Part shown: piece after piece, positions 1 through 64,000 of the stretch
Layout of the letters: each line of letters opens with the position of its first letter
How positions within the stretch are numbered: the first letter of the stretch is position 1
DNA from: an uncultured Eubacteriales bacterium
GTDB taxonomy: Bacteria; Bacillota; Clostridia; Lachnospirales; Lachnospiraceae
Length of the DNA: 64,000 nt
Reading direction: 5' to 3'
Assembly (NCBI GenBank): GCA_900315015.1
Contig: OMXJ01000007.1
Location: 62,001 to 126,000, forward strand
The notes under the pieces: generated by a model
The model's input: only the letters and a program-made list of their open reading frames with translations
Told to the model about the DNA's origin: nothing
Databases searched by the model: none
Position numbers and translations under genes: made by a program

Positions 1-1
1 A

Positions 2-619
2 ATTGAGGCTCTTTTGCCTCTAGTTTCATCCTCTGAAATAATTTTAGATGAAGAAAATAAAGAGGTAGGCTTTGGAAAGCCCGGCATGGAGGTCGATTTT
101 GGAGGAATAGCCAAGGGCTATGCATCTGAAAGAGTTCTTGAAATTTTTGAGGAATGCGGTGTCACAAGCGGAATCGTGAATCTTGGGGGAAATGTTCAGG
201 TGCTTGGAGAAAAGCCGGACGGAAGTGCTTTTAGGGTGGCCGTTGAGGTGCCGGAGGATACTTCTAAAAATATAGGAATATTAAGCATACGCAATAAAAC
301 GGTAATTACCTCAGGCGGATATGAAAGATATTTTGAGGAAGCTGGAGTTAAATATCATCACATATTAGACCCTGCTACAGGGGCACCAGCTGAAAATGGC
401 TTAAAATCCGTTACTGTAGTATGCGAAGATGGAGCGCTTGCAGATGCACTTTCTACGGCGCTTTATGTAATGGGGGAAGAAAAAGCGGTAGAGTTTTCCA
501 GAGAGCATCAAGGAGAAATTGATGTGATGCTTCTTACCTGTGAGGATGAACTGTATATTACCAAGGGACTTGAGGCCTCTTATGAGGCAGATAGATATCA
601 GGCGAGCATAATAGAATGA
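2..619 (+). CDS. apbE: ApbE-family FAD:protein FMN transferase, C-terminal part (5' end outside window)
   Basis: ApbE enzymes move FMN from FAD onto a Thr of target proteins such as RnfG/NqrC subunits, on the outer face of the membrane. The reading frame is open to the first base, so the start lies upstream; a TTG at 14 is in frame but is not a convincing start. Family motifs are visible: VDFGGIAKGYA, then a VNLGGNV motif, and near the C-terminus the metal/FAD-binding stretch HHILDPATGAP followed by DALSTALYVMG. About 205 residues remain of a usual 300-350, so the N-terminal signal or lipobox region is missing from view. It ends 17 bp before the -35 of the next transcription unit, and I see no clear terminator between them. 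The assignment is firm at family level; the target protein is unknown. Confidence 0.86.
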   Translation: MEALLPLVSSSEIILDEENKEVGFGKPGMEVDFGGIAKGYASERVLEIFEECGVTSGIVNLGGNVQVLGEKPDGSAFRVAVEVPEDTSKNIGILSIRNKTVITSGGYERYFEEAGVKYHHILDPATGAPAENGLKSVTVVCEDGALADALSTALYVMGEEKAVEFSREHQGEIDVMLLTCEDELYITKGLEASYEADRYQASIIE

Positions 620-636
620 TGCTTTTTCGTGTTCGC

Positions 637-665
637 TTGACATGAAATTGTTTAAATGATACAAT
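637..665 (+). promoter_or_regulatory. Promoter for the cda operon
   Basis: TTGACA (637-642), a 17-nt spacer and TACAAT (660-665). The -35 is a perfect match and the -10 matches 5 of 6. The predicted start is near 672, leaving a leader of about 120 nt before the gene at 794. This is the only good promoter I see for the run of genes up to 4775. Confidence 0.75.
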
Positions 666-793
666 AAAATGTAAAAGTGTTTGCACAATGAGCTGGTTGC
701 CTTTAAAAAGTGACCGGCCTTTACGTGTTTAATAATGGAGTCATCAGAAAAATATGAGCGGTTATGAGCTAGGGCCGCTGTGAAAGAGGCGTT

Positions 794-1486
794 ATGATAG
801 ATGAGCGAAAGACCCGTATGATGGCAAAGCTTGCCATATATGAGGATACTGAAGGAAAAGAGGACATAAAGCTTGCAAAGTATTATAAAAGCGACTATGT
901 AAGGCTTAATGTATTAAAGACAATCCTTCAGGCAGCAATCGGAATAGTCTGTATTTTGGTTATTGTCGTTTTATATAAATCGGAATATTTGATCGAGCAG
1001 GCAATTGAGCTCGACTGGTTACATATAGGAAAGGTCATACTTGCAATATTTGGCAGTGTGCTGATTTTTTATGCAGTTGCAGCCTTAGTGGGGTATTCAA
1101 TATACTACGACTGGTCTAGAAAAAGACTGGCTAAGTATTACAAGCTCCTTAAGATTCTTCAGAGATATTATGGAGAGCTAGAGGATCAGTCTGAAGAAGA
1201 TGATGAAGACGAAGACGAAGATGAAGATGATGATGAGGAAGATGAGGATGAAGGCGAAGAGTCTGACGGTGATGAATCTTTAGAGTCTTTAGAAGAAGAG
1301 TCTTTGGAAGGGGATTCTAGTGCAGAGAGTCTAGAGGAGACGAGGGAAGCCTCAGAGGAAAATGAGAGAGCTGATGATGATTTCAAGGATCTTGAATCGA
1401 TGCTTGCAGCGGATGCAAGTGAATTTGAGGATAGTGAAGAGCCTTTAGCAGGCGATAAGAAAGCCGGGCACGGCAAAAAACACTAA
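794..1486 (+). CDS. Two-helix membrane protein with long acidic cytoplasmic tail, function unknown
   Basis: I do not recognise a family. The 230-residue product has a basic N-terminus, two hydrophobic segments (roughly residues 36-60 and 72-100), then a very acidic Asp/Glu/Ser-rich tail from about residue 130, ending in a short Lys/His-rich piece. The tail is a low-complexity run of GAA/GAT codons. The gene is first in the operon leading to cdaA and cdaR, 20 bp before the next gene, so it may act with that membrane complex; this is inference from position only. The minus-strand open frame over the acidic tail (poly-Ser) is an artefact of composition. The start at 794 gives the complete N-terminal region, although its ribosome site (AGAGGCG) is modest. 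Confidence 0.72.
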   Translation: MIDERKTRMMAKLAIYEDTEGKEDIKLAKYYKSDYVRLNVLKTILQAAIGIVCILVIVVLYKSEYLIEQAIELDWLHIGKVILAIFGSVLIFYAVAALVGYSIYYDWSRKRLAKYYKLLKILQRYYGELEDQSEEDDEDEDEDEDDDEEDEDEGEESDGDESLESLEEESLEGDSSAESLEETREASEENERADDDFKDLESMLAADASEFEDSEEPLAGDKKAGHGKKH

Positions 1487-1506
1487 AGGAAGGGACTGTA
1501 AAGGGC

Positions 1507-2571
1507 ATGTCTATTATATTAGAAATAAGAGCATTATTAATTAAATTTTATCAAAAGTTCCAGGTTGTGCTCAAACCTGCGTTTAAATTTGTATTTGCAT
1601 ATATGACATTATTTGCAATTAATTCACAGATCGGATATGATGAAAGACTTACATCAAAGTCTATTTTACTTGTTTTATCACTGCTATGTGCTTTTACACC
1701 GCAGGTAATATTAGTTTTTATAGCACTTATTCTCTCTGTGCTTCATGTGTATTCTGTGGCACCGCTTCTTGCAGCAGTTGTTTTATTAGTGTACATAATT
1801 CTTTATGCGCTGATAGTTCGTTTTGCTACAAATTATTCATATGCAGTTGTAGCGATACCGATATTATTCCATTTTAATCTGCAATATGCAGTACCATTGT
1901 ATCTTGGAATGATCGCAAATCCGCTCATGATGCTTCCAACAACAGCTGGTGTTGTTGTTTACTACATATTCGAGCTTATCAAGGAAAGAGCTGATAATAC
2001 CAATATTGAATCAATGAATGACATTCTTCCTATCTTCCAGTCACTTGTTGACAGCGTGCTTGCACAGAAGCAGATAGTAGGAATAAGTCTCGTTTTTGCA
2101 TTTGTAATTATAGCTGTTTATACAGTAAGAAGAATTAAGATGAGCTATTCTTACGAGATAGCAATCATTGCTGGCGCAGTAGTTAATATCTTTGGTTTCC
2201 TTGTAATGGAATTAAAGCTTGCCCAGTCAGCAGATCTTGGAAAGATGATGCTTGGCACTGCATTTTCAGTTATTATCTGCTTTATTCTTCTGTTCTTTAA
2301 GAGAATCCTCGATTATAGCGGAGTTGAGAACGTTCAGTTCGAGGATGATGATTATTACTACTATGTAAAGGCGGTTCCTAAGATGAAGATCGCGCCTAGG
2401 GAAAAGAAGGTAAAGCATATTAATCAAAAGAGTACAAAGGACTCTGATGATGAGGAAGAAGAGGAGGCTGAGGCAAAGGAAGTAGAAGAAGTTAGAGAAA
2501 AGCTTCAGTCTAGGAAAGTAGTTTCTGTATACGGTAAGAAGGAAGAGGATGCTGATGAGCATAATGAGTAA
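1507..2571 (+). CDS. Polytopic membrane protein upstream of cdaA, function unknown
   Basis: The 354-residue product has about 8 hydrophobic segments in residues 20-260, followed by a charged cytoplasmic tail. The tail starts with a Tyr-rich motif, DDDYYYYVKAVPK, around residues 278-290, and ends in an Asp/Glu/Lys-rich low-complexity region. From memory, similar proteins sit directly upstream of cdaA in Lachnospiraceae, sometimes loosely labelled ABC permease. I see no ABC-permease motif and leave the function open. Its stop overlaps the start of cdaA, which suggests translational coupling and a role near the diadenylate cyclase. Gene existence is well supported by length, hydrophobic pattern and operon spacing (20 bp after the previous gene). 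Confidence 0.78.
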   Translation: MSIILEIRALLIKFYQKFQVVLKPAFKFVFAYMTLFAINSQIGYDERLTSKSILLVLSLLCAFTPQVILVFIALILSVLHVYSVAPLLAAVVLLVYIILYALIVRFATNYSYAVVAIPILFHFNLQYAVPLYLGMIANPLMMLPTTAGVVVYYIFELIKERADNTNIESMNDILPIFQSLVDSVLAQKQIVGISLVFAFVIIAVYTVRRIKMSYSYEIAIIAGAVVNIFGFLVMELKLAQSADLGKMMLGTAFSVIICFILLFFKRILDYSGVENVQFEDDDYYYYVKAVPKMKIAPREKKVKHINQKSTKDSDDEEEEEAEAKEVEEVREKLQSRKVVSVYGKKEEDADEHNE

Positions 2572-3475
2572 TTTTTTCAACACTCTGTACAATGAATATC
2601 TTACGCGTTTTGGGAAAATAAAGATTACTGACATCATAGAGATTATCATTCTTTGGATAGTCATATACATGTTTATCAAGTGGGTAAAGACTACAAGAGC
2701 CTGGACTCTTATCTGGGGACTTCTTATGATAGTTTTGTTCTGGGTAGCGGCAAAGGTATTTGATTTTAACGTAATACTTGCCATATTCGGAAATGCCCTT
2801 ACCTTTATACTTACGGCACTTATAGTAATATTCCAGCCTGAGCTCAGAAAGGCACTTGAGAAGCTAGGTCAGATATCTACAGGTTCTTTTTCAACGTTCA
2901 ATTACAGTAAGAAAAAGCAGGGGGATGAGAGATTTTCTGACGAGACAATCGACGAGCTTGTCGGAGCATGTACAGATCTTGCGAGAGATAAGACAGGCGC
3001 TCTCATGGTCATTGAGATGACAGAAAATGTCGATGAATATATAAAGTCAGGAATAACGCTGAATGCTGATATTACAAGACAGCTTTTAATAAATATATTT
3101 GAGCATAATACACCGCTTCATGATGGTGCAGTCATCATCAGGGGAGATAAGATAATTGCTGCAACCTGTTATCTGCCGCTCTCTGATAATATGAAGCTTT
3201 CAAAGGATCTTGGAACCCGTCATAGAGCAGGAGTCGGAATGAGCGAGGCAACTGACAGCTTCGTTATGATAGTTTCAGAAGAAACCGGCCAGGTTTCGGT
3301 TGCTTACCAGGGCAAGCTCGATAGAGCTCTAAGTAGCACAAAGCTGCGCCAGGTGCTTAAGAAGATCCAGATAAGCGGTGAAAAGAAGCAGGATAGCATA
3401 GTTAAGAGAATTACTAAAAGGCTTCTTGAGGATGATGAGGAAATAAAGAATGAAGCAAATAAAAATACTTTGTAA
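2555..3475 (+). CDS. cdaA: Membrane diadenylate cyclase CdaA (c-di-AMP synthase)
   Basis: CdaA condenses two ATP into c-di-AMP, a messenger controlling potassium, osmolyte and cell-wall homeostasis. Three N-terminal membrane helices (about residues 20-95) precede the DisA_N/DAC domain. Catalytic signatures are visible: HDGA with Asp near residue 190 and GTRHRAG with the RHR triplet near 222-224. Length (306) is slightly above the usual 270-285. I chose ATG 2555: the GGAAGAGG at 2541-2548 directly abuts an upstream ATG at 2549 but sits 6 nt from 2555; ATG 2564 is a further option. The start lies inside the 3' end of the preceding membrane-protein gene, and the gene overlaps cdaR by 26 bp, so the three are probably translationally coupled. 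Confidence 0.93.
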   Translation: MSIMSNFFNTLYNEYLTRFGKIKITDIIEIIILWIVIYMFIKWVKTTRAWTLIWGLLMIVLFWVAAKVFDFNVILAIFGNALTFILTALIVIFQPELRKALEKLGQISTGSFSTFNYSKKKQGDERFSDETIDELVGACTDLARDKTGALMVIEMTENVDEYIKSGITLNADITRQLLINIFEHNTPLHDGAVIIRGDKIIAATCYLPLSDNMKLSKDLGTRHRAGVGMSEATDSFVMIVSEETGQVSVAYQGKLDRALSSTKLRQVLKKIQISGEKKQDSIVKRITKRLLEDDEEIKNEANKNTL

Positions 3476-4775
3476 AAAGCTGGTCAGGGTATTTACAACA
3501 AATGTCGGACTAAAGCTTATAGCACTGGTGATTGCAATACTTGCATGGCTTCTTGTGATGGTCGAAAATGATCCTTATGTAGATAAGACGATTAAGAATG
3601 TTTCAGTTAATATCATCAATGAGGATTATTTCCAGCAGTCCATGAAAATCGGAAGCGTAGAGTCAGGTGACAGGGTAACTATAGTAGTGCATGGACCTCG
3701 TTCTGAGGTATCCTCGCTTAACAGCACGGATTTTACGGTTACAGCAAATTTCAGAGATCTGAACGCAGATACAAATGCGGTACCCATAAATGTAGCCATT
3801 GCAGCAAGCTCTCAGGCGACAGCTGCAAATGTTACAATAAAAAAGCAGACTCCGTCTGTAATGAAAATCAGTCTTGAAGATATGGTTTCTAAGAAATTTA
3901 CAATTAATGTAAATACAAGCGGTGAAGCAGCAAGTGGAAGCTATGTTTCAGAAACAATTGTAAGCCCTAATATTATTACGGTAATGGGCTCTCAGGCAGA
4001 CATAGACCAGATCAAGAAGGTCGCAGTTGACGTAAATGTAAGTGGTGCATCAGAATCCTTCAGCGGAGACTATGTGCCAAAGCTCTATAATGAATATGGA
4101 GAAATAAAGAATACCTCCTCTTATATGAAAATAGTTGATTCTAATGATGCAGAAAAGGAAATCAGCTCTGCTAAGGTAGATGTGAATGTGCTTGCAACCA
4201 AGCAGATATTTATCTTGGTTTCTGTACAGGGAAGTCCGGCAACAGGCTATGAGTGTGTTGATGAGCAGCACCTGCCGACAGAGGTAACCATAGCCGGGAC
4301 TAAGGAGGATCTTGATGATATAATTGCACTCACCATTCCGTTTGATATAAGTAATACCAACCAGACGGTAGTTGAGCAGACCTTTAATATTCAGGATTAT
4401 CTGAATAAGCAATATGCAGATAAGGACAGTGAGGGAAATATAATTGCTGCAAAGTATATCTGTATTGATGAAAATCAGACAGTATCAGCGCAGGCAACGC
4501 TTGAAAAGCTAGAGTCTAGGAGAATTACAGTGCTTACCTCTACTATTGATAAGAGAAATCTAGAAGAGGGCTATTCACTTAATTTCAAGGAAGCGACAGT
4601 AAATGTAATGGTTTATGCAATTAAGGATGTAATTGATACAATAAAGGCCAGTGATCTGAACCTTTATGTTGATGCGGATGGACTTGGGGAAGGTAGCTAC
4701 GAGATGACAATAAAATGTGATCCGGCAATTGATCTTACGATGAATGAGGTTACAATAGAAGCTGCCATAAATTAG
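3450..4775 (+). CDS. cdaR: CdaR, YbbR-domain regulator of CdaA
   Basis: CdaR is a single-pass membrane protein whose extracytoplasmic YbbR repeats modulate CdaA. The product has one N-terminal helix (about residues 20-38, followed by MVENDPYVDKTI, a typical YbbR opening) and then about 400 residues of beta-rich repeats. At least four YbbR-like units can be followed by recurring 'V.V.G....' strands. Its start overlaps cdaA by 26 bp with a GAGGAA ribosome site just upstream. The cdaA-cdaR pairing is widespread in Firmicutes, where glmM often follows; glmM does not follow here, and the next gene is a polysaccharide-export permease. No terminator is seen between 4775 and 4806. Confidence 0.88.
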   Translation: MKQIKILCKKLVRVFTTNVGLKLIALVIAILAWLLVMVENDPYVDKTIKNVSVNIINEDYFQQSMKIGSVESGDRVTIVVHGPRSEVSSLNSTDFTVTANFRDLNADTNAVPINVAIAASSQATAANVTIKKQTPSVMKISLEDMVSKKFTINVNTSGEAASGSYVSETIVSPNIITVMGSQADIDQIKKVAVDVNVSGASESFSGDYVPKLYNEYGEIKNTSSYMKIVDSNDAEKEISSAKVDVNVLATKQIFILVSVQGSPATGYECVDEQHLPTEVTIAGTKEDLDDIIALTIPFDISNTNQTVVEQTFNIQDYLNKQYADKDSEGNIIAAKYICIDENQTVSAQATLEKLESRRITVLTSTIDKRNLEEGYSLNFKEATVNVMVYAIKDVIDTIKASDLNLYVDADGLGEGSYEMTIKCDPAIDLTMNEVTIEAAIN

Positions 4776-4805
4776 TCTTTTAGAATATGGAGTTTAAGAA
4801 ATTTA

Positions 4806-5582
4806 ATGAAACGTTTTATAGCGAATTTTAAAAAATATAAGTTCCTGTTATTTGAGCTTGTCAAAAGAGATGTCAAACTCAAGTATAGGAGTTCGATGTT
4901 AGGCTTTCTTTGGACTTTAATAGAGCCATTACTTACAATGATAGTTCTTACCATCATTTTTGGAACGCTCTTTGGAAGAGGGAAGAATTTTTCAGTATAT
5001 ATCCTTTGCGGTAGATTGATGTTCTCTTATTTTTCAAATGGAACAAAGTTAGCTCTGAAATCGATAAGAAGGAATGGAAGAATGCTGAGAAAGGTGTATG
5101 TTCCAAAGTATATGTATCCTTTATCATCAGCACTTTCAGCCTTTGTTACCTTTGCAATTTCGTTAGTAGTATTAGTAGGAGTATCCTTAGTGCAGCATAT
5201 ATGGCCAACAATCCATGTACTTGAAGCAATAGTACCGTTATTAACACTATTTCTTTTGGTTTTTTCACTTGGAATATTCCTTTCAGTTTTAGATGTATTC
5301 TTCAGAGATCTTGAATATATCTGGAATGTAGTTACAATGCTTATAATGTATGCTTCAGCTATTTTCTATTATCCTGAAAAGGTGCTTGTATCTGAGTATG
5401 CATTTTTACTTAAGTACAATCCTTTATATGCTGTAATCAACAATTTCAGACGTACAATAATGTATGGACAGTCACTTGAATTCTTTAGCACCTGGTATCC
5501 TCTTGCAGTAGCAGTAGTCTTTGGTGTTATCGGAATGATCTTCTTCTATAAGAAGCAGGATGAGTTCATATTGTATGTATAA
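4806..5582 (+). CDS. Polysaccharide/teichoic-acid export ABC permease (ABC-2 type, TagG/Wzm-like)
   Basis: This is the membrane subunit of an exporter moving lipid-linked polymers across the cytoplasmic membrane. The 258-residue product has the family N-terminal signature: an ELVKRDVKLKYRSS amphipathic segment, then GFLWTLIEPLLTM leading into the first helix. Six hydrophobic segments follow (about residues 35-55, 62-80, 105-130, 140-165, 170-190, 230-250). The ATPase partner begins 17 bp downstream. Whether the polymer is wall teichoic acid, a rhamnan-type glycan or another capsule is not fixed by this gene; downstream glycerophosphotransferase and glycosyltransferase genes favour a phosphodiester-containing wall polymer. 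Confidence 0.86.
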   Translation: MKRFIANFKKYKFLLFELVKRDVKLKYRSSMLGFLWTLIEPLLTMIVLTIIFGTLFGRGKNFSVYILCGRLMFSYFSNGTKLALKSIRRNGRMLRKVYVPKYMYPLSSALSAFVTFAISLVVLVGVSLVQHIWPTIHVLEAIVPLLTLFLLVFSLGIFLSVLDVFFRDLEYIWNVVTMLIMYASAIFYYPEKVLVSEYAFLLKYNPLYAVINNFRRTIMYGQSLEFFSTWYPLAVAVVFGVIGMIFFYKKQDEFILYV

Positions 5583-5599
5583 GGAATCTGGAGGAAGCC

Positions 5600-6343
5600 A
5601 TGGCAAATAAAACAGCGATAGAGGTCAAAAATCTCGGTGTCCGCTTTAGAATGCAGAAGGAAAAGACGGATACCCTGAAAGAGTTTTTTGTTAAGACATT
5701 AAAAAAAGAAATTAAATATAATGAATTCTGGGCGCTAAAGGATGTAAGCTTCAGTGTTGAAAAGGGCACAAGGCTTGGAATCATGGGACTTAACGGAGCA
5801 GGAAAAAGTACGCTTCTTAAGACCATTGCAGGCGTATTAAAGCCTACTGAGGGCGAAGTGATAAGAAAAGGGAATGTAGTTCCGCTTCTTGAACTCGGTG
5901 CAGGCTTTGACCAGCAGTATACCGGAGCAGAGAATATTTTCCTATACGGAGCGATGCTTGGATATCAGAGAAGCTTTCTTAAGGAAAAGTATAAGGAAAT
6001 CATAGATTTTTCCGAACTAGGAGATTTCATAAATGTTCCTGTAAAGAATTATTCTTCTGGTATGAAGAGCAGACTTGGCTTTTCAATTGCAACGATTGTA
6101 GAGCCTGAGATCCTCATTCTTGATGAGGTGCTCTCGGTCGGAGATGTAAAGTTCAAGCGTAAGAGTGAAGCAAAGATCAAATCAATGTTTGATAAGGGGA
6201 TTACGGTGCTATTCGTATCTCATTCAACTCAGCAGGTGAAGAATCTGTGTGATAAGGCAATCATTCTTGAACATGGAAAGCTCATAATGAATGGTGATTC
6301 AGCTTCGGTATGTGAGGCTTACACTGAAATGACTAATAAATAA
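5600..6343 (+). CDS. Polysaccharide/teichoic-acid export ABC ATPase (TagH/Wzt-like, short form)
   Basis: The nucleotide-binding partner of the preceding permease. Walker A GLNGAGKST lies at residues 63-71, the signature region YSSGMKSRLGFSIA near residue 152, Walker B ILILDEVLSVGD near 172-183, and the switch His in VSHSTQQV. The N-terminal insertion before Walker A (MQKEKTDTLKEFF) is typical of TagH/Wzt ATPases. At 247 residues it lacks the extra C-terminal domain that binds polymer ends in Wzt-type exporters or the SH3/lectin-like tail of TagH, so it resembles the short TagH forms. A good GGAGG ribosome site lies just upstream, and a hairpin terminator follows the gene. Confidence 0.9.
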   Translation: MANKTAIEVKNLGVRFRMQKEKTDTLKEFFVKTLKKEIKYNEFWALKDVSFSVEKGTRLGIMGLNGAGKSTLLKTIAGVLKPTEGEVIRKGNVVPLLELGAGFDQQYTGAENIFLYGAMLGYQRSFLKEKYKEIIDFSELGDFINVPVKNYSSGMKSRLGFSIATIVEPEILILDEVLSVGDVKFKRKSEAKIKSMFDKGITVLFVSHSTQQVKNLCDKAIILEHGKLIMNGDSASVCEAYTEMTNK

Positions 6344-6348
6344 TGCTT

Positions 6349-6377
6349 AATGGGCCATTTTCATATGGCCCATTTTA
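6349..6377 (+). terminator. Probable intrinsic terminator after the exporter ATPase gene
   Basis: A 10-bp stem, AATGGGCCAT (6349-6358) with ATGGCCCATT (6365-6374), has a 6-nt loop. The T tract is short and interrupted. No new promoter is visible before 6405, so some read-through into the glycosyltransferase gene is likely. Confidence 0.55.
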
Positions 6378-6404
6378 ATTAGATATAGTTGGTAGGAGGC
6401 AAAT

Positions 6405-7610
6405 ATGCTCACGAAACAGGCAGTAGTAAGAGAGGCTAAGAGGGTAACTCTTAGTACAATGCATAATGCAGCAGCAACGGCTGAAAGAATAAGGGTAAAG
6501 GATGCGCTAAAAAGGTATGATGCATCTGTAATTAAAAATGAGCCCTTATCAGGAGAGCTTACTTCAATTTTGTTTGTCATAACCAGGATGGTGCGCTTTC
6601 ATGGCGGACAGACCTCAATATTAAGGCTTGGAACCAAGCTTTCAGAGCTTGGTGTCAGAGTGGGCTATGCTGTCTATAAGCCGCAGTCCCATGAGGAAAT
6701 GGAAATCTGCGCCGCCAGTAATCTTTCTGGTTATAAGGGAGAGCTTATTGATAGTGAAGGTTTCTCAAAGCTTCTATCAGAAGGGGCTGATAAAGAAAAG
6801 GAATATCAGGTGATCTGCGCCTCATCATGGGATACGGTCTCTTATGTAAAAAAGCTCAGTGGATATAAAGCTTATTTTATCCAGGATTATGAGCCGTATT
6901 TTTATAACTTCGGGGAGCTCTTTCTTTTATCACAGAAGACCTATGAGCAGGGACTTCACATGATAAGTCTTGGAAGCTGGAATAAGGAAATGATAAATAG
7001 AAACTGCAATACAGTTTCTGAAATAGATGTTGTAGATTTTCCTTATGAATCAAAGGATTATCCTGAGTGCTCAAGAAGCTATGATTATAGAAATAAGAAA
7101 AAACTCACACTTGCAGTTTATCTTAAGTTCTACGGAAAGAGGCTTCCTTGCATTATACCAGAGGTATTAAACGGCGTTAAAAAGCGCTTTGAAAAAAGAG
7201 GTGTTCAGGTTGAGATCTTGTATTTTGGAGAGGCAAAGAGCTTTAAGGCCCCGTATGGAAAAAATCTTGGCATGCTAAATAAGGATGAATTAAATGAACT
7301 CTATAAAAAGGCTGATTTTGGAGTTGTAGCCTCAATGAGCAATATTTCGCTTGTTCCTTATGAAATGCTCTCTGCAGGGCTTCCTGTCATAGAGGCAGAG
7401 GATGGAACCTTTAATTATTTCTTTAAAAAGAAAACTGCAATAATGATGGGGCTCTCTTCAAAGGAGCTCTATCTTAGAATGAAAAAGGCCATTTCTACCG
7501 AGGGAGAAATCTCTCTTCTTATGGAAAATGCCAGAGAAGAAATGAGAGGACTTTCCTGGGAAAAGACGGCAAAGCAGTTCAAGAAAGCACTAGAGGGGGG
7601 CGGCCAATGA
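6405..7610 (+). CDS. WsaF-like glycosyltransferase (rhamnan/wall glycan synthesis)
   Basis: The 401-residue product resembles GT4-type rhamnosyltransferases of the WsaF group. After a charged N-terminal segment, a Rossmann-like half opens with SILFVITRMVRFHGGQTS. A YFIQDYEPYFY motif near residue 165 is characteristic of the WsaF acceptor-domain region. The C-terminal GT-B donor half contains KKADFGVVASMSNISLVPYEMLSAGLPVIE, where the Glu of the YEML segment is the expected nucleotide-sugar contact. The gene overlaps the next gene by 4 bp (ATGA), so the two are co-translated. The likely role is adding deoxysugar or other residues to the exported wall polymer; the exact sugar is unknown. A strong TAGGAGG ribosome site precedes ATG 6405. 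Confidence 0.8.
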   Translation: MLTKQAVVREAKRVTLSTMHNAAATAERIRVKDALKRYDASVIKNEPLSGELTSILFVITRMVRFHGGQTSILRLGTKLSELGVRVGYAVYKPQSHEEMEICAASNLSGYKGELIDSEGFSKLLSEGADKEKEYQVICASSWDTVSYVKKLSGYKAYFIQDYEPYFYNFGELFLLSQKTYEQGLHMISLGSWNKEMINRNCNTVSEIDVVDFPYESKDYPECSRSYDYRNKKKLTLAVYLKFYGKRLPCIIPEVLNGVKKRFEKRGVQVEILYFGEAKSFKAPYGKNLGMLNKDELNELYKKADFGVVASMSNISLVPYEMLSAGLPVIEAEDGTFNYFFKKKTAIMMGLSSKELYLRMKKAISTEGEISLLMENAREEMRGLSWEKTAKQFKKALEGGGQ

Positions 7611-8899
7611 GAGAAAAAATTAAGCGTCTTACGCCAAAGCCCCTCATAGAGGCGTATAAAAAGGCGCGCTTTTTTATCATAACAATGCTATTTGCTCTAT
7701 TTAGACTATTTAAGATAAATAAGAAGAAAGTGGTGTTATCTGGAGTTTGGGGCTACGGAGATAATACGGCAGCTGTAGCCGAGGAGCTAGTTAGAATAAA
7801 TAAGACTTTTTCTGAGGATGAGAAGCTTGAAATATGCTATACGACCAAAAGACCTGAAACTGTAAGAAATTATGCGGGTAGGAAGATAAAAGGCATAAGG
7901 GCATTAAAGGACAATTCCCTAAGTGCGGTTTTTGCACTAGCTACAGCTAGAGTGTGGGTCGAATGTAATCATAAGGAGAGCTACATAAATAAAAGAAGGG
8001 GCCAGTTCTATATCCAGCTCTGGCATGGAGGAATCGCCCTAAAGAAGATAGAAAAGGATGTCCCAGGGCTTGGCGAAAAATATCTAAAAGCCTCAGCTAA
8101 GGACAATGAAATGGTAGATGCCTACATATCCAACAGCACCTTCTGTACACAGATGTATAAGAGGGCCTTTGGAGCAAAGTGCCCGATAATAGAAGCAGGA
8201 AGTCCTAGAAATGACTTCTTTATTAAGGATGATAGAGCATCAAAGTCCTATGAAAAAAAGAGGCTGAAGTTCCTTGCTTCAAAAGGTCTTTTATCAAAGC
8301 AGAGCCTTGAAAAAGCTGAGGCCATTGTAAAAAGTGCAGTTAAAATATGCGTATATGCACCCACCTATAGAGGAAATGATAGCTATGACTATTTAAATCT
8401 GGATTTTGAAGGACTAAAGGAGAGTCTTGAAAGGCGCTTTGGTGGAAGCTTTGTAATAGCGCTCAGGCTTCATCCGTTAGTCAGTGAAGGAAGGGCAGAT
8501 GAGGTAAGAAATATCTGCAATAAATATCCGGGCATAGTAATAAACGGCGATGAAAGCGGAGATCTTTATCATTTCCTTAGATTTTCAGATGTTCTTATTA
8601 CAGACTATTCAAATACCTGCTTTGAGTTTTCGATGGCAAATCTTCCGGTATTTCTTTATGTTCCGGATTTATCAGAATATGAAAACTCAAGGGGAATGTA
8701 TTTTGAATTTAAGGAGCTTCCTTTCCCTAAAGCGCAAAGAAGTGATGAACTTTTAAGGTGCATTGATGAATATGATGAAAAAAAGGCAGCTAGATATATA
8801 AAAGAGCAGAAGGATTTCTTAGAAAAATGCGGGCTAAAGGAGAGCGGACATGCAGCGAAAGCTACTGCAGAGCTTGTACTTGAGAAGTGCAGAGGTTGA
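7607..8899 (+). CDS. CDP-glycerol glycerophosphotransferase-family protein (TagB/TagF-like)
   Basis: Enzymes of this family transfer glycerol-phosphate (or related polyol-phosphate) units from CDP-linked donors to membrane-bound teichoic-acid intermediates. The 430-residue product has one N-terminal hydrophobic segment (about residues 22-40) and the family landmarks: QLWHGG near residue 138, YISNSTF, AGSPRNDFF, CVYAPTYRGN, LRLHPL with the catalytic His region, and DVLITDYSN followed by the FEFSMANLPVFLY stretch. The overlap with the glycosyltransferase gene and proximity to the TagGH-like exporter place it in wall-polymer synthesis. Chain-primer versus polymerase activity cannot be told from sequence alone. 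Confidence 0.86.
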   Translation: MREKIKRLTPKPLIEAYKKARFFIITMLFALFRLFKINKKKVVLSGVWGYGDNTAAVAEELVRINKTFSEDEKLEICYTTKRPETVRNYAGRKIKGIRALKDNSLSAVFALATARVWVECNHKESYINKRRGQFYIQLWHGGIALKKIEKDVPGLGEKYLKASAKDNEMVDAYISNSTFCTQMYKRAFGAKCPIIEAGSPRNDFFIKDDRASKSYEKKRLKFLASKGLLSKQSLEKAEAIVKSAVKICVYAPTYRGNDSYDYLNLDFEGLKESLERRFGGSFVIALRLHPLVSEGRADEVRNICNKYPGIVINGDESGDLYHFLRFSDVLITDYSNTCFEFSMANLPVFLYVPDLSEYENSRGMYFEFKELPFPKAQRSDELLRCIDEYDEKKAARYIKEQKDFLEKCGLKESGHAAKATAELVLEKCRG

Positions 8900-8902
8900 G
8901 GT

Positions 8903-9028
8903 AAGTGGCATAAGGATATTGGCATAGCAATGCAAAAGGTGAAGCAAGTGGCATAAGGATATTGGCTTAGCAAGCAAAGGTGAAGCAAGTGGCCTAAAGC
9001 TATTGGCTTAGCAATGCGAAGGTGAAGC
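8903..9028 (+). repeat. Three tandem copies of a ~42-bp intergenic repeat
   Basis: Units lie at 8903-8945 (43 bp), 8946-8986 (41 bp) and 8987-9028 (42 bp). Each begins AAGTGGC and ends GGTGAAGC, with small substitutions and indels. The tract starts just after the stop codon of the glycerophosphotransferase gene. Length varies by 1-2 bp, so no reading frame is preserved across units and it is not coding. It occupies the first half of the 305-bp gap before htrA; the rest holds a weak promoter and a small hairpin. Confidence 0.78.
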
Positions 9029-9083
9029 GGGTAAAGGCCTCTGAGGAAAAGAAGTATAAAAAACACAAAATCGAAAGAAACTG

Positions 9084-9112
9084 TTCACAACAAATACACA
9101 AACTAATAGTAT
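9084..9112 (+). promoter_or_regulatory. Possible promoter for htrA
   Basis: TTCACA (9084-9089), a 17-nt spacer and TAGTAT (9107-9112). The -35 matches 5 of 6 and the -10 matches 4 of 6. An alternative -10, TATCAT, lies at 9110-9115 but with a 20-nt spacer. Confidence 0.38.
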
Positions 9113-9140
9113 CATACTTAGCAGAAAGGAAAAATAATAA

Positions 9141-9157
9141 CTGCTACTAAGTAGCAG
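9141..9157 (+). other. Small hairpin in the htrA leader
   Basis: A perfect 7-bp stem, CTGCTAC/GTAGCAG with a TAA loop, has no T tract behind it, so it is not a terminator. It lies in the predicted 5' leader, about 50 nt before the htrA start. A CTGCTAC half-copy recurs at 9173. It may be an operator or a leader structure. Confidence 0.35.
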
Positions 9158-9204
9158 GAATAAATATAGAGACTGCTACAAAAGGGCAGAAGGAGGTATA
9201 TACT

Positions 9205-10887
9205 ATGTTTGAAGATGAGAATAGAAATGATGTAAATGGTTATACACCAAATGAGGCAAATGGCTATACACCAAGTGATGTAAATGGCTATACACCAAAT
9301 GACGCAAATGGCTATACACCAAATGATGCAAATGGTTATACACCAAGTGATGCAAATGGCTATAAATCAAATGAAGATGCAAATGTAACCTATAGCTTTT
9401 CTGGAGATTCAAATCAGGCTCAGGGTCTTTATGAAAAAACTGAAGAGGAAAAGCCTAAGAAGGAAAAGAAGCATACCGGAAGAAAGGTAGTTGGTTTTTG
9501 TGCAAGTGCCGTAGCATTTGGACTTATAGCTTCAGTAAGCTTTATTGGCTTTAATGAGGCATATAATGTAATAAGACCTAAAACTACAGCAGAGCAGGAT
9601 GGAAGCTCGGTATCAACAGCAGAACCTACAAGTACTCCAAAGATAGCAAGTACAGCGGTGCTTTCATCTGGAGTAACTGAATCAGCAACAGATCTTTCAA
9701 GTGTTGTAGAGGGAGCAATGCCATCGCTTGTATCAATCAGCGGAACTTACAAGACAACCACAAACTGGTTCGGATATCTTTATGAAAATACAACAGAGGG
9801 CGCAGGTTCAGGAATCATCATTGGAGAAAATGATGAGGAGCTCTTTATAGCAACCAATAATCACGTAGTTGAAGACGGTGATGTGCTTAAGGCCACCTTC
9901 ATAGATGGAACCTCAGCAGAGATAACAATAAAGGGAACAGATCCATCAAATGACCTTGCAGTTGTATCAGTAAAGCTCTCGGATCTTTCAGAAGAGACAA
10001 GAAATGCCATAAAGGTAGCAACTCTTCATACAGAGGACGATACAAAAATCGGAGAAATGGTAATAGCCATAGGTAATGCATTAGGTTACGGTCAGTCTAC
10101 AACTGTAGGCTATTTAAGTGCAAAGGATAGGCAGATTACCGTAAGTGACAGCTCTACAGGAGAAGCAATCACTTTAACAGTGCTTCAGGTAGATGCAGCA
10201 ATAAACCCTGGTAATTCAGGCGGAGCTCTTTTAAATGCAAAGGGCGAAGTAATTGGAATAAACAGCGCAAAGCTTCAGGATACACAGGTTGAAGGAATGG
10301 GCTATGCAATACCTATTTCTTATGCTTATGATATTCTTCAGGAGCTCATGACAAGAGAAACTCTTACAGATGAGGAAAAGGGATACCTTGGAATATATAT
10401 GTCCTCTACAGAAATTACCCCTGAGATATCAGAACTATATGGATGGCCAGAGGGCGTATTTGTAAAGGAAGTAGTAGAAGGAGGAGCTGCAGAGGCTGCA
10501 GGAATTAAGGCAAATGATATAATTACAGCAGTTGATGGTTATACTATTACCTCTAACTCAGGACTTCAGAGCAAGGTAAACTCTTACAGGGCAGGCTCAG
10601 TAATAACCGTTACTGTTAAGCGCTATGAAGACGGCGAGTGGAAATCAAAGGACATCGAGGTGACCTTAGGAGGCAAGGCAGTATTTGATAGTGCGTCTGC
10701 TACTGAGAAAACAGAAGACGGAAAGAAGGATTCAAAGGAAAGCGAAGAAACTCCCTCAATAGAGAATAATTCAGGGGATGATAGACAAAAACGCCAGGAG
10801 AATGGCTCTGATGGAAATTACTACTACTCTTATCCAAACGAGGATGGCAGTGAAATGAATCCATTTGATTATTTTATGTTTCCATAA
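9205..10887 (+). CDS. htrA: Membrane-anchored HtrA/DegP serine protease with PDZ domain
   Basis: HtrA proteases degrade misfolded envelope proteins. The cytoplasmic N-terminus (residues 1-92) carries six NGYTP-type octapeptide repeats and a Lys/Glu-rich stretch. One membrane helix spans about 95-117, placing the rest outside. The chymotrypsin-like domain shows the full triad: His in NNHVVED at residue 220, Asp in PSNDLAVV at 250, Ser in NPGNSGGAL at 338. A single PDZ domain covers about 390-490 (GYLGIYMSS through the IKANDIITAVDG loop). The C-terminus is a charged, Tyr/Asn-rich tail. At 560 residues it is longer than usual (about 400-450), owing to the two low-complexity ends. AAGGAGG lies 7 bp before the ATG. 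A terminator follows, so the gene looks monocistronic. Confidence 0.92.
   Translation: MFEDENRNDVNGYTPNEANGYTPSDVNGYTPNDANGYTPNDANGYTPSDANGYKSNEDANVTYSFSGDSNQAQGLYEKTEEEKPKKEKKHTGRKVVGFCASAVAFGLIASVSFIGFNEAYNVIRPKTTAEQDGSSVSTAEPTSTPKIASTAVLSSGVTESATDLSSVVEGAMPSLVSISGTYKTTTNWFGYLYENTTEGAGSGIIIGENDEELFIATNNHVVEDGDVLKATFIDGTSAEITIKGTDPSNDLAVVSVKLSDLSEETRNAIKVATLHTEDDTKIGEMVIAIGNALGYGQSTTVGYLSAKDRQITVSDSSTGEAITLTVLQVDAAINPGNSGGALLNAKGEVIGINSAKLQDTQVEGMGYAIPISYAYDILQELMTRETLTDEEKGYLGIYMSSTEITPEISELYGWPEGVFVKEVVEGGAAEAAGIKANDIITAVDGYTITSNSGLQSKVNSYRAGSVITVTVKRYEDGEWKSKDIEVTLGGKAVFDSASATEKTEDGKKDSKESEETPSIENNSGDDRQKRQENGSDGNYYYSYPNEDGSEMNPFDYFMFP
9235..9381 (+). repeat. 24-bp in-frame tandem repeats encoding NGYTP(N/S)(D/E)(A/V)
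   Basis: Five 24-bp units (9235-9258, 9259-9282, 9283-9306, 9307-9330, 9331-9354) are followed by one degenerate unit extended by a codon (9355-9381). Units differ mainly at synonymous Gly codons and at the sixth to eighth residues. The repeats are in the htrA coding frame and would tolerate copy-number change without a frameshift. Confidence 0.92.
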
Positions 10888-10910
10888 TAAATAAAAATAG
10901 CTATATTTTA

Positions 10911-10950
10911 GGGCAGCACCATGCGCGAAATGTACATGGTGCTGCTCTTG
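10911..10950 (+). terminator. Intrinsic terminator after htrA
   Basis: A 13-bp stem, GGGCAGCACCATG (10911-10923) with CATGGTGCTGCTC (10935-10947), contains one G-U pair and an 11-nt loop. It is followed by a TTGTT stretch. Confidence 0.7.
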
Positions 10951-10971
10951 TTAAAATATGTTAAGAAAATG

Positions 10972-11000
10972 TTTACTTGAATATTGAAAGATTTTATAGT
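10972..11000 (+). promoter_or_regulatory. Promoter for the sugar-phosphate transferase gene
   Basis: TTTACT (10972-10977), a 17-nt spacer and TATAGT (10995-11000; 5 of 6). It lies just after the htrA terminator and about 170 nt before the TTG start at 11169. Confidence 0.62.
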
Positions 11001-11168
11001 AAAATACAAATTTAAGTTATACATTTTTATAAGGACATTTTATAAAGACGCTTTACTAAAGAAGCGTTTGGAGATTATTTAGGAATTGTTTGGATGATAT
11101 TAGGGGTGTTAAGTGAGGCAAAAGCTGAACTGACTGAGTTAGTAAGTTTGTATAGTGAGGAATAAAGC

Positions 11169-12587
11169 TTGATAAAGGATAATCAGAAATATTTAAATAG
11201 GCTAAGAATAGTAATAGATGCGCTTATTGTAGTAGGGACATTTATGCTTGCCTATAAACTGAGATTTGGAATACTAACTAATTTTGAGCCGTTTAAGAGA
11301 AATGCTCATGATGGCTATGTGCCATACTATATATATGTAAGAAATCTTTTCTACATTCTTCCTACATATATGATAGTATATTATAGGCTGGGTCTGTACA
11401 GACCGTATAGAACAAGCCTTAGAGGTGATGCCTGGAAGCTTATAGAAGCGAATATCATTGGAATACTTGTATTTACTGCAGTGCTCTATGCGGTAAAGGA
11501 AAATAACGTATCAAGATGGGTATTCCCTATATTTGCCTTTCTTAATTATGTGGTAGACCTTACCTTCCGAGTAGCGGTAGTAAAAGTGCTTCGCTTTATG
11601 AGAAAGAAGAATATAAATCAGAAGCATATCCTCATAGTGGGCTATAGCCGCACAGCAGAGGCTTATATAGATAGAATCCGGGCAAACCGTGAGTGGGGCT
11701 ATCACATCCATGGAATTTTAGATGATACGATGGCACCTGGAACTATATATAAAAAGACAAAGGTAATCGGCAGATTCAGCGACCTTGAGCGATTTATTGC
11801 AGAAAATGATTATGATGAAATTGCGATTACACTTTCAATAAATGAGTATGGAAAGCTTGAGAGACTTGTTGCAATCTGTGAAAAGACAGGCATTCATACC
11901 AAGTTCATACCGGATTATCATAACATAATACCGACAGTTCCGTATATGGAGGATCTTGACGGACTTCCGGTAATTAATATCAGAAACGTACCTCTCTCAA
12001 ATACCTTCAACAGACTGTTAAAGAGGGCATGTGACATAATTGGCGGACTGATGATGCTCATTATATTCGGTATCCCTATGATAATAATAGCAATTGCAGT
12101 AAAGTGCTCCTCTGAGGGACCGGTACTATTTGAGCAGGTGAGAATAGGCCTTCATGGAAGACCGTTTAAAATGTATAAATTCCGCTCAATGACCCAGCAG
12201 AAAGAGGCTGATGAAATACATGCCTGGACAACTGCAAATGATGCCAGAGTTACAAAAATTGGAAAAATAATCAGAAGGACAAGCCTTGATGAGCTGCCTC
12301 AGATCTTTAACATCATAGTAGGTGACATGAGCATAGTAGGACCAAGGCCAGAGCGTCCTTTCTGGGTTGAAAAATTTAAGGAAGAAATACCAAGATACAT
12401 GATAAAGCACCAGGTAAGACCAGGTCTTACAGGCTGGGCGCAGATAAATGGCTATAGGGGTGATACATCAATTAAGAAGAGAATTGAATATGACCTTTAT
12501 TACATAGAGAACTGGAAGCTGAGCCTTGACATAAAAATACTTTTTATAACGATATTTAAAGGCTTTAGAGATCCAAATGCCTACTAA
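11169..12587 (+). CDS. Polyprenyl-phosphate sugar phosphotransferase (WcaJ/CpsE-type initiating transferase)
   Basis: This enzyme starts glycan assembly by moving a sugar-1-phosphate from a UDP-sugar to undecaprenyl phosphate. The 472-residue product has four N-terminal helices (about residues 10-130), a cytoplasmic Rossmann-like domain (about 140-265), a fifth hydrophobic segment (about 285-310) and the C-terminal bacterial sugar transferase domain. The motifs are the KMYKFRSM segment, RRTSLDELPQ, GDMSIVGPRPE and VRPGLTGWAQ. The start is TTG 11169, with GTGAGG 8 bp upstream; the next in-frame ATG would remove the first helix. It probably feeds a capsule or wall glycan; the flipping and polymerising genes are not adjacent, though an O-antigen-ligase-like gene lies at 53330. 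Confidence 0.9.
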   Translation: MIKDNQKYLNRLRIVIDALIVVGTFMLAYKLRFGILTNFEPFKRNAHDGYVPYYIYVRNLFYILPTYMIVYYRLGLYRPYRTSLRGDAWKLIEANIIGILVFTAVLYAVKENNVSRWVFPIFAFLNYVVDLTFRVAVVKVLRFMRKKNINQKHILIVGYSRTAEAYIDRIRANREWGYHIHGILDDTMAPGTIYKKTKVIGRFSDLERFIAENDYDEIAITLSINEYGKLERLVAICEKTGIHTKFIPDYHNIIPTVPYMEDLDGLPVINIRNVPLSNTFNRLLKRACDIIGGLMMLIIFGIPMIIIAIAVKCSSEGPVLFEQVRIGLHGRPFKMYKFRSMTQQKEADEIHAWTTANDARVTKIGKIIRRTSLDELPQIFNIIVGDMSIVGPRPERPFWVEKFKEEIPRYMIKHQVRPGLTGWAQINGYRGDTSIKKRIEYDLYYIENWKLSLDIKILFITIFKGFRDPNAY

Positions 12588-12695
12588 GAAAAGCGTGAAA
12601 GCTCCTTGGGAGGGGGGTTATAAAATTTTATGACTAAGAAAAGTGTTAGAGCCCTGCGGGGCGAAAAAATAGATAAGTGTGTGCAAAAAATATGA
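12577..12695 (+). other. Two tandem mini-ORFs sharing a TKKSV(K/R)A sequence
   Basis: ATG 12577-12633 (18 codons, MPTKKSVKAPWEGG...) overlaps the end of the transferase gene. Its stop shares an ATGA with a second mini-ORF at 12630-12695 (21 codons, MTKKSVRALRGEK...). A GGAGGGGGG run lies before the second ATG. The two begin with a related 20-bp stretch, so this may be a small duplication, not two genes. No function is assigned. Confidence 0.25.
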
Positions 12696-12719
12696 AAGAA
12701 TGAATAGAAGGGAGAACAA

Positions 12720-14417
12720 ATGGTTTTAAACGGAAACGGCAATTCAGATAACAACGGATCAGATAATAAGGATGATAAGAAGGACGACAAGAAGTTTGAG
12801 GAAATCTGCCATCTCTGCCATCGCTCAGAGAGCAAGGCAGGAAAGATGATCCATCTGCCTAATAATATAAATATTTGTAAGGACTGTATGCAGAAGTCCT
12901 TTGACATGCTAAATAGCAACAGCTTTCCGGGCATAGATCCTAGCTCAATTCCAGGCTTTGATCCAAACAGCATGTTCATATTCAGCGGCCCTACAACTCC
13001 TTTTCCGGATAATCAGAAAATCAAAAAGGAAGAAAAGAGCGAGCCTGTAAAGGCAGTATTTGGACGTGAGGCAAAGGTAAGAGAAGAGCAGGAAGCTAGA
13101 GAAGAGGCGGATGAAGAGAATAAAAAAGAGGATTCAAAGGAAAATCCAAAGAGTAATCTAAAGGAAGAGGAGCCTTCTATTAATGCAGGTGATGTAATTT
13201 TAAATTACGATTCAAAAACCGGAACCACTCAGGTGGTGGATGGCAGTAAAATTGTTTCTGATAAAGATGATAAAAAGAGCAAAAAGCAGGATAAGAAGGA
13301 ATTAAAGGAAATAAATCCTCATAAGTCACTTGTACCAAAGGCAGTTCATATGCTAAAGGATGGAAGCATAGCCATAGACCCTCCTCACAAGATGAAGGCA
13401 ATCCTGGATCAGTACATAATTGGACAAGATAGAGCAAAAAAGATAATGAGTGTAGCAGTTTACAACCATTATAAGAGAGTTCATGATGAAAATCCAGGAG
13501 AAATAGAGCTTCAGAAGTCTAATATTCTTATGCTCGGTCCTACTGGCTGCGGAAAAACCTACATGGTCCAGACCTTGGCGCAGATGCTCGATGTGCCTCT
13601 TGCAATAGCAGATGCAACAACTCTTACAGAAGCCGGCTACATCGGTGATGACGTAGAAAGCGTATTATCAAAGCTTCTTGCATCAGCAGGAAATGATGTA
13701 AATAAGGCAGAGACAGGAATCGTATTCATAGATGAAATTGATAAGATAGCTAAAAAGCGCAATACCAATAGCCGTGATGTATCGGGTGAATCTGTTCAGC
13801 AGGGCCTCCTTAAGCTTCTTGAAGGAGCAAATATTGAGGTGCCGGTTGGAGCAACCAATAAAAATGCGATGGTGCCAATGGCTACCATAAATACCAACAA
13901 CATCTTATTTATCTGCGGTGGAGCCTTCCCGGGCCTTGAAAAGACAATAAAGGAAAGACTTACAAAGACTTCACTAATGGGCTTTGGCGGAGAATTAAAG
14001 GATAGATATGACGAGGATGTAAATATACTTGAGAAAGTAACGACAGATGACCTTAGAGAGTTCGGAATGATTCCTGAATTCCTCGGAAGACTTCCTGTTG
14101 TATGCACTCTCCAGTCGCTGAATAAGGATGCCTTAAAGAGAATACTTGTAGAGCCGAAGAACGCCATCACAAAGCAGTATAAAAAGCTTCTTTCCTATGA
14201 TGATGTGGAGCTTGAATTCGATGACAGTGCACTAGAGAAGATATCAGAGCTTGCAATGGAGAAGAAGACAGGGGCTAGAGCGCTCAGAGCCATAATAGAG
14301 GATTTCATGCTTGATATAATGTATGAGATTCCCAAGGATGAGAATATCGGAAAGGTAACCATCACAAGGGATTTCATCGAGAAAAAGGGCGGCCCTATAA
14401 TTGAAGCAAGAATGTAA
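12720..14417 (+). CDS. ClpX-like AAA+ unfoldase with C4 zinc domain and extended linker
   Basis: ClpX unfolds tagged proteins and feeds them to ClpP. The 565-residue product carries an N-terminal zinc-binding domain with Cys at about 30, 33, 53 and 56. A long Lys/Glu-rich low-complexity linker (about 95-215) follows, then a complete ClpX ATPase core: Walker A GPTGCGKT at 273-280, Walker B IVFIDEIDKI near 340, SGESVQQGLLKLLEGA, GAFPGLEK, and a C-terminal D2-small domain ending in GPIIEAR. Standard ClpX is about 420 residues; the extra length is mostly the linker. No clpP or trigger-factor gene adjoins it, so this may be a second, specialised paralogue beside a canonical clpX elsewhere. An AGAAGGGAG ribosome site precedes ATG 12720. 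No clear terminator follows. Confidence 0.87.
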   Translation: MVLNGNGNSDNNGSDNKDDKKDDKKFEEICHLCHRSESKAGKMIHLPNNINICKDCMQKSFDMLNSNSFPGIDPSSIPGFDPNSMFIFSGPTTPFPDNQKIKKEEKSEPVKAVFGREAKVREEQEAREEADEENKKEDSKENPKSNLKEEEPSINAGDVILNYDSKTGTTQVVDGSKIVSDKDDKKSKKQDKKELKEINPHKSLVPKAVHMLKDGSIAIDPPHKMKAILDQYIIGQDRAKKIMSVAVYNHYKRVHDENPGEIELQKSNILMLGPTGCGKTYMVQTLAQMLDVPLAIADATTLTEAGYIGDDVESVLSKLLASAGNDVNKAETGIVFIDEIDKIAKKRNTNSRDVSGESVQQGLLKLLEGANIEVPVGATNKNAMVPMATINTNNILFICGGAFPGLEKTIKERLTKTSLMGFGGELKDRYDEDVNILEKVTTDDLREFGMIPEFLGRLPVVCTLQSLNKDALKRILVEPKNAITKQYKKLLSYDDVELEFDDSALEKISELAMEKKTGARALRAIIEDFMLDIMYEIPKDENIGKVTITRDFIEKKGGPIIEARM

Positions 14418-14580
14418 TTGATTGTATTATTTTTATAAATATATACTATTGATAAATACACTACAATTTTAATATTGGGGGCAATGAGTATATTAAAATT
14501 AATACAGAAATTTGTGAATAATTATGCAAGTTTATAGATAAACCTTGTTAAGACTACGTAAAATTTGTGCAAAGTGATAA

Positions 14581-14609
14581 TTGACTTTAAAAATAATCAA
14601 TAGTATCAT
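14581..14609 (+). promoter_or_regulatory. Promoter for livJ
   Basis: TTGACT (14581-14586), a 17-nt spacer and TATCAT (14604-14609); each box matches 5 of 6. The predicted start is near 14616, within the palindrome at 14606-14621, with a leader of about 88 nt. Confidence 0.65.
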
Positions 14610-14621
14610 TGTATACAATGA
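14606..14621 (+). promoter_or_regulatory. Perfect 16-bp palindrome over the livJ transcription start (candidate operator)
   Basis: TCATTGTATACAATGA is self-complementary over all 16 bases. It overlaps the -10 box and covers the predicted start. That position suits a dimeric repressor that blocks RNA polymerase. The regulator is not identifiable from this window; the motif does not look like a CodY box. Confidence 0.5.
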
Positions 14622-14622
14622 C

Positions 14623-14664
14623 AAAGGCGTCAGGTAGTAGAAATGCTACTCTGAGGCCTTTTAA
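14623..14664 (+). terminator. Leader hairpin with T-rich end before livJ (possible attenuator)
   Basis: An imperfect stem, AAAGGC...GCCTTTT (outer arm) with inner GTAG/CTAC pairing, starts about 7 nt after the predicted transcription start and ends in CCTTTT. It could act as an attenuator or as a 5' stabilising hairpin for an abundant mRNA. No leader peptide with diagnostic codons is visible. Confidence 0.4.
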
Positions 14665-14703
14665 AATAGAAAAAAGATTTTTTGTATCGAGGAGGAAATA
14701 TTT

Positions 14704-15930
14704 ATGAAGAATTTTAAGCGTACATTAGCACTTGGTGCAGCACTTGCAATGACAACAACAGCATTAGCAGGTTGCGGAGCATCAGATCAGGGATCAACAA
14801 CAGCAAAGGCAACAACAGCAGCAAATTCAGGTTCAGATAATGCAGCAGCATCAAGCGATGCTAAGTTCAAACTTGGTGGAATCGGCCCTGTTACCGGTGG
14901 TGCAGCTATCTATGGTAACGCTGTTAAGACAGCTATCCAGATTGCAGTTGATGAAATCAATGCAGCAGGCGGAATCAATGGTTATCAGGTAGAATATCAG
15001 TTCCAGGATGATGAGCATGACGCTGAGAAGGCTGTTAATGCTTACAATACACTTAAGGACTGGGGAATGCAGATGCTCGTTGGTACAGTTACATCAGCAC
15101 CTTGCGTAGCAGTAGTTGAGGAAACACACAATGACAATATGTTCCAGCTCACACCATCAGGAACAGCTGTAGATTGTATCGCATATGACAATGCATTCAG
15201 AGTATGCTTCTCAGATCCTAACCAGGGTAAGGCTTCAGCTCAGTACATCGGTTCAAAGAGCCTTGCTACAAAGGTAGCAATCATCTATGATAGCTCAGAT
15301 ACATATTCAACAGGTATTCATGATACTTTCGTTGCAGAGAGTGCAAATCAGTCATTTGAGGTAGTTGCTGATCAGGCATTTACATCAGATTCAAAGACAG
15401 ATTTCTCAGTTCAGATTCAGGCTGCAAAGGATGCAGGAGCAGATCTTCTTTTCCTTCCTATCTACTATCAGGAGGCATCACTCATCCTTGCACAGGCAAA
15501 GACAAGTGGTTATGAGCCAGGTGTAATTTTTGGCTGCGATGGTCTTGACGGAATTCTTTCAGTTGAGAACTTTGATACATCACTTGCAGAGGGCGTATAT
15601 CTTCTTACACCATTCTCAGCAACAGCTACAGATGATCTTACAGTTAAGTTTGTAGAGGCATACAAGGCAGCAGCTAATGGAGAGGTTCCAAACCAGTTTG
15701 CAGCAGATGCTTATGATGCAGTTTATGCAATCAAGCAGGCAGCTGAGGCTCAGAATATCACACCAGATATGAGCACATCAGATATCTGTGAAGCTCTTAA
15801 GAAAGGTATCACTTCAGTTACATATGCTGGTCTTACAGGTGATGCAATCACATGGGGAGCAGACGGCGAGCCCAATAAGGCTCCTAAGGCTGTAGTTATT
15901 AAGTCAGGTGTTTACGAGTTAGCTGAATAA
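14704..15930 (+). CDS. livJ: Branched-chain amino-acid ABC transporter substrate-binding lipoprotein
   Basis: This is the extracellular receptor of a Liv-type importer. A lipoprotein signal peptide ends in LAGC with the lipidated Cys at residue 24. An Ala/Ser/Thr-rich linker and a type-I periplasmic-binding fold (peripla_BP_6) follow, starting KLGGIGPVTGGAAIYG, with INAAGGINGY and QDDEHDAEKAVNAYNTL, typical of LivJ proteins. Codon use is strongly biased (ACA, TCA, GCA, AAG), suggesting high expression. GGAGGAAA lies before the ATG. It has its own promoter and a terminator before livH, so it can be made in excess over the membrane subunits. Ligand specificity (Leu/Ile/Val versus other amides) cannot be fixed by eye. 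Confidence 0.9.
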   Translation: MKNFKRTLALGAALAMTTTALAGCGASDQGSTTAKATTAANSGSDNAAASSDAKFKLGGIGPVTGGAAIYGNAVKTAIQIAVDEINAAGGINGYQVEYQFQDDEHDAEKAVNAYNTLKDWGMQMLVGTVTSAPCVAVVEETHNDNMFQLTPSGTAVDCIAYDNAFRVCFSDPNQGKASAQYIGSKSLATKVAIIYDSSDTYSTGIHDTFVAESANQSFEVVADQAFTSDSKTDFSVQIQAAKDAGADLLFLPIYYQEASLILAQAKTSGYEPGVIFGCDGLDGILSVENFDTSLAEGVYLLTPFSATATDDLTVKFVEAYKAAANGEVPNQFAADAYDAVYAIKQAAEAQNITPDMSTSDICEALKKGITSVTYAGLTGDAITWGADGEPNKAPKAVVIKSGVYELAE

Positions 15931-16067
15931 TTTACAGTGAAATAGCTGAAAAAACTTATGAGCACTGTGAGCTAATGAAGATGCTTAATGAAGGACATGG
16001 TTTCTCTTTAAAGGCAGGAGTAAATGCATATGAAAAGGTGTTTGCTTTCTTTAATGAAGAGGAATAA
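15927..16067 (+). pseudogene. Remnant: C-terminal end of an alpha/beta-hydrolase-like protein
   Basis: An open stretch directly after livJ reads IIYSEIAEKTYEHCELM, then a LNEGHGFSLKAG segment and AYEKVFAFFNE before a TAA at 16065-16067. The GHGF segment followed by a helix ending in FF is the usual C-terminus of prolyl-oligopeptidase/dienelactone-type hydrolases, including the catalytic His. There is no start codon or upstream catalytic Ser/Asp portion, since the frame is closed by a stop at 15924. I read it as a 46-residue relic of a deleted gene, not a working one. The match is by pattern only and could be coincidental. Confidence 0.45.
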
Positions 16068-16110
16068 GTGCCAAAGAGTAAAAATTTAAACGAATTAATA
16101 ATGAGATCAT

Positions 16111-16153
16111 GACCTATGTTAGTATATTTAATATGCTGACATAGGTCGTTTTT
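16111..16153 (+). terminator. Strong intrinsic terminator between livJ and livH
   Basis: A 17-bp stem (16111-16127 with 16131-16147) starts GACCTATGT and closes ACATAGGTC, with two G-U pairs and a TTA loop. It is followed by GTTTTT. Confidence 0.82.
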
Positions 16154-16189
16154 CATAGTAGATATTAGTTTAAGCTTATAAAGTTTTAC

Positions 16190-16218
16190 TTGAATAAAAA
16201 AATGTATTTTGCTATAAT
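16190..16218 (+). promoter_or_regulatory. Promoter for livHMGF
   Basis: TTGAAT (16190-16195), a 17-nt spacer and a perfect TATAAT (16213-16218). The start is predicted near 16225, about 44 nt before livH. Confidence 0.76.
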
Positions 16219-16268
16219 GTGAAACGTATGTAATTATAGTTTAAAATGCATCAATTGGAGGAAATCAT

Positions 16269-17165
16269 ATGGATAAAATATTGACGCTGCTCTCAAACCT
16301 TGTAAATGGCTTGCAGCTGGGCAGTGTATATGCTATTATCGCATTGGGCTATACTATGGTATACGGTATTGCAAAAATGCTCAACTTTGCTCACGGAGAT
16401 ATTATTATGGTGGGCGCTTATGTGGTGTTCCTTCTCTTCGTTGGACAGGGCTTTAATCCACTTCTTGCACTTGTCATTTCAATTGCAGCATGTACGGTGA
16501 TGGGTATTTTAATAGAAAAAATTGCTTATAAGCCTCTTCGTAAGGCAGCATCACCACTTGCCGTTCTTATTACTGCAATCGGTGTCAGCTATTTTCTTCA
16601 GAACTCAGCTCTTTTGATTTTTGGATCGAATTCAAAGACTTTCTCATCTATTATAAATCTTCCATCTATCAAGCTTGCTGGAGGAAAAATCACAATAACA
16701 GCAATTTCATTAGTGACAATCATTACCTGTATAGTAATAATGATAGCACTTACTACCTTTATCAATAAGACAAAGCCGGGCCAGGCAATGCTTGCAGTGG
16801 CAGAGGACAAGGGTGCAGCAACTCTTATGGGCATCAATGTAAATAAGACTATTTCTCTTACCTTTGCAATCGGTTCAGGTCTTGCAGCAGTAGCAGGTGC
16901 ACTTTACTGCTCAACTTACCCTATTCTTTCACCATACACAGGCGCAATGCCAGGTATCAAGGCATTCGTTGCGGCGGTATTCGGTGGTATCGGTTCAATT
17001 CCGGGTGCCTTTATCGGAGGCCTCCTTCTTGGTATAATTGAAATTCTTGCTAAGTACTACATTTCAGCTCAGCTCTCTGATGCGATTGTATTTGGAGTAC
17101 TTATCGTTGTACTTCTTGTAAAGCCAACAGGTATCTTAGGCAAGAAGATTCAGGAAAAGGTATAA
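16269..17165 (+). CDS. livH: Branched-chain amino-acid ABC transporter permease LivH
   Basis: This inner permease subunit of the Liv importer has 298 residues and about eight hydrophobic segments. Family motifs include NGLQLGSVYAIIALGYTMVYG at the N-terminus, KMLNFAHGDIIMVGAY, and the cytoplasmic coupling segment AVAEDKGAATLMGINVNKT that docks on the ATPases. The FGGIGSIPGAFIGGLLLG motif lies in the C-terminal third. It is first in its own transcript behind a good promoter, with GGAGGAAA before ATG 16269, and it ends 13 bp before livM. Confidence 0.93.
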   Translation: MDKILTLLSNLVNGLQLGSVYAIIALGYTMVYGIAKMLNFAHGDIIMVGAYVVFLLFVGQGFNPLLALVISIAACTVMGILIEKIAYKPLRKAASPLAVLITAIGVSYFLQNSALLIFGSNSKTFSSIINLPSIKLAGGKITITAISLVTIITCIVIMIALTTFINKTKPGQAMLAVAEDKGAATLMGINVNKTISLTFAIGSGLAAVAGALYCSTYPILSPYTGAMPGIKAFVAAVFGGIGSIPGAFIGGLLLGIIEILAKYYISAQLSDAIVFGVLIVVLLVKPTGILGKKIQEKV

Positions 17166-17178
17166 AGAGGTGACGGAT

Positions 17179-18300
17179 ATGGCAGAAAAGAAAGCAGTTG
17201 GAAATAAAGCAGCAGATAATAAAAAGGCTGCAGTAAAAGCGCCGGCAAAAGGCGGAATATTTTCTAGTAGGAATTTTAAGGGAGACATCATTACAATAGC
17301 TGTGCTTGTCATAGCGTATTTCATTATCAGTAACTTAAAGCTCTCTTCACTTATGACGGGTCTTTTGGTTCCTGTATGCGTTTATATCATAATGGCAATG
17401 TCACTGAATCTTACAGTAGGCATTTTGGGCGAGCTCAGCCTTGGACATGCAGGCTTCATGTGCGTAGGAGCCTTTACAGGTGTTATTTTTTCAAGACTTA
17501 TTCAGAGTGCAGCAATGCCAGAGCTGCTTAAGTTCATCCTTTCAATATTAGTTGCAACCGTAGTAGGAGCAGTATTTGGAATAATCATCGGAATACCGGT
17601 ACTTAGACTTAACGGAGACTATCTTGCAATAGTAACTCTTGCCTTTGGTGAAATCATAAAGGCACTTCTTAATAATCTCTACGTTGGTAAAACCGCTGAT
17701 GGAAGCATTGAAATGAATATGTCAGGTTTTAAGAACGTTACTGACTCAGCCGGTAAGTTTGTATCAGGTCCTCTTGGACTTACAAAGATTCCAAAGTATG
17801 CAACCTTTGAAATAGCAGTAGTAATGGTTGTTCTTGTATACATTATCTGCTCACATTTTATCCATTCAAGAGATGGACGTGCGGTAATGGCTATCAGAGA
17901 TAATAGAATAGCAGCAGAGTCAGTTGGTATTAACATTACAAAGTATAAGATGATTGCATTCGTGCTCTCATCAGCCATGGCAGGAGCAGCAGGCTGTCTT
18001 TATGCACATAACTATGCAACACTTCAGGCAGTTAAGTTCGATTATAACAAGTCGATTCTCATACTTGTATTTGTAGTACTTGGAGGAATCGGAAATATTA
18101 AGGGTTCTATCGTATCAGCGATAATCCTTACCCTATTACCGGAGCTCCTTCGCGGAATCGGCAATTATCGTATGCTCATTTACTCAATTCTTCTTATCGT
18201 AATTATGCTCATCAACTGGAGCCCTAAGTCAAGAGTGGTGGTTCAGAGGCTAGGCGCAAAGATAAAAGGAATATTTGTAAAGGAAAAAGCAGCAGTTTAA
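17179..18300 (+). CDS. livM: Branched-chain amino-acid ABC transporter permease LivM
   Basis: Second permease subunit of the Liv importer. After a Lys/Ala-rich cytoplasmic N-terminus (about residues 1-35), around nine hydrophobic segments follow. Motifs include MAMSLNLTVGILGELSLGHAGFM, VLRLNGDYLAIVTLAFGEI, the EAA-like ATPase-coupling loop AIRDNRIAAESVGINITKYK near residues 235-255, and VLGGIGNIKGSIVSA. I chose ATG 17179 over the in-frame GTG at 17170, because AGAGGTGA at 17166-17173 is then correctly spaced and would otherwise overlap the start. LivG follows 33 bp downstream. Confidence 0.92.
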   Translation: MAEKKAVGNKAADNKKAAVKAPAKGGIFSSRNFKGDIITIAVLVIAYFIISNLKLSSLMTGLLVPVCVYIIMAMSLNLTVGILGELSLGHAGFMCVGAFTGVIFSRLIQSAAMPELLKFILSILVATVVGAVFGIIIGIPVLRLNGDYLAIVTLAFGEIIKALLNNLYVGKTADGSIEMNMSGFKNVTDSAGKFVSGPLGLTKIPKYATFEIAVVMVVLVYIICSHFIHSRDGRAVMAIRDNRIAAESVGINITKYKMIAFVLSSAMAGAAGCLYAHNYATLQAVKFDYNKSILILVFVVLGGIGNIKGSIVSAIILTLLPELLRGIGNYRMLIYSILLIVIMLINWSPKSRVVVQRLGAKIKGIFVKEKAAV

Positions 18301-18333
18301 TCATAGAAAAGCTAAAGCTGACTGGAGGAAATT

Positions 18334-19092
18334 ATGGCATATATTGATATAAAACACCTGGGTATTACGTTCGGTGGACTTAAGGCTGTTGATGATTTTA
18401 ATCTTGAAATCAAAAAAGGCGAGCTGTATGGTCTCATCGGACCTAACGGTGCCGGAAAAACAACAGTATTTAACATGCTTACAGGTGTATATAAACCGAA
18501 TACCGGCTCCATCGTACTTGATGGACGTGACATAACAGGAATGAAGACCATTGACATAAATAAGGCTGGAGTAGCAAGAACCTTCCAGAACATTCGTCTT
18601 TTCAAGGAACTTACAGTACTTGAAAATGTTGAGGTGGCACTTCATAATAAGTATAAATATTCGACCTTTTCAGGAATATTCCGTCTTCCATCCTTCTACA
18701 AGGTAGAAAAGCAGATGAAAGAGAGAAGTGAAGAACTGCTTAAGGTTTTTGGACTTGAGGATGCAAAGGATTTTAAAGCTAGCAACCTTCCTTATGGACA
18801 GCAGAGAAAGCTTGAGATTGCAAGAGCTCTTGCAACTGATCCAAAGCTTCTTCTTCTCGATGAGCCGGCAGCAGGAATGAATCCTAATGAAACGGCAGAG
18901 CTTATGGAGACCATAAGCCTCATCAGAGAAAAATTTGGAGTCACCATTCTTCTTATCGAGCATGATATGAAGCTCGTTGCAGGAATCTGCGAGGCAGTTA
19001 CAGTACTCAACTTCGGACGTGTCCTCGCGCAGGGCGAAACAGCAAAGGTCCTTAAGGATCCTGAGGTTGTTAAGGCTTATATTGGTGACTAA
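18334..19092 (+). CDS. livG: Branched-chain amino-acid ABC transporter ATPase LivG
   Basis: Nucleotide-binding subunit. Walker A GPNGAGKT lies at residues 36-43, the Q-loop in ARTFQNIRLF near 85, the signature LPYGQQRKLEIARAL near 152-166, Walker B LLLLDEPAAGMNP near 170-182, and the switch His in LLIEHDM near 208. The degenerate signature (YGQQRK) and the TFQNIRLFKELTVLENV segment are typical of LivG. Its length, 252, is normal. GGAGG precedes ATG 18334. It works as a pair with LivF on LivHM. Confidence 0.94.
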   Translation: MAYIDIKHLGITFGGLKAVDDFNLEIKKGELYGLIGPNGAGKTTVFNMLTGVYKPNTGSIVLDGRDITGMKTIDINKAGVARTFQNIRLFKELTVLENVEVALHNKYKYSTFSGIFRLPSFYKVEKQMKERSEELLKVFGLEDAKDFKASNLPYGQQRKLEIARALATDPKLLLLDEPAAGMNPNETAELMETISLIREKFGVTILLIEHDMKLVAGICEAVTVLNFGRVLAQGETAKVLKDPEVVKAYIGD

Positions 19093-19165
19093 TTATATTT
19101 AAAGTAAGGCTGTAGTTTATGCAGATCAATATGCACAAAAGTGCAGCTAAAGATAGGAGCAGCTT

Positions 19166-19903
19166 ATGGGCGTAATGCTTGAAGTAAAGGACCTTAAGGT
19201 TAATTATGGTGTGATCAACGCACTCAAGGGAATTTCATTTAAGGTAAATAGGGGAGAGATAGTTTCTCTCATAGGTGCTAATGGAGCAGGAAAGACAACT
19301 ACCCTGCATACTATAACAGGACTTCTTGATGCAGAAAGCGGAAGCGTTTCTTATCATTATGGTAAGGAGGGCAAGGAGCAGCAGGCAGAGCTTACTAAGG
19401 TATCGGGAGATAAAATAGTAAGAATGGGCTTAGCACATGTTCCGGAGGGCAGAAGAGTATTTGCGGAGCTTACAGTTCTGCAGAATTTAAAGCTTGGAGC
19501 CTATACAAGAAGTGACAAGGCAGAAGTCGAGAAGACCCTCGAGGAGGTTTATGAGCGTTTTCCAAGACTTAAGGAAAGAAGAGTCCAGAAGGCAGGGACC
19601 TTATCAGGCGGTGAGCAGCAGATGCTGGCAATGGGAAGAGCACTTATGTCTCATCCTGACATGATAGTAATGGATGAGCCATCCATGGGCCTTTCACCTC
19701 TTTACGTTAAGGAAGTATTTGATATCATAAAGTCCATTAATGAAAAGGGAACTACTGTACTTTTAGTAGAGCAGAACGCAAAGATGGCACTTAGCATTTC
19801 AAATCGCGCATATGTTCTTGAAACAGGAAGCATTACCCTTGAAGGAAAGGGAGAAGACCTCCTTAATAACGAAAAGGTACAAAAAGCCTATCTTGGTGGT
19901 TGA
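19166..19903 (+). CDS. livF: Branched-chain amino-acid ABC transporter ATPase LivF
   Basis: Second nucleotide-binding subunit, 245 residues. Walker A GANGAGKTT starts near residue 37, the Q-loop region is GLAHVPEGRRVFAELTVLQNL (the VPEGR motif is a LivF hallmark), the signature is LSGGEQQMLAMGRAL, Walker B is MIVMDEPSMGLSP, and the switch Gln appears in LLVEQNA. A small insert near residues 62-75 (YGKEGKEQQAEL) lengthens the loop after Walker A. It starts 73 bp after livG with AGGAG upstream. Two non-transport genes follow without a visible terminator. Confidence 0.93.
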   Translation: MGVMLEVKDLKVNYGVINALKGISFKVNRGEIVSLIGANGAGKTTTLHTITGLLDAESGSVSYHYGKEGKEQQAELTKVSGDKIVRMGLAHVPEGRRVFAELTVLQNLKLGAYTRSDKAEVEKTLEEVYERFPRLKERRVQKAGTLSGGEQQMLAMGRALMSHPDMIVMDEPSMGLSPLYVKEVFDIIKSINEKGTTVLLVEQNAKMALSISNRAYVLETGSITLEGKGEDLLNNEKVQKAYLGG

Positions 19904-19974
19904 TTTTGTTTTCTATTTGGAGTAAAATTAAGCTATCAAAGTAATTCGCATAAAATGCGGAAAGGAGATAGGTT

Positions 19975-20601
19975 ATGGCAGATAATATTGTTATTACGGT
20001 AGCAAGAGAATATGGAAGTGGCGGTAGAACGGTAGCAAGAATGATTGCTGATAAGCTCGGTTTTCATTACTATGACAGCGAGATACTTCGTCTTGCATCA
20101 GATGAAAGCGGAATTAATGAGGCTCTTTTTGCAAAGGCCGATGAAACGGTAAAGCGCAGCATCTTTGATAAGCTCGCAAATAAGAAATTTAAAGATAAGT
20201 GGGCATCCCCGGAGAGCAGCAAGTTTACCTCAAATGACAATCTTTTCAAATTTCAGTCCAAGATAATCGAGCAGCTAGCAACTAAGGGAAACTGTGTTAT
20301 TGTAGGAAGATGCGCAGATTATGTATTAAAGGATAGAAAGAATGTCATAAAGGTATTTGTCCATGCACCGCTAGAGGATAAGATCGACAGGATCTTAGAC
20401 CTTTCACCTTTAAGCGAGGATGAGGCAAAGAATCAGATAAAGGAAATTGATAAGCATCGCGCAGAATATTATGAGTATTACACAGGAAATAAATGGGACT
20501 GTGCAGCAAATTATGATATCTGCATAAATACAGGAAAGCTCAGCTTTGATGAATGCTGCGAGCTTATAATGAACTACATTAAGATCCGCGCCGAAATATA
20601 G
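19975..20601 (+). CDS. Cytidylate-kinase-like family protein
   Basis: The 208-residue product opens with ITVAREYGSGGRTVARMIADKLGFHYYDSEILRLASDE, the modified P-loop of the Cytidylate_kin2 family. Later segments NCVIVGRCADYVLKDR and KVFVHAPLEDKIDRI match the CMP-kinase-type fold. These proteins are common in Clostridia and are related to, but shorter and looser than, Cmk. Their substrate is not well established, and I do not assign CMP kinase activity. It lies 71 bp after livF with a GGAGAT ribosome site and 43 bp before an aminotransferase gene, so it is likely in the same transcript as livF. Confidence 0.85.
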   Translation: MADNIVITVAREYGSGGRTVARMIADKLGFHYYDSEILRLASDESGINEALFAKADETVKRSIFDKLANKKFKDKWASPESSKFTSNDNLFKFQSKIIEQLATKGNCVIVGRCADYVLKDRKNVIKVFVHAPLEDKIDRILDLSPLSEDEAKNQIKEIDKHRAEYYEYYTGNKWDCAANYDICINTGKLSFDECCELIMNYIKIRAEI

Positions 20602-20644
20602 AGCCAGGCGTGAAACAAAGCAAAGCGAAGGAAGGTAAAGTAAA

Positions 20645-21826
20645 ATGATTTCAACAATGATAGAAGGTCTTATAAAGAATGGTTCAGCTGTTAGAGCCAT
20701 GTTCGAAGAAGGAAAGAAGATGGCAGCGCAGTTCGGAAAGGAAAATGTATATGATTTCTCACTCGGAAATCCTAGCGTTTATCCTCCAGAGGAGATCAAT
20801 AAGGAAATGATCAATGTCATAAATGACACAGATCCTAATTATCTCCATGGCTACATGTCAAATGCAGGCTACCCTGAGGTAAGGGAAGCAGTTGCAAAGT
20901 CTCTTAATAAGAGATTTGCCACAAACTTCAGCGGAAATAACATCCTCATGACAGTAGGCGCAGCAGGCGGACTTAATGTTATTCTTAAGACACTTCTTAA
21001 TCCAGGAGATGAAGTTATCGTATTTGCACCTTTCTTTGGTGAATATAAGAACTATATTGCAAATTTTGGTGGAAAGATTGTAATTGTATCAGCAGATATT
21101 CCTAACTTCCAGCTAAAGCTTGATGAGTTCGAGCAGAAAATCAATAAGAATACCAAGGCTGTAATCATAAATAATCCAAATAACCCATCAGGTGTTATTT
21201 ACAGCGAGGAGACAATAAAGAAGCTTGCAGAAATCCTTGAGAGGAAGCAGGCTGAGTTTGGAACAAGCATTTATCTCATCTCAGATGAGCCATATAGAGA
21301 ACTCGCTTATGACGGCGAGGAAGTTCCTTATCTTACAAAGTATTATAAGAATACTGTTGTAGGATATTCATTCTCAAAGTCACTTTCACTTCCAGGAGAG
21401 CGTATCGGATATCTTGTAATGCCGGATGAGCTTGATGATGCAGAAAGTATAATTGCAGGTGCAGCAATAGCAAATAGAATTCTCGGCTTTGTTAATGCAC
21501 CAGCACTTCAGCAGCTTACAATCGCAAAGGTACTTGATAGCAAGGTAGATGTTGAAATCTACAACAAGAACCGTGAATTATTATACAGAAAGCTTACAGA
21601 ATTCGGTTATGAATGCATTAAGCCTCAGGGCGCCTTCTATATGTTCATAAAGGCACCAGGCGGAGATGATCAGGCCTTTGTTCAGAAGGCTAAATCAGAG
21701 CATATTCTTTTAGTTGGAGGAACCTTCTTTGCATGTCCGGGTTATCTTAGACTTGCATACTGCGTAGATTATGATATGATAGAGCGTTCACTTCTAGGCT
21801 TTAAGAGACTTATTGAAAATGCATAA
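20645..21826 (+). CDS. Class I/II pyridoxal-phosphate aminotransferase
   Basis: The 393-residue fold-type-I aminotransferase has DFSLGNPSVYPP at the N-terminus, TVGAAGGLNVILKTLLNPGDEV (phosphate-binding region), the NNPNNPSGVIYS motif, ISDEPYRELAYDG (the PLP-ring Asp and Tyr), and the Schiff-base Lys at about residue 245 in SFSKSLSLPGERIGY. The C-terminal Arg in PGYLRLAYC should bind the substrate carboxylate. It is nearest to aspartate/aromatic-type aminotransferases; the exact amino acid is unknown. Its place after a branched-chain importer and before hisC suggests amino-acid interconversion. ATG 20645 is preceded by GGAAGGT. A hairpin terminator follows. Confidence 0.88.
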   Translation: MISTMIEGLIKNGSAVRAMFEEGKKMAAQFGKENVYDFSLGNPSVYPPEEINKEMINVINDTDPNYLHGYMSNAGYPEVREAVAKSLNKRFATNFSGNNILMTVGAAGGLNVILKTLLNPGDEVIVFAPFFGEYKNYIANFGGKIVIVSADIPNFQLKLDEFEQKINKNTKAVIINNPNNPSGVIYSEETIKKLAEILERKQAEFGTSIYLISDEPYRELAYDGEEVPYLTKYYKNTVVGYSFSKSLSLPGERIGYLVMPDELDDAESIIAGAAIANRILGFVNAPALQQLTIAKVLDSKVDVEIYNKNRELLYRKLTEFGYECIKPQGAFYMFIKAPGGDDQAFVQKAKSEHILLVGGTFFACPGYLRLAYCVDYDMIERSLLGFKRLIENA

Positions 21827-21840
21827 AGATTAAAATTCAG

Positions 21841-21884
21841 ACCATCCATACAAGGCAAAAGTCTGGTATGGATGGTTCTTATTA
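21841..21884 (+). terminator. Intrinsic terminator after the aminotransferase gene
   Basis: An 11-bp stem, ACCATCCATAC (21841-21851) with GTATGGATGGT (21866-21876), is extendable by an AG/CT pair across a one-base bulge. It is followed by TCTTATTATT, a T-rich but interrupted tail. Confidence 0.62.
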
Positions 21885-21916
21885 TTAAATGATACGGATT
21901 ATCAGGAGGAGAAAAT

Positions 21917-23008
21917 ATGAAGGAATGGCAGAAGGGCATAAGAGAGGTAATACCATATACACCAGGTGAGCAGCCAAGATTTGATAAGATGATAAAGCTT
22001 AATACTAATGAGAATCCTTATCCACCATCACCAAAGGTAGGAGAGGCGTTAAGAAACATAGATGTGGATAAGCAGCGTCTTTATCCTGATTTTGCCGGAA
22101 CTGAGCTTATAGAGGCACTTTCGAAGGTATATGATGTTCCAAAGGAGTGCATTTTCTTTGGAATAGGAAGTGATGATGTGCTTTCAATGGCCTTCCTTAC
22201 CTTCTTTAACACCGGAAAGCCTATACTTTTCCCGGATATCACCTATTCCTTTTATGATGTATGGGCAGGACTTTATAAGATTCCATTTAAGGCGCTTCCT
22301 TTAGATGAAGATTTCAGACTTGTTAAGGAAGACTATTATAGTGAGAAGAACCCAAATGGAGGCGTGGTAATAGCAAATCCAAATGCACCGACAAGTATTG
22401 CGGAATCCGCAGATTTCATAGAGGATATCATAAAGCACAATCAGGACAGCGTAGTAATTGTAGATGAGGCCTATGTTGATTTTGGCGGGGAAAGTGTACT
22501 TCCTCTTATAAAGAAATATGACAATCTTCTTGTAGTACGCACCTTCTCAAAGTCAAGAAGCATGGCAGGTATGAGAATAGGCTATGCTTTCGGAAATGCA
22601 GAGCTCATCAAGGCTTTAAATGATGTAAAGTATTCCTTCAACTCATACACCCTGAATATGACAGCAATCGCAACAGGTGCTGCTTCTGCACTTGATGAGG
22701 AGTATTTTGAAAAGACCTGCAGGAAGATTATTGCTACAAGAGAGGAATATAAGGAAAAGCTTAAAAAATTAGGCTTTTACGTGCTTGATTCAAAGACTAA
22801 CTTCCTTTTTGCAAGTCCGAGAGGGGCTAAGTTCGATTCAAATAGAGCTGAAGAGACAAGGAAGCTCTTTGAGGCACTGAAGAAGGAAAATATTTTTGTA
22901 AGATACTTTAATAAGCCTCGCATAAATGAATTTCTTAGAATAACCATAGGAACTCCTGAGCAGATGGAGACCTTTATAAAGTTTATAGAGAATTATATAA
23001 ATGTATAG
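21917..23008 (+). CDS. hisC: Histidinol-phosphate aminotransferase
   Basis: HisC converts imidazole-acetol phosphate and glutamate to histidinol phosphate; related enzymes also act on aromatic 2-oxoacids. The 363-residue product shows the HisC N-terminus (IREVIPYTPGEQP, then KLNTNENPYPPSP), FGIGSDDVLSM, a NPNAPTS motif, VDEAYVDFGGES, and the PLP Lys at about 212 in RTFSKSRSMAGMRIGYAFG, plus the C-terminal FNKPRINEFLRITIGT. No other his genes adjoin it, so this may be a stand-alone or second copy; a role in aromatic amino-acid transamination is possible. AGGAGGAG precedes ATG 21917. It ends at a convergent terminator. Confidence 0.9.
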   Translation: MKEWQKGIREVIPYTPGEQPRFDKMIKLNTNENPYPPSPKVGEALRNIDVDKQRLYPDFAGTELIEALSKVYDVPKECIFFGIGSDDVLSMAFLTFFNTGKPILFPDITYSFYDVWAGLYKIPFKALPLDEDFRLVKEDYYSEKNPNGGVVIANPNAPTSIAESADFIEDIIKHNQDSVVIVDEAYVDFGGESVLPLIKKYDNLLVVRTFSKSRSMAGMRIGYAFGNAELIKALNDVKYSFNSYTLNMTAIATGAASALDEEYFEKTCRKIIATREEYKEKLKKLGFYVLDSKTNFLFASPRGAKFDSNRAEETRKLFEALKKENIFVRYFNKPRINEFLRITIGTPEQMETFIKFIENYINV

Positions 23009-23081
23009 GAAAGAATATGGTAAGTGTTCAGGTTAAGCGTAAGACGGGCATGCGAATTGGATAAGTGATATACATAAGAAA

Positions 23082-23111
23082 ATGGCTGCAGCTAGAAATA
23101 GCTGCAGCCAT
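23082..23111. terminator. Bidirectional terminator between convergent hisC and XRE-regulator genes
   Basis: A perfect 13-bp stem, ATGGCTGCAGCTA / TAGCTGCAGCCAT, encloses a GAAA tetraloop. T-rich sequence follows on the plus strand (TGATATTTTAAATTTT), and on the minus strand the stem is followed by TTTTCTTATG. It serves both genes. Confidence 0.86.
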
Positions 23112-23137
23112 TGATATTTTAAATTTTATTATTAACC

Positions 23138-23683
23138 TTATTTATTATCTTTTTTGTCGAGCATCTTGATCTTTTCTTCTTCAAGGGCAAGCATCTTAGC
23201 GTCGATTTCTTCATCGCCTATTGTTTTTTCAATCCAAAGATTTAATTCATCAACGGCAAGAGAGACCTTGTCAAGATAATACTTTATCTTTACAAAATCT
23301 GGAATCTCGTTATTGGATATTTTGCCATCTCTTGTAATTTCAATTAATCTATTAGTGAGCGGCATTGTATCATTAAGGCTTGCAATAGTCTCGAGAATGA
23401 TGCTAGGGAGCTCATTTAACTGGATTTCTGGCACACTCTTTTTACCGATTTCGCACTCGTGGGTGCAGAAATAATTGCACAGCTCAGGTCTCTTATAGGC
23501 AGCTGCCATCTGAAGGATATCATAGGCCTGAGGAAGCTGCTTGCCGCTTTCGATTTTTTCAATCTGGGCAGGAGAAACACTTACCATGAGATCGCTGGCC
23601 TGGTCACGGGTAAGGTCTAAGGCTTCACGTGCCTTCTGATATACGCTCTTTTCACTCTCATTTTTACTGGATCTTCTTCCCAT
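23138..23683 (-). CDS. XRE-family helix-turn-helix transcriptional regulator
   Basis: The 181-residue product has an N-terminal Cro/C1-type HTH: AREALDLTRDQASDLM, then VSPAQIEKIESGKQLPQAYDILQMAAAY (residues about 15-65). Next is a short Cys-containing segment, CNYFCTHECEIGKK (Cys near 71, 75, 79), which could bind metal or an Fe-S cluster. The C-terminal half is helical and may mediate dimerisation. It is transcribed towards hisC from a near-consensus promoter with a 70-80 nt leader containing an inverted repeat, consistent with autoregulation. The target genes are unknown; the divergent queH unit is one candidate. Confidence 0.85.
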   Translation of the reverse strand: MGRRSSKNESEKSVYQKAREALDLTRDQASDLMVSVSPAQIEKIESGKQLPQAYDILQMAAAYKRPELCNYFCTHECEIGKKSVPEIQLNELPSIILETIASLNDTMPLTNRLIEITRDGKISNNEIPDFVKIKYYLDKVSLAVDELNLWIEKTIGDEEIDAKMLALEEEKIKMLDKKDNK

Positions 23684-23715
23684 ATTACACCTCTGTTTTT
23701 GACCGATTTTAAAAA

Positions 23716-23729
23716 TTAACCATTGTTAA
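23716..23729 (-). promoter_or_regulatory. Inverted repeat in the XRE gene leader (candidate operator)
   Basis: TTAAC-CATT-GTTAA lies between the predicted transcription start (about 23760) and the start codon of the XRE gene. Its size suits a dimeric XRE regulator. The arms are only 5 bp in A/T-rich DNA, so chance is possible. Confidence 0.3.
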
Positions 23730-23766
23730 CTTTCTAAAAACAGCATATATTTTTTAAACCACATAT

Positions 23767-23795
23767 ATTATAATAAAAATATCAAAAAAATTCAA
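23767..23795 (-). promoter_or_regulatory. Promoter for the XRE regulator (minus strand)
   Basis: Read on the minus strand: TTGAAT (23795-23790), a 17-nt spacer and TATAAT (23772-23767). Confidence 0.65.
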
Positions 23796-23880
23796 GCAAA
23801 AAGGGTAATGTTATATTTTTTTATAGATTGTTTTTAAGTAGGGTGTAATTTTTAAGATATTTGTTAGGAAAAAGAAAGGG

Positions 23881-23926
23881 AAATCAAGAGCCGTATCAGT
23901 AAAAAGCTGGTAGGGCTTTTTGATTT
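23881..23926 (+). terminator. Unassigned terminator-like hairpin upstream of queH
   Basis: Arms AAATCAAGAGCC (23881-23892) and GGCTTTTTGATTT (23914-23926) pair over 12 bp with one bulge. The right arm carries the T run. No plus-strand gene precedes it, so it either ends a small unannotated RNA or insulates the queH promoter at 23943. The rest of the 370-bp gap holds only the divergent promoters. Confidence 0.38.
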
Positions 23927-23942
23927 GCTTCGTTTCATTTAG

Positions 23943-23972
23943 TTTGACTATGGAAGTGCTTTGTAATATAAT
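23943..23972 (+). promoter_or_regulatory. Promoter for the queH-dGTPase-dnaG unit
   Basis: TTGACT (23943-23948), an 18-nt spacer and a perfect TATAAT (23967-23972), about 80 nt before queH. Confidence 0.75.
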
Positions 23973-24053
23973 ATTTGTATGTGATTTGTTTCGTAAACAA
24001 CCTTCTTAGATGGAAAAATGGTATTTTGTTTTAAACGGGAGAAGTGAATAGAT

Positions 24054-24722
24054 ATGCAGTTCAAAAATATGAAATCAAAGGAAAATTATTCGAAAAAGCT
24101 TGAGGATCTTATAGCAAAATTTGTCAGCGAGAAAAAGGTGCCGACGCTCCTTTTACATTCCTGCTGCGGGCCGTGTTCGAGCTATGTATTTGAATATTTA
24201 TCCCGGTATTTTAAAATAACGGATTTTTATTATAATCCGAACATTACCTCAGAGGCTGAGTTCATAAAGAGGGAAAATGAGGTAAAAAGGCTCATATCAG
24301 AGCAGCCTCATGTATATGAGATAGACTTCATCCACGGAAAGCACGATGCCAAGGAATATTTAGAGACGATAAAAGGCCTTGAAAAAGAGCCGGAGGGCGG
24401 AAGGCGATGTGAAATATGCTTCAGGTACAGGCTGGAGGAGGCTGCAAAGCTTGCAAAAGAAAAGGGTTTTGAATATTTTGCGACGACACTTACGATAAGC
24501 CCGATGAAAAGTGCAGATCTATTGAACTCCATAGGAAATGAGATGAGTGAAAAGTATGGAGTAAAGTACCTAGAGACAGATTTCAAGAAAAAAGGCGGTT
24601 ATCAGCGCTCAATAGAGCTATCTAAGGAGTATGATCTCTACAGGCAGGATTATTGCGGATGTCCTTTCTCTAAGGCTGAAAGAGAGAGGGAAAAAGCAGA
24701 AAGGAAGAAGAATGAATTATAA
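24054..24722 (+). CDS. queH: Epoxyqueuosine reductase QueH
   Basis: QueH performs the last step of queuosine synthesis in tRNA, reducing epoxyqueuosine, and is the non-homologous alternative to QueG. The 222-residue product shows the family's Cys motifs: HSCCGPCSSYVFEYL near residue 35, RCEICFRYR near 118, and the C-terminal YRQDYCGCPFS near 203, together binding an Fe-S cluster and a metal. FYYNPNI and TLTISPMKSADLLNSIG are also conserved. It heads a unit with good promoter support and overlaps the next gene by 11 bp. Confidence 0.89.
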   Translation: MQFKNMKSKENYSKKLEDLIAKFVSEKKVPTLLLHSCCGPCSSYVFEYLSRYFKITDFYYNPNITSEAEFIKRENEVKRLISEQPHVYEIDFIHGKHDAKEYLETIKGLEKEPEGGRRCEICFRYRLEEAAKLAKEKGFEYFATTLTISPMKSADLLNSIGNEMSEKYGVKYLETDFKKKGGYQRSIELSKEYDLYRQDYCGCPFSKAEREREKAERKKNEL

Positions 24723-25749
24723 TCCGAATTATTCAAACGGATCAATCAGAGAAGAATTAGAAAAGCTTGAACATGAAACATTATCAGAGTACGCAACATT
24801 TTCAGATCAGTCTAAGGGAAGAGAAAGAAGCGAGGCTCCCTGCGACATAAGACCGGTATTTCAAAGAGACAGAGACAGGATACTGCACTCAAAATCCTTT
24901 AGAAGACTTAAGGGAAAGACGCAGGTATTCCTTGCGCCAAAGGGCGACCATTACCGTACACGCCTTACGCATACGCTAGAGGTGGCGCAGAATGCAAGGA
25001 CAATAGCAAAGGCGCTCCGTCTGAATGAAGACCTGGCAGAGGCCATAGCTCTAGGCCATGACCTTGGACATACACCTTTCGGACATGCCGGAGAGAGGGC
25101 TCTTAACACGGTGATCGAAGGGGGATTTAGGCACAATGAGCAGAGTCTGAGAGTGGTAGAGAAGCTAGAAAAGGACGGAAGGGGCCTTAATCTGACCTTT
25201 GAGGTTAGAGATGGCATATTAAATCATGAGATGAATTTAATGCCAGCGACCTTTGAGGGGCAGGTAGTGCGTTTTTCGGATAAGATCGCATATACGGCAG
25301 CAGACATAGATGATGCCATAAGAGCAGAAATAATAAAGGAGGAGGATATTCCAAGGGAGCTTACAGATGCTTTAGGCCATTCCCTTAGAGAAAGACTGAA
25401 TACCCTCATCCATGCAGTAATAAGTAACAGCTATAAAACAAAGAAAATAAGCATGCCGGAGGAGACATACGAAAAATTTATGGCCCTTCGAAAATTCATG
25501 TTTGAAAATGTATATACCAATCCTATTGCCAAGGGAGAGGAAGGGAAGGCGCAGAAGCTTGTACTAAGGCTTTATGAGTATTATGTAAGGTATCCTGAGA
25601 AAATGCCTGAGGAATATACCCGTCTTGTAGCAGAGGGAAAGGAATCCGTAGAGCGCATGGCCTGTGATTATGTAGCAGGAATGACGGATAATTATGCGGT
25701 AAATACATTTAATGAAATATGCGTGCCTAAATATTGGAATATGTATTAA
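24712..25749 (+). CDS. dGTPase-like HD-domain deoxynucleoside triphosphohydrolase
   Basis: Enzymes of this family hydrolyse dNTPs (classically dGTP) to the nucleoside and triphosphate. The 345-residue product has the HD motif region: DRDRILHSKSFRRLKGKTQVF, then HYRTRLTHTLEVAQNARTIA (first His), LGHDLGHTPFGHAGE (His-Asp pair) and FSDKIAYTAADIDDA (final Asp). I chose ATG 24712, preceded by AAGGAAGAAG, rather than the longer in-frame extension to 24631 inside queH, because family proteins begin about 60 residues before the first motif. It overlaps queH by 11 bp and leads into dnaG. In Clostridia this gene commonly precedes dnaG-rpoD; rpoD is not next here. Confidence 0.88.
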   Translation: MNYNPNYSNGSIREELEKLEHETLSEYATFSDQSKGRERSEAPCDIRPVFQRDRDRILHSKSFRRLKGKTQVFLAPKGDHYRTRLTHTLEVAQNARTIAKALRLNEDLAEAIALGHDLGHTPFGHAGERALNTVIEGGFRHNEQSLRVVEKLEKDGRGLNLTFEVRDGILNHEMNLMPATFEGQVVRFSDKIAYTAADIDDAIRAEIIKEEDIPRELTDALGHSLRERLNTLIHAVISNSYKTKKISMPEETYEKFMALRKFMFENVYTNPIAKGEEGKAQKLVLRLYEYYVRYPEKMPEEYTRLVAEGKESVERMACDYVAGMTDNYAVNTFNEICVPKYWNMY

Positions 25750-25763
25750 AGGAGCGTGTAGCT

Positions 25764-27575
25764 TTGGCTAAAGGTTATCCAAGAGAGTTCTGTGACCAGG
25801 TGGTCGCAAACTCAGATATAGTAGATGTAATAGGGCAGTATGTGGAATTGAAACCCGGTTCAGGAGAATACCAGGGAGTCTGTCCGTTTCATGCAGATAA
25901 AAATCCCTCATTCGGAGTAAACAGAGTAAAGGGAATGTATCATTGCTTTGGATGTCAGGCAAGTGGAAATGTAATTACCTTTTTGAAAAATTATCTGAAA
26001 CTAGATTATTCTGAATGCATAGAATATCTAGCAGAAAGAAATGGAATGCAGCTTCCGACAATGGTAGAAAGAAGCGGCAATTATATTTCAAACAGGGATA
26101 TATATGACATAAATAATGAAGCGGGAAAATACTTTTATAAGAATCTCTTTACAGAAGAGGGAAAAAAGGCAGTTGCCTATATAAATGAAAGAAGGCTCAA
26201 AAAGGAGACCGTGATGAAATGCGGTCTTGGATTTTCTTTAAAAGCACCGGATGCTCTATATAATTTTTTAAAAGAAAAAAAGTATTCTAATAAGCTGATG
26301 GTAACTTCGGGACTTGTAGTCTATGATCAGGAAAAGGGAAAATACCGTGACAGATTCAGGAACAGACTTATGTTCCCGATATTTGACATACAAGGAAGAA
26401 TAATAGGTTTTGGAGGAAGAGTGCTAGATGATTCAAAGCCTAAGTACCTCAACTCACCGGAAACGCCTGTGTTTAAAAAGAGGACTAATATGTTCGGCTT
26501 AAATATAGCCGTTAAGACAAGAGAAAAATATATTATTTCCTGCGAGGGATATATGGATGTAATTTCTCTTCATCAGGCAGGCTTTAATAGTGCAGTGGCA
26601 TCGCTTGGAACAGCTCTTACCGAGGAGCAGGTGCATGAAATAAAAAAGCATGTGGATAAGATCTACTTATCCTATGATAGTGACACGGCAGGAGTTGCAG
26701 CAACCAAGAAGGCCATAGAAAAGTGCAAGAAGGAAGGGCTTTCGACCTATATCATAGATATGAAGCCTTATAAGGATCCGGATGAGTTCATAAAGAATCT
26801 AGGCGTCAAGGAGTATGAAAATAGAATAGAAAAAGCTCTTTCAGCCTTTGATTTTCTTAGAGAGGATTATAAGGATGGTTTTAATTTAAGTAATCCTGAC
26901 GAGAAAGCAAATTACGTAAATGGACTCATAAGAAAAATCGTAGAATTAGATGATCCAATAAACAGAGGTACATACATACAGTCTTTAGCGGCAAATACCG
27001 GAATAAAGGAATCTGTGATAGAAAAGAAGGTAAATGAAATCGGACAGAACTACCAGAATAAGGAAGTTGCAGAGATAAGCCAGGAAATAAGCAGACAGGA
27101 CAGGGAAAAGGTCAGGATGAAAAAGAGCGGGACTGAGGAAGCGCAGAGAATTATATTATCTATTGTGGCGGAATTCCCGGAGCTCTATCCAAGGCTTAAG
27201 GAATATATACAGGAAGCTGATTATGAAGAGGGAGCGATAAGAAATCTTGCTTCGTTTATGTATGAGATCTTATCAAAGGGAGAAAGACTGACCAGCTCTT
27301 TGATACTGAATCACTTTGAGGATGCAGTAGACAGTGATCAGTATGCTGAGATACTTGCATATACAGTTCCATATGAGGAAGGCGATATGGAGGATGAGGC
27401 AAAGTATAAAGCTAAAAAATACGCTGAATTTGCACAGTCCGTCACTTTAGTATATGAAAAAAAGCTGAAAAATAGAATGGATTCAGAGAAGCAGGAAAAG
27501 CTTGTCGCAATGAATGAGTACATGAAGTTCCTTAGAGAAAGGAAAAATATTCTAGAAGAATTACAAAAGCTTTAA
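25764..27575 (+). CDS. dnaG: DNA primase
   Basis: DnaG makes RNA primers at the replication fork. The zinc-binding domain has Cys40, His43, Cys61 and Cys64 (CPFHADK ... CFGCQASGN). The catalytic core follows, with RFRNRLMFPI and GFGGRVLDDSKPKYLNSPET (the primase signature). The Toprim metal site is EGYMDVISLHQAG and LSYDSDTAG near residues 270 and 312, and the C-terminal helicase-interaction domain runs to residue 604. The likely start is TTG 25764 (MAKGYPREF) with AAAGGAG about 10 bp upstream; an in-frame TTG at 25734 lies inside the dGTPase gene. The gene normally next to dnaG, rpoD, is absent; a TGS-kinase gene follows at 32 bp. Confidence 0.95.
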   Translation: MAKGYPREFCDQVVANSDIVDVIGQYVELKPGSGEYQGVCPFHADKNPSFGVNRVKGMYHCFGCQASGNVITFLKNYLKLDYSECIEYLAERNGMQLPTMVERSGNYISNRDIYDINNEAGKYFYKNLFTEEGKKAVAYINERRLKKETVMKCGLGFSLKAPDALYNFLKEKKYSNKLMVTSGLVVYDQEKGKYRDRFRNRLMFPIFDIQGRIIGFGGRVLDDSKPKYLNSPETPVFKKRTNMFGLNIAVKTREKYIISCEGYMDVISLHQAGFNSAVASLGTALTEEQVHEIKKHVDKIYLSYDSDTAGVAATKKAIEKCKKEGLSTYIIDMKPYKDPDEFIKNLGVKEYENRIEKALSAFDFLREDYKDGFNLSNPDEKANYVNGLIRKIVELDDPINRGTYIQSLAANTGIKESVIEKKVNEIGQNYQNKEVAEISQEISRQDREKVRMKKSGTEEAQRIILSIVAEFPELYPRLKEYIQEADYEEGAIRNLASFMYEILSKGERLTSSLILNHFEDAVDSDQYAEILAYTVPYEEGDMEDEAKYKAKKYAEFAQSVTLVYEKKLKNRMDSEKQEKLVAMNEYMKFLRERKNILEELQKL

Positions 27576-27607
27576 GAGAAATATGTAAGAAAAGGAGTAG
27601 GAAAAAT

Positions 27608-29281
27608 ATGGGGAATATCCGAGTAAGAATAAATGGAGTAACCAAAGAATATGAAGAGGGAGCGACCTATAGGGACGTAGCAAAGGACGTACAGGGAGAA
27701 TTCGAGCATGAAATTCTTCTTATGATCGAAGGGGGAACTCTCAAAGAGCTTTATAAAAAGATAGACGGAGACTGCGAGCTTATACCGCTCACGGCAGGAG
27801 ATGAGACAGGAAGAAGGACCTATACAAGAGGTGTTATCTTCCTTATGCTCTGCGCCGTATATGAAACGATCGGCAAGGAGCTCGTAGAAAAGATAAGGGT
27901 AGAATATAGCATCGGAAATGGAATATACTGTGAGATAGACTCAGCAGAAGGCGGACTTAGGCAGTTTACTGAGAAAGAGCTAGAAGAAGTTAAAAAGAGG
28001 ATGAAGGAATTAGTAAGCCTTGATCTTCCGATTGTAAAAAGAGTAGTCAGCAGATCAGAGGCGATAAAGATCTTCCATCAGGAGAGACTTTACGACAAGG
28101 AGCATCTCTTTAAGTACAGAAGAGAATCACAGTCGAGCGTATATACCCTGAACGGCTTTACCGACTATTTCTTTGGCTACATGCCATATTCAACAGGAAG
28201 CCTTAAGTACTTTGACATCATAAATTATGAAAAGGGCTTTGTAATAGTGCTGCCTGAAAAGAAGAATCCGGAGAAGGTAGAGGAATTTAAACCAATGCAG
28301 AAATTCTTCTCTACCCTTGTAAGGACCAATGACTGGTGCGCAGCCATGGACATTGAGAATGTAGCAGAGCTCAATGATGTAATTTCAGAGGGAGGAATCA
28401 ATGAAATGATTCTTCTTCAGGAAGCTCTTCAGGAGAAGAGAATTGCAGAAATGGCAGAAATGATAAAGCATCGCCCTGATGCAAAATTCATCATGATAGC
28501 AGGTCCATCAAGCTCAGGAAAGACGACCTTCTCAAGAAGGCTTTCAATTCAGCTGCGTACAATAGGTCTAATGCCGCATCCTATCAGTGTAGATAATTAT
28601 TTTGTAGATAGAAAGCATACCCCGAGGGATGAGGATGGTAATTACGACTTCGAGGTCTTAGAGGCAATCGACATAGAGAAATTTAATCAGGACATGAACG
28701 ATCTCTTAGCAGGCAAGACGGTGCAGATACCGAGCTTTAACTTCGAGACAGGAGAGAGAGAATATAAGGGCGATTTCATTACAATGGGAAAGGATGACAT
28801 TCTTGTTATAGAGGGAATCCACTGCTTAAATGATAAACTATCTTATACACTGCCTCGTGAGAGCAAGTTCAAGATTTATATTTCAGCACTTACACAGCTG
28901 AACATGGATGAGCATAATAGAATATCCTCAACAGACGGAAGACTCATAAGAAGAATAGTTAGAGATGCAAGAACAAGAGGAACCAGCGGAAAGGATACAA
29001 TAGCGCGCTGGCCGTCAGTAAAGAGGGGAGAGGAAAGGAATATTTTCCCATTCCAGGAGGATGCAGACGTAATGTTCAATTCAGCTCTTATTTACGAGCT
29101 TTCAGTATTAAAGCAGTATGTAGAGCCTATTTTATTTGGAATACCAGAAACAGAACCGGAATATGTAGAGGCAAAGAGAATATTAAAGCTCCTTGGCTAC
29201 TTTGTAGGAATCGACTCGACCAGAGTGCCTATGAATTCGCTCCTTCGTGAATTTATCGGAGGAAGTGCCTTTAAAGTGTGA
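27608..29281 (+). CDS. Uridine-kinase-family nucleoside kinase with N-terminal TGS/ThrRS-like region
   Basis: The 557-residue product fuses a TGS domain (residues 1-60, IRVRINGVTKEYEEGATYRDVA) and a threonyl-tRNA-synthetase editing-like region (about 65-220) to a C-terminal uridine kinase/phosphoribulokinase P-loop domain. Walker A is IAGPSSSGKTTF near residue 298, and the DNYFVDRKHTPRDEDGNYDFEVLEAID segment matches uridine-kinase substrate loops. This fusion is well known in Clostridia and related phyla as a nucleoside kinase, but its physiological substrate is unclear. It sits 32 bp after dnaG and is followed by a new promoter. A GGAGTAGG-type ribosome site precedes ATG 27608. Confidence 0.88.
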   Translation: MGNIRVRINGVTKEYEEGATYRDVAKDVQGEFEHEILLMIEGGTLKELYKKIDGDCELIPLTAGDETGRRTYTRGVIFLMLCAVYETIGKELVEKIRVEYSIGNGIYCEIDSAEGGLRQFTEKELEEVKKRMKELVSLDLPIVKRVVSRSEAIKIFHQERLYDKEHLFKYRRESQSSVYTLNGFTDYFFGYMPYSTGSLKYFDIINYEKGFVIVLPEKKNPEKVEEFKPMQKFFSTLVRTNDWCAAMDIENVAELNDVISEGGINEMILLQEALQEKRIAEMAEMIKHRPDAKFIMIAGPSSSGKTTFSRRLSIQLRTIGLMPHPISVDNYFVDRKHTPRDEDGNYDFEVLEAIDIEKFNQDMNDLLAGKTVQIPSFNFETGEREYKGDFITMGKDDILVIEGIHCLNDKLSYTLPRESKFKIYISALTQLNMDEHNRISSTDGRLIRRIVRDARTRGTSGKDTIARWPSVKRGEERNIFPFQEDADVMFNSALIYELSVLKQYVEPILFGIPETEPEYVEAKRILKLLGYFVGIDSTRVPMNSLLREFIGGSAFKV

Positions 29282-29295
29282 TAGGATAAAACTAA

Positions 29296-29324
29296 TTGAT
29301 TTTAGGAAAGCGGGATGCTATAAT
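29296..29324 (+). promoter_or_regulatory. Promoter for the TtcA-like gene
   Basis: TTGATT (29296-29301), a 17-nt spacer and a perfect TATAAT (29319-29324) with an extended TG just before it. Confidence 0.76.
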
Positions 29325-29367
29325 CTATTTCTGTTGTACCAATTAGGCATGAATCGTGAGGAAATGT

Positions 29368-30231
29368 ATGGAAACGGATAAGTATGAGATTTCGCTTTAT
29401 AAAAAGTTCGGCAAGGAAATCTGGAGCAAATTCATAAAGGGAGTCAGGAACTATAAGCTGATAGAAGAGAATGACAAGATAGCAGTATGCATATCAGGGG
29501 GCAAGGACTCCATGCTTATGGCAAAGTGCATGCAGAGGCTTCAGAGGTATTCAGACGTACCGTTTTCGGTGGAGTATCTGGTAATGGATCCTGGCTATAA
29601 TACGGTAAACCGAAAGAAAATCGAGGAAAATGCTGCCTTATTAAATATTCCGATAAAAATATTTGAAAGTGACATTTTTGAAGCAGTAGAAACTGTAGAT
29701 AATAGTCCCTGCTATCTATGCGCAAGAATGAGAAGAGGGCATCTATATAAAAATGCACAGGAGCTGGGCTGCAATAAGATAGCTCTAGGCCATCACTTTG
29801 ATGATGTAATAGAGACCATAGTAATGGGAATGTTCTACGGAGGACAGTTCCAGACCATGATGCCAAAGCTTCACAGCACGAATTTTGAAGGAATGTCCCT
29901 TATACGCCCGCTTTATATGGTAAGGGAAGAGGACATAATTGCCTGGAGAGACTATAATAAGCTTGAATTCATACAGTGTGCCTGCAGATTTACAGACAAC
30001 TACACTCATAGCGCTGACGGAATAGGTAAATCAAAGAGACAGGAAATAAAGGCTCTTTTAACTGAAATGAGAAAAAAAAGCAGTGTAATAGACATGAATA
30101 TCTTTAGAAGCGCTGAAAATGTAAAGACAGCGACCATTATTTCCTACGAAAAGGACGGTCAGGTGCACTCCTTCCTCGATGAATATGAGGAATATGAGAA
30201 AAGGCACAAAAAAGTGAAAATTAAAAGATGA
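29368..30231 (+). CDS. TtcA-family PP-loop ATPase (tRNA thiolation-like)
   Basis: TtcA-type enzymes activate a tRNA cytidine with ATP and insert sulfur using an Fe-S cluster. The product has the PP-loop SGGKDS at residues 43-48, a CYLCARMRRG motif with Cys near 115 and 118, ALGHHFDDVIETIVMGMFYGG, and a further Cys in FIQCACRFTDN. Cys115/118 plus that Cys fit cluster ligation. I chose ATG 29368, since GTGAGG at 29356-29361 then serves as the ribosome site; the in-frame GTG at 29356 would use it as coding. Firmicute members are annotated as TtcA-family, but their tRNA target is not proven. The gene is monocistronic behind a strong promoter. Confidence 0.85.
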   Translation: METDKYEISLYKKFGKEIWSKFIKGVRNYKLIEENDKIAVCISGGKDSMLMAKCMQRLQRYSDVPFSVEYLVMDPGYNTVNRKKIEENAALLNIPIKIFESDIFEAVETVDNSPCYLCARMRRGHLYKNAQELGCNKIALGHHFDDVIETIVMGMFYGGQFQTMMPKLHSTNFEGMSLIRPLYMVREEDIIAWRDYNKLEFIQCACRFTDNYTHSADGIGKSKRQEIKALLTEMRKKSSVIDMNIFRSAENVKTATIISYEKDGQVHSFLDEYEEYEKRHKKVKIKR

Positions 30232-30234
30232 AAA

Positions 30235-30270
30235 AAGAGGCTTATCTCTCAAAAAGGAGATGGCCTCTTA
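30235..30270 (+). terminator. Hairpin after the TtcA-like gene
   Basis: Outer stem AAGAGGC (30235-30241) with GCCTCTT (30263-30269) and inner ATCTC/GAGAT pairing. The plus-strand tail (AATTGTG) is poor in T, so termination strength is doubtful; the T run would be on the minus strand, where no gene ends. Confidence 0.35.
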
Positions 30271-30319
30271 ATTGTGTCAAAAAACAGTGAAAAAAGTCTA
30301 AAATTGTAAGATTTTCTTA

Positions 30320-30348
30320 AGGACTAAAAAAAAATAATATGTTACAAT
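30320..30348 (+). promoter_or_regulatory. Extended -10 promoter for the two-component/ABC cluster
   Basis: TACAAT (30343-30348), preceded by TGT (an extended -10), with a weak -35, AGGACT, at 30320-30325 (17-nt spacer). The start is predicted near 30355, about 40 nt before the first gene. Confidence 0.5.
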
Positions 30349-30393
30349 GTGGGCGGGATAACTAATAGTTTGTTTTTGTGAAAGGATAATAAT

Positions 30394-30858
30394 ATGGAGT
30401 TCGGGTGGATAAGCATATTTGGAGCATCAATAGTAGCAATGATGATGCTGCCTAAGGTGATTTACTTAATTATGCATGGGAGTACAGAGTATAAATACAA
30501 GGACAATTTCCTTGCATTTTTAAAGCATTTTGGAAGAATAAGCTGCATAGTTCTGATGTGGCTTCCGCTATTTATGGAAGAGTTCGGCTTTGTAAGCACA
30601 GCTGCCTTCATAGCCTATATGGTAATAAATGCATCGCTATTGACAGCATACCTTATATCCTGGAAGCATTACATAAAGGAAGAGAGCTTTGTATGGAAAA
30701 TGGCCATTGCTATTTTAGCGATGGGAATATTCCTTATAAGCGGCTTATTACTTCAGCACAAGGCACTGATAATAGCGGCAATAATATATGGAATAGGCAT
30801 GATCAAGATCACTTACAAAAATGAAAAGCTTGTAAGAGCGGAAGATCAGGCGGTATAA
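30394..30858 (+). CDS. Small polytopic membrane protein, function unknown
   Basis: The 154-residue product has about five hydrophobic segments (roughly residues 3-25, 45-62, 68-88, 103-122 and 126-143) and few other features. I recognise no family motif. It is preceded by AAAGGATAAT and starts the unit that continues into a response regulator 25 bp downstream, so it may be a sensor accessory or immunity-type membrane protein for that system; this is positional inference. An overlapping plus-strand frame at 30558 has no ribosome site and is a shadow. Confidence 0.65.
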   Translation: MEFGWISIFGASIVAMMMLPKVIYLIMHGSTEYKYKDNFLAFLKHFGRISCIVLMWLPLFMEEFGFVSTAAFIAYMVINASLLTAYLISWKHYIKEESFVWKMAIAILAMGIFLISGLLLQHKALIIAAIIYGIGMIKITYKNEKLVRAEDQAV

Positions 30859-30883
30859 GAAAAAAAGGAAAAGGGGATATCCC

Positions 30884-31594
30884 ATGAAGGAAAAGAAGGA
30901 ATTTACGATCCTGGTAGTGGATGATGATGTGGATATAGCAAATCTTGTAGCTATACAGCTAGGAAGCAAGGGCTATAAGGTAGAAACGGCAAATGATGCT
31001 CAAAAGGGACTAGAAATACTGAAGGAGCAAAAAATAGATCTTTGCATATTAGACATAATGATGCCAGGAATGAACGGCTATGAAATGTGTACAAGGATCC
31101 GCGAAAAGAGCAATATCCCGGTTATCATGCTAAGTGCAAAGGGAAGCACGGACGATAAGATCGTAGGACTTGGAATGGGAGCAGATGATTATCTGCCAAA
31201 GCCTTTTAATCCTCTAGAACTAGAAGCAAGAGTAGAATCTCAATTAAGAAGATATACGGTTCTTAATAATAGCGAGAATGGAGATGGAAAGGACGTCCAT
31301 CTTAAGCATATAGACATCGAATTTTCAAAGAAGCTTGTATCGACCTTTGGAAAAGAGCGAAAGCTTACCCCGATAGAGTTTGACATACTTTATCTTCTAG
31401 CCTCGCATCCGGGGGAAGTATTTACAATGGATCAGATATTTGGCAAGGTGTGGGAAGAACGTAATTTTGAAATAGGCAATACCATCATGGTACACATAAG
31501 ACGTATCAGGGAAAAAATAGAGGAACCAGAGAGCGATGTAAAGCTCATAAAGACAGTCTGGGGAGTTGGCTATAAGGTCGATGAAAATGCATAA
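30884..31594 (+). CDS. OmpR/PhoB-family response regulator
   Basis: Receiver domain (residues 1-120) with acidic pocket VVDDDVD, phospho-acceptor Asp at residue 57 in CILDIMMPGMNG, Ser/Thr in MLSAKGS and Lys in YLPKPFNP. A winged-helix DNA-binding domain follows (about 135-235; KLTPIEFDILYLLASHPGEVFT ... VHIRRIREKIE ... VWGVGYKV). The closest style is VanR-like regulators of Firmicutes. It is encoded 14 bp before its kinase and upstream of an ABC-2-type cluster, which it probably regulates. AAAAGGGG precedes ATG 30884. Confidence 0.94.
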   Translation: MKEKKEFTILVVDDDVDIANLVAIQLGSKGYKVETANDAQKGLEILKEQKIDLCILDIMMPGMNGYEMCTRIREKSNIPVIMLSAKGSTDDKIVGLGMGADDYLPKPFNPLELEARVESQLRRYTVLNNSENGDGKDVHLKHIDIEFSKKLVSTFGKERKLTPIEFDILYLLASHPGEVFTMDQIFGKVWEERNFEIGNTIMVHIRRIREKIEEPESDVKLIKTVWGVGYKVDENA

Positions 31595-31608
31595 TAAGGA
31601 AAAAACAG

Positions 31609-32787
31609 ATGGAAAAGAAAAGATTAAGAGATAGCGTTGTAATTTCAGCACTGTTAGCAATGATATTATCATTGTTAACAGTGATACTTATTTTATTGGC
31701 AGGTTACGTTTTATTGTCAATATTTAGAAGGGTGGCAATGTCCTCTGATCAGTTCGGGGTAGATTCATATCCGAATGTAATGATGTTACCTTATCAGAAT
31801 GTTTATTACGACATAGGCCTAGGACGCATATTCAAAATAGGGAAGGTGCCGGCAATTATCCTATCATTGATTATGATAGTGGTTTTTGTCTCTTTTTTTG
31901 TCGGCTATTTTGAAATGCTTACGGCCAGATTCTTCAACTACATTGAAGAGATAAGGGACGGAGCGGAGAGAGTGGTAAAAGGTGACATTTCAGACAGAAT
32001 ACCTCATAAATTCAATAACGAGCTGACTGATATTTCTGATGACATAAATGAAATAGCAGGAAGAAAGAACATAAATGATAAAAAGGAAAAGGAGAGCGAT
32101 AAATATAAGGATGAGCTCATAACGAACATAGCTCATGACCTTAGAACTCCGTTAACTTCAGTCATAGGGTATCTCGACCTTGTAAGGGGAGGCACTAGTG
32201 ATGCTGAAACTGAAAAGAAGTACATAAAAATAGCCTATGAAAAAGCCTCACGAATGAAGGTACTGACAGATGAGCTGTTCGAGTATGCAAAACATGAGAC
32301 TGATGTAATAAAGCTGAATAAAACGGATTTTGATATTGTAAAGCTGATAGAGCAGCTCATGGAGGAATTCTATCCGGAATTTAAGAGAGTGGGCTTTGAT
32401 ACAGAGTTAAAAACTGATTCAGAGAGCATAATAGTAAATGCAGACGGTGACGAGATAGCAAGAATGTTCGCAAATCTCATAAGCAATGCGATAAAATATG
32501 GAGTAGATGGAAAGAACCTTGAAGTACATATCAAGCATAGCAGCAAATATGTGACCGTAGATATAGTGAATTTTGGCGGACTTATACCAAAAGAAAAAAT
32601 CGGACTTATTTTTGAAAAGTTCTACCGCGTAGATGAATCTAGAAATGTGGTGGAAGGAAGCGGATTAGGATTAGCCATTGCAAAGAACATAGTAGAAAAG
32701 CATGAAGGAATGATATCTGCTAAGAGCAGCTATGGAGGAACTGCCTTTGAGGTAAGCCTTCCATTAGGTCAAACACAGGAAGAATAA
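31609..32787 (+). CDS. Membrane sensor histidine kinase (VanS-like)
   Basis: The 392-residue kinase has two membrane helices (about 8-36 and 81-104) bracketing a short outside loop of about 45 residues, then a HAMP-like segment (AERVVKGDISDRI). The HisKA dimerisation domain has phospho-His at residue 176 in NIAHDLRTPLTSVIGYL. The HATPase domain has N-box LISNAIKYG, F-box FEKFYRVDESR and G-box GSGLGLAIAKNI. The small sensor loop suggests detection of a membrane or intramembrane signal, as in antimicrobial-peptide-sensing kinases associated with ABC transporters; that is inference. It is paired with the preceding regulator. Confidence 0.93.
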   Translation: MEKKRLRDSVVISALLAMILSLLTVILILLAGYVLLSIFRRVAMSSDQFGVDSYPNVMMLPYQNVYYDIGLGRIFKIGKVPAIILSLIMIVVFVSFFVGYFEMLTARFFNYIEEIRDGAERVVKGDISDRIPHKFNNELTDISDDINEIAGRKNINDKKEKESDKYKDELITNIAHDLRTPLTSVIGYLDLVRGGTSDAETEKKYIKIAYEKASRMKVLTDELFEYAKHETDVIKLNKTDFDIVKLIEQLMEEFYPEFKRVGFDTELKTDSESIIVNADGDEIARMFANLISNAIKYGVDGKNLEVHIKHSSKYVTVDIVNFGGLIPKEKIGLIFEKFYRVDESRNVVEGSGLGLAIAKNIVEKHEGMISAKSSYGGTAFEVSLPLGQTQEE

Positions 32788-32814
32788 ATTACTGTAGTAA
32801 GAAAAGGTGGATTT

Positions 32815-35649
32815 ATGAAAGTAAGAAGGAACGAAATCCTTAATGGGTCTAGAGAATATGAAGGCTATAATGGTGCCCTGGAAAATAATAATTACCAGAA
32901 CCAGATAGTCCAGTTGATAGATAGCAGTCAGTTCAAGGACTCTTATATTAGGGTGTTTCAGGGGAAAAATGAAGGCGAGCTCATAGACTATAACTTCAGA
33001 TATGGAAGAGATCTGGTCATATATTATAACCCGGAGGAAACCGGAAAACTAACGGATGGGTTTGAGGGCGAGAATGTAATCATAACTGCAACTGCCTATG
33101 GAATTGATGATAGGGATGTGCAGTTCGTTAATACAGTAAATAAAAATGAGGATGCAGTAGTTACTATTCCTAGCACATATCTAAATGAAGCGCTATATAT
33201 CACCGTTTCAGATGAATATGGAAGATTGATTTCTGATTATTACCTTACAGCAGAGGATTTTGCAAATTACGGAAACTATAGCTTTATTTCAGTCTTAGCA
33301 AGTGAGGGCGAAATGCAGTCACTTATGTATCTTAAGGGCTTTGGTTCTGAGCTAAGGAGCATATCAGAAACTGATATTTTCAGTGAAGAAGTACTCGAAA
33401 TCGGTGACGTGATAGCAGCCGACTATGAAAGATATTCTACGATTGTAGAAGATAAAAAAGAGATGATAGAGCACTTCGTAAAAAACGGAGGCTCCCTGGT
33501 AATATACATAAAGGATAAAAACTATGGTTTCATAAATAGCAATGACATAGGTGAAGTTGTTACAGATATTGATTACGGCGAAGGAAATTCATATGAGTTT
33601 TTCACGATGAATGTGGAAGATACTACCTCTGAAGCCTATGCCAATCTAAATAATGCAATAAATAGTTATGAAGGTTCACTTCCAGATGGCTATTACACAG
33701 TTTCACTTCAAAGAGATTACATGCTGTGGGGAGCCTTTATTGGATCTGCAGATAACGCATCAAGAGTAAAGAATAATTTTGTAGAATATGATAATGAGCA
33801 TTATTCAGCAAGAACCATAATGACTGCTCTTGGGGTACCTGAAGATACTTTGATAAAGAGGTCGGTAGTAGATAACAACGGATACTGTGAGCTTTATACC
33901 GCCCAATACGGAGAAGGTAACATATTGTATTTTCCCTTCGACATAAGAATGGAAGAGTATGATATGGCTAATTTCAAAGAAGATCCGTACCCTGTATACC
34001 CGCTTTTTTATGATGCCATAGCGATGAATATAGTGAATTCAAAGTCCAGGCAAAGGTATAATCTCTTAGAAAGTGAGTGCTATAGCAATGGAAACTATGA
34101 TAATGCCATGTTCTCGGTAGAAACCTACAGCTACAGGGGAAAATATTCAATCATGCCTTTTGCAGCGATTCTTGCTACTTATATTTTGGTACTGATTCCG
34201 CTTGTTTTTATATTGGCAAAAAAAATGAAGCGTCCAAAAATGTTCTGGAAGGGGCTTGGAATATCTTCTGTTATTACAGCAATAATTATGTGCGCAGTAG
34301 GAGATAAGAGCAGGGTCAAGCAGCCCTTCAATGATTCAATGAACATACTGATAGCAGAAGATGAGGGTGATAAAGATTCTGCAGAGCTTGAAGCAAAGGG
34401 ATTATTAAAGAGCGGCATCCGCTTTGTAGATAATAATGATAAAAAGATTTACCTTAAAGCCTTCTTAGGAAGGAACTTTGAGACTGCAAAAGACATAAAG
34501 TTTAATTATGGGCAGACTCATTATCCGGACTTTTACGAAAACTGGTATTATGGTGGGTATGGAAGTGAAATGTATACCAACGGCTCTTATTTGGCAAATC
34601 CTAGAGCTCAGGAAAAAGTATTTGAAAAGTTAAACCTTGCGGCTCAGATAGTAGAGGATAAAGAGGGAGATGGCATTATTTTCCGTGATGTAAGGCCGTT
34701 TGTAAAGGAAAACTTTGAAGCGGAATATAAGTGCATGGTAAAAAAGTGTTTTGAAGGAGATATGCATCTTGGACCTACAGGCCTAAGCGGTGTTTTAAGG
34801 TTTAATGGTGATGTCGAGGAAGATTTAAAAAATGTGGTAATAGTAGCTGAAGGAATAATGGTACTTATAAATGGTCTGGAAAAAGGAGTTCCAAAGGAAA
34901 TAAATCTGGAGGAATGCACTCAGCTATTTAGAGGAGATGATTCCATTTTATACAGCGAAGAAAACTGGATGGATTTTCTTGGCGATGATTATGAAAAAAG
35001 TGCCTGGTCGTATGAGGGAGAGAGCAACATAAGCTCGTTCAGGAGCATTCTTAGAGAAATCGCGGATAATAGCACCGGCTGCTATATATGTGCCTGGAGC
35101 AAAGAAATACCAGGTAAGAACGTGACCAGTAACGGAATAACTACTTATATCTATCCTATAGAGGTGGATAGAAGCGTTGATGGAGGAGTATTTGTTTCAA
35201 ATATCAGAGAGTTTATCACAAATTATGGCGGTGTATTGAGCGATGATACTGAAAATCTTGAATACACACTAGCAAGCAACATAGTATATACACTTCCAGA
35301 AGGTATGGAGCTTTCAGAGCTTGTATATACAGAATTTAGAAATCCTGAGGTAACATATAATCCTTACTATGAAAGTTCTGCAATAGGCGGCTTCAAGGGG
35401 GAGATAATGCTATATAATTACAATGAACAAAGGTTTGAGGTTATGTTCAACACAATTGAAATACAGGATAATGCCACATACAGAAAAATTTATGACATAA
35501 ATGGTAAGAAATTCGGTGAAGATTGTTTGGTGTTCGATCTAAGCAGGTATGTTTCAGAAGACGGAATAATAAGAATAAGGCTAAATGATAAGTCGGACAC
35601 TTATGCCTTTGCGCCGGTAATAAGCGCAGTACTGAGAAAAAAAGATTAA
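32815..35649 (+). CDS. Large protein with two central membrane helices, associated with ABC-2 genes; family not recognised
   Basis: The 944-residue product has two adjacent hydrophobic segments, about 447-467 and 476-493, separating two large polar halves that must lie on the same side of the membrane. The N-terminal half contains a glutamine-amidotransferase-like element (KKEMIEHFVKNGGSLVIYI), as in proteins accompanying GldF/GldG-type ABC systems. The Asp/Asn/Tyr-rich composition looks extracytoplasmic, yet no signal peptide or N-terminal helix is visible from ATG 32815 (ribosome site AAAGGTGG). Either the true N-terminus has been lost or both halves are cytoplasmic. It lies between the kinase gene (27 bp) and the ATPase gene (10 bp), so it is probably a structural partner of the ABC system. 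Confidence 0.72.
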   Translation: MKVRRNEILNGSREYEGYNGALENNNYQNQIVQLIDSSQFKDSYIRVFQGKNEGELIDYNFRYGRDLVIYYNPEETGKLTDGFEGENVIITATAYGIDDRDVQFVNTVNKNEDAVVTIPSTYLNEALYITVSDEYGRLISDYYLTAEDFANYGNYSFISVLASEGEMQSLMYLKGFGSELRSISETDIFSEEVLEIGDVIAADYERYSTIVEDKKEMIEHFVKNGGSLVIYIKDKNYGFINSNDIGEVVTDIDYGEGNSYEFFTMNVEDTTSEAYANLNNAINSYEGSLPDGYYTVSLQRDYMLWGAFIGSADNASRVKNNFVEYDNEHYSARTIMTALGVPEDTLIKRSVVDNNGYCELYTAQYGEGNILYFPFDIRMEEYDMANFKEDPYPVYPLFYDAIAMNIVNSKSRQRYNLLESECYSNGNYDNAMFSVETYSYRGKYSIMPFAAILATYILVLIPLVFILAKKMKRPKMFWKGLGISSVITAIIMCAVGDKSRVKQPFNDSMNILIAEDEGDKDSAELEAKGLLKSGIRFVDNNDKKIYLKAFLGRNFETAKDIKFNYGQTHYPDFYENWYYGGYGSEMYTNGSYLANPRAQEKVFEKLNLAAQIVEDKEGDGIIFRDVRPFVKENFEAEYKCMVKKCFEGDMHLGPTGLSGVLRFNGDVEEDLKNVVIVAEGIMVLINGLEKGVPKEINLEECTQLFRGDDSILYSEENWMDFLGDDYEKSAWSYEGESNISSFRSILREIADNSTGCYICAWSKEIPGKNVTSNGITTYIYPIEVDRSVDGGVFVSNIREFITNYGGVLSDDTENLEYTLASNIVYTLPEGMELSELVYTEFRNPEVTYNPYYESSAIGGFKGEIMLYNYNEQRFEVMFNTIEIQDNATYRKIYDINGKKFGEDCLVFDLSRYVSEDGIIRIRLNDKSDTYAFAPVISAVLRKKD

Positions 35650-35659
35650 GGGGGAACTA

Positions 35660-36595
35660 ATGCTTACAGTAGAAAATCTTAATTATTCCTATGGTTCCCA
35701 TAAGGTATTAAAGGATCTGTGCATGCACGTTGAAAAGGGGCAGCTATATGGCCTTGTAGGCAGGAACGGCGCAGGAAAGACAACGACCATGAAGATACTT
35801 TCAGGCATAATAGATGCAGACTCTGGAAGGGTGACTCTTAACGGAGTTGATTTCCCAAGGAGAACTCACCTAAGGGACATATTTGTTGGACATTCGGAAT
35901 ATAAAAAAATAGGCTATATGCCAGACAACTTTGGTGTTTATAATAATCTCAGTGCGCTTGAATACCTTGATTTTTACGCTGAAGAGTACGGTCTTACGGG
36001 AAAAAAGAAGGAAAAGCGAATAGCAGAAATTCTGGAAATGATGAATATATCAGAGCTCTCAGAAAAGTTAGTAAGCGGCATGTCAAGAGGAATGAAGCAA
36101 AAACTGGGTCTTGCAAGGACGATGATAAATGACCCGGACCTGCTCATACTAGATGAGCCATCAAGCGGAGTAGAGCCGGAAGGACAGGTGAGCCTTAGAG
36201 ATATGCTTATTGGCCTTTGCTCAGAGGGAAAGACCATAATAATAAGCTCTCATGTGCTTTCAGAGCTGACAAGGCTGTGTACTAACGTTGGAATGCTTGA
36301 AGGAGGAAGACTTACCTTTGAGGGGAGCGTAGCAGAGGTGCTTGAAAAATCTAGACTGAACAACTTAGTGAGGGTTGCTTTTGTGGACGGCTTTGAGGAT
36401 GGAATGAAGATAATCCATGATTCACCGTTAGTTTCAAAAATATCCTTTGACAATAATGAGATATACTTCGAATTTAAAGGAGAGAGAAAAGAAGAAGCAG
36501 AGCTGTTAAAGAGGCTCATCTCAGCAGGAACAACTGTCAGCTTCTTTGGAAGGGAAGGAGGAAGCCTTGAGTCACTTTTTAAATCCGTTATTTGA
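35660..36595 (+). CDS. ABC transporter ATPase (ABC-2 export/gliding-type)
   Basis: The 311-residue nucleotide-binding protein has Walker A GRNGAGKTT near residues 36-44, a Q-loop region IGYMPDNFGVYNNL, signature VSGMSRGMKQKLGLARTM, Walker B LLILDEPSSGVEP and switch His in IISSHVLSEL. A C-terminal extension of about 90 residues (from 215) is typical of ABC-2-type ATPases such as CcmA/GldA/NatA. It is encoded 10 bp after the 944-residue protein and overlaps the permease gene by 29 bp. The substrate is unknown. Confidence 0.92.
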   Translation: MLTVENLNYSYGSHKVLKDLCMHVEKGQLYGLVGRNGAGKTTTMKILSGIIDADSGRVTLNGVDFPRRTHLRDIFVGHSEYKKIGYMPDNFGVYNNLSALEYLDFYAEEYGLTGKKKEKRIAEILEMMNISELSEKLVSGMSRGMKQKLGLARTMINDPDLLILDEPSSGVEPEGQVSLRDMLIGLCSEGKTIIISSHVLSELTRLCTNVGMLEGGRLTFEGSVAEVLEKSRLNNLVRVAFVDGFEDGMKIIHDSPLVSKISFDNNEIYFEFKGERKEEAELLKRLISAGTTVSFFGREGGSLESLFKSVI

Positions 36596-37445
36596 AAGAA
36601 GCATGAAGCAGAATGCAAGAATGAAAAGGACGCTTATGCTTATTGTTACCTTTGAGGCCCTTCTTGCAGGCTTTGGATTGTTCTTTTATTATGTAGCATT
36701 TGATTATCACATGAATGAATCAATCAACTACAGAATGGTATTCTATATATTTGACATACTTACGCTTGCAGAGCTGGTGATGGTCTTTTTGGTGGTGCCT
36801 GTATTTACAGCTGGGGCAATAAGCATGGAAAGGGAAAGACAGACTCTCGATGTACTCATATCTACAGGAGTAAGTCCCTTCAAGCTGATAGTGGAAAAGC
36901 TCTTATCTACTGTGGCACTTGTTGCAATCATGGGCTATGCTTCACTTCCGATTTTAGCAATCGTTTATTCGGTGGGCGGAGTCGGAATCGATCAGATAAT
37001 CGGTGTAGTATTACTTATGATAGCAGCGGCAATATTGTTCGGCTCAATAGGCATATTCTTTTCAACGATATGCAACACGACTATGGTGGCCATAGTCAGT
37101 ACTTATGTAACTATGATACTGATTTTTTTAACAACGCTTATAGTCGGTAATATAAATGCTATAGCAGAATCATTTAGGAACAGATATGGCATTGCGGGAA
37201 CGTTATTTTCTATAATGACCTATGCTCCTAAAGGAGCAGGGGCGTACCTGCTTTTATTAAATCCGATTTACATAGTGGTTAAATTCTTTGGCGGAGATAC
37301 AGCAAAGGAAATGTTCAAGGAGATTAGAGATGCAGGAGGCATGTTTTCTAACATTGAAGAGCACTGGGTACTCATCAGCGGAAGCCTTTTAATGCTCATA
37401 TCCTTTATACTGCTCGTGATATCCGCTAAAAAAATCAGAAAATGA
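36567..37445 (+). CDS. ABC-2-type permease (GldF/NosY-like)
   Basis: The product has six hydrophobic segments: about 20-43, 55-80, 102-128, 137-160, 166-190 and 265-288. Between the second and third helices lies SMERERQTLDVLISTGVSPFKLIVEKL, the ATPase-coupling helix typical of ABC-2/GldF permeases. I chose TTG 36567 because GGAAGGAGG (36553-36561) ends 5 bp before it; an in-frame TTG at 36546 would place that ribosome site inside the gene. It overlaps the ATPase gene by 29 bp. A T-rich stretch (37451-37458) follows, with the rnpB promoter immediately after. Confidence 0.85.
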   Translation: MSHFLNPLFERSMKQNARMKRTLMLIVTFEALLAGFGLFFYYVAFDYHMNESINYRMVFYIFDILTLAELVMVFLVVPVFTAGAISMERERQTLDVLISTGVSPFKLIVEKLLSTVALVAIMGYASLPILAIVYSVGGVGIDQIIGVVLLMIAAAILFGSIGIFFSTICNTTMVAIVSTYVTMILIFLTTLIVGNINAIAESFRNRYGIAGTLFSIMTYAPKGAGAYLLLLNPIYIVVKFFGGDTAKEMFKEIRDAGGMFSNIEEHWVLISGSLLMLISFILLVISAKKIRK

Positions 37446-37460
37446 TGTATTTTTTTTTAC

Positions 37461-37489
37461 TTTACATTTTGAAACTTAAGTGCTAGAAT
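37461..37489 (+). promoter_or_regulatory. Promoter for rnpB
   Basis: TTTACA (37461-37466), a 17-nt spacer and TAGAAT (37484-37489), each 5 of 6. The predicted start, near 37496, coincides with the 5' strand of the RNase P RNA P1 helix. Confidence 0.77.
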
Positions 37490-37497
37490 GTAGAATG

Positions 37498-37866
37498 AAG
37501 TAGTACGGATGATCGCGCCGCAAGGTGAGGAAAGTCCGGGCTTTACAGGGCAGGATACTGGTTAACGGCCAGCGGGAGAAATCCTGGAGATAGCGCAACA
37601 GAAAATATACCGCCGCGAAAGCGGTAAGGGCGAAATGGCGGTTTAAGAGACCACCGCGTGCATGGTGACATGCATGGCACGGCAAGCCTTATCCAAAGCA
37701 AGATCAAAGGAATAAGGGCGACCTTATTCGGCAAAAGCTATACGGCGGCCCGTCGTGCTTTTGGGTAGATCGCGTCCAGCGGGGTGACCCGTATGGGGAG
37801 CTTTTCAGTAATGAAAAGTCAAGAAGGATGATCATCTAAAACAGAACCCGGCTTATGGTACTACTT
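37498..37866 (+). ncRNA. rnpB: RNase P RNA (rnpB)
   Basis: The catalytic RNA of RNase P trims tRNA 5' leaders. The diagnostic conserved blocks are present: GAGGAAAGTCCGGGC near the 5' end (37527-37541) and ACAGAACCCGGCTTATGG near the 3' end (37841-37858), which pair to form P4. The ends close in P1: AAGTAGTAC (37498-37506) with GTACTACTT (37858-37866). Its length of about 369 nt and the CCGCGAAAGCGG-type stem suit a bacterial A-like molecule, but I did not fold it fully. No terminator separates it from thrC. The minus-strand open frames here are spurious. Confidence 0.94.
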
Positions 37867-37913
37867 TAAAAGAAAAAAATGTGCAATGCACTAAAAATAA
37901 AGGGGAAATGAAT

Positions 37914-39401
37914 ATGAACATCATTTACGAAAGCACAAGAAATTCTAATGACAGAGTAACAGCATCACAGGCTATTTTACGAGGCCTTGCTCCAGATGGA
38001 GGTCTTTACGTACCAGAAAAGATACCATCATTTGATAAGACTCTTGATGAGTTTGCAAAGATGGATTATAGAGAGTGCGCATATGAAGTGATGAAGCTTT
38101 TCCTTACAGATTTCACAGAGGAAGAGTTAAAGCACTGCATCAATTCAGCATATGATGAGAAGTTCGATACTCCGGAGATTGCTCCACTTGTAAAGGCAGA
38201 TGATTCATATTTCCTCGAACTCTACCATGGAAGAACTCTTGCCTTCAAGGATATGGCACTTTCAATTCTTCCACACCTATTAACAACTTCAGCAAAGAAG
38301 AATAATATTACAGATGAGATCTGCATCCTTACAGCAACCTCAGGTGATACAGGAAAGGCTGCACTTGCAGGCTTTGCAGATGTTCCAGGCACAAGGATCA
38401 TAGTATTTTATCCAAAGCATGGTGTAAGTAAGGTACAGGAGAGACAGATGGTTACCCAGAAGGGTGACAACACCTGCGTAATCGGTATCGAAGGAAACTT
38501 CGACGATGCTCAGAGCGGCGTTAAGAAGATGTTCGGTGACAAGGAATTAAATGCAAAGCTTAAGGAAAATGGCATTGTATTCTCATCAGCAAATTCAATC
38601 AATATCGGCCGTTTAGTACCACAGATCGTTTATTATGTATTCAGCTATTCAAGACTTGTTGCAAAGAATGCCATCAAGGCAGGCGATAAGATAAATGTAG
38701 TAGTTCCAACAGGTAACTTCGGAAATATCCTTGCAGCTTACTATGCTAAGCGTGCAGGACTTCCAATAGACAAGCTTATCTGCGCATCAAATGACAATAA
38801 GGTGCTCTTTGATTTCTTCAAGAGCGGCGTTTATGATAGAAACCGTGATTTTATCCTTACAACAAGCCCATCAATGGATATCCTCATTTCAAGCAACCTT
38901 GAAAGACTTATCTATGAGCTTACAGGAAGAAACGCTGAAAAGAATGCAGCACTTATGGAAAGTCTCAAGCAGACAGGAAAGTATGAGATCTCAGATGAGA
39001 TGAAGAAGGACCTTGAAGATTTCAGAGGCGGCTTTGCTACAGTTGAAGAGGTATCAGCTCAGATAAAGAAGCTCTATGAGAACGACAAGTATGTTCTTGA
39101 TACACATACAGCAGTAGCATCAAAGGTATGTGATGAATACAAGAAGGAGACAGGTGACAATAAGCCTGTAGTAATTGCATCAACAGCAAGCCCATACAAG
39201 TTCATGGGAAGTGTTCTCACAGCTATTGATAAGAAGTATGAAGGAATGGATGATTTTGCACTTGCAGATGAGCTTGAGAAGCTTTCAGGCATGAAGATAC
39301 CTCAGGCAATCATCGATCTTAAGACAGCAGAAGTACGTCATAAGATCGTATGCGACAAAACAGAGATGCAAAAGACAGTTCTTTCTGTTCTTGGAATCTG
39401 A
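37914..39401 (+). CDS. thrC: Threonine synthase
   Basis: ThrC converts O-phosphohomoserine to threonine with PLP. The 495-residue product has the usual N-terminus (MNIIYESTRNSNDRVTASQAI and GLAPDGGLYVPE), ELYHGRTLAFKDMALS with the PLP Lys, CILTATSGDTGKAAL, VPTGNFGNILAAYYAKRAG, and a C-terminal lid. It matches the longer, YclE/yeast-like class of ThrC. I chose ATG 37914, as AAAGGGGAA (37898-37906) is 7 bp upstream; an in-frame GTG (37881) and ATG (37908) are less well placed. It has no promoter of its own that I can see, so it may be expressed by read-through from rnpB. A strong terminator follows. Confidence 0.95.
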   Translation: MNIIYESTRNSNDRVTASQAILRGLAPDGGLYVPEKIPSFDKTLDEFAKMDYRECAYEVMKLFLTDFTEEELKHCINSAYDEKFDTPEIAPLVKADDSYFLELYHGRTLAFKDMALSILPHLLTTSAKKNNITDEICILTATSGDTGKAALAGFADVPGTRIIVFYPKHGVSKVQERQMVTQKGDNTCVIGIEGNFDDAQSGVKKMFGDKELNAKLKENGIVFSSANSINIGRLVPQIVYYVFSYSRLVAKNAIKAGDKINVVVPTGNFGNILAAYYAKRAGLPIDKLICASNDNKVLFDFFKSGVYDRNRDFILTTSPSMDILISSNLERLIYELTGRNAEKNAALMESLKQTGKYEISDEMKKDLEDFRGGFATVEEVSAQIKKLYENDKYVLDTHTAVASKVCDEYKKETGDNKPVVIASTASPYKFMGSVLTAIDKKYEGMDDFALADELEKLSGMKIPQAIIDLKTAEVRHKIVCDKTEMQKTVLSVLGI

Positions 39402-39444
39402 TACGTTGTTTTGAAGTAGGTTATTGAGAAAAATGGTAATTAGC

Positions 39445-39480
39445 GGAACGCGTCAGTAAATATTGACGCGTTTCCTTTTG
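39445..39480 (+). terminator. Intrinsic terminator after thrC
   Basis: GGAACGCGTCA (39445-39455) pairs with TGACGCGTTTCC (39463-39474) with one bulged base, followed by TTTTG. Confidence 0.86.
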
Positions 39481-39530
39481 TTTATGGAAAAATTATTTAG
39501 AAAAAAAAAGTTTTGTTTTTGCGATAGATG

Positions 39531-39539
39531 TGTTATAAT
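39531..39539 (+). promoter_or_regulatory. Extended -10 element for the antiporter gene
   Basis: TGT directly before a perfect TATAAT (39534-39539), with a T-rich but poor -35 (TTTTGT, 17-nt spacer). It lies about 45 nt before the gene. Confidence 0.48.
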
Positions 39540-39582
39540 GAATTGATGTGCTCGTGATGGCACAGGAGGAGAAAAAATAAAA

Positions 39583-40764
39583 ATGGAAGCGTACGAAGTG
39601 TTCAAGGATCTGGCGATAATCCTAGTAGCTGCAAAGCTGTTCGGACTTATTGCAAGAAAATTCAAGACTCCGCAGGTAGTTGGAGAAATAATAGCAGGAC
39701 TTATAATCGGACCTAGTCTTTTAGGCTGGGTAGAGACGACAGATTTTCTATCAGAAATGGCAGCAATAGGTGTAGTTCTGTTAATGTTCACAGCAGGTCT
39801 TGAAACAGACTTAAAGGATCTTAAGGAGACAGGAGTAACGGCCTTTTTTGTAGCACTTATGGGCGTTTTAACCCCTCTGGTATTCGGAACGGTCATGTAT
39901 CTTTGCTTTTATGGCTTTGATGGCTTTGGAACAGAGAAATTCCTTGAAGCCTTGTTCATCGGAACAATTATGACTGCAACCTCAGTTTCCATTACAGTGC
40001 AGGCCTTAAGAGAGCTCGGCTATCTTAAGGGAAAGCTTGGAACGACAATTGTAAGTGCAGCAATCATCGATGACGTAATGGGCATCATAGTTCTTACAAT
40101 AGTACTTGGAATGAAGAATGGAGGCTCAAGCATACTTGAAACTCTCATAAAGACTCTTTTATTCTTCGTACTTGCAGTTGGTGCAGGTGTTATTGTCTAC
40201 AGGCTTTTTAAGGCATACGATAAAAAATATCCACATACAAGACGTATTCCTATCATGGGACTTGCGTTCTGTCTTGTGCTTTCATATGTAGCAGAAAAGT
40301 ATTTTGGAATTGCAGATATCACTGGAGCTTATGTTGCAGGTGTAATTCTCTGTAATATGCGTGATTCAGAATATATAGCTGAAAAGATGGACATAAATTC
40401 ATACATGCTTTTCGGCCCTGTTTTCTTTGCATCAATCGGAATAAAGACAAATATCAGAGAATTTACACTTGATATTCTTTTATTCTCAGTGGTATTCGTA
40501 ATAGTTGCGCTTCTTTCAAAAATCATCGGCTGCTCGCTCGTTGGAAAAATAGCCGGCTTCAACTGGCCTGATTCCTTAAAGATGGGTGTAGGAATGATGA
40601 CAAGAGGAGAGGTGGCGCTCATAGTTTCACAAAAAGGCCTTGCGGCAGGAATGATAGAGCCGGTTTATTTTATGGCGGTAATCATGCTTATCATAGTATC
40701 ATCAATAGCAACGCCGATGATATTAAAATCGCTCTTTACAAAGTATCCTAGTCCAAAGGCGTAA
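39583..40764 (+). CDS. CPA2-type cation:proton antiporter
   Basis: The 393-residue product has about 11-12 hydrophobic segments of the Na+/H+ exchanger fold. Motifs typical of the KefB/NhaA-like CPA2 group are visible: RKFKTPQVVGEIIAGLIIGPSLLG at the N-terminus, the TATSVSITVQALRELG segment, AAIIDDVMGIIVL with the paired Asp that carry ions, and GMMTRGEVALIVSQKGL near the C-terminus. It lacks the RCK/TrkA-N domain of Kef potassium channels, so it is a simple exchanger for Na+ or K+. CdaA-linked potassium control makes a K+ role conceivable, but this is not shown. GGAGGAG precedes ATG 39583. Confidence 0.9.
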   Translation: MEAYEVFKDLAIILVAAKLFGLIARKFKTPQVVGEIIAGLIIGPSLLGWVETTDFLSEMAAIGVVLLMFTAGLETDLKDLKETGVTAFFVALMGVLTPLVFGTVMYLCFYGFDGFGTEKFLEALFIGTIMTATSVSITVQALRELGYLKGKLGTTIVSAAIIDDVMGIIVLTIVLGMKNGGSSILETLIKTLLFFVLAVGAGVIVYRLFKAYDKKYPHTRRIPIMGLAFCLVLSYVAEKYFGIADITGAYVAGVILCNMRDSEYIAEKMDINSYMLFGPVFFASIGIKTNIREFTLDILLFSVVFVIVALLSKIIGCSLVGKIAGFNWPDSLKMGVGMMTRGEVALIVSQKGLAAGMIEPVYFMAVIMLIIVSSIATPMILKSLFTKYPSPKA

Positions 40765-40811
40765 GGGTGGGTCATTTATAAATTTGCGGCAAAAGCTTTA
40801 ACAGAATTTAC

Positions 40812-41054
40812 ATAAATAGGTGATATAAAACTGTGAACTACCCACCGCCTAAAGGCAGTGAGTTATATGTAAAAAGCCTTTATATCATTGTCGAGGTGAT
40901 GTCGAATTCCTTATATGGTAACAGTATAAGGATACGCACAACCGTACATTGTACTGGTAACAGTATAAGGATACGCACAACCGTACATTGTACGGCATTA
41001 TGGCAAGGCGGGCTTTTTTTGCCTGGGGGCCATTTATAAATAGGTGATATAAAA
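40812..41054. other. Intergenic island flanked by a 19-bp direct repeat, with IS200/IS605-like end hairpin
   Basis: The 336-bp gap between the antiporter and GH13 genes has no credible gene. A perfect 19-bp direct repeat, ATAAATAGGTGATATAAAA, lies at 40812-40830 and again at 41036-41054. Between the copies are an ACTACCCACCGCCTAAAGGC...GTGAGTT hairpin (about 40838-40866), which recalls the ends of IS200/IS605 elements, two 39-bp tandem repeats (40917-40994), and a GC-rich stretch with T7. I read it as a decayed mobile-element relic; no transposase is present. The 68-codon open frame through the repeats is not a gene. Confidence 0.5.
40917..40994. repeat. Two tandem 39-bp repeats
   Basis: Units 40917-40955 and 40956-40994 differ only at the last base. 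The second ends in CCGTACATTGTACGG, a perfect inverted repeat with an ATT centre (40980-40994). There is no spacer between units, so it is not a CRISPR array. Confidence 0.95.
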
Positions 41055-41100
41055 GCTGTAGCAGAAAAAATACATAGCAATGGAGGAAGGTAAGGATAAA

Positions 41101-42543
41101 ATGTCATATTTATATTTGAAGGAAAATCAGCCTCTTACAGCGAAAGACATTGATACAAGCTGGAAGGCCGGAGTACCATGGTATGAAAGTGCAGTGTTCT
41201 ATCATATTTATCCATTAGGAATGTGTGGATGCCCGAGAGAAAATTCAGAAGATAGTGAGAAGAGAAAAAGCGCTACGAACATACTTGAAATCGAGAAGAT
41301 AATCCCTCATCTTCAGGCAATGGGCGTAAATGCAATGTACATAGGACCGCTATTTGAATCGGCAGCGCATGGCTATGAGACATATGATTATAAATTAGTT
41401 GACAGAAGACTTGGTACTAATGAGGATTTCATCCATTTAGTAGACAGGCTTCACGATGCAGGAATAAAGGTAGTAGTTGACGGAGTATTCAATCATTCGG
41501 GCAGAGGCTTCTTTGCTTTTAAGGACCTTCGCGAAAAAAAGGGAAATTCTGCGTACAAGGATTGGTACTGCAGAGTGGATTTTGGCGGAAACAGCGCCTT
41601 TAATGACGGATTTTCTTATGAGGCCTGGCACTGCTTCCAGGAACTCCCAAGACTTAATGTATTAAATCCTGCAGTAAAGGATTATTTAAAGGATGTAATC
41701 CGCTTCTGGAGAAATGAATTCCATATCGACGGCATAAGACTTGACTGTGCGGATGTGCTTGACTTTAATTTCATGAAGGAATTAAGAAGACTTGCAAATG
41801 AATTCGGACCAGAATTCTGGCTCATGGGCGAGGTAATCCACGGCGATTATTCACGCTGGGCAAATAATGATACTCTTCATTCAGTAACGGATTATGAAAT
41901 GCACAAGGGCATATTCTCGGGTCATAACGACCATAACTATTTTGAAATTGCCCATAGTGCAAGAAGGCTTTTTGATCCGAACGGCGGAATAGCAAGAGGT
42001 GTCAGACTTTACAATTTCATCGAAAATCATGATGTAGATAGATTGGTTGAAAAGCTTAAAAACAGGGAACATTGGAAGAACTGCTATACTCTGGTATATA
42101 CTCTTCCAGGAGTTCCGTCAGTATATTACGGCGGAGAATTTGCAATCCGCGGCAAAAAGGAAAATAATCAGGATTATGCCCTAAGGCCTCAGCTTTTAGC
42201 TTCTGATTATGAAAGACTTGCCAAGGAAAATCATGAAGAAGAGTCCTTTATTGAATATTTAGGAAAGCTCCGTAACGGGGTGGCAGCTCTTACGACAGGT
42301 AAGTACCGTCAGCTGGCACTAACGAACCGTCAGTTCTCCTTTGCTAGGGTATGCGATAATGGAGATGTAGCGGTAATACTTATGAATAATGATGATAATG
42401 CAGCAGAGATGCGCTTTGCAATGCCTTGTGCTGGAAAGTATATAGATACAGCAACTGGAAATCTCATCGACTGCACAGATGGAGGTATCGCAGTAAGGCT
42501 TGCCGGCAATTCGTCAGCAGTGCTTGTTTTAGACAGAAATTGA
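41101..42543 (+). CDS. GH13 alpha-amylase-family glycosidase
   Basis: The 480-residue intracellular enzyme (no signal peptide) acts on alpha-glucans or maltodextrins. The four GH13 regions are clear: VVDGVFNHSG (region I), GIRLDCADVL with nucleophile Asp at 215, LMGEVIHGDYSRW with acid/base Glu at 244, and FIENHDVDRL with Asp at 311. An N-terminal segment of about 60 residues and a C-terminal beta domain flank the barrel. It resembles cyclomaltodextrinase/neopullulanase or maltogenic types, but the subtype is not certain. I chose ATG 41101 (ribosome site GGTAAGGA); the ATG at 41080 would put GGAGGAAGG inside the gene. No sugar-transport genes adjoin it. Confidence 0.9.
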   Translation: MSYLYLKENQPLTAKDIDTSWKAGVPWYESAVFYHIYPLGMCGCPRENSEDSEKRKSATNILEIEKIIPHLQAMGVNAMYIGPLFESAAHGYETYDYKLVDRRLGTNEDFIHLVDRLHDAGIKVVVDGVFNHSGRGFFAFKDLREKKGNSAYKDWYCRVDFGGNSAFNDGFSYEAWHCFQELPRLNVLNPAVKDYLKDVIRFWRNEFHIDGIRLDCADVLDFNFMKELRRLANEFGPEFWLMGEVIHGDYSRWANNDTLHSVTDYEMHKGIFSGHNDHNYFEIAHSARRLFDPNGGIARGVRLYNFIENHDVDRLVEKLKNREHWKNCYTLVYTLPGVPSVYYGGEFAIRGKKENNQDYALRPQLLASDYERLAKENHEEESFIEYLGKLRNGVAALTTGKYRQLALTNRQFSFARVCDNGDVAVILMNNDDNAAEMRFAMPCAGKYIDTATGNLIDCTDGGIAVRLAGNSSAVLVLDRN

Positions 42544-42602
42544 TCTTTACTGGTAAAAAGACTTTGCATGTATGATGCTATTTTGAAAAAAAGGAGGCGT
42601 AA

Positions 42603-43694
42603 ATGCAGGAGTTCTGGGTTGAGTTAGACAGACTTGTAAGGGGAAACGATCTGCTTGATGCTCTATATGAGTTCGTTAATGGTGTTGATTTCAAGGCTTT
42701 TTTCGGAAACAACTCGCTATATGTTGATATAGCTGTGATTATTTTCATGATATTATCGTTTATAAACTGTCTGTTCGGTTATAAGCTCAAGAGGGCATGG
42801 TCGACTATGGAATGTGCACTCGCAGGAGGAATTACCGCTCTTTATGTTGTTGATGAATTCTGGCCTATGAGCAAATATCTATATACCGTGCTTATCGCCT
42901 GCACAGCAGCAGTTATCTGTGCAATACTTGGATATATAATTGTTAGATTCGAGATGGCAGTGAGGGCAGGTGTTTACTCGGGATTTTTATTTACGGCAAT
43001 ATTCCTATCTTTAAAGCTTGATACGCTCAGCATTATACTAGGACTTGCAGTAGGGTTTATTGTAGCAATAGTTACAGCAATAATGCCGAGGGCAATGGGA
43101 ATTATCTATACCGCAGCATCCGGAGCAATAGGTGTTGGCGCTTCACTAGCCATGTTCATATTTGCACTTAGAGTATACAACTATCTTACCTATATAGGAA
43201 TTGGAGCCCTGACCTTAATCGGAATCATAATCCAGGGAGTATCGCTCCATATTTCTAAGAGAAGAGTGCCTGTATATGACGACGAAGAAAAAGCAGAATC
43301 AGGTATGCAGCATGTATCGGCAGGTGACAATACAGACAATATGACCGAAGAAAATGTCGAAGGAACCACTGAAGAAAATTCAGAGGAGGAAGCTGCAGAT
43401 GTTTCAGAAGACGCTTCAGCAGAGCCTTCAGTAACAGAAGAAGTAAAACCGGAAAGCATGACAGAGCCTTCAGTAATAGAAGAAGTGCCGGAAAGCATGA
43501 CAGAGCCTTCAGTAACAGAAGAAGTAAAACCGGAAAGCATGACAGAGCATTCAGTAATGGAAGCACCAAATGAGAATATAGAGCCGGCGAGCGAGGAAGC
43601 TCCTCTTGAAAATTCAGAAAAAAAGGAGCCTGCCGCAGAGCAGCCTATAGTAATAGTAGATGAAGTGGCTGAAAATTCATCAGATAAGAAATAA
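42603..43694 (+). CDS. TMEM198/DUF4203-like membrane protein with acidic repeat tail
   Basis: The 363-residue product has about seven hydrophobic segments (residues 38-222) in the pattern of TMEM198-like (DUF4203) proteins: FINCLFGYKLKRAW, ALAGGITALYVV, CAILGYIIVRFEMAVRAGVYSGFLF, and a Gly-rich pair near 150-195. The C-terminal third (about 235-363) is acidic, Ser/Glu/Pro-rich and includes tandem EPSVTEEVKPESMT repeats. No enzymatic motif is visible and the role is unknown. GGAGGCG precedes ATG 42603, and metG follows after 35 bp without a terminator, so the two may be cotranscribed. The minus-strand frames over the tail are shadows. Confidence 0.75.
   Translation: MQEFWVELDRLVRGNDLLDALYEFVNGVDFKAFFGNNSLYVDIAVIIFMILSFINCLFGYKLKRAWSTMECALAGGITALYVVDEFWPMSKYLYTVLIACTAAVICAILGYIIVRFEMAVRAGVYSGFLFTAIFLSLKLDTLSIILGLAVGFIVAIVTAIMPRAMGIIYTAASGAIGVGASLAMFIFALRVYNYLTYIGIGALTLIGIIIQGVSLHISKRRVPVYDDEEKAESGMQHVSAGDNTDNMTEENVEGTTEENSEEEAADVSEDASAEPSVTEEVKPESMTEPSVIEEVPESMTEPSVTEEVKPESMTEHSVMEAPNENIEPASEEAPLENSEKKEPAAEQPIVIVDEVAENSSDKK
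43422..43544 (+). repeat. In-frame 39/42-bp tandem repeats in the acidic tail
   Basis: Units 43422-43463 (42 bp), 43464-43502 (39 bp; one Lys codon absent and one Thr changed to Ile) and 43503-43544 (42 bp) are followed by the start of a degenerate fourth unit. The first and third units are identical or nearly so at nucleotide level, suggesting recent duplication. Confidence 0.92.
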
Positions 43695-43729
43695 AGGAAA
43701 AAGAAATCTATAAGTTTTTAGGAGGATAT

Positions 43730-45796
43730 ATGAAAAACAAGGGAAAGTATTATATTACAACAGCTATTGCTTACACATCAGGTAAGCCACACATTGGAAA
43801 CTGCTATGAGATAGTTCTTGCAGATTCCATTGCAAGATATAAGAGAAAGGATGGCTATGATGTTCATTTCCTTACAGGAAGTGATGAGCACGGACAGAAG
43901 ATTGAAACAAGAGCAATTGAAGATGGCTGCGCAACTCCTAAGGAATTTGTAGATAAGACTTCAGATGTTATCAAGGGACTTTGGAATCTTCTTGATACAT
44001 CCTATGATAGATTCATCCGTACAACAGATGAGGATCATGAAACTCAGATAAAGAAGATATTCAAAAAGCTCTATGATCAGGGCGATATATATAAGGGTGC
44101 TTACGAGGGAATGTATTGTACAGAGTGTGAAGCCTTCTATACTAACAGCCAGCTCGTAGATGGAAAATGTCCGGAATGTCACGGCGATGTTCATCCAGCA
44201 AAGGAAGAGGCTTATTTCTTCAAGATGAGCAAGTACGCAGACAGACTCATGAAGCACATTGAAGAGCATCCGGAATTCATCCAGCCTGTAGCAAGAAAAA
44301 ATGAGATGATAAATAATTTCTTAAAGCCAGGCCTTCAGGATCTTTGTGTATCTAGAACTTCATTTAAGTGGGGCATTCCTGTAGACTTTGATCCAAAGCA
44401 TGTAGTATATGTATGGCTTGATGCACTTTGCAACTATATTACAGGTATTGGCTATGATGCTGATGGAAATCATGGAGATTTATATAAGAAGTACTGGCCA
44501 GCAGACCTTCACCTTGTAGGAAAGGATATCATCCGCTTCCATACAATTTATTGGCCGATTTTCCTCATGGCACTTGGTGAGCCACTTCCAAAGCAGATCT
44601 TTGGACATCCATGGCTCCTTCAGGGCGGAGAGAAGATGAGTAAGTCAAAGGGAAATGTGCTCTATGCAGATGACCTTGTAAGTGTATATGGTGTAGATGC
44701 CGTTCGTTACTTTGTACTTCATGAAATGCCATTTGACAATGATGGTGTTATTACCTGGGAATTAATGACAGACAGATTTAATTCAGATCTTGCAAATACA
44801 CTCGGAAACCTTGTACAGCGTACAATTTCAATGACCAATAAGTATTTTGACGGTGTAGTTGAAAACGGCGGAGTTAAGGAAGCAGTAGATGATGATCTCA
44901 TAAGTGTAGTTACAGGAACCTATGATAAGGTAGAAGCCAAGATGGCAGACCTTAAGGTTGCTGATTCAATTACTCTTATCTTTGATTTATTCAAGAGATG
45001 CAATAAGTATATCGATGAGACAGAGCCATGGAAGCTTGCAAAGGATGAGGCTTTACTTGGAAGATTAAAGACAGTTCTTTACAATCTTACAGAGGCTATT
45101 ACAATCGGAGCAACACTCCTTGATGCCTTCATGCCTAACACAGCAGAGAAGATTTTTAAGGAGCTGAATACTACAGCACGTGATTTTGAAAAGCTTGGTG
45201 AGTTCGGACTTTATCCATCAGGAACAAAGGTAGCAGAGCAGCCAGAAATGCTTTTTGCAAGAATGGATCAGAAGGAGGTTGCTGTAAAGGCAGCTGAAAT
45301 CGTTTCAAAACAGAAGGCTGAGTATATTGAGCATCAGACTAAGGCAGCAGAAAATCTTAGAGCTGCAGGAAGAACTGAGGATGCTGCAAAGATAGAGGCT
45401 GCAGTAGCAGCGATTTCAGGAAACGCCGCAGAAGGCTCTAGTGAGAGCACAGAAAAGTTTGAGCAGGCAGAGCAGGTTACCTATGATGACTTTGCAAAGC
45501 TTCAGTTCAAGGTAGGAAAGATCATTGACTGTAAGGAGGTCCCAAAGTCAAAGAAGCTTCTTTGCTCTCAGGTACAGATCGGTGATAAGACAGTTCAGAT
45601 TCTTTCAGGAATCAAGGCTTTCTACAAGGCAGAGGAGATGGTAGGCAAGAAGGTAATGGTAGTTGCAAACCTAAAGCCAGCAAAGATTGCAGGAATGGAA
45701 AGTCAGGGAATGCTCCTTTGTGCTGAAAGTTCAGATGGAAAGGTAGTTCTCATGACACCTGAAAAGGATATGCCATCAGGCTCAACAATCTGCTAA
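43730..45796 (+). CDS. metG: Methionyl-tRNA synthetase with C-terminal tRNA-binding domain
   Basis: MetG charges tRNA-Met. The 688-residue class-I synthetase has the HIGH-equivalent KPHIGNCYE, a zinc-type connective peptide (CTECEAFYTNSQL and CPECHGDVHPA), the KMSKSKGN loop near residue 303, an anticodon-binding helical domain, a charged Ala/Glu-rich linker and a C-terminal EMAPII/Trbp111-like OB fold (FAKLQFKVGKIIDCKEVP ... SQGMLLCAES). Codon bias is strong, as expected for high expression. No T-box leader lies upstream. AGGAGG precedes ATG 43730. Confidence 0.96.
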   Translation: MKNKGKYYITTAIAYTSGKPHIGNCYEIVLADSIARYKRKDGYDVHFLTGSDEHGQKIETRAIEDGCATPKEFVDKTSDVIKGLWNLLDTSYDRFIRTTDEDHETQIKKIFKKLYDQGDIYKGAYEGMYCTECEAFYTNSQLVDGKCPECHGDVHPAKEEAYFFKMSKYADRLMKHIEEHPEFIQPVARKNEMINNFLKPGLQDLCVSRTSFKWGIPVDFDPKHVVYVWLDALCNYITGIGYDADGNHGDLYKKYWPADLHLVGKDIIRFHTIYWPIFLMALGEPLPKQIFGHPWLLQGGEKMSKSKGNVLYADDLVSVYGVDAVRYFVLHEMPFDNDGVITWELMTDRFNSDLANTLGNLVQRTISMTNKYFDGVVENGGVKEAVDDDLISVVTGTYDKVEAKMADLKVADSITLIFDLFKRCNKYIDETEPWKLAKDEALLGRLKTVLYNLTEAITIGATLLDAFMPNTAEKIFKELNTTARDFEKLGEFGLYPSGTKVAEQPEMLFARMDQKEVAVKAAEIVSKQKAEYIEHQTKAAENLRAAGRTEDAAKIEAAVAAISGNAAEGSSESTEKFEQAEQVTYDDFAKLQFKVGKIIDCKEVPKSKKLLCSQVQIGDKTVQILSGIKAFYKAEEMVGKKVMVVANLKPAKIAGMESQGMLLCAESSDGKVVLMTPEKDMPSGSTIC

Positions 45797-45827
45797 TAGA
45801 TGATAATTCATCGTGGCTTATTAGCAG
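45790..45827 (+). terminator. Hairpin at the end of metG
   Basis: CTGCTAATA (45790-45798), which includes the metG stop, pairs with TATTAGCAG (45819-45827). The loop has further ATGAT/ATCGT partial pairing. The tail TTAAAAATG is weak for intrinsic termination. Confidence 0.35.
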
Positions 45828-45932
45828 TTAAAAATGTACTTAATTTATTTGTTGCAGCGTCCAGGTTTGTACGCTAAGCGCTGTATTATACTAATAATAT
45901 ATCATAGAAAGGTCTATTGGAGGATTTGATTT

Positions 45933-47723
45933 ATGGCAGAGAAGAAGCTTATGTTGGGTAACCAGGCCATTGCGCGCGGTGCTTACGAGGCAGGCGTAAA
46001 GGTTTCATCAGCTTACCCGGGAACACCTAGTACAGAAATTTCAGAAAATCTTGTTCAGTATAAGGACGTACTATATTCAGAATGGGCACCAAATGAAGCT
46101 GTAGCAGCAGAGGTTGCTATCGGTGCATCAATTTCAGGTGTACGTGCAATGTGCTGCATGAAGCATGTAGGACTTAATGTAGCAGCAGATGCGCTTTATT
46201 CAATTTCTTATATCGGTTCAAACGGTGGACTTGTATTTATCGTTGCAGATGATCCGGGTCTTTATTCTTCTCAGAACGAGCAGGATACAAGAATGGTAGC
46301 AAGAGCAGCACAGGTGCCTGTACTTGAGCCATCTGATTCTCAGGAAGCAAAGGATTTCATGAAGACTGCTTTCGAAATCAGTGAGAGATATGATACTCCT
46401 GTTATTTACAGAACAACTACAAGACTTGCACATTCACAGTGCTCAGTTGAGCTTGCCCCTAGAGTAGAAATAAAGGATAAGCCATATGAGCGTAACATGG
46501 CTAAGAACGTAATGATGCCGGGAATGGCTAAAAAGCGTCACTTAGTAGTTGAGAGCAGAGAATATAAGCTTATGGAAGATGCCTGCACTCTTGATTTAAA
46601 CGGCGTAGCAGGAGATGCAGCAGATCCAGCAGGTAGACTTAACCGTGTAGAAATGGGCGATACAAAGATAGGCTTCATTACTGCAGGTATTGCCTATGAG
46701 TACGTAAAGGAAGTATGTCCAAATGCCAGTGTTCTTAAGCTTGGTATGACAAACCCACTTCCAAAGAAGTTAATTGAAGATTTTGCATCAAAGGTAGATG
46801 AACTCTACATTTTCGAAGAGCTTGAGCCAGTATTTGAAGAGCAGATAAAGAGCTGGGGAATTAAGTGTCATGGTAAGGATGTATTTACCCGTCAGGGCGA
46901 GTACTCAGCAAATCTTTTAAGAAAGGTTATCCTTGGAGAAGAAAATATTGCGGCAAAGCCATTTGATGTACCAGCACGTCCTCCAATTCTTTGTCCGGGC
47001 TGCCCACATAGAAGCGTATTTACAGCATTAAAGCAGCTTAAGATCCATGCATCTGGAGATATCGGCTGTTATACTCTTGGAGCAGTTGCACCTCTTTCAG
47101 TAATCGATACAACTGTCTGCATGGGAACCTCAATTTCAGCCCTTCACGGAATGGAAAAGGCTAAGGGACATGATTATATAAAGAACTGGGTAGCAGTTAT
47201 CGGAGACTCTACCTTCCTTCATACAGGTATAAATGGTCTTATAAATATGGTATACAACCATAGCACAGGTACAGTTCTTATCCTTGATAACAGAACAACA
47301 GGCATGACAGGACATCAGGACAACCCTGCAACAGGAAAGACACTTCAGGGAGATCCGGCCTACGAGGTTGATTTTACAACACTTTGTAAGGCAGTTGGCG
47401 TAGAGCATGTTTATACAGTTGATTCCTATGATATCGAGGCTGTAAAGGCAAGAGTTAAGGAAGAGGTAAATAGAGAAGCAGTTTCAGTTGTAATCTGCAA
47501 GGCTCCTTGTGCACTTCTTAAGGGAATCAAGTTCCCGGATGTAGTAACACCTATTCCAGAAAAGTGTAAGAAGTGCGGACTTTGCTTAAAGCCAGGCTGT
47601 CCTGCTCTTACAAAGAATCCAGATGGAACAATTTCTATTGATGAAACAATGTGTAACGGATGTGGACTTTGTGTAACTCAGTGTCATTTCGGTGCACTTG
47701 ATAAGCATCCACGTGTAAAGTAA
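45933..47723 (+). CDS. iorA: Indolepyruvate:ferredoxin oxidoreductase, alpha subunit
   Basis: IorA oxidatively decarboxylates aryl-pyruvates (from Trp, Tyr, Phe) to aryl-acetyl-CoA, reducing ferredoxin. The 596-residue TPP enzyme begins LMLGNQAIARGAYEAGVKVSSAYPGTPSTEI (pyrimidine-binding domain). It has the PPILCPGCPHRSVFTALK Cys motif and the TPP pyrophosphate site GDSTFLHTGINGLIN. It ends with two 4Fe-4S ferredoxin motifs (CKKCGLCLKPGCP and CNGCGLCVTQCHFGAL). It heads the iorA-iorB-paaK-ACT operon with iorB 46 bp downstream. GGAGGATTTG precedes ATG 45933. Confidence 0.95.
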   Translation: MAEKKLMLGNQAIARGAYEAGVKVSSAYPGTPSTEISENLVQYKDVLYSEWAPNEAVAAEVAIGASISGVRAMCCMKHVGLNVAADALYSISYIGSNGGLVFIVADDPGLYSSQNEQDTRMVARAAQVPVLEPSDSQEAKDFMKTAFEISERYDTPVIYRTTTRLAHSQCSVELAPRVEIKDKPYERNMAKNVMMPGMAKKRHLVVESREYKLMEDACTLDLNGVAGDAADPAGRLNRVEMGDTKIGFITAGIAYEYVKEVCPNASVLKLGMTNPLPKKLIEDFASKVDELYIFEELEPVFEEQIKSWGIKCHGKDVFTRQGEYSANLLRKVILGEENIAAKPFDVPARPPILCPGCPHRSVFTALKQLKIHASGDIGCYTLGAVAPLSVIDTTVCMGTSISALHGMEKAKGHDYIKNWVAVIGDSTFLHTGINGLINMVYNHSTGTVLILDNRTTGMTGHQDNPATGKTLQGDPAYEVDFTTLCKAVGVEHVYTVDSYDIEAVKARVKEEVNREAVSVVICKAPCALLKGIKFPDVVTPIPEKCKKCGLCLKPGCPALTKNPDGTISIDETMCNGCGLCVTQCHFGALDKHPRVK

Positions 47724-47769
47724 TCAGCAGGATTATTGTTTATTATTGATTGAAATTGGAGGATTTGAT

Positions 47770-48345
47770 ATGGAAACTAAGAATATAATGATCGTTGGTG
47801 TTGGTGGCCAGGGAACACTTCTTACAAGCCGTGTTCTTGGTGGTATTATGACACGTGCAGGTTATGATGTAAAGCTTTCTGAGGTTCATGGAATGGCTCA
47901 GAGAGGTGGCTCAGTAGTTACCTTTGTCCGCTATGGAGAGAAGGTGGCAGAGCCTATCGTAGAAGAAGGACAGGCAGATGTGCTTATAGCATTTGAAAGA
48001 CTTGAAGCAATGCGTTATGCACACTTCCTTAAGAAGGATGGAGTTATAATCGTAAATGACTGGAGAATCGATCCAATGCCTGTAGTTATGGGCGCTGCAG
48101 AGTATCCAGATGGAATAATTGAAACTCTTAAAGAAACCCATAATGTTCATGTAGTAAAGGCAATGGATGAAGCAAAGAAGATCGGAAATCCAAAGACCTT
48201 TAATGTAATTGTGCTTGGAGCAGCAGCTCAGCACATGGATTTCAAGAAGGAGGAGTGGCTTGAGGTAATCGAGAACACTGTTCCGCCAAAGACAGTAGAT
48301 ATTAATAAGAAAGCCTTTGAGACAGGCTATTCTATAGAATATTAA
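47770..48345 (+). CDS. iorB: Indolepyruvate:ferredoxin oxidoreductase, beta subunit
   Basis: Gamma/beta-type partner of IorA. The 191-residue product opens with NIMIVGVGGQGTLLTSRVLGG and has EVHGMAQRGGSVVTFVRYG, the hallmark of 2-oxoacid:acceptor oxidoreductase gamma domains. I chose ATG 47770 (METKNIMIV), with GGAGG about 9 bp upstream; an in-frame TTG at 47746 lies ahead of that site. It is co-translated with iorA and followed after 20 bp by the ligase gene. Confidence 0.94.
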   Translation: METKNIMIVGVGGQGTLLTSRVLGGIMTRAGYDVKLSEVHGMAQRGGSVVTFVRYGEKVAEPIVEEGQADVLIAFERLEAMRYAHFLKKDGVIIVNDWRIDPMPVVMGAAEYPDGIIETLKETHNVHVVKAMDEAKKIGNPKTFNVIVLGAAAQHMDFKKEEWLEVIENTVPPKTVDINKKAFETGYSIEY

Positions 48346-48365
48346 AAATAAAATGGAGGCAGGTT

Positions 48366-49664
48366 ATGATTTGGAATGTACCACGCGAATGCATGAGCCG
48401 TGATGAACTTACGAACATGCAGAACAAAAGATTTGTAAAGCTTGTAGAGAGAGTTTATCATTCGGTTCCTTATTACCGTCAGAAAATGCAGGAAGTCGGA
48501 ATTGAACCAGGAGATGTAAAGGGAATTGAGGATTTGGTAAGAATGCCATTTACAACAAAGGATGATTTAAGAATTAATTATCCATTTGGACTTTTTGCAG
48601 TTCCAATGAGTGAAATTGTAAGAATTCATGCTTCGAGTGGAACTACAGGAAAAGCAACTGTAGTAGGTTACACAAGACATGACCTTGCAGTATGGTCAGA
48701 GTGTGTATCACGTGCTATGACAATGGCTGGAATCACAGGAGATGACATAATTCAGGTAGCCTATGGCTATGGACTCTTTACAGGAGGACTTGGAGCTCAT
48801 GACGGCGCACAGAACCTTGGAGCAACCGTAGTTCCTATGTCAACCGGTAATACAGATAAGCTTGTAAATATGATGGTAGATTTTGGTGTAACAGCCATTG
48901 CATGTACACCATCTTACCTTCTTCACATCGCTGAAGTAATAGAAGAAAGAGGACTTCTTGACAAGATAAAGCTCAAGGCATCAGTAAATGGTGCAGAGCC
49001 ATGGACAGTAGAGATGAGAGAGGACATTGAGAGAAGACTTAACATCCACGCTCATGATATCTACGGCCTTTCAGAGGTAATGGGACCAGGTGTAGCCTGC
49101 GACTGTATCCATCATAAGGGAATGCATATCTTTGAGGATCATTTCTATCCGGAAATCGTTGACAGGGATACACTTATGCCAGTACCAGACGGTGTTGACG
49201 GTGAGCTTGTAATTACAACACTTACTAAGGAAGGACTTCCACTTATCAGATATCGTACAAAGGATATCACAAGCATCACTCATGAGAAGTGTGAATGTGG
49301 AAGAACTATCGCTCGTATCAGCAAGTTCAAGGGACGTTCAGATGACATGCTTATCATCAGAGGTGTTAACGTATTCCCATCACAGGTTGAAGAGGCACTT
49401 CTTTCAATCAATGGAGTAAAGCCACATTACATGATCATAGTTGACAGACAGGGCGTTCTTGATACATTTGAGATCAAGATCGAGGTAGATGAGAAGTACT
49501 TCGCAGACGAAATCGGTCAGCTTGAAGGACTTCGTAACATAATTTCTCATAAGATCAAGACAGCAGTAGGTCTTGCAGCAAAGATCACACTTGTTGAGCC
49601 AAGATCACTTGAGCGTTCAATGGGTAAGTCAAAGCATGTAATAGATAACAGAAAGCTTGTCTAA
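48366..49664 (+). CDS. paaK: Phenylacetate-CoA ligase-family acyl/aryl-CoA ligase
   Basis: The 432-residue adenylate-forming enzyme has the AMP-binding loop HASSGTTGKATVVGYT near residue 83, YGLFTGGLGAHDGA, the acyl-pocket motif DIYGLSEVMGPGVA and C-terminal hinge RTIARISKFKGRSDDMLIIRGVNVFPSQVE. In archaea and anaerobes, paaK genes next to iorAB are thought to work with arylacetyl-CoA: either activating arylacetates or, in reverse, making ATP from aryl-CoA released by Ior. Here the order Ior to ligase fits energy-yielding aromatic amino-acid fermentation to phenyl-, hydroxyphenyl- or indole-acetate; that direction is inference. Confidence 0.93.
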   Translation: MIWNVPRECMSRDELTNMQNKRFVKLVERVYHSVPYYRQKMQEVGIEPGDVKGIEDLVRMPFTTKDDLRINYPFGLFAVPMSEIVRIHASSGTTGKATVVGYTRHDLAVWSECVSRAMTMAGITGDDIIQVAYGYGLFTGGLGAHDGAQNLGATVVPMSTGNTDKLVNMMVDFGVTAIACTPSYLLHIAEVIEERGLLDKIKLKASVNGAEPWTVEMREDIERRLNIHAHDIYGLSEVMGPGVACDCIHHKGMHIFEDHFYPEIVDRDTLMPVPDGVDGELVITTLTKEGLPLIRYRTKDITSITHEKCECGRTIARISKFKGRSDDMLIIRGVNVFPSQVEEALLSINGVKPHYMIIVDRQGVLDTFEIKIEVDEKYFADEIGQLEGLRNIISHKIKTAVGLAAKITLVEPRSLERSMGKSKHVIDNRKLV

Positions 49665-49704
49665 TTTGGTTTATGTGCGTTAGGGCACTAGAAAGGAGAA
49701 GGAT

Positions 49705-50127
49705 ATGTTTATTGAACAGCTTACGGTTTTTGTAGAAAACAGAGAAGGACATGTAGCAGACATACTTGAGGTGCTTGCAAATAAGGGGATTAACCTTCTC
49801 TCACTCACACTTGCGGATTCAGCAGATTACGGACTGCTCCGCCTTGTAGTTGAAGATCCTGAAAATGCAAAGGCAATACTTAAGGAAGCAGGCTATACAG
49901 CTAGCATTACTAAGGTGCTTGCAATAAAGCTTTCAAATACAGTAGGTTCCCTTAAGCAGCTTCTCTCAAAGTTTGATGAGAGCAACATAAATATTGACTA
50001 TATGTATGTATTATCTCTCAAGGGAGAATCAGTATCAGTTGTCATAAAGACAAAGGATGCAGATGCAGCAGGAAAGCTCTTAGAGGCACAAGGCGTAGAA
50101 TTCGTTAAGGCTAGTGACCTTATCTGA
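49705..50127 (+). CDS. Tandem ACT-domain protein
   Basis: The 140-residue product consists of two ACT domains in tandem. The first (about 1-68) starts IEQLTVFVENREGHVADILEVLANKGINLLSLTLAD; the second (about 70-140) has VGSLKQLLSKFDESNINIDYMYV. ACT domains bind amino acids and regulate enzymes. Stand-alone tandem ACT proteins commonly accompany paaK-ior genes, so it probably senses an aromatic or branched-chain amino acid for this pathway. AAAGGAGAAGG precedes ATG 49705. The next gene begins 1 bp after its stop. Confidence 0.86.
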   Translation: MFIEQLTVFVENREGHVADILEVLANKGINLLSLTLADSADYGLLRLVVEDPENAKAILKEAGYTASITKVLAIKLSNTVGSLKQLLSKFDESNINIDYMYVLSLKGESVSVVIKTKDADAAGKLLEAQGVEFVKASDLI

Positions 50128-50128
50128 T

Positions 50129-51103
50129 ATGATAGCATATTTTGTAAGACACGGCGAGACTGACTGGAATAAGCAGAAAAGATTCCAGGGAAGGGAAGAT
50201 ATCCCTTTAAATGAAAGTGGAGTAAGGCAGGCAAGAGAGCTTGGAGAGAGCTATTTTAAGGATAAGAAGATATTAGCAATATTCACAAGTCCGCTAAAAA
50301 GAGCTGTAATGACAGGTGAAGAAATATCAAAGGCCTGTAGTAAAAGTGCATTAACCCCGGGAAAAATTCCAGTGATTGTGGATAACCGTCTGATTGAGAG
50401 AGATCTTGGGGATATGAGCGGTCTGACGCAGCAGGAGAGACATGCACTTAGAGAAAAGGGCCCGATTCAGAATATGGAGCCGCTCGGTGAAGTAATGGAG
50501 AGAATGTACGAATGCCTGGTGGACGTAGTGGAAGGCGGCGTGGCAAAGGCTGTTTTAGACGCAGAAGCAAGTACTGACAGCGGAATGAAGACTGTTATAG
50601 GAACTGGAGCAAGCACTGACAGCAGCATTAAAGCCGTCGAAAATGAAGGCGTAATAGGCGAAGGCGAGCGCAAGGGAAGAGGCGCAGTAGAGAATAAATC
50701 CGTATATAGAGGCATGAAGCTAGAAGTAAGACATGAGGCAGAAAAAAGAGGAATAGATATTGAAGGCCTCTGCGCAGGCTATGTTCCAGGAAAAAGCGGC
50801 ATAGTAAATAGCAGGCATGAGGATGAAAAGGCGAGGAGCCTTGATACCCTGCAGTTCGGAGTAGTAAGAGACCTTTCAAGAGAATATGTCCTTGAAGAAA
50901 CTGAGCTTACAGAAGAAGAACTTAAAGAGCCATGCTGTCTATTTGTATCACATGGAGCAGCAATAAATGCCATACTTTCTCTTTTAACAGCTGGAGAAAT
51001 AGGAAGCGGAAAGACGCCTGTTTATAATGCAAGCGTAGCTGTAATAAAGCAGGAAAAAGAAGAGAAATTAGGTTTTAAGGTATGTAAAATAAATCAGCAG
51101 TAG
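50129..51103 (+). CDS. Histidine-phosphatase (PGAM-like) family protein with large internal insert
   Basis: The 324-residue product has the catalytic RHG at residues 7-9 (AYFVRHGETDWN), the TSPLKRAVMTGEEI segment, the acid region in RLIERDLGDMSGL, and the second catalytic His near residue 275 in CLFVSHGAAINAIL. Ordinary members have about 200-220 residues. Here about 110 extra residues lie between roughly 140 and 250, beginning with an Ala/Ser/Thr/Gly-rich stretch holding an internal duplication (ASTDSGMKTV and ASTDSSIKAV). I chose ATG 50129, 1 bp after the ACT gene stop, over GTG 50114 inside it. The substrate is unknown (sugar phosphate or nucleotide). A strong terminator follows. Confidence 0.84.
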   Translation: MIAYFVRHGETDWNKQKRFQGREDIPLNESGVRQARELGESYFKDKKILAIFTSPLKRAVMTGEEISKACSKSALTPGKIPVIVDNRLIERDLGDMSGLTQQERHALREKGPIQNMEPLGEVMERMYECLVDVVEGGVAKAVLDAEASTDSGMKTVIGTGASTDSSIKAVENEGVIGEGERKGRGAVENKSVYRGMKLEVRHEAEKRGIDIEGLCAGYVPGKSGIVNSRHEDEKARSLDTLQFGVVRDLSREYVLEETELTEEELKEPCCLFVSHGAAINAILSLLTAGEIGSGKTPVYNASVAVIKQEKEEKLGFKVCKINQQ

Positions 51104-51126
51104 GAGCACCTACTGCTGATTTTTTT
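51091..51126. terminator. Strong terminator shared by convergent phosphatase and phospholipase genes
   Basis: A perfect 14-bp stem, AAATCAGCAGTAGG / CCTACTGCTGATTT, has an AGCA loop and is followed by TTTT on the plus strand. On the minus strand the same stem is followed by ATTTTA. It lies directly after both stop codons. Confidence 0.88.
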
Positions 51127-52075
51127 AAGTATCAAGCCCTGAATGAAGGGATTTATTGCCTATTAATTTGCGAAGTCTCTTAAGAGCAGGACTTGTACGC
51201 TTATTAGAAGAAATGAGCCTCTCACATTCAAGAAGATCTACATAATAGTTCTTTCTAGCCTCATCAAAGAGCTCATTGACAGATTTTGAAGAGTATTTTG
51301 GCTTTTTAATTCCCTTTGCTTCATCTGCAGGAGCAAGCAGCCACTTATCATGATAGAAATTCATGGATTTTGGTATGTTGGTGGCCTTTGAAGAGGTGAA
51401 AAGAGCAGAAATAAGCGGAATGCCATCTGTAGCCCTCTCAAAAAGGTTAACTAAAGGCTCTTTTACACCAAATCTATCTGAAAGAAAGGCGGAACCTAGC
51501 TTTTGAAGCTCCATGGACATATGCACATCTAAATAACTGCACTTCATGTCAGGATAAGTAAGCCTTAGCGCACTGTATATAAAATTGGATATTACCTCAG
51601 ACTGACGGAAGGTCATATTGATAACCTTGTTCATCTCAAAGGTCTGAGGATCGCTTTTATAATAAAGGTCTATATCATGCTCGATGAAAAAATGTCTTGA
51701 TAAATCAAGCTTAGGGCTATTGCTATGCCCTGCCCTGAAATAAACGTAAGGATGTACTTTTACGTCTAGCACGTAATGGCCTATGAAGCCAAGAGTGTAA
51801 GCTAGGCAAAGGTCACGCTTAGGCGAATTAGACATTTTCTGACAGAGCTTCACCATATTCATGATGAACTTGCCGCCATCTATATTATGAATCGTACTAC
51901 CTGGATTAGTTCTTCCGAATCCTCCAAGAGGGAAATTGTAGAAGAAAAAATCAGGACCCTGAAGACCGGTATTGAAAGCAGCATGCTCTGCAAATATGAT
52001 TCTGCGCGTTTCACAAGGTCTTAAATGAATTACGACATCATTTCCAAAAATATAATGAGTAATGAATGCTGGCAT
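51125..52075 (-). CDS. Zinc-dependent phospholipase C-like protein
   Basis: The 316-residue product matches the Zn_dep_PLPC pattern: N-terminal PAFITHYIFG with an early His, AFNTGLQGPDFFFYN with Asp, a central IHNIDGGKFIMNMV, LAYTLGFIGHYVLDVKVHPYVYFRAGH with several metal-ligand His/Asp, and FIEHDIDLYY. No signal peptide is present, unlike clostridial alpha-toxin, so this is an intracellular relative of unknown substrate, not a toxin. It is transcribed from a perfect-consensus promoter with AGGAGGATT before ATG 52075 and ends at the shared terminator. Confidence 0.86.
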   Translation of the reverse strand: MPAFITHYIFGNDVVIHLRPCETRRIIFAEHAAFNTGLQGPDFFFYNFPLGGFGRTNPGSTIHNIDGGKFIMNMVKLCQKMSNSPKRDLCLAYTLGFIGHYVLDVKVHPYVYFRAGHSNSPKLDLSRHFFIEHDIDLYYKSDPQTFEMNKVINMTFRQSEVISNFIYSALRLTYPDMKCSYLDVHMSMELQKLGSAFLSDRFGVKEPLVNLFERATDGIPLISALFTSSKATNIPKSMNFYHDKWLLAPADEAKGIKKPKYSSKSVNELFDEARKNYYVDLLECERLISSNKRTSPALKRLRKLIGNKSLHSGLDT

Positions 52076-52095
52076 TTTAAAATCCTCCTGCGAAA

Positions 52096-52124
52096 ATTAT
52101 AATGCATTATCCTATATTTGTCAA
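52096..52124 (-). promoter_or_regulatory. Perfect consensus promoter for the phospholipase-like gene
   Basis: Minus strand: TTGACA (52124-52119), a 17-nt spacer and TATAAT (52101-52096). The -10 box is only about 20 nt from the start codon, giving a very short leader. Confidence 0.86.
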
Positions 52125-52173
52125 AAAGAAACGAAAAAGAATCGGAAAAAAGCGTACTAAAGTAGTGAAGCAT

Positions 52174-52208
52174 AAAAAAACCTGCCTGCAGGAAACCCTG
52201 CAGACAGG
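52174..52208 (-). terminator. Terminator of the minus-strand BIG2 gene
   Basis: Read on the minus strand: CCTGTCTGCAGGG, a short loop, CCTGCAGGCAGG, with one mismatch, then T7 (plus 52174-52180). It insulates this gene from the downstream phospholipase promoter. Confidence 0.76.
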
Positions 52209-52265
52209 AAAAAGAAAGGAAAAACAAATGATATATGATAGTCTTTTTTAATGAATCAAGGCAAA

Positions 52266-53039
52266 TTACTTAACAGTAACTGCGATACGCTTAACAACCT
52301 TTGTACCGTTCTTAAGAGTAACTGTAACCTTGATGTTTGCTGTTCCGGCCTTAACAGCTGTAATCTTGCCATTCTTATCAACAGTAGCAACAGACTTCTT
52401 TGAAGTACCATAGGTAACTAACTTGAAGTTTGTCTTATCAACTGCCTTCTTGAATGCTACCCCATAGGTATCACCAACTGAAAGAGTCTTCTTAGAATTA
52501 GTAAGAACAACAGTAGCCTCGATATCAGCAGCGATTGTAGCTGCATCATCAGTGTTAACGACCGTGTATGTTACGTCACTTGACTGAGGGAGAACCATTA
52601 CAAGATTTCCCTTAGCTGTAACTGTATATGTCTTAGAATTTACAAGAGAAACAGCGCCAGTTTTATTATTAACTGCAAATACCTTTACCTTAGAATCTAC
52701 TGAAAGATCAGCAGCATTAGCTGTAACTGCAGCGATAGTTTCTTTTGCTGAATTTGTGAAAATAACTACAAAATCACCATTTGCATCAGCCTTCTTAGCA
52801 TTTGCTGCACTTATTGTAACCTTTGCAGCCTTCTTATATACCTTAGTAGCCTTCTTTGTAACTACATTTGTGATGCTCTCGTCGTAGTCAGTTGCTGCAA
52901 GATCGTTATAGAAAGCGCCATTGTCAATTGTAACGTTTTCAATTTTTGTGGAAATTGCTGCATTTGCGCTTATGGATGCACCGCCGCTGGCAACGGCTGC
53001 TGCAAGCACGAGGCTTGCGGCTAAATAACCTTTCTTCAT
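52266..53039 (-). CDS. Secreted protein with C-terminal BIG2 (bacterial Ig-like) domain
   Basis: The 257-residue product has an N-terminal signal peptide (MKKGYLAASLVLAAAVASGG, with cleavage likely after SANA near residue 27). A Lys/Thr/Ala-rich middle region has repeating beta-strand pattern. A BIG2-like domain at the C-terminus runs from about 180, ending KKSVATVDKNGKITAVKAGTANIKVTV. No anchor motif (LPXTG, SLH) is visible, so it is either freely secreted or attached non-covalently. Monocistronic, with a good promoter, AAGGAGA ribosome site and its own terminator. It shares its C-terminal domain type with the three tandem secreted proteins to the right. Confidence 0.82.
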   Translation of the reverse strand: MKKGYLAASLVLAAAVASGGASISANAAISTKIENVTIDNGAFYNDLAATDYDESITNVVTKKATKVYKKAAKVTISAANAKKADANGDFVVIFTNSAKETIAAVTANAADLSVDSKVKVFAVNNKTGAVSLVNSKTYTVTAKGNLVMVLPQSSDVTYTVVNTDDAATIAADIEATVVLTNSKKTLSVGDTYGVAFKKAVDKTNFKLVTYGTSKKSVATVDKNGKITAVKAGTANIKVTVTLKNGTKVVKRIAVTVK

Positions 53040-53094
53040 AAAAAATGTCTCCTTAGGAATAATGAAACATTTGACATATCCACAAGTTATTCAC

Positions 53095-53123
53095 ATTATA
53101 CAACATAAGTATTGAAAAATCAA
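53095..53123 (-). promoter_or_regulatory. Promoter for the minus-strand BIG2 gene
   Basis: Minus strand: TTGATT (53123-53118), a 17-nt spacer and a perfect TATAAT (53100-53095). Confidence 0.8.
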
Positions 53124-53160
53124 TGCTTTTTTTGCAAATTGCACAAAAAACATATTTACC

Positions 53161-53189
53161 TTGATATAATTTTAAAATTGTGATAAAGT
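53161..53189 (+). promoter_or_regulatory. Probable promoter for the O-antigen-ligase-like gene
   Basis: TTGATA (53161-53166; 5 of 6), a 17-nt spacer and TAAAGT (53184-53189; 4 of 6). The predicted start, near 53196, is exactly where the 5' strand of the closing helix of the structured leader begins. Confidence 0.5.
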
Positions 53190-53195
53190 AAAGGG

Positions 53196-53311
53196 GGTAT
53201 GCTTTTTATTAAAATATAATAAATCTGTAAATTAATATATGCTATAGCTCTGATGCAAGACCTGGAAATTCAGCCAGGTCAAAGCGGATTTTATGGTGGG
53301 TAGGGCATACC
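53196..53311 (+). promoter_or_regulatory. Candidate structured 5' leader (riboswitch-like, class unknown)
   Basis: GGTATGC (53196-53202) can pair with GCATACC (53305-53311), closing a 116-nt domain. Inside is a 7-bp hairpin, GACCTGG/CCAGGTC (53259-53265 with 53274-53280), followed by CAAAGCGG. The ribosome site AGGAAAGGA starts 4 nt after the closing helix. I compared it by eye with c-di-GMP, TPP, SAM and cobalamin consensus patterns and could not match it. Confidence 0.4.
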
Positions 53312-53329
53312 TGCAAGGAAAGGATTTAT

Positions 53330-55291
53330 ATGGATAAAGACACAGCAACAAAGAAAGTAATAGTCAAAACGGCAGAAGCAAAGAAAGGAAGTGATAATAA
53401 AAAATCAGATGGACAGGGTTCATCCTCGAATATATTCATTATTCCGTTATGCCTGCTGATAGCAGTAGCTCCGCTCATTGTCAGATATAAGGAGTTCAAT
53501 ACTCATTACGGCGGAAATTACTGGTACCTGGCAAATGAAAATCAGACAGACGTTTTTCTGTACTGGAGACACATTTTCATTACGGCGTGTCTTGCAGTAA
53601 TGGCGGTAGCACTTATCATCACGTTGATTACGAACATTAAAGCGATAAAAAAGCCACCTGTTTTTATGTGGGCGATAGCAATATATGCTCTGTTTGCATT
53701 TTTATCAACAGTATTTTCAAAATACAGCTACTGGGGCTTTAATGGCGCGGCTGAATTATTTGAGACTGTTTGGATACTTATGGGATATGCCCTTATCATT
53801 TTTTACTGTTATTTCTTTATAAATAGGGATTCGGCACTTAAAATGATAATCTATTCCTTTTTAGGAAGCAGCATCATAATAATGCTCATCGGAGCACTTC
53901 AGGTACTTGGCAAGGATGTATATACTAAAAGCTGGTTCCAGAAACTGATCGGAGTTGATGGAATTAAACTCAGCATAAAAATGCCTGTATATAGCACCTT
54001 GTATAATCCGAATTATTTTTGCTTTTATCTTGCACTTATAATTCCATTATTATTTTATCTTTTTTTGTTTGATAAAAATATAATCAGAAGACTTCTTTAC
54101 CTTGTTGATTTTGCACTTTGCGCAATATGTATGTATGGAAGTGCTTCAGCAAGTGCATTTATAGCAGTAGGTGCGGAAATGGTATTTTCACTTTTCTTCA
54201 CCTGGAGATTATTTGCAAAGCGTAAGGGCATAACCTTTTCGCTTATCACAGTAGTGGCAGTTGCAGCAATAGCACTTATTGTATCAGGAAAGTTTTCAAC
54301 AATAGTAAAGCATTTTTACGAAGGAGACTCTAAAGGCTATATCGATTATAGTCAGTTCCCTCTGCAGGACATTACTGTAGAAGAAAATGACATAAAGATA
54401 AGATATAAGGAGCATGACATAAGATTCTGGCTGCTTCCTGATGATTCAATGGGAACCTGTTTCTTCAATTATCAGGTTGATGAATCAAATAATGGCAGCA
54501 AGAGCATGATTTTATTACCGGAGAAAAACTATTTTGTCCTTGAAGAAGCTGAATTTAGTGAAATATATGTTCAGCCAAAGATAATGGACAGCGAGTATTA
54601 TTCATTTGTTATTCACATTGAAGATGAAGACTGGTGGTTTGCAGTAGGAAGAAATGATTATGTATATCATTATCTGCATACTCCTGATTTCTCTGTTTAT
54701 AATATAGATCCTACAAGCTTTAATGTTGAGAGCATTGGCAAATTTGCACCTATAGGACAGGCACCATTTGTTCTTTTCAAGGATTATCCATTGTTCATGA
54801 CAAACAGAGGCTTTATATGGGGACATACAATTCCTCTTTTAAAGGATTATATTGTATTAGGAAATGGGCCGGATTCCTTCGTACATATATTCCCTATGTA
54901 TAATTATGTTGAAAACTATAATTATAGCAAAGTGGGAGTTGACTTCTCAAAGGAAATATCAATGCTTACCATGAAGCCTCACTGCATGTATTTACAGATC
55001 TGGGCGCAGACAGGACTTCTTTCACTCATAGCATTTATGGTATTTTATTTATGGTATTTCTTTACAAGCGTAAAGATATATTTCTTTGAAAAATATGAGG
55101 ATTTTAGATCGGTAGTCGGAGTTATTGCGTTTATCGGAAGTGTAGGCTATATGGTAGCAGCACTTGCAAATGATTCAACGATTGCAGTAAGCCCTGTTTT
55201 CTGGGTAATACTGGGAATGGGCATAGCAATAAATGCTTCAATCAAAAAACAACAGAAGGAAAAGGAGGGGGCAGATGCCAAAAAAATTTAG
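53330..55291 (+). CDS. O-antigen ligase/polymerase-like (Wzy_C) polytopic membrane protein
   Basis: The 653-residue product has about eleven hydrophobic segments. A hydrophilic N-terminus (about 35 residues) precedes the first helix. Paired helices run to about residue 330. A large polar insert of about 190 residues follows (roughly 330-520), probably outside. The Wzy_C-type ending is LGNGPDSFVHIFP, then TMKPHCMYLQIWAQTGLLSLIAF and two or three final helices. This matches glycan polymerases/ligases that join lipid-linked repeats or attach glycans to proteins. The insert is unusually long. Its 3' end overlaps the next gene, encoding a secreted Thr/Ser-rich BIG2 protein, by 17 bp. A role as glycan ligase for those proteins is an attractive inference. 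Confidence 0.84.
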   Translation: MDKDTATKKVIVKTAEAKKGSDNKKSDGQGSSSNIFIIPLCLLIAVAPLIVRYKEFNTHYGGNYWYLANENQTDVFLYWRHIFITACLAVMAVALIITLITNIKAIKKPPVFMWAIAIYALFAFLSTVFSKYSYWGFNGAAELFETVWILMGYALIIFYCYFFINRDSALKMIIYSFLGSSIIIMLIGALQVLGKDVYTKSWFQKLIGVDGIKLSIKMPVYSTLYNPNYFCFYLALIIPLLFYLFLFDKNIIRRLLYLVDFALCAICMYGSASASAFIAVGAEMVFSLFFTWRLFAKRKGITFSLITVVAVAAIALIVSGKFSTIVKHFYEGDSKGYIDYSQFPLQDITVEENDIKIRYKEHDIRFWLLPDDSMGTCFFNYQVDESNNGSKSMILLPEKNYFVLEEAEFSEIYVQPKIMDSEYYSFVIHIEDEDWWFAVGRNDYVYHYLHTPDFSVYNIDPTSFNVESIGKFAPIGQAPFVLFKDYPLFMTNRGFIWGHTIPLLKDYIVLGNGPDSFVHIFPMYNYVENYNYSKVGVDFSKEISMLTMKPHCMYLQIWAQTGLLSLIAFMVFYLWYFFTSVKIYFFEKYEDFRSVVGVIAFIGSVGYMVAALANDSTIAVSPVFWVILGMGIAINASIKKQQKEKEGADAKKI

Positions 55292-58067
55292 GAGAATTTC
55301 TCTGATACTTGCACTTGCACTTATTGTTTCGGCAATATTTCCAGGTGTAAATGTTCAGGCAGCAACAATGTCGCTCAGTAAGACTACCATACGTCTTTAT
55401 GTCGGTGGCGACTCACTTACAAATTATGGAAAGACGTATACTCTTTCAGTAAAGAATAAGAATTCAGCTTATAGCGTTTCTTATAAGTCGAGTAAGACCT
55501 CTGTAGCGACAGTAGGTAAAACAACGGGAAAAATTACGGCAAAGGGAGCAGGAAAGGCGACAATTACTGCAACCGTAAAAAATGGGACTAAGACAGTAAA
55601 GACCTTAAAGGCAACGGTTTATGTATATCGTCATGCAAGCAGCATTGCACTTGATGCATCACTTGCAAAGACCTTAAAAAAGGGAATTACCGTAGGAACG
55701 ACAAAATCAGGCAAGATAGGCTATAGAAAGGCAAGTGGAAAGACAGCCTGGAAGAGTGATGTGACATACATTACAGATACTCTTCGCTATAAATCTTCAA
55801 ATACTTCAGTATTTAAGGTAGATGCAAAGAGCGGAAAAATAACTGCAGTAGGCGAGGGCGACGCTACTCTTATCATTTATGCAGTAGATTACTCAGGAAA
55901 GAAAAAAGTTACAAAGCTTGGAGAAAAGAAGTATACGGTGAAGGTGGTTTCAAAGCAGGAACCAAAGGCTACAGCAACGCCAGCGCCAAAGGCAACCTCT
56001 ACACCTACACCTCTTCCAACGGCGACACCAGAGCCAACAGCAACATCAACTCCGACTCCTACACCAACACCGGAATGGGGAAAGATAGTTCTTGCAGACC
56101 AGACAGGTATTTCTGATTTCTCATTAATAAGACTTACCTTCAGCACAGAAAAGGATGCAAAGGCAGTACTTGATAATCCATCATTGCTCCAGGTTACAAG
56201 AACGAATTCAGACGGTGAAAATGCAGGAGTGACCCAGGTATATCAGAGTAATGTATTTAAGAGCATAAAAGCAACCAATGATCCATGTGCTATTATACTC
56301 GGTGTATATGATAACCTTTACAAGGGAATTACTTATGAATATACCTATAGGAAATCTTCAGTAAAATTTACCGGTGTAGGAAATGAGGTAGCAAGCGTAA
56401 GAACAAACCCATATCTTACAGTAAAGCCGGAAACCGAGGTAGAAATTCCATATACCCTCTACAATAAGAACGGAGTGGATATTACTCAGACCAGCATAGA
56501 TCAGACCTGGCAGTCAACCGGAGATGCACCGCCGCTTCTTGCATTAGAGTGCCTCACGGAGGATAATGGAAATGGATACACCATTTCTGTTGAACCAGAC
56601 TACAAGGGAAAGAATCCATATAAGATAAAGCTTTATTTCTACGAAGGAAATAAGAATGTAGAAGCAACCATAAAGGCGATAGTAGGCTATGATTCAAAGG
56701 GTGATGAAATAGCTTATACAGATAAGATAATCTGCTCATCTACAACGATTACCTCATCACAGTCAGGCTTCACCTATGCAATAGGAGAGGTAGGAGCACC
56801 GGCTGCAAGTCAGGCATATTCGGGCGGAACGCTTAAGATTTCAACGGAAGTAAATACAACCAAGCAGCTTTTCGTTAAGTATAGCAGATCAATAGGAAAG
56901 TATACTACTAACTATTACATTCCAGAATATGGTGAGTATTACCTTACATCAAATGGAAATGATATTGTAGTAGTAACCAAGGAAGGCGTACTTGTACCAG
57001 TAGCACCGGGCAAGACAAGCATTGTAATCAGAGACATTGTGACAGGAGATGCAATATCCTACATTCCTATCGAAGTAACAGATGCTTCGCAGATAAAGGG
57101 AATAAGCATAAGTCCATTAAATGATACAATTGTCATGAGCAAGGATTCATTTACAAAGCGTATTTCGGTTAATGCAGTGGATCAGTTCGGAAAGTCAATG
57201 AATATAGATAATGCTTCCTATGCTGTAATCCAGGGCAGAAACGATGACTTTACAATTAAGTTCGATTCAGATTATAAGGGAATTACAGTAATCTCAAAGG
57301 GAACCTATAATGGAGAAAAGTTTGATGACAATAGAACCTTTAAGATAAGATTCGACTTCTCATCGAATGGAAAGAGCTTCTCACAGACCTATACTCTTGT
57401 AATGAGAAATACTGTAGATCCAGGACTTTCACATTATAAGATGCTGCTTAGTTCAACTGGTCTTAATGCAGATCTTACTTCAAAGACTCAGATAACTAAT
57501 GCGACCATCCAGCTCCAGCCATTAGATCCGAATGGAGCAAATTATGGAAGCACAGTTCCTATTAATGTAGTATCATCAAAGTCAGCAATTTCAACTGCTG
57601 ATAATAGCTTTAGCATATTAGTTACAGGACCTGATGGAAATGTATTTACTGAAGGTCTTAGCGGCTCAGGCAGCACTACCATAAACTTCAGTTGTATTAT
57701 AGGAAATGGTGATGGAACTATCAGAAAGATAACCCCAGGCCTTTATACCATAAATATATACAGAGGTGATGGAACAAGCTATGCACCTGTGGCTTATAAT
57801 GAAGTTTCAGTAAATAAGGGCGAAGAAATAAGCATAGAAGTTAAGAATGGATATCATATAAATTCATATGCAGAATTAAAGGATATCTTCTATGCATACA
57901 GAGGACCAGTAGATGTTACAAGTAACTTAGTATCCGTTGTGCCGGTAGATCCAAAGGTAAATGGAAAAGAAGTCGAGGTAAAGCACGTAATTATTAAGGA
58001 AAAGACGACTAAGGGAATTATAGTTACGGACTATCCATTAGATAGGACATTTATTCTCAATCAATAA
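55275..58067 (+). CDS. Large secreted BIG2-domain protein, paralogue 1
   Basis: The 930-residue product has a signal peptide (MPKKFRRISLILALALIVSA, cleavage near VQAA at residues 31-32). A BIG2-like domain (about 33-125) has SVKNKNSAYSVSYKSSKTS and TTGKITAKGAGKATITATV. A second related domain (about 125-220) is followed by a Thr/Pro-rich linker (about 225-270, ATPEPTATSTPTPTPTPEW). About 650 residues of beta-rich repeats follow with no recognised catalytic motif. I chose ATG 55275 with AAGGAGGGGG upstream; the frame extends to 55233 inside the preceding gene. It is co-translated with the ligase-like gene. No sortase or SLH anchor is visible. It is probably a surface or matrix protein. Confidence 0.85.
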   Translation: MPKKFRRISLILALALIVSAIFPGVNVQAATMSLSKTTIRLYVGGDSLTNYGKTYTLSVKNKNSAYSVSYKSSKTSVATVGKTTGKITAKGAGKATITATVKNGTKTVKTLKATVYVYRHASSIALDASLAKTLKKGITVGTTKSGKIGYRKASGKTAWKSDVTYITDTLRYKSSNTSVFKVDAKSGKITAVGEGDATLIIYAVDYSGKKKVTKLGEKKYTVKVVSKQEPKATATPAPKATSTPTPLPTATPEPTATSTPTPTPTPEWGKIVLADQTGISDFSLIRLTFSTEKDAKAVLDNPSLLQVTRTNSDGENAGVTQVYQSNVFKSIKATNDPCAIILGVYDNLYKGITYEYTYRKSSVKFTGVGNEVASVRTNPYLTVKPETEVEIPYTLYNKNGVDITQTSIDQTWQSTGDAPPLLALECLTEDNGNGYTISVEPDYKGKNPYKIKLYFYEGNKNVEATIKAIVGYDSKGDEIAYTDKIICSSTTITSSQSGFTYAIGEVGAPAASQAYSGGTLKISTEVNTTKQLFVKYSRSIGKYTTNYYIPEYGEYYLTSNGNDIVVVTKEGVLVPVAPGKTSIVIRDIVTGDAISYIPIEVTDASQIKGISISPLNDTIVMSKDSFTKRISVNAVDQFGKSMNIDNASYAVIQGRNDDFTIKFDSDYKGITVISKGTYNGEKFDDNRTFKIRFDFSSNGKSFSQTYTLVMRNTVDPGLSHYKMLLSSTGLNADLTSKTQITNATIQLQPLDPNGANYGSTVPINVVSSKSAISTADNSFSILVTGPDGNVFTEGLSGSGSTTINFSCIIGNGDGTIRKITPGLYTINIYRGDGTSYAPVAYNEVSVNKGEEISIEVKNGYHINSYAELKDIFYAYRGPVDVTSNLVSVVPVDPKVNGKEVEVKHVIIKEKTTKGIIVTDYPLDRTFILNQ

Positions 58068-58077
58068 CTAAATAATC

Positions 58078-58178
58078 ATTCATCAGAAATTATTAAAAAA
58101 TGATGAATGTGTCAAAAATGTGGCATAGGAATCTTTAAAATGAAAGAAAATTGTAAGATTTCTGTGCCACTTTTGACA
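58078..58178. repeat. Nested inverted repeats before BIG2 paralogue 2
   Basis: An 8-bp perfect stem, ATTCATCA / TGATGAAT (58078-58085 with 58101-58108), is followed by a long imperfect inverted repeat (58110-58135 with 58155-58178). Its arms begin TGTCAAAA and end TTTTGACA and contain GTGGCA/TGCCAC. A TATAAT at 58190-58195 follows, without a correctly spaced -35. It may be a terminator, operator or leader structure; no T tail favours a simple terminator. Confidence 0.6.
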
Positions 58179-58272
58179 TAAATAGTTTATATAATGTTTA
58201 GCGTAAGTTATTAAGCAGTAAAAATAATGGCGAGAAGCAGGCCAATAACTGCTTCGGAACGGAGGATTAATA

Positions 58273-60930
58273 ATGAAGAAGTTTTCGAAACACTTTGCAT
58301 TACTCCTTGCGTTAGCCCTTGTATTTACATCAATTATTCCAACTGTAAATGCAGAAGCTGCCACAATGAGTCTTAGCAAAACAACAATTAGGCTGTATCT
58401 TGGCTCAGATACAACTACAAACTTAAAGAGCACCTATACTCTTTCAGTAAAGAACAAGAATTCAGCTTATAAGGTTACTTACAAGTCAAGCAAGACATCA
58501 GTAGCTACAGTTGGGGCATCAACTGGTAAGATCACAGCTAAGGGTGTTGGTACAGCAACAATCACAGCAACTGTTAAGAATGGTACAACGACAGTTAAGA
58601 CACTCAAGGCTACAGTTAAGGTATACCGTCATGCAGCAGAAATCGGCGTACGTTCAGAACTTGCAAAGGTATTAAAGAATGGTATCGAGGTTGGTACAGT
58701 TAAGTCATATCATGTAGGTTTCAGAAGAGCAACAGCAAACGGAGCAGTTATCTGGGGAACAGGCGCAACAAAGGTTACAGATAAGCTTAGATTTAAGTCT
58801 TCTGATACATCAGTATTCACAGTAGGAAGCACAACAGGAAAGATTACAGCAAAGGGCGAAGGAACAGCAGTTCTTACAGTTTATGCTGTAGATTATACAG
58901 GAAAGAACAAGGTTCAGTCACTTAGCGAGAAGGTTTATCCAGTAGTTGTAGTTGCAAAGAAGACAGCAACAGCAACACCTACACCTACTCCAGTAGCAAC
59001 AGCAACACCTACACCTACAGCAGCTGCAGGAAAGATTGTTTCAGCTACACAGGAAGGCATTTCAGATCTTTCAGTAGTAAAACTTACATTTGCAACAGAG
59101 GATGACGCAAAGGCAGTTATCGCAGACAAGTCTCTTCTTAAGGTCGAGAGAACAAAGGACAATGTTACATCAACAATCCAGAGCAATCTCTATGCATCAA
59201 TCACAGCAGTTAACGGCGACGCTAAGTCAGTTTACTTAAAGCTTTACGAGAACGCAGAAGAAGGAACAAAGTTCACATATTCATATAATGGTTCATCAAC
59301 AAGCTTCAAGGGCGTTGGTAATAAGGTAGCAGGCATTGCAGTTGGAACAACAACTGTTACAGCAGGCGAAATGAAGGATATCCCATATACTCTTTACAAT
59401 GCAAACGGCGTAGACGTTACAAAGGTTGCAGTTAAAGGAGTAGATTATCAGACAATTATATTCTCGTCAGCAGATAGTGTTAACTACTATGTATCAGGCA
59501 ACCAGATCTACTTCAACAAGGGTGGCGTAAATGCAGTAGTTACAGCAAAGGTAGTTGTAGGTTACGATTCAATGGGTAATGAAATTGCTTATACAAGCGC
59601 AGGACCTATTGCAGCAACAGAGACAACATCAATAGCTTCAGGTTTCTCATATGCAATCGGTGCAGTAGGAGCAGTTCCATCAACTCAGACATACTCAGCT
59701 TCAGGTGTATCACTTCCAGTTGATTCATCAACAAAGCAGCTTTTCATTAAGTACACAAAGACAACAGGTAAGGACACAGAGACATTATATGTTCCTGGTG
59801 CAGAAACATACACATTCACATCATCAGACAGCAACACACTTGCAGTTAGTGATACAGGTATTGTATACCCGGTTAAGACAGGCAGTGTAAAGGTTATCGT
59901 TAAGAATTCAACAGGAAGCGCTATTGCAGTAATTCCTGTAACAGTTACAAATAAGTCAATTCTTACAAGCGTTGCACTTTCAGCTAATAACGCAAAGATT
60001 TCTCTTGCTTCAGCAGCTGATGCAGATGTAGATATTACAGCATTAGACCAGTATGGAAATGACACAACATTAAATTCAGTTTCTTATGAAGTAGTTCAGG
60101 GTTCAGGCGCAGACGTATCAGTAGTAATCGATTCTGATTACTCAGGCTTCACAGTAATGCCTAACGGAACATATGAAGGAAAGTCATTTACAGGAACAAA
60201 GACAATCATCATCAGATTTACATTTGAGAAGGACGGCGTTACAAGAACAAGCAACTTCGTACTTACTCTTAAGTCAGCAACAAGCTCAACAGCAACAAAT
60301 TATGTACTTTCATCTACAAATACAAGATTATTCATCGATCTTACAAAGGCAGTTACAGGAACATCAGTAATCAGTCTTGAAGGTAAGGATTCAGAAGGTT
60401 TCGTAGTAGATACAGGAAGCACACTTAACCTTGCATCAAGCATGGCAACAGTTTCAACAGGAAAGGATGTATATAGTGTAATTATTACTGATCCATCAGG
60501 AAATCCTGTAACAACAGGTGTATCTGGTTCAGGCACATCAGAAATCACATTTAATGCACTTATGACATCAGGTGGAACAATCAAGAAGGCAGCAGCTGGA
60601 ACATACATCGTTAAGGCTTATGTAGGAACAGGCGGAGCATACAAGCTTGCAGCTCCATCATTAGCAATCGTTGTATACGACGGTGATGCACTTGCACTTA
60701 CACTTAATAGTGATGTAACATCTATCTCAGATTACTCAAATCTTAAGGCATATTACACAGCTAAGCGTGGTTCAACAGACGTTACAGAAAACATCGTTTC
60801 TATTACACCAGTTAGCCCAACAGTAGTTGGTAAGAGCGTTGTAATTCAGGATGTAGTTGTAAGGGAGAACACAGCAGCAGGTCTTCTTGAGACAACTGTT
60901 AAGATTCAGAGAACATTTACTCTTAAGTAA
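58273..60930 (+). CDS. Large secreted BIG2-domain protein, paralogue 2 (probably highly expressed)
   Basis: The 885-residue product is collinear with paralogue 1. It has a signal peptide (cleavage near NAEAA, residue 30), a BIG2 domain opening TMSLSKTTIRLYLGSDTTTN, a second domain with YRHAAEIGVRSELAKVLKNGIEVG, a Thr/Pro linker (ATPTPTPVATATPTPT near 235-255), and a beta-rich C-terminal region with KQLFIKYTKTTGKDTETLYVPG, shared in form with paralogue 1. Codon choice is much more biased (ACA, TCA, GCA, GTT, AAG) than in paralogue 1 and matches livJ and metG, which suggests a very abundant product such as a surface-layer or matrix protein. It starts 205 bp after paralogue 1 with GGAGG before ATG 58273. 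Confidence 0.86.
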   Translation: MKKFSKHFALLLALALVFTSIIPTVNAEAATMSLSKTTIRLYLGSDTTTNLKSTYTLSVKNKNSAYKVTYKSSKTSVATVGASTGKITAKGVGTATITATVKNGTTTVKTLKATVKVYRHAAEIGVRSELAKVLKNGIEVGTVKSYHVGFRRATANGAVIWGTGATKVTDKLRFKSSDTSVFTVGSTTGKITAKGEGTAVLTVYAVDYTGKNKVQSLSEKVYPVVVVAKKTATATPTPTPVATATPTPTAAAGKIVSATQEGISDLSVVKLTFATEDDAKAVIADKSLLKVERTKDNVTSTIQSNLYASITAVNGDAKSVYLKLYENAEEGTKFTYSYNGSSTSFKGVGNKVAGIAVGTTTVTAGEMKDIPYTLYNANGVDVTKVAVKGVDYQTIIFSSADSVNYYVSGNQIYFNKGGVNAVVTAKVVVGYDSMGNEIAYTSAGPIAATETTSIASGFSYAIGAVGAVPSTQTYSASGVSLPVDSSTKQLFIKYTKTTGKDTETLYVPGAETYTFTSSDSNTLAVSDTGIVYPVKTGSVKVIVKNSTGSAIAVIPVTVTNKSILTSVALSANNAKISLASAADADVDITALDQYGNDTTLNSVSYEVVQGSGADVSVVIDSDYSGFTVMPNGTYEGKSFTGTKTIIIRFTFEKDGVTRTSNFVLTLKSATSSTATNYVLSSTNTRLFIDLTKAVTGTSVISLEGKDSEGFVVDTGSTLNLASSMATVSTGKDVYSVIITDPSGNPVTTGVSGSGTSEITFNALMTSGGTIKKAAAGTYIVKAYVGTGGAYKLAAPSLAIVVYDGDALALTLNSDVTSISDYSNLKAYYTAKRGSTDVTENIVSITPVSPTVVGKSVVIQDVVVRENTAAGLLETTVKIQRTFTLK

Positions 60931-60951
60931 TAAGTGATCTTGAATAATAAG

Positions 60952-61002
60952 TATTCTTGAGTGCTAAGTATTCTTGAGTACTAAGTATTATTGAGTACTA
61001 AG
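60952..61002 (+). repeat. Tandem 17-bp repeats after BIG2 paralogue 2
   Basis: Three units, TATTCTTGAGTGCTAAG, TATTCTTGAGTACTAAG and TATTATTGAGTACTAAG, lie at 60952-60968, 60969-60985 and 60986-61002. A degenerate fourth (GATCTTGAATAATAAG) precedes them from 60936. Two of the units carry the palindrome AGTACT. Confidence 0.9.
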
Positions 61003-61032
61003 GTTTTAAAAGTAGTATATTAAAAAATATTT

Positions 61033-61064
61033 AAGGCGGAGAAATCTATTTTCTCCGCCTTTTA
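61033..61064 (+). terminator. Intrinsic terminator after BIG2 paralogue 2
   Basis: AAGGCGGAGAA (61033-61043) pairs with TTCTCCGCCTT (61051-61061) over 11 bp, followed by a T run. A strong GC-rich stem. Confidence 0.86.
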
Positions 61065-61116
61065 TGCCCTAAAGATAAGAAAGGTAAAGAGAATAGTAAA
61101 AATATATAAAATAGTG

Positions 61117-61145
61117 TTGAGATATTTTTGCTTTTATGATAGAAT
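61117..61145 (+). promoter_or_regulatory. Promoter for BIG2 paralogue 3
   Basis: TTGAGA (61117-61122), a 17-nt spacer and TAGAAT (61140-61145). The leader of about 75 nt contains a perfect 8-bp hairpin, ACGTTAAT / ATTAACGT (61158-61165 with 61177-61184), starting a few bases after the predicted start, the same layout as in the livJ leader. Confidence 0.7.
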
Positions 61146-61228
61146 GAACAAAGAGTGACGTTAATGATGAAAGTGTATTAACGTAATTTTGATTTAAATT
61201 CGTTTAAAGGAAATGGAGGGAAAATCAA

Positions 61229-62875
61229 ATGTTTAATTCGTTATTTAAAAAAGGAAAATTAGCAAGGATATCAGTGATAATGGTTATGGCAATGTTAGTA
61301 TCACTGTTTACCCCAGCAGCAGGAGGAGCTCAGATTACATATGCAGCTTCACTTTCAACAACCAGCAAGACCTTGTACTTAGATGGAACAAAGTCTTTTG
61401 CAATTCAGGTAAGCGAAGCACCTCAGGGCAGTACCATTTCGATTTCATCAAGTGATACAGGCGTTGTAGTAGTAGATCCGGTATTCTACACAGTTACAGC
61501 AGTAGGCGCAGGAACAGCAACTGTACATGTAAAGGTTACAGATGCCGAAGGAAATGTCGAAAATCTTAGCTGCAGTGTAACAGTAAAGGAGAGCTCGGTA
61601 GAAAATACACCAACTCCTACAGAAGAGGCAAAAGCAACAGCAGCGCCAAAGGCAACAGCTACGCCAAAGGCAACCTCAACGCCAAAGGCAACAGCTACAC
61701 CGACTCCAACATCAACCCCTACTCCAACACCAGCGCTTGTAACTAGCAGCATGAAGCTCTCAAGCACAGCGCTTACCATGTATGTGGGAGAAGGAACAAA
61801 GAGTTTAAGTGTAAAGAACCAGCAATATGCTTCAGTAAGCTTCTCATCAAATAAGAAGTCAGTAGCAACAGTTACTTCAAAGGGCAAGATTACAGCAAAA
61901 GCAGTAGGAACAGCGGTAATCACAGCTACAGTAAAGAATGCTGGAAAGACAGTAAAGACCTTGAAATGTACAGTTACAGTAAAGCGTCATGCAGAAAGCG
62001 TAGGACTAAACTCATCAACAGCAAAGTCACTTAAGAAGGGCGTATATGCAGGAAGTACGGTTGCAGTTAATAAGACCTTCAGAAAAGCTGCTGACGGAAC
62101 AGTAGTTTACGGAACAAAGATAAATTACATAACTGATACTCTTGTATGTACATCTTCCAATAAGAAGGTATTTGTTGTAAATAAGACTTCAGGAAAGATA
62201 GTTACTAAGAATCCAGGAACAGCAAAGCTTACAATCTATGCAGTAGATTCAGATGGAAATAGAACAACTGACAAGGTAACCTATACAGTAAAGGTAAAGG
62301 CGACTCCTACCCCTACACCAAACCCGGATTATGGCCAGATCACAGGTGTAAATCAGAATGGTCTTACAGATCTTTCAAAGGTAAAGGTAGTATTTGAAAG
62401 CAAGTCAGATGCAAATAGGGTAGCAAAGGATAATAGCCTTGTTAAAGTAACATCAGATGGAGCAAATGTAGGAATTGCTGCAGTTGAAAAGTCAGGTACT
62501 GACAATACCTTAATTCTAACCTTTGCAGGCTCACTTGTAGGAGGAACTTATAGATTCCATTACAATAACCAGTACTTTGAATTTACACCGACGGGCTATG
62601 TACCTGAGGTAGCAACGGTATCGTTAGTAGGTGCTATAGGAGTGGATGGCAAGGCTAAGTACACCTATAAGATCTACAATGATGCGGGAATCGATATAAC
62701 GAGCTCTATACCAGAGGAAGATATAACTATAGAGGCACAGTATCCAAGCGATGCTAAATTTGAAATTGTAAGTAAGAGTGTAATAGTATTTAATGAGTTA
62801 AAGCCGGCAAAGCTTAAGATTACAATTACAAGTGGAGCAAGTCCTATAATGCTTCTTGCAACGCTCACTCCATAA
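61229..62875 (+). CDS. Secreted BIG2-domain protein, paralogue 3, C-terminally truncated
   Basis: The 548-residue product has a signal peptide (cleavage near TYAAS, residue 39) and an extra N-terminal BIG2-like domain (about 40-125) not found in the paralogues. A Thr/Pro/Ala linker (about 130-170) follows, then the shared two-domain block (SSMKLSSTALTMYVGEGTKS, KKSVATVTSKGKITAKAVGTA, KRHAESVGLNSSTAKSLKKGVYAG), a second TPTPTPNPD linker, and the start of the C-terminal region. It stops at LLATLTP, where paralogues 1 and 2 continue for about 400 more residues. The break coincides with an unrelated 3' gene fragment, so the end is probably a recombination scar. The secreted N-terminal part could still be functional. 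Confidence 0.82.
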   Translation: MFNSLFKKGKLARISVIMVMAMLVSLFTPAAGGAQITYAASLSTTSKTLYLDGTKSFAIQVSEAPQGSTISISSSDTGVVVVDPVFYTVTAVGAGTATVHVKVTDAEGNVENLSCSVTVKESSVENTPTPTEEAKATAAPKATATPKATSTPKATATPTPTSTPTPTPALVTSSMKLSSTALTMYVGEGTKSLSVKNQQYASVSFSSNKKSVATVTSKGKITAKAVGTAVITATVKNAGKTVKTLKCTVTVKRHAESVGLNSSTAKSLKKGVYAGSTVAVNKTFRKAADGTVVYGTKINYITDTLVCTSSNKKVFVVNKTSGKIVTKNPGTAKLTIYAVDSDGNRTTDKVTYTVKVKATPTPTPNPDYGQITGVNQNGLTDLSKVKVVFESKSDANRVAKDNSLVKVTSDGANVGIAAVEKSGTDNTLILTFAGSLVGGTYRFHYNNQYFEFTPTGYVPEVATVSLVGAIGVDGKAKYTYKIYNDAGIDITSSIPEEDITIEAQYPSDAKFEIVSKSVIVFNELKPAKLKITITSGASPIMLLATLTP

Positions 62876-63050
62876 CAAAGTTGCTGAAAAATTTGAAGAA
62901 GGCACTCTTTCAGATTATATCACACTACACACAAAATGTGAAAAAGACGAAGATGCTATTGGTGAACATACTTCTGACAATGATACTTTGAACGAGGTAT
63001 ATGCATGGCTCTTAGAACATGAAAAGCAGGATATCTCTAATATTGATTGA
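62850..63050 (+). pseudogene. Orphan 3' gene fragment after the truncated BIG2 gene
   Basis: An open frame to TGA 63048-63050 reads NKVAEKFEEGTLSDYITLHT, then about 38 further charged residues ending EKQDISNID. The only candidate start is TTG 62856, without a ribosome site and inside the BIG2 gene. The charged, helical composition and codon use differ from the neighbouring beta-rich proteins. I read it as the tail of another gene joined here by deletion or insertion. The family is not recognised. The remainder of the 320-bp gap to 63197 holds a terminator and a hairpin. Confidence 0.38.
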
Positions 63051-63066
63051 GCTAAGTAAAACAAAT

Positions 63067-63106
63067 AAAAGGAACGTAAGGGGAAAACCTTTACGTTCCT
63101 TTTTTC
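63067..63106 (+). terminator. Strong intrinsic terminator
   Basis: AAAAGGAACGTAA-GG pairs with CCTTTACGTTCCTTTT over 15 bp with one bulge (63067-63081 with 63088-63103), with a GGAAAA loop and followed by TTT. It closes the orphan fragment/BIG2 unit and faces the convergent minus-strand gene. Confidence 0.86.
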
Positions 63107-63153
63107 GTAAGTAAGTGTTTAAATGCGAAAGTTGTTTATAAACGAAAGCGTTA

Positions 63154-63181
63154 GCTTTAAAAATGCAAAAAGCATTAAAGC
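63154..63181 (-). other. Hairpin just downstream of the variable-protein gene
   Basis: GCTTTAAAAATGC (63154-63166) and GCATTAAAGC (63172-63181) pair over 10 bp with a 3-nt bulge. On the minus strand it lies about 16 nt after the stop codon at 63197. It may be a weak terminator. A hairpin in this position is also seen beside variable repeats of some diversity-generating retroelements. Confidence 0.35.
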
Positions 63182-63196
63182 AAGAAACAAAGCCCT

Positions 63197-64000
63197 CTAT
63201 AAAGGTCTTGCCATAATCCTGCAGCTGTTGTAAGCAACTCTGCTCTTAGAGGTGAACTCTGCCCTAAAGCAGAAGAGACCAGCATGTGCAAGGTTGTCCC
63301 AGGCGCCGCCGTAGGTAAGGACATAGCTCTTATCTGCCTCGCCGGCATTTGTCCAGGAGCAGCAGTAATAGGAATTAAGAGAAGCCCCGCTACCAGCTAC
63401 AGAAGGCAGCGCTATAAGAGGTTCAAGAGAATCAAAGCCGAGCTTTTTTACAGCCATAGGATTATCTGTATTAGAAGATAAAAGATCGCTTGAAATATGG
63501 GCAGTCTGTACAGGTACATTGTAGGAAGGAGAGTGAACCGACCCATCAGGGAAGGTAAAGCTCACCTTTCCGTCTTTGACATTTGTGCCATCAAGGAGCA
63601 TCCAGACATTTCCATAAAGATTCTCAATTCCCCTGTATTTAAAGGAGAGCTTTCCGGAAAAAATATCGTTCCGGAGAGATTCTTCAGACGGAATGAAAAC
63701 CCCGCTGTGATAATCTACACCATCAGTGCAGCCACAAAAAGCAGGAAGACCGGTTATCTTGGTGATGCCCTTTTTGATGTCAGTGCTTTTACCATCAAAC
63801 TGAATAATATATCTATTCTTATGAGCATCATCGGTAGCTATACTGGTAATTCTTCTTTGATAAAAATTAGGAGAATTTGTATATTCGTTTTTCCAGGCAC
63901 CTAAAATCGAAATGCAATCTCCCGCCTTGAATCTAGCGGTAATAGGAGACTTGATAATGGAGATGGAATTAGAATTACTGCTATCCTCTAAAGCGTGATA
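63197..64000 (-). CDS. DGR-target-like variable protein, C-terminal part (5' end outside window)
   Basis: The minus-strand frame is open from the stop at 63197 to the window edge: 267 residues, with an internal ATG at 63601 that is not the start. The domain begins around FKYRGIENLYGNVW followed by LLDGTNVKDG, a pattern shared with the FGE-sulfatase/C-type-lectin fold of phage and bacterial receptor proteins. It closes with SYYCCSWTNAGEADKSYV, then LTYGGAWDNLAHAGLFCF, ending in ARPL. The GG-W...AG-F...ARP-L layout is that of variable-region C-termini diversified by diversity-generating retroelements, where exposed positions are encoded by NNY codons. The codons for Ala, Asp, Asn, Leu, His and Cys in this stretch are of that type. 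No reverse transcriptase or template repeat is visible here. Confidence 0.76.
   Translation of the reverse strand, partial: YHALEDSSNSNSISIIKSPITARFKAGDCISILGAWKNEYTNSPNFYQRRITSIATDDAHKNRYIIQFDGKSTDIKKGITKITGLPAFCGCTDGVDYHSGVFIPSEESLRNDIFSGKLSFKYRGIENLYGNVWMLLDGTNVKDGKVSFTFPDGSVHSPSYNVPVQTAHISSDLLSSNTDNPMAVKKLGFDSLEPLIALPSVAGSGASLNSYYCCSWTNAGEADKSYVLTYGGAWDNLAHAGLFCFRAEFTSKSRVAYNSCRIMARPL

Follow-up and report, generated by a model that had tools for sequence, protein, structure and literature searches.

A probable phage-tail-derived C-type-lectin gene of the diversity-generating retroelement variable-protein family, found without a retroelement in a Lachnospiraceae genome

A minus-strand reading frame at the right edge of the 64,000-nucleotide stretch analysed here (the window; positions 62001–126000 of contig C18 of assembly G000) raises the question of whether it is the target of a diversity-generating retroelement (DGR), as a sequence-only reading of the window had proposed, and, if so, where the reverse transcriptase (RT) and the template repeat (TR) that would vary it are located. 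The assembly comprises 2.80 Mb in 43 contigs and is 96.4% complete, with ~4% of the genome missing. The frame, which that reading had correctly described as open from 63197 as far as the window edge, was found to be part of an intact open reading frame (ORF) of 687 amino acids that runs past this edge (L003:7197–9260, minus strand; window-equivalent positions 63197–65260). Its ATG is preceded by a GAGG stretch resembling a ribosome-binding site, and its GC content, 0.41–0.44 across the gene, is close to that of the surrounding DNA. The C-type-lectin motif YRGIENLYGNVW and the C-terminus of the form GG-W..AG-LF..ARPL, both pointed out in the same reading, are present in the 687-aa protein (the latter as GGxW..AGLF..ARPL), and they align to the RGxEN columns, which are invariant, and the GG..AG columns, which are nearly invariant, among 81 homologues. 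The features concerned are the following.

63197..64000, minus strand: 3′ part of the 687-aa gene (last 267 codons and the stop codon), encoding a phage-tail-type protein with a C-terminal C-type-lectin domain, as assigned from the ORF, phrog_5302, an AlphaFold2 model and Foldseek.
63200..63331, minus strand: equivalent of the DGR variable region of phage homologues, aligned with 75 TR-mapped variable regions; the genome holds no near-copy of it and its codons show no NNY excess.
62850..63172, minus strand: stretch just 3′ of the gene in which the TR of relatives begins; no such repeat was found here by BLAST or by an exhaustive ungapped scan.

A Pfam search of the 687-aa protein returned no match, and a PHROGs search with the whole protein identified the tail-protein family phrog_5302 (E 2.9e-35). 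Viral scans using alignments that include the 687-aa protein retrieved 147 IMG/VR loci, and a profile search of the ORFs in these and in five genome loci detected a homologue in 152/152. A DGR-type RT was present in the stored flank at 97 of the 152 homologue loci, and a downstream repeat of the 3′ end of the gene, with at least 75% of its mismatches at A, at 108 of the 152; when duplicates and cut genes were left out, a DGR was found alongside 78 of 108 distinct complete homologues and none was detected in the other 30. The C-terminal 488 amino acids (residues 200–687) were modelled with AlphaFold2 from 81 sequences (pLDDT 81.5, pTM 0.85), a first model built from two sequences having been discarded (pLDDT 30). 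When this model was compared with the PDB using Foldseek, the only matches under 1e-3 were chains of TaqVP (best E 1.1e-8), the variable protein of a DGR in a Thermus aquaticus prophage (PDB 5VF4; PMC6328139), and the top matches among viral structures were tail collar fibre proteins (E 2.4e-27, TM 0.76). TaqVP, the best solved-structure match, adopts a C-type-lectin fold, and its variable region occupies the extreme C-terminus; the two proteins are 14% identical, with modest TM-scores (0.33–0.38 by query), and TaqVP belongs to a complete DGR, whereas none was found for the 687-aa gene. Taken together, the model, the TaqVP match and the alignment with DGR-bearing phage homologues indicate that the 687-aa protein adopts a C-type-lectin fold and that its variable-region equivalent is C-terminal. 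The assignment of the 687-aa gene as a phage-tail-type member of the DGR variable-protein C-type-lectin family is thus supported by profile, tree (see below) and predicted structure.

The closest known systems are the phage tail proteins of PHROG 5302 that carry a DGR-diversified lectin C-terminus, such as the prophage variable protein of L048 and the phage variable protein of L020/L027. These are homologous to the 687-aa protein over the C-terminal 350–480 residues and share with it the RGxEN and GG..AG motifs and the position of the C-terminal variable-region equivalent, but they possess a TR 28–350 bp downstream, a DGR RT and a tail-gene setting, all three of which are lacking at the 687-aa gene, and their N-terminal domain is different. 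The two DGR prophages (L048:8005–10990 in G414, contig C9, and L020/L027 in G040) each contain a tail-protein target and a DGR RT, and two TR-like repeats (4784–4888 and 4619–4721 of L027) lie upstream of the RT in G040. A variable-protein-type C-terminus is, by itself, no evidence of a DGR at work. Another family member, a prophage tail protein encoded at L021:5280–7085 (minus strand; contig C16 of G171), is still situated amid tail genes and has no DGR; the G171 genome (99% completeness) yielded zero RT matches.

The search for the mutating machinery covered the whole assembly. The only RVT_1 match in it is a defence-type RT of the UG26 group on another contig (C35), which lacks the GNYTS-type motif seen in the control DGR RTs; it was rejected as a DGR RT on its class and because no TR was found in the surrounding 19.9 kb, and no DGR-type RT was found in the 96.4% complete assembly. 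This 404-aa protein (L002:9393–10607, minus strand; PADLOC 7.8e-163), a candidate phage-defence RT, is encoded among housekeeping genes, with a 175-aa ORF of unknown kind directly upstream. BLAST of positions 63190–63640 against the genome returned the sequence itself and chance matches, with no TR; the best stray match in the variable-region equivalent (27 bp, contig C40) sits amid housekeeping genes and was dismissed as chance. A pattern of 129 bases in which A was allowed at every base, with up to three mismatches, matched the gene itself and nothing else in the genome. The same BLAST approach recovered the TR in two control DGR prophages of the same order (116 bp with 13/13 mismatches at A in G414; 108 bp with 14/15 in G040). 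In all 75 relatives with a mapped TR (75/75), the repeat begins 28–350 bp beyond the last codon on the same strand, and the corresponding stretch here (~62850–63172), which lies inside the window, contains no copy. A search for Avd (PF05635) was uninformative, since it gave no match here, in the control genomes or even in the DGR-bearing G040.

Two traces had been named by which a DGR might be recognised anywhere in the genome, a near-copy of the end of the gene with A-specific mismatches and an RT gene with a DGR-type motif; neither was encountered in the 96.4% complete assembly, where the UG26 RT is the only RT. The earlier reading had rightly noted that the genes to the left of 63197 are unrelated, and had left three options for the TR and RT. 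An upstream location is excluded as far as the contig end, because the 6.8 kb to the right of the gene contain a metallophosphatase and an FrhB/FdhB-type protein and no RT; a remote location finds no DGR RT to drive it within the 96% of the genome assembled; and loss fits best of the three.

In ~400 genomes from the family and ~400 from the order (overlapping draws), together with a genome contig collection, one full-length relative was identified: Acetitomaculum ruminis DSM 5522 (Lachnospiraceae) carries a gene of 759 aa (L019:8630–10909, L028) whose product is 34% identical over the whole length. No matches were obtained with a single-protein query against genome contigs or with the G040 protein against viral contigs; profile A1, built from two sequences, retrieved no relative from viral contigs, a plasmid search found none, and a phage search gave one weak match. 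The A. ruminis copy is chromosomal and lies away from phage genes, and neither a TR for it nor a DGR-type RT was found in its genome (98% complete); the one RT found there was rejected as a DGR type from its motifs as read by eye (GTPQGG, maturase-like C-terminus) and is group II intron-like. The two copies also have in common an N-terminal domain of ~120 residues, which is absent from every phage homologue retrieved, and a nearby PF04432 gene.

The sequence-only reading had further relied on NNY codons at exposed positions. No excess of C/T-ending codons was detected in the last 48 codons (33/48, vs 426/639 in the rest of the gene; one-sided p = 0.45). The same test gave 41/48 vs 233/440 (p = 6e-6) in the DGR phage control G040 and only p = 0.07 in the DGR control G414, so it is not very sensitive. 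Mapping of the 75 TRs to the alignment defined ten columns with AAY in most TRs; at these, NNY codons occupy 8/10 positions in the 687-aa gene (AGG and GAG being the exceptions) and 8/10 in the Acetitomaculum copy, compared with a mean of 94% in DGR-bearing members and ~0.67 across the 687-aa gene overall. A value of 8/10 is compatible with an ancient DGR origin and ordinary mutation since then, but alone decides nothing.

These codons also bear on whether the gene could be the live target of a distant DGR, one whose RT and TR would act in trans either from sequence missing from the assembly or from a phage or plasmid carried only occasionally. Remote DGR targets are known (PMC8144416, PMC8867640), 4% of the genome is missing from the assembly, and 8/10 falls inside the DGR-member range; however, the assembly contains neither a DGR RT nor a TR, chance would have to hide the DGR in A. 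ruminis as well, NNY codons are not in excess over the rest of the gene, and AGG and GAG cannot be reached from AAY by changes at A only. We therefore regard such a live target as quite unlikely. Of the proposal that the gene encodes a DGR variable protein, membership in the family and the fold are upheld by profile, tree and predicted structure, whereas its status as a DGR target is not, given the missing DGR RT, TR and NNY excess.

In a tree built without the variable-region columns, the window and A. ruminis copies are sisters (99) and fall inside a set of 29 rows (99), 24 of which carry DGRs. Both stand-alone copies form long branches, and the AU test does not reject a tree in which they join the largest phage clade lacking DGRs (p-AU 0.19). 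This last result, and the 30 of 108 distinct homologues in which no DGR was detected, would suit descent from tail proteins that were DGR-free throughout, in which case nothing was lost. Against this, the best tree nests the pair in a mainly DGR-bearing set, and some DGR-less homologues adjoin DGR-bearing ones, a pattern that repeated loss or truncated contigs would explain; an origin without any DGR appears quite improbable. A phage ancestor bearing a DGR is likely, rather than proven.

We consider it probable, at roughly 0.7, that the product of the 687-aa gene is a phage-tail-derived member of the DGR variable-protein family with a C-terminal C-type-lectin domain, and that the gene itself now stands alone in the chromosome, with no DGR. 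Its ancestor would have been diversified by a DGR, which may have been lost, or left behind as the gene settled in the chromosome, the gene then having been captured without it. Because no machinery that could mutate it was detected in the genome, the protein is probably either a relic that no longer varies or a binder put to new use. Our favoured mechanism is that the cell has retained it as a binder of fixed specificity, whose former variable face would now recognise a single ligand, which may be a glycan or some other molecule of a surface. The alternative, that a prophage was lost and left behind a functionless gene still open by chance, would likewise account for the phage-tail homology and for the want of partner phage genes nearby. 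Both frames, however, are intact (687 and 759 codons) in two genera at 34% identity, with conserved motifs throughout; the N-terminal domain common to both copies is unseen in the phage homologues; and gene linkage is similar in the two genomes. A mere remnant is hence unlikely.

The neighbours of the 687-aa gene are Big_2 Ig-like proteins, the metallophosphatase and the FrhB/FdhB-type protein, and no phage genes surround it, either on the left side in the window or on the right side to the contig end. Of the prophage origin suggested earlier, phage-tail ancestry is supported by phrog_5302 and the collar-fibre matches, and a phage setting is not. The PF04432 (FrhB/FdhB) gene is divergent and lies ~3.8 kb from the 687-aa start codon, compared with ~0.3 kb in A. 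ruminis; there are only two PF04432 copies in the window genome and one in A. ruminis. In Acetitomaculum, teichoic-acid-type genes come next, and the window contig ends just past its PF04432 gene. The neighbourhood argument for the stand-alone pair rests on these two genomes. The 687-aa protein has no hydrophobic N-terminus or signal peptide, nor has the A. ruminis copy, and the Ig-like neighbours differ in this respect; the protein is therefore made in the cytoplasm, as a tail protein is, and the term ‘surface protein’ is unsupported for the 687-aa gene itself. It is a tentative possibility that a small bacterial lineage took over a DGR-diversified phage tail lectin, froze its specificity, gave it a new N-terminal domain and retained it, close to genes for surface polysaccharides, as a glycan-binding protein.

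A literature search on orphaned DGR targets returned nothing to the point. DGR surveys usually begin from the reverse transcriptase, and targets that outlive their DGR consequently go uncounted. An intact stand-alone pair in two genera offers an opportunity to study the role of a hypervariable lectin after its variation has ceased.

Several other genes near the two copies were recorded. In A. ruminis, a polysaccharide pyruvyl transferase domain forms the N-terminal part of a 692-aa protein (L019:12847–14925, minus strand), which also resembles the FrhB/FdhB-type protein of the window genome (24%, 3e-10) and could therefore be a fusion. In the window, positions 55233–62875 (plus strand) encode three consecutive large secreted-type proteins with N-terminal repeats alike in all three, and both of those tested (58273 and 61229) have Big_2 Ig-like domain matches. 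Between the Ig-like gene and the 687-aa gene lies a 64-aa ORF without a Pfam match (62856–63050, plus strand), the start of which overlaps the end of the Ig-like gene.
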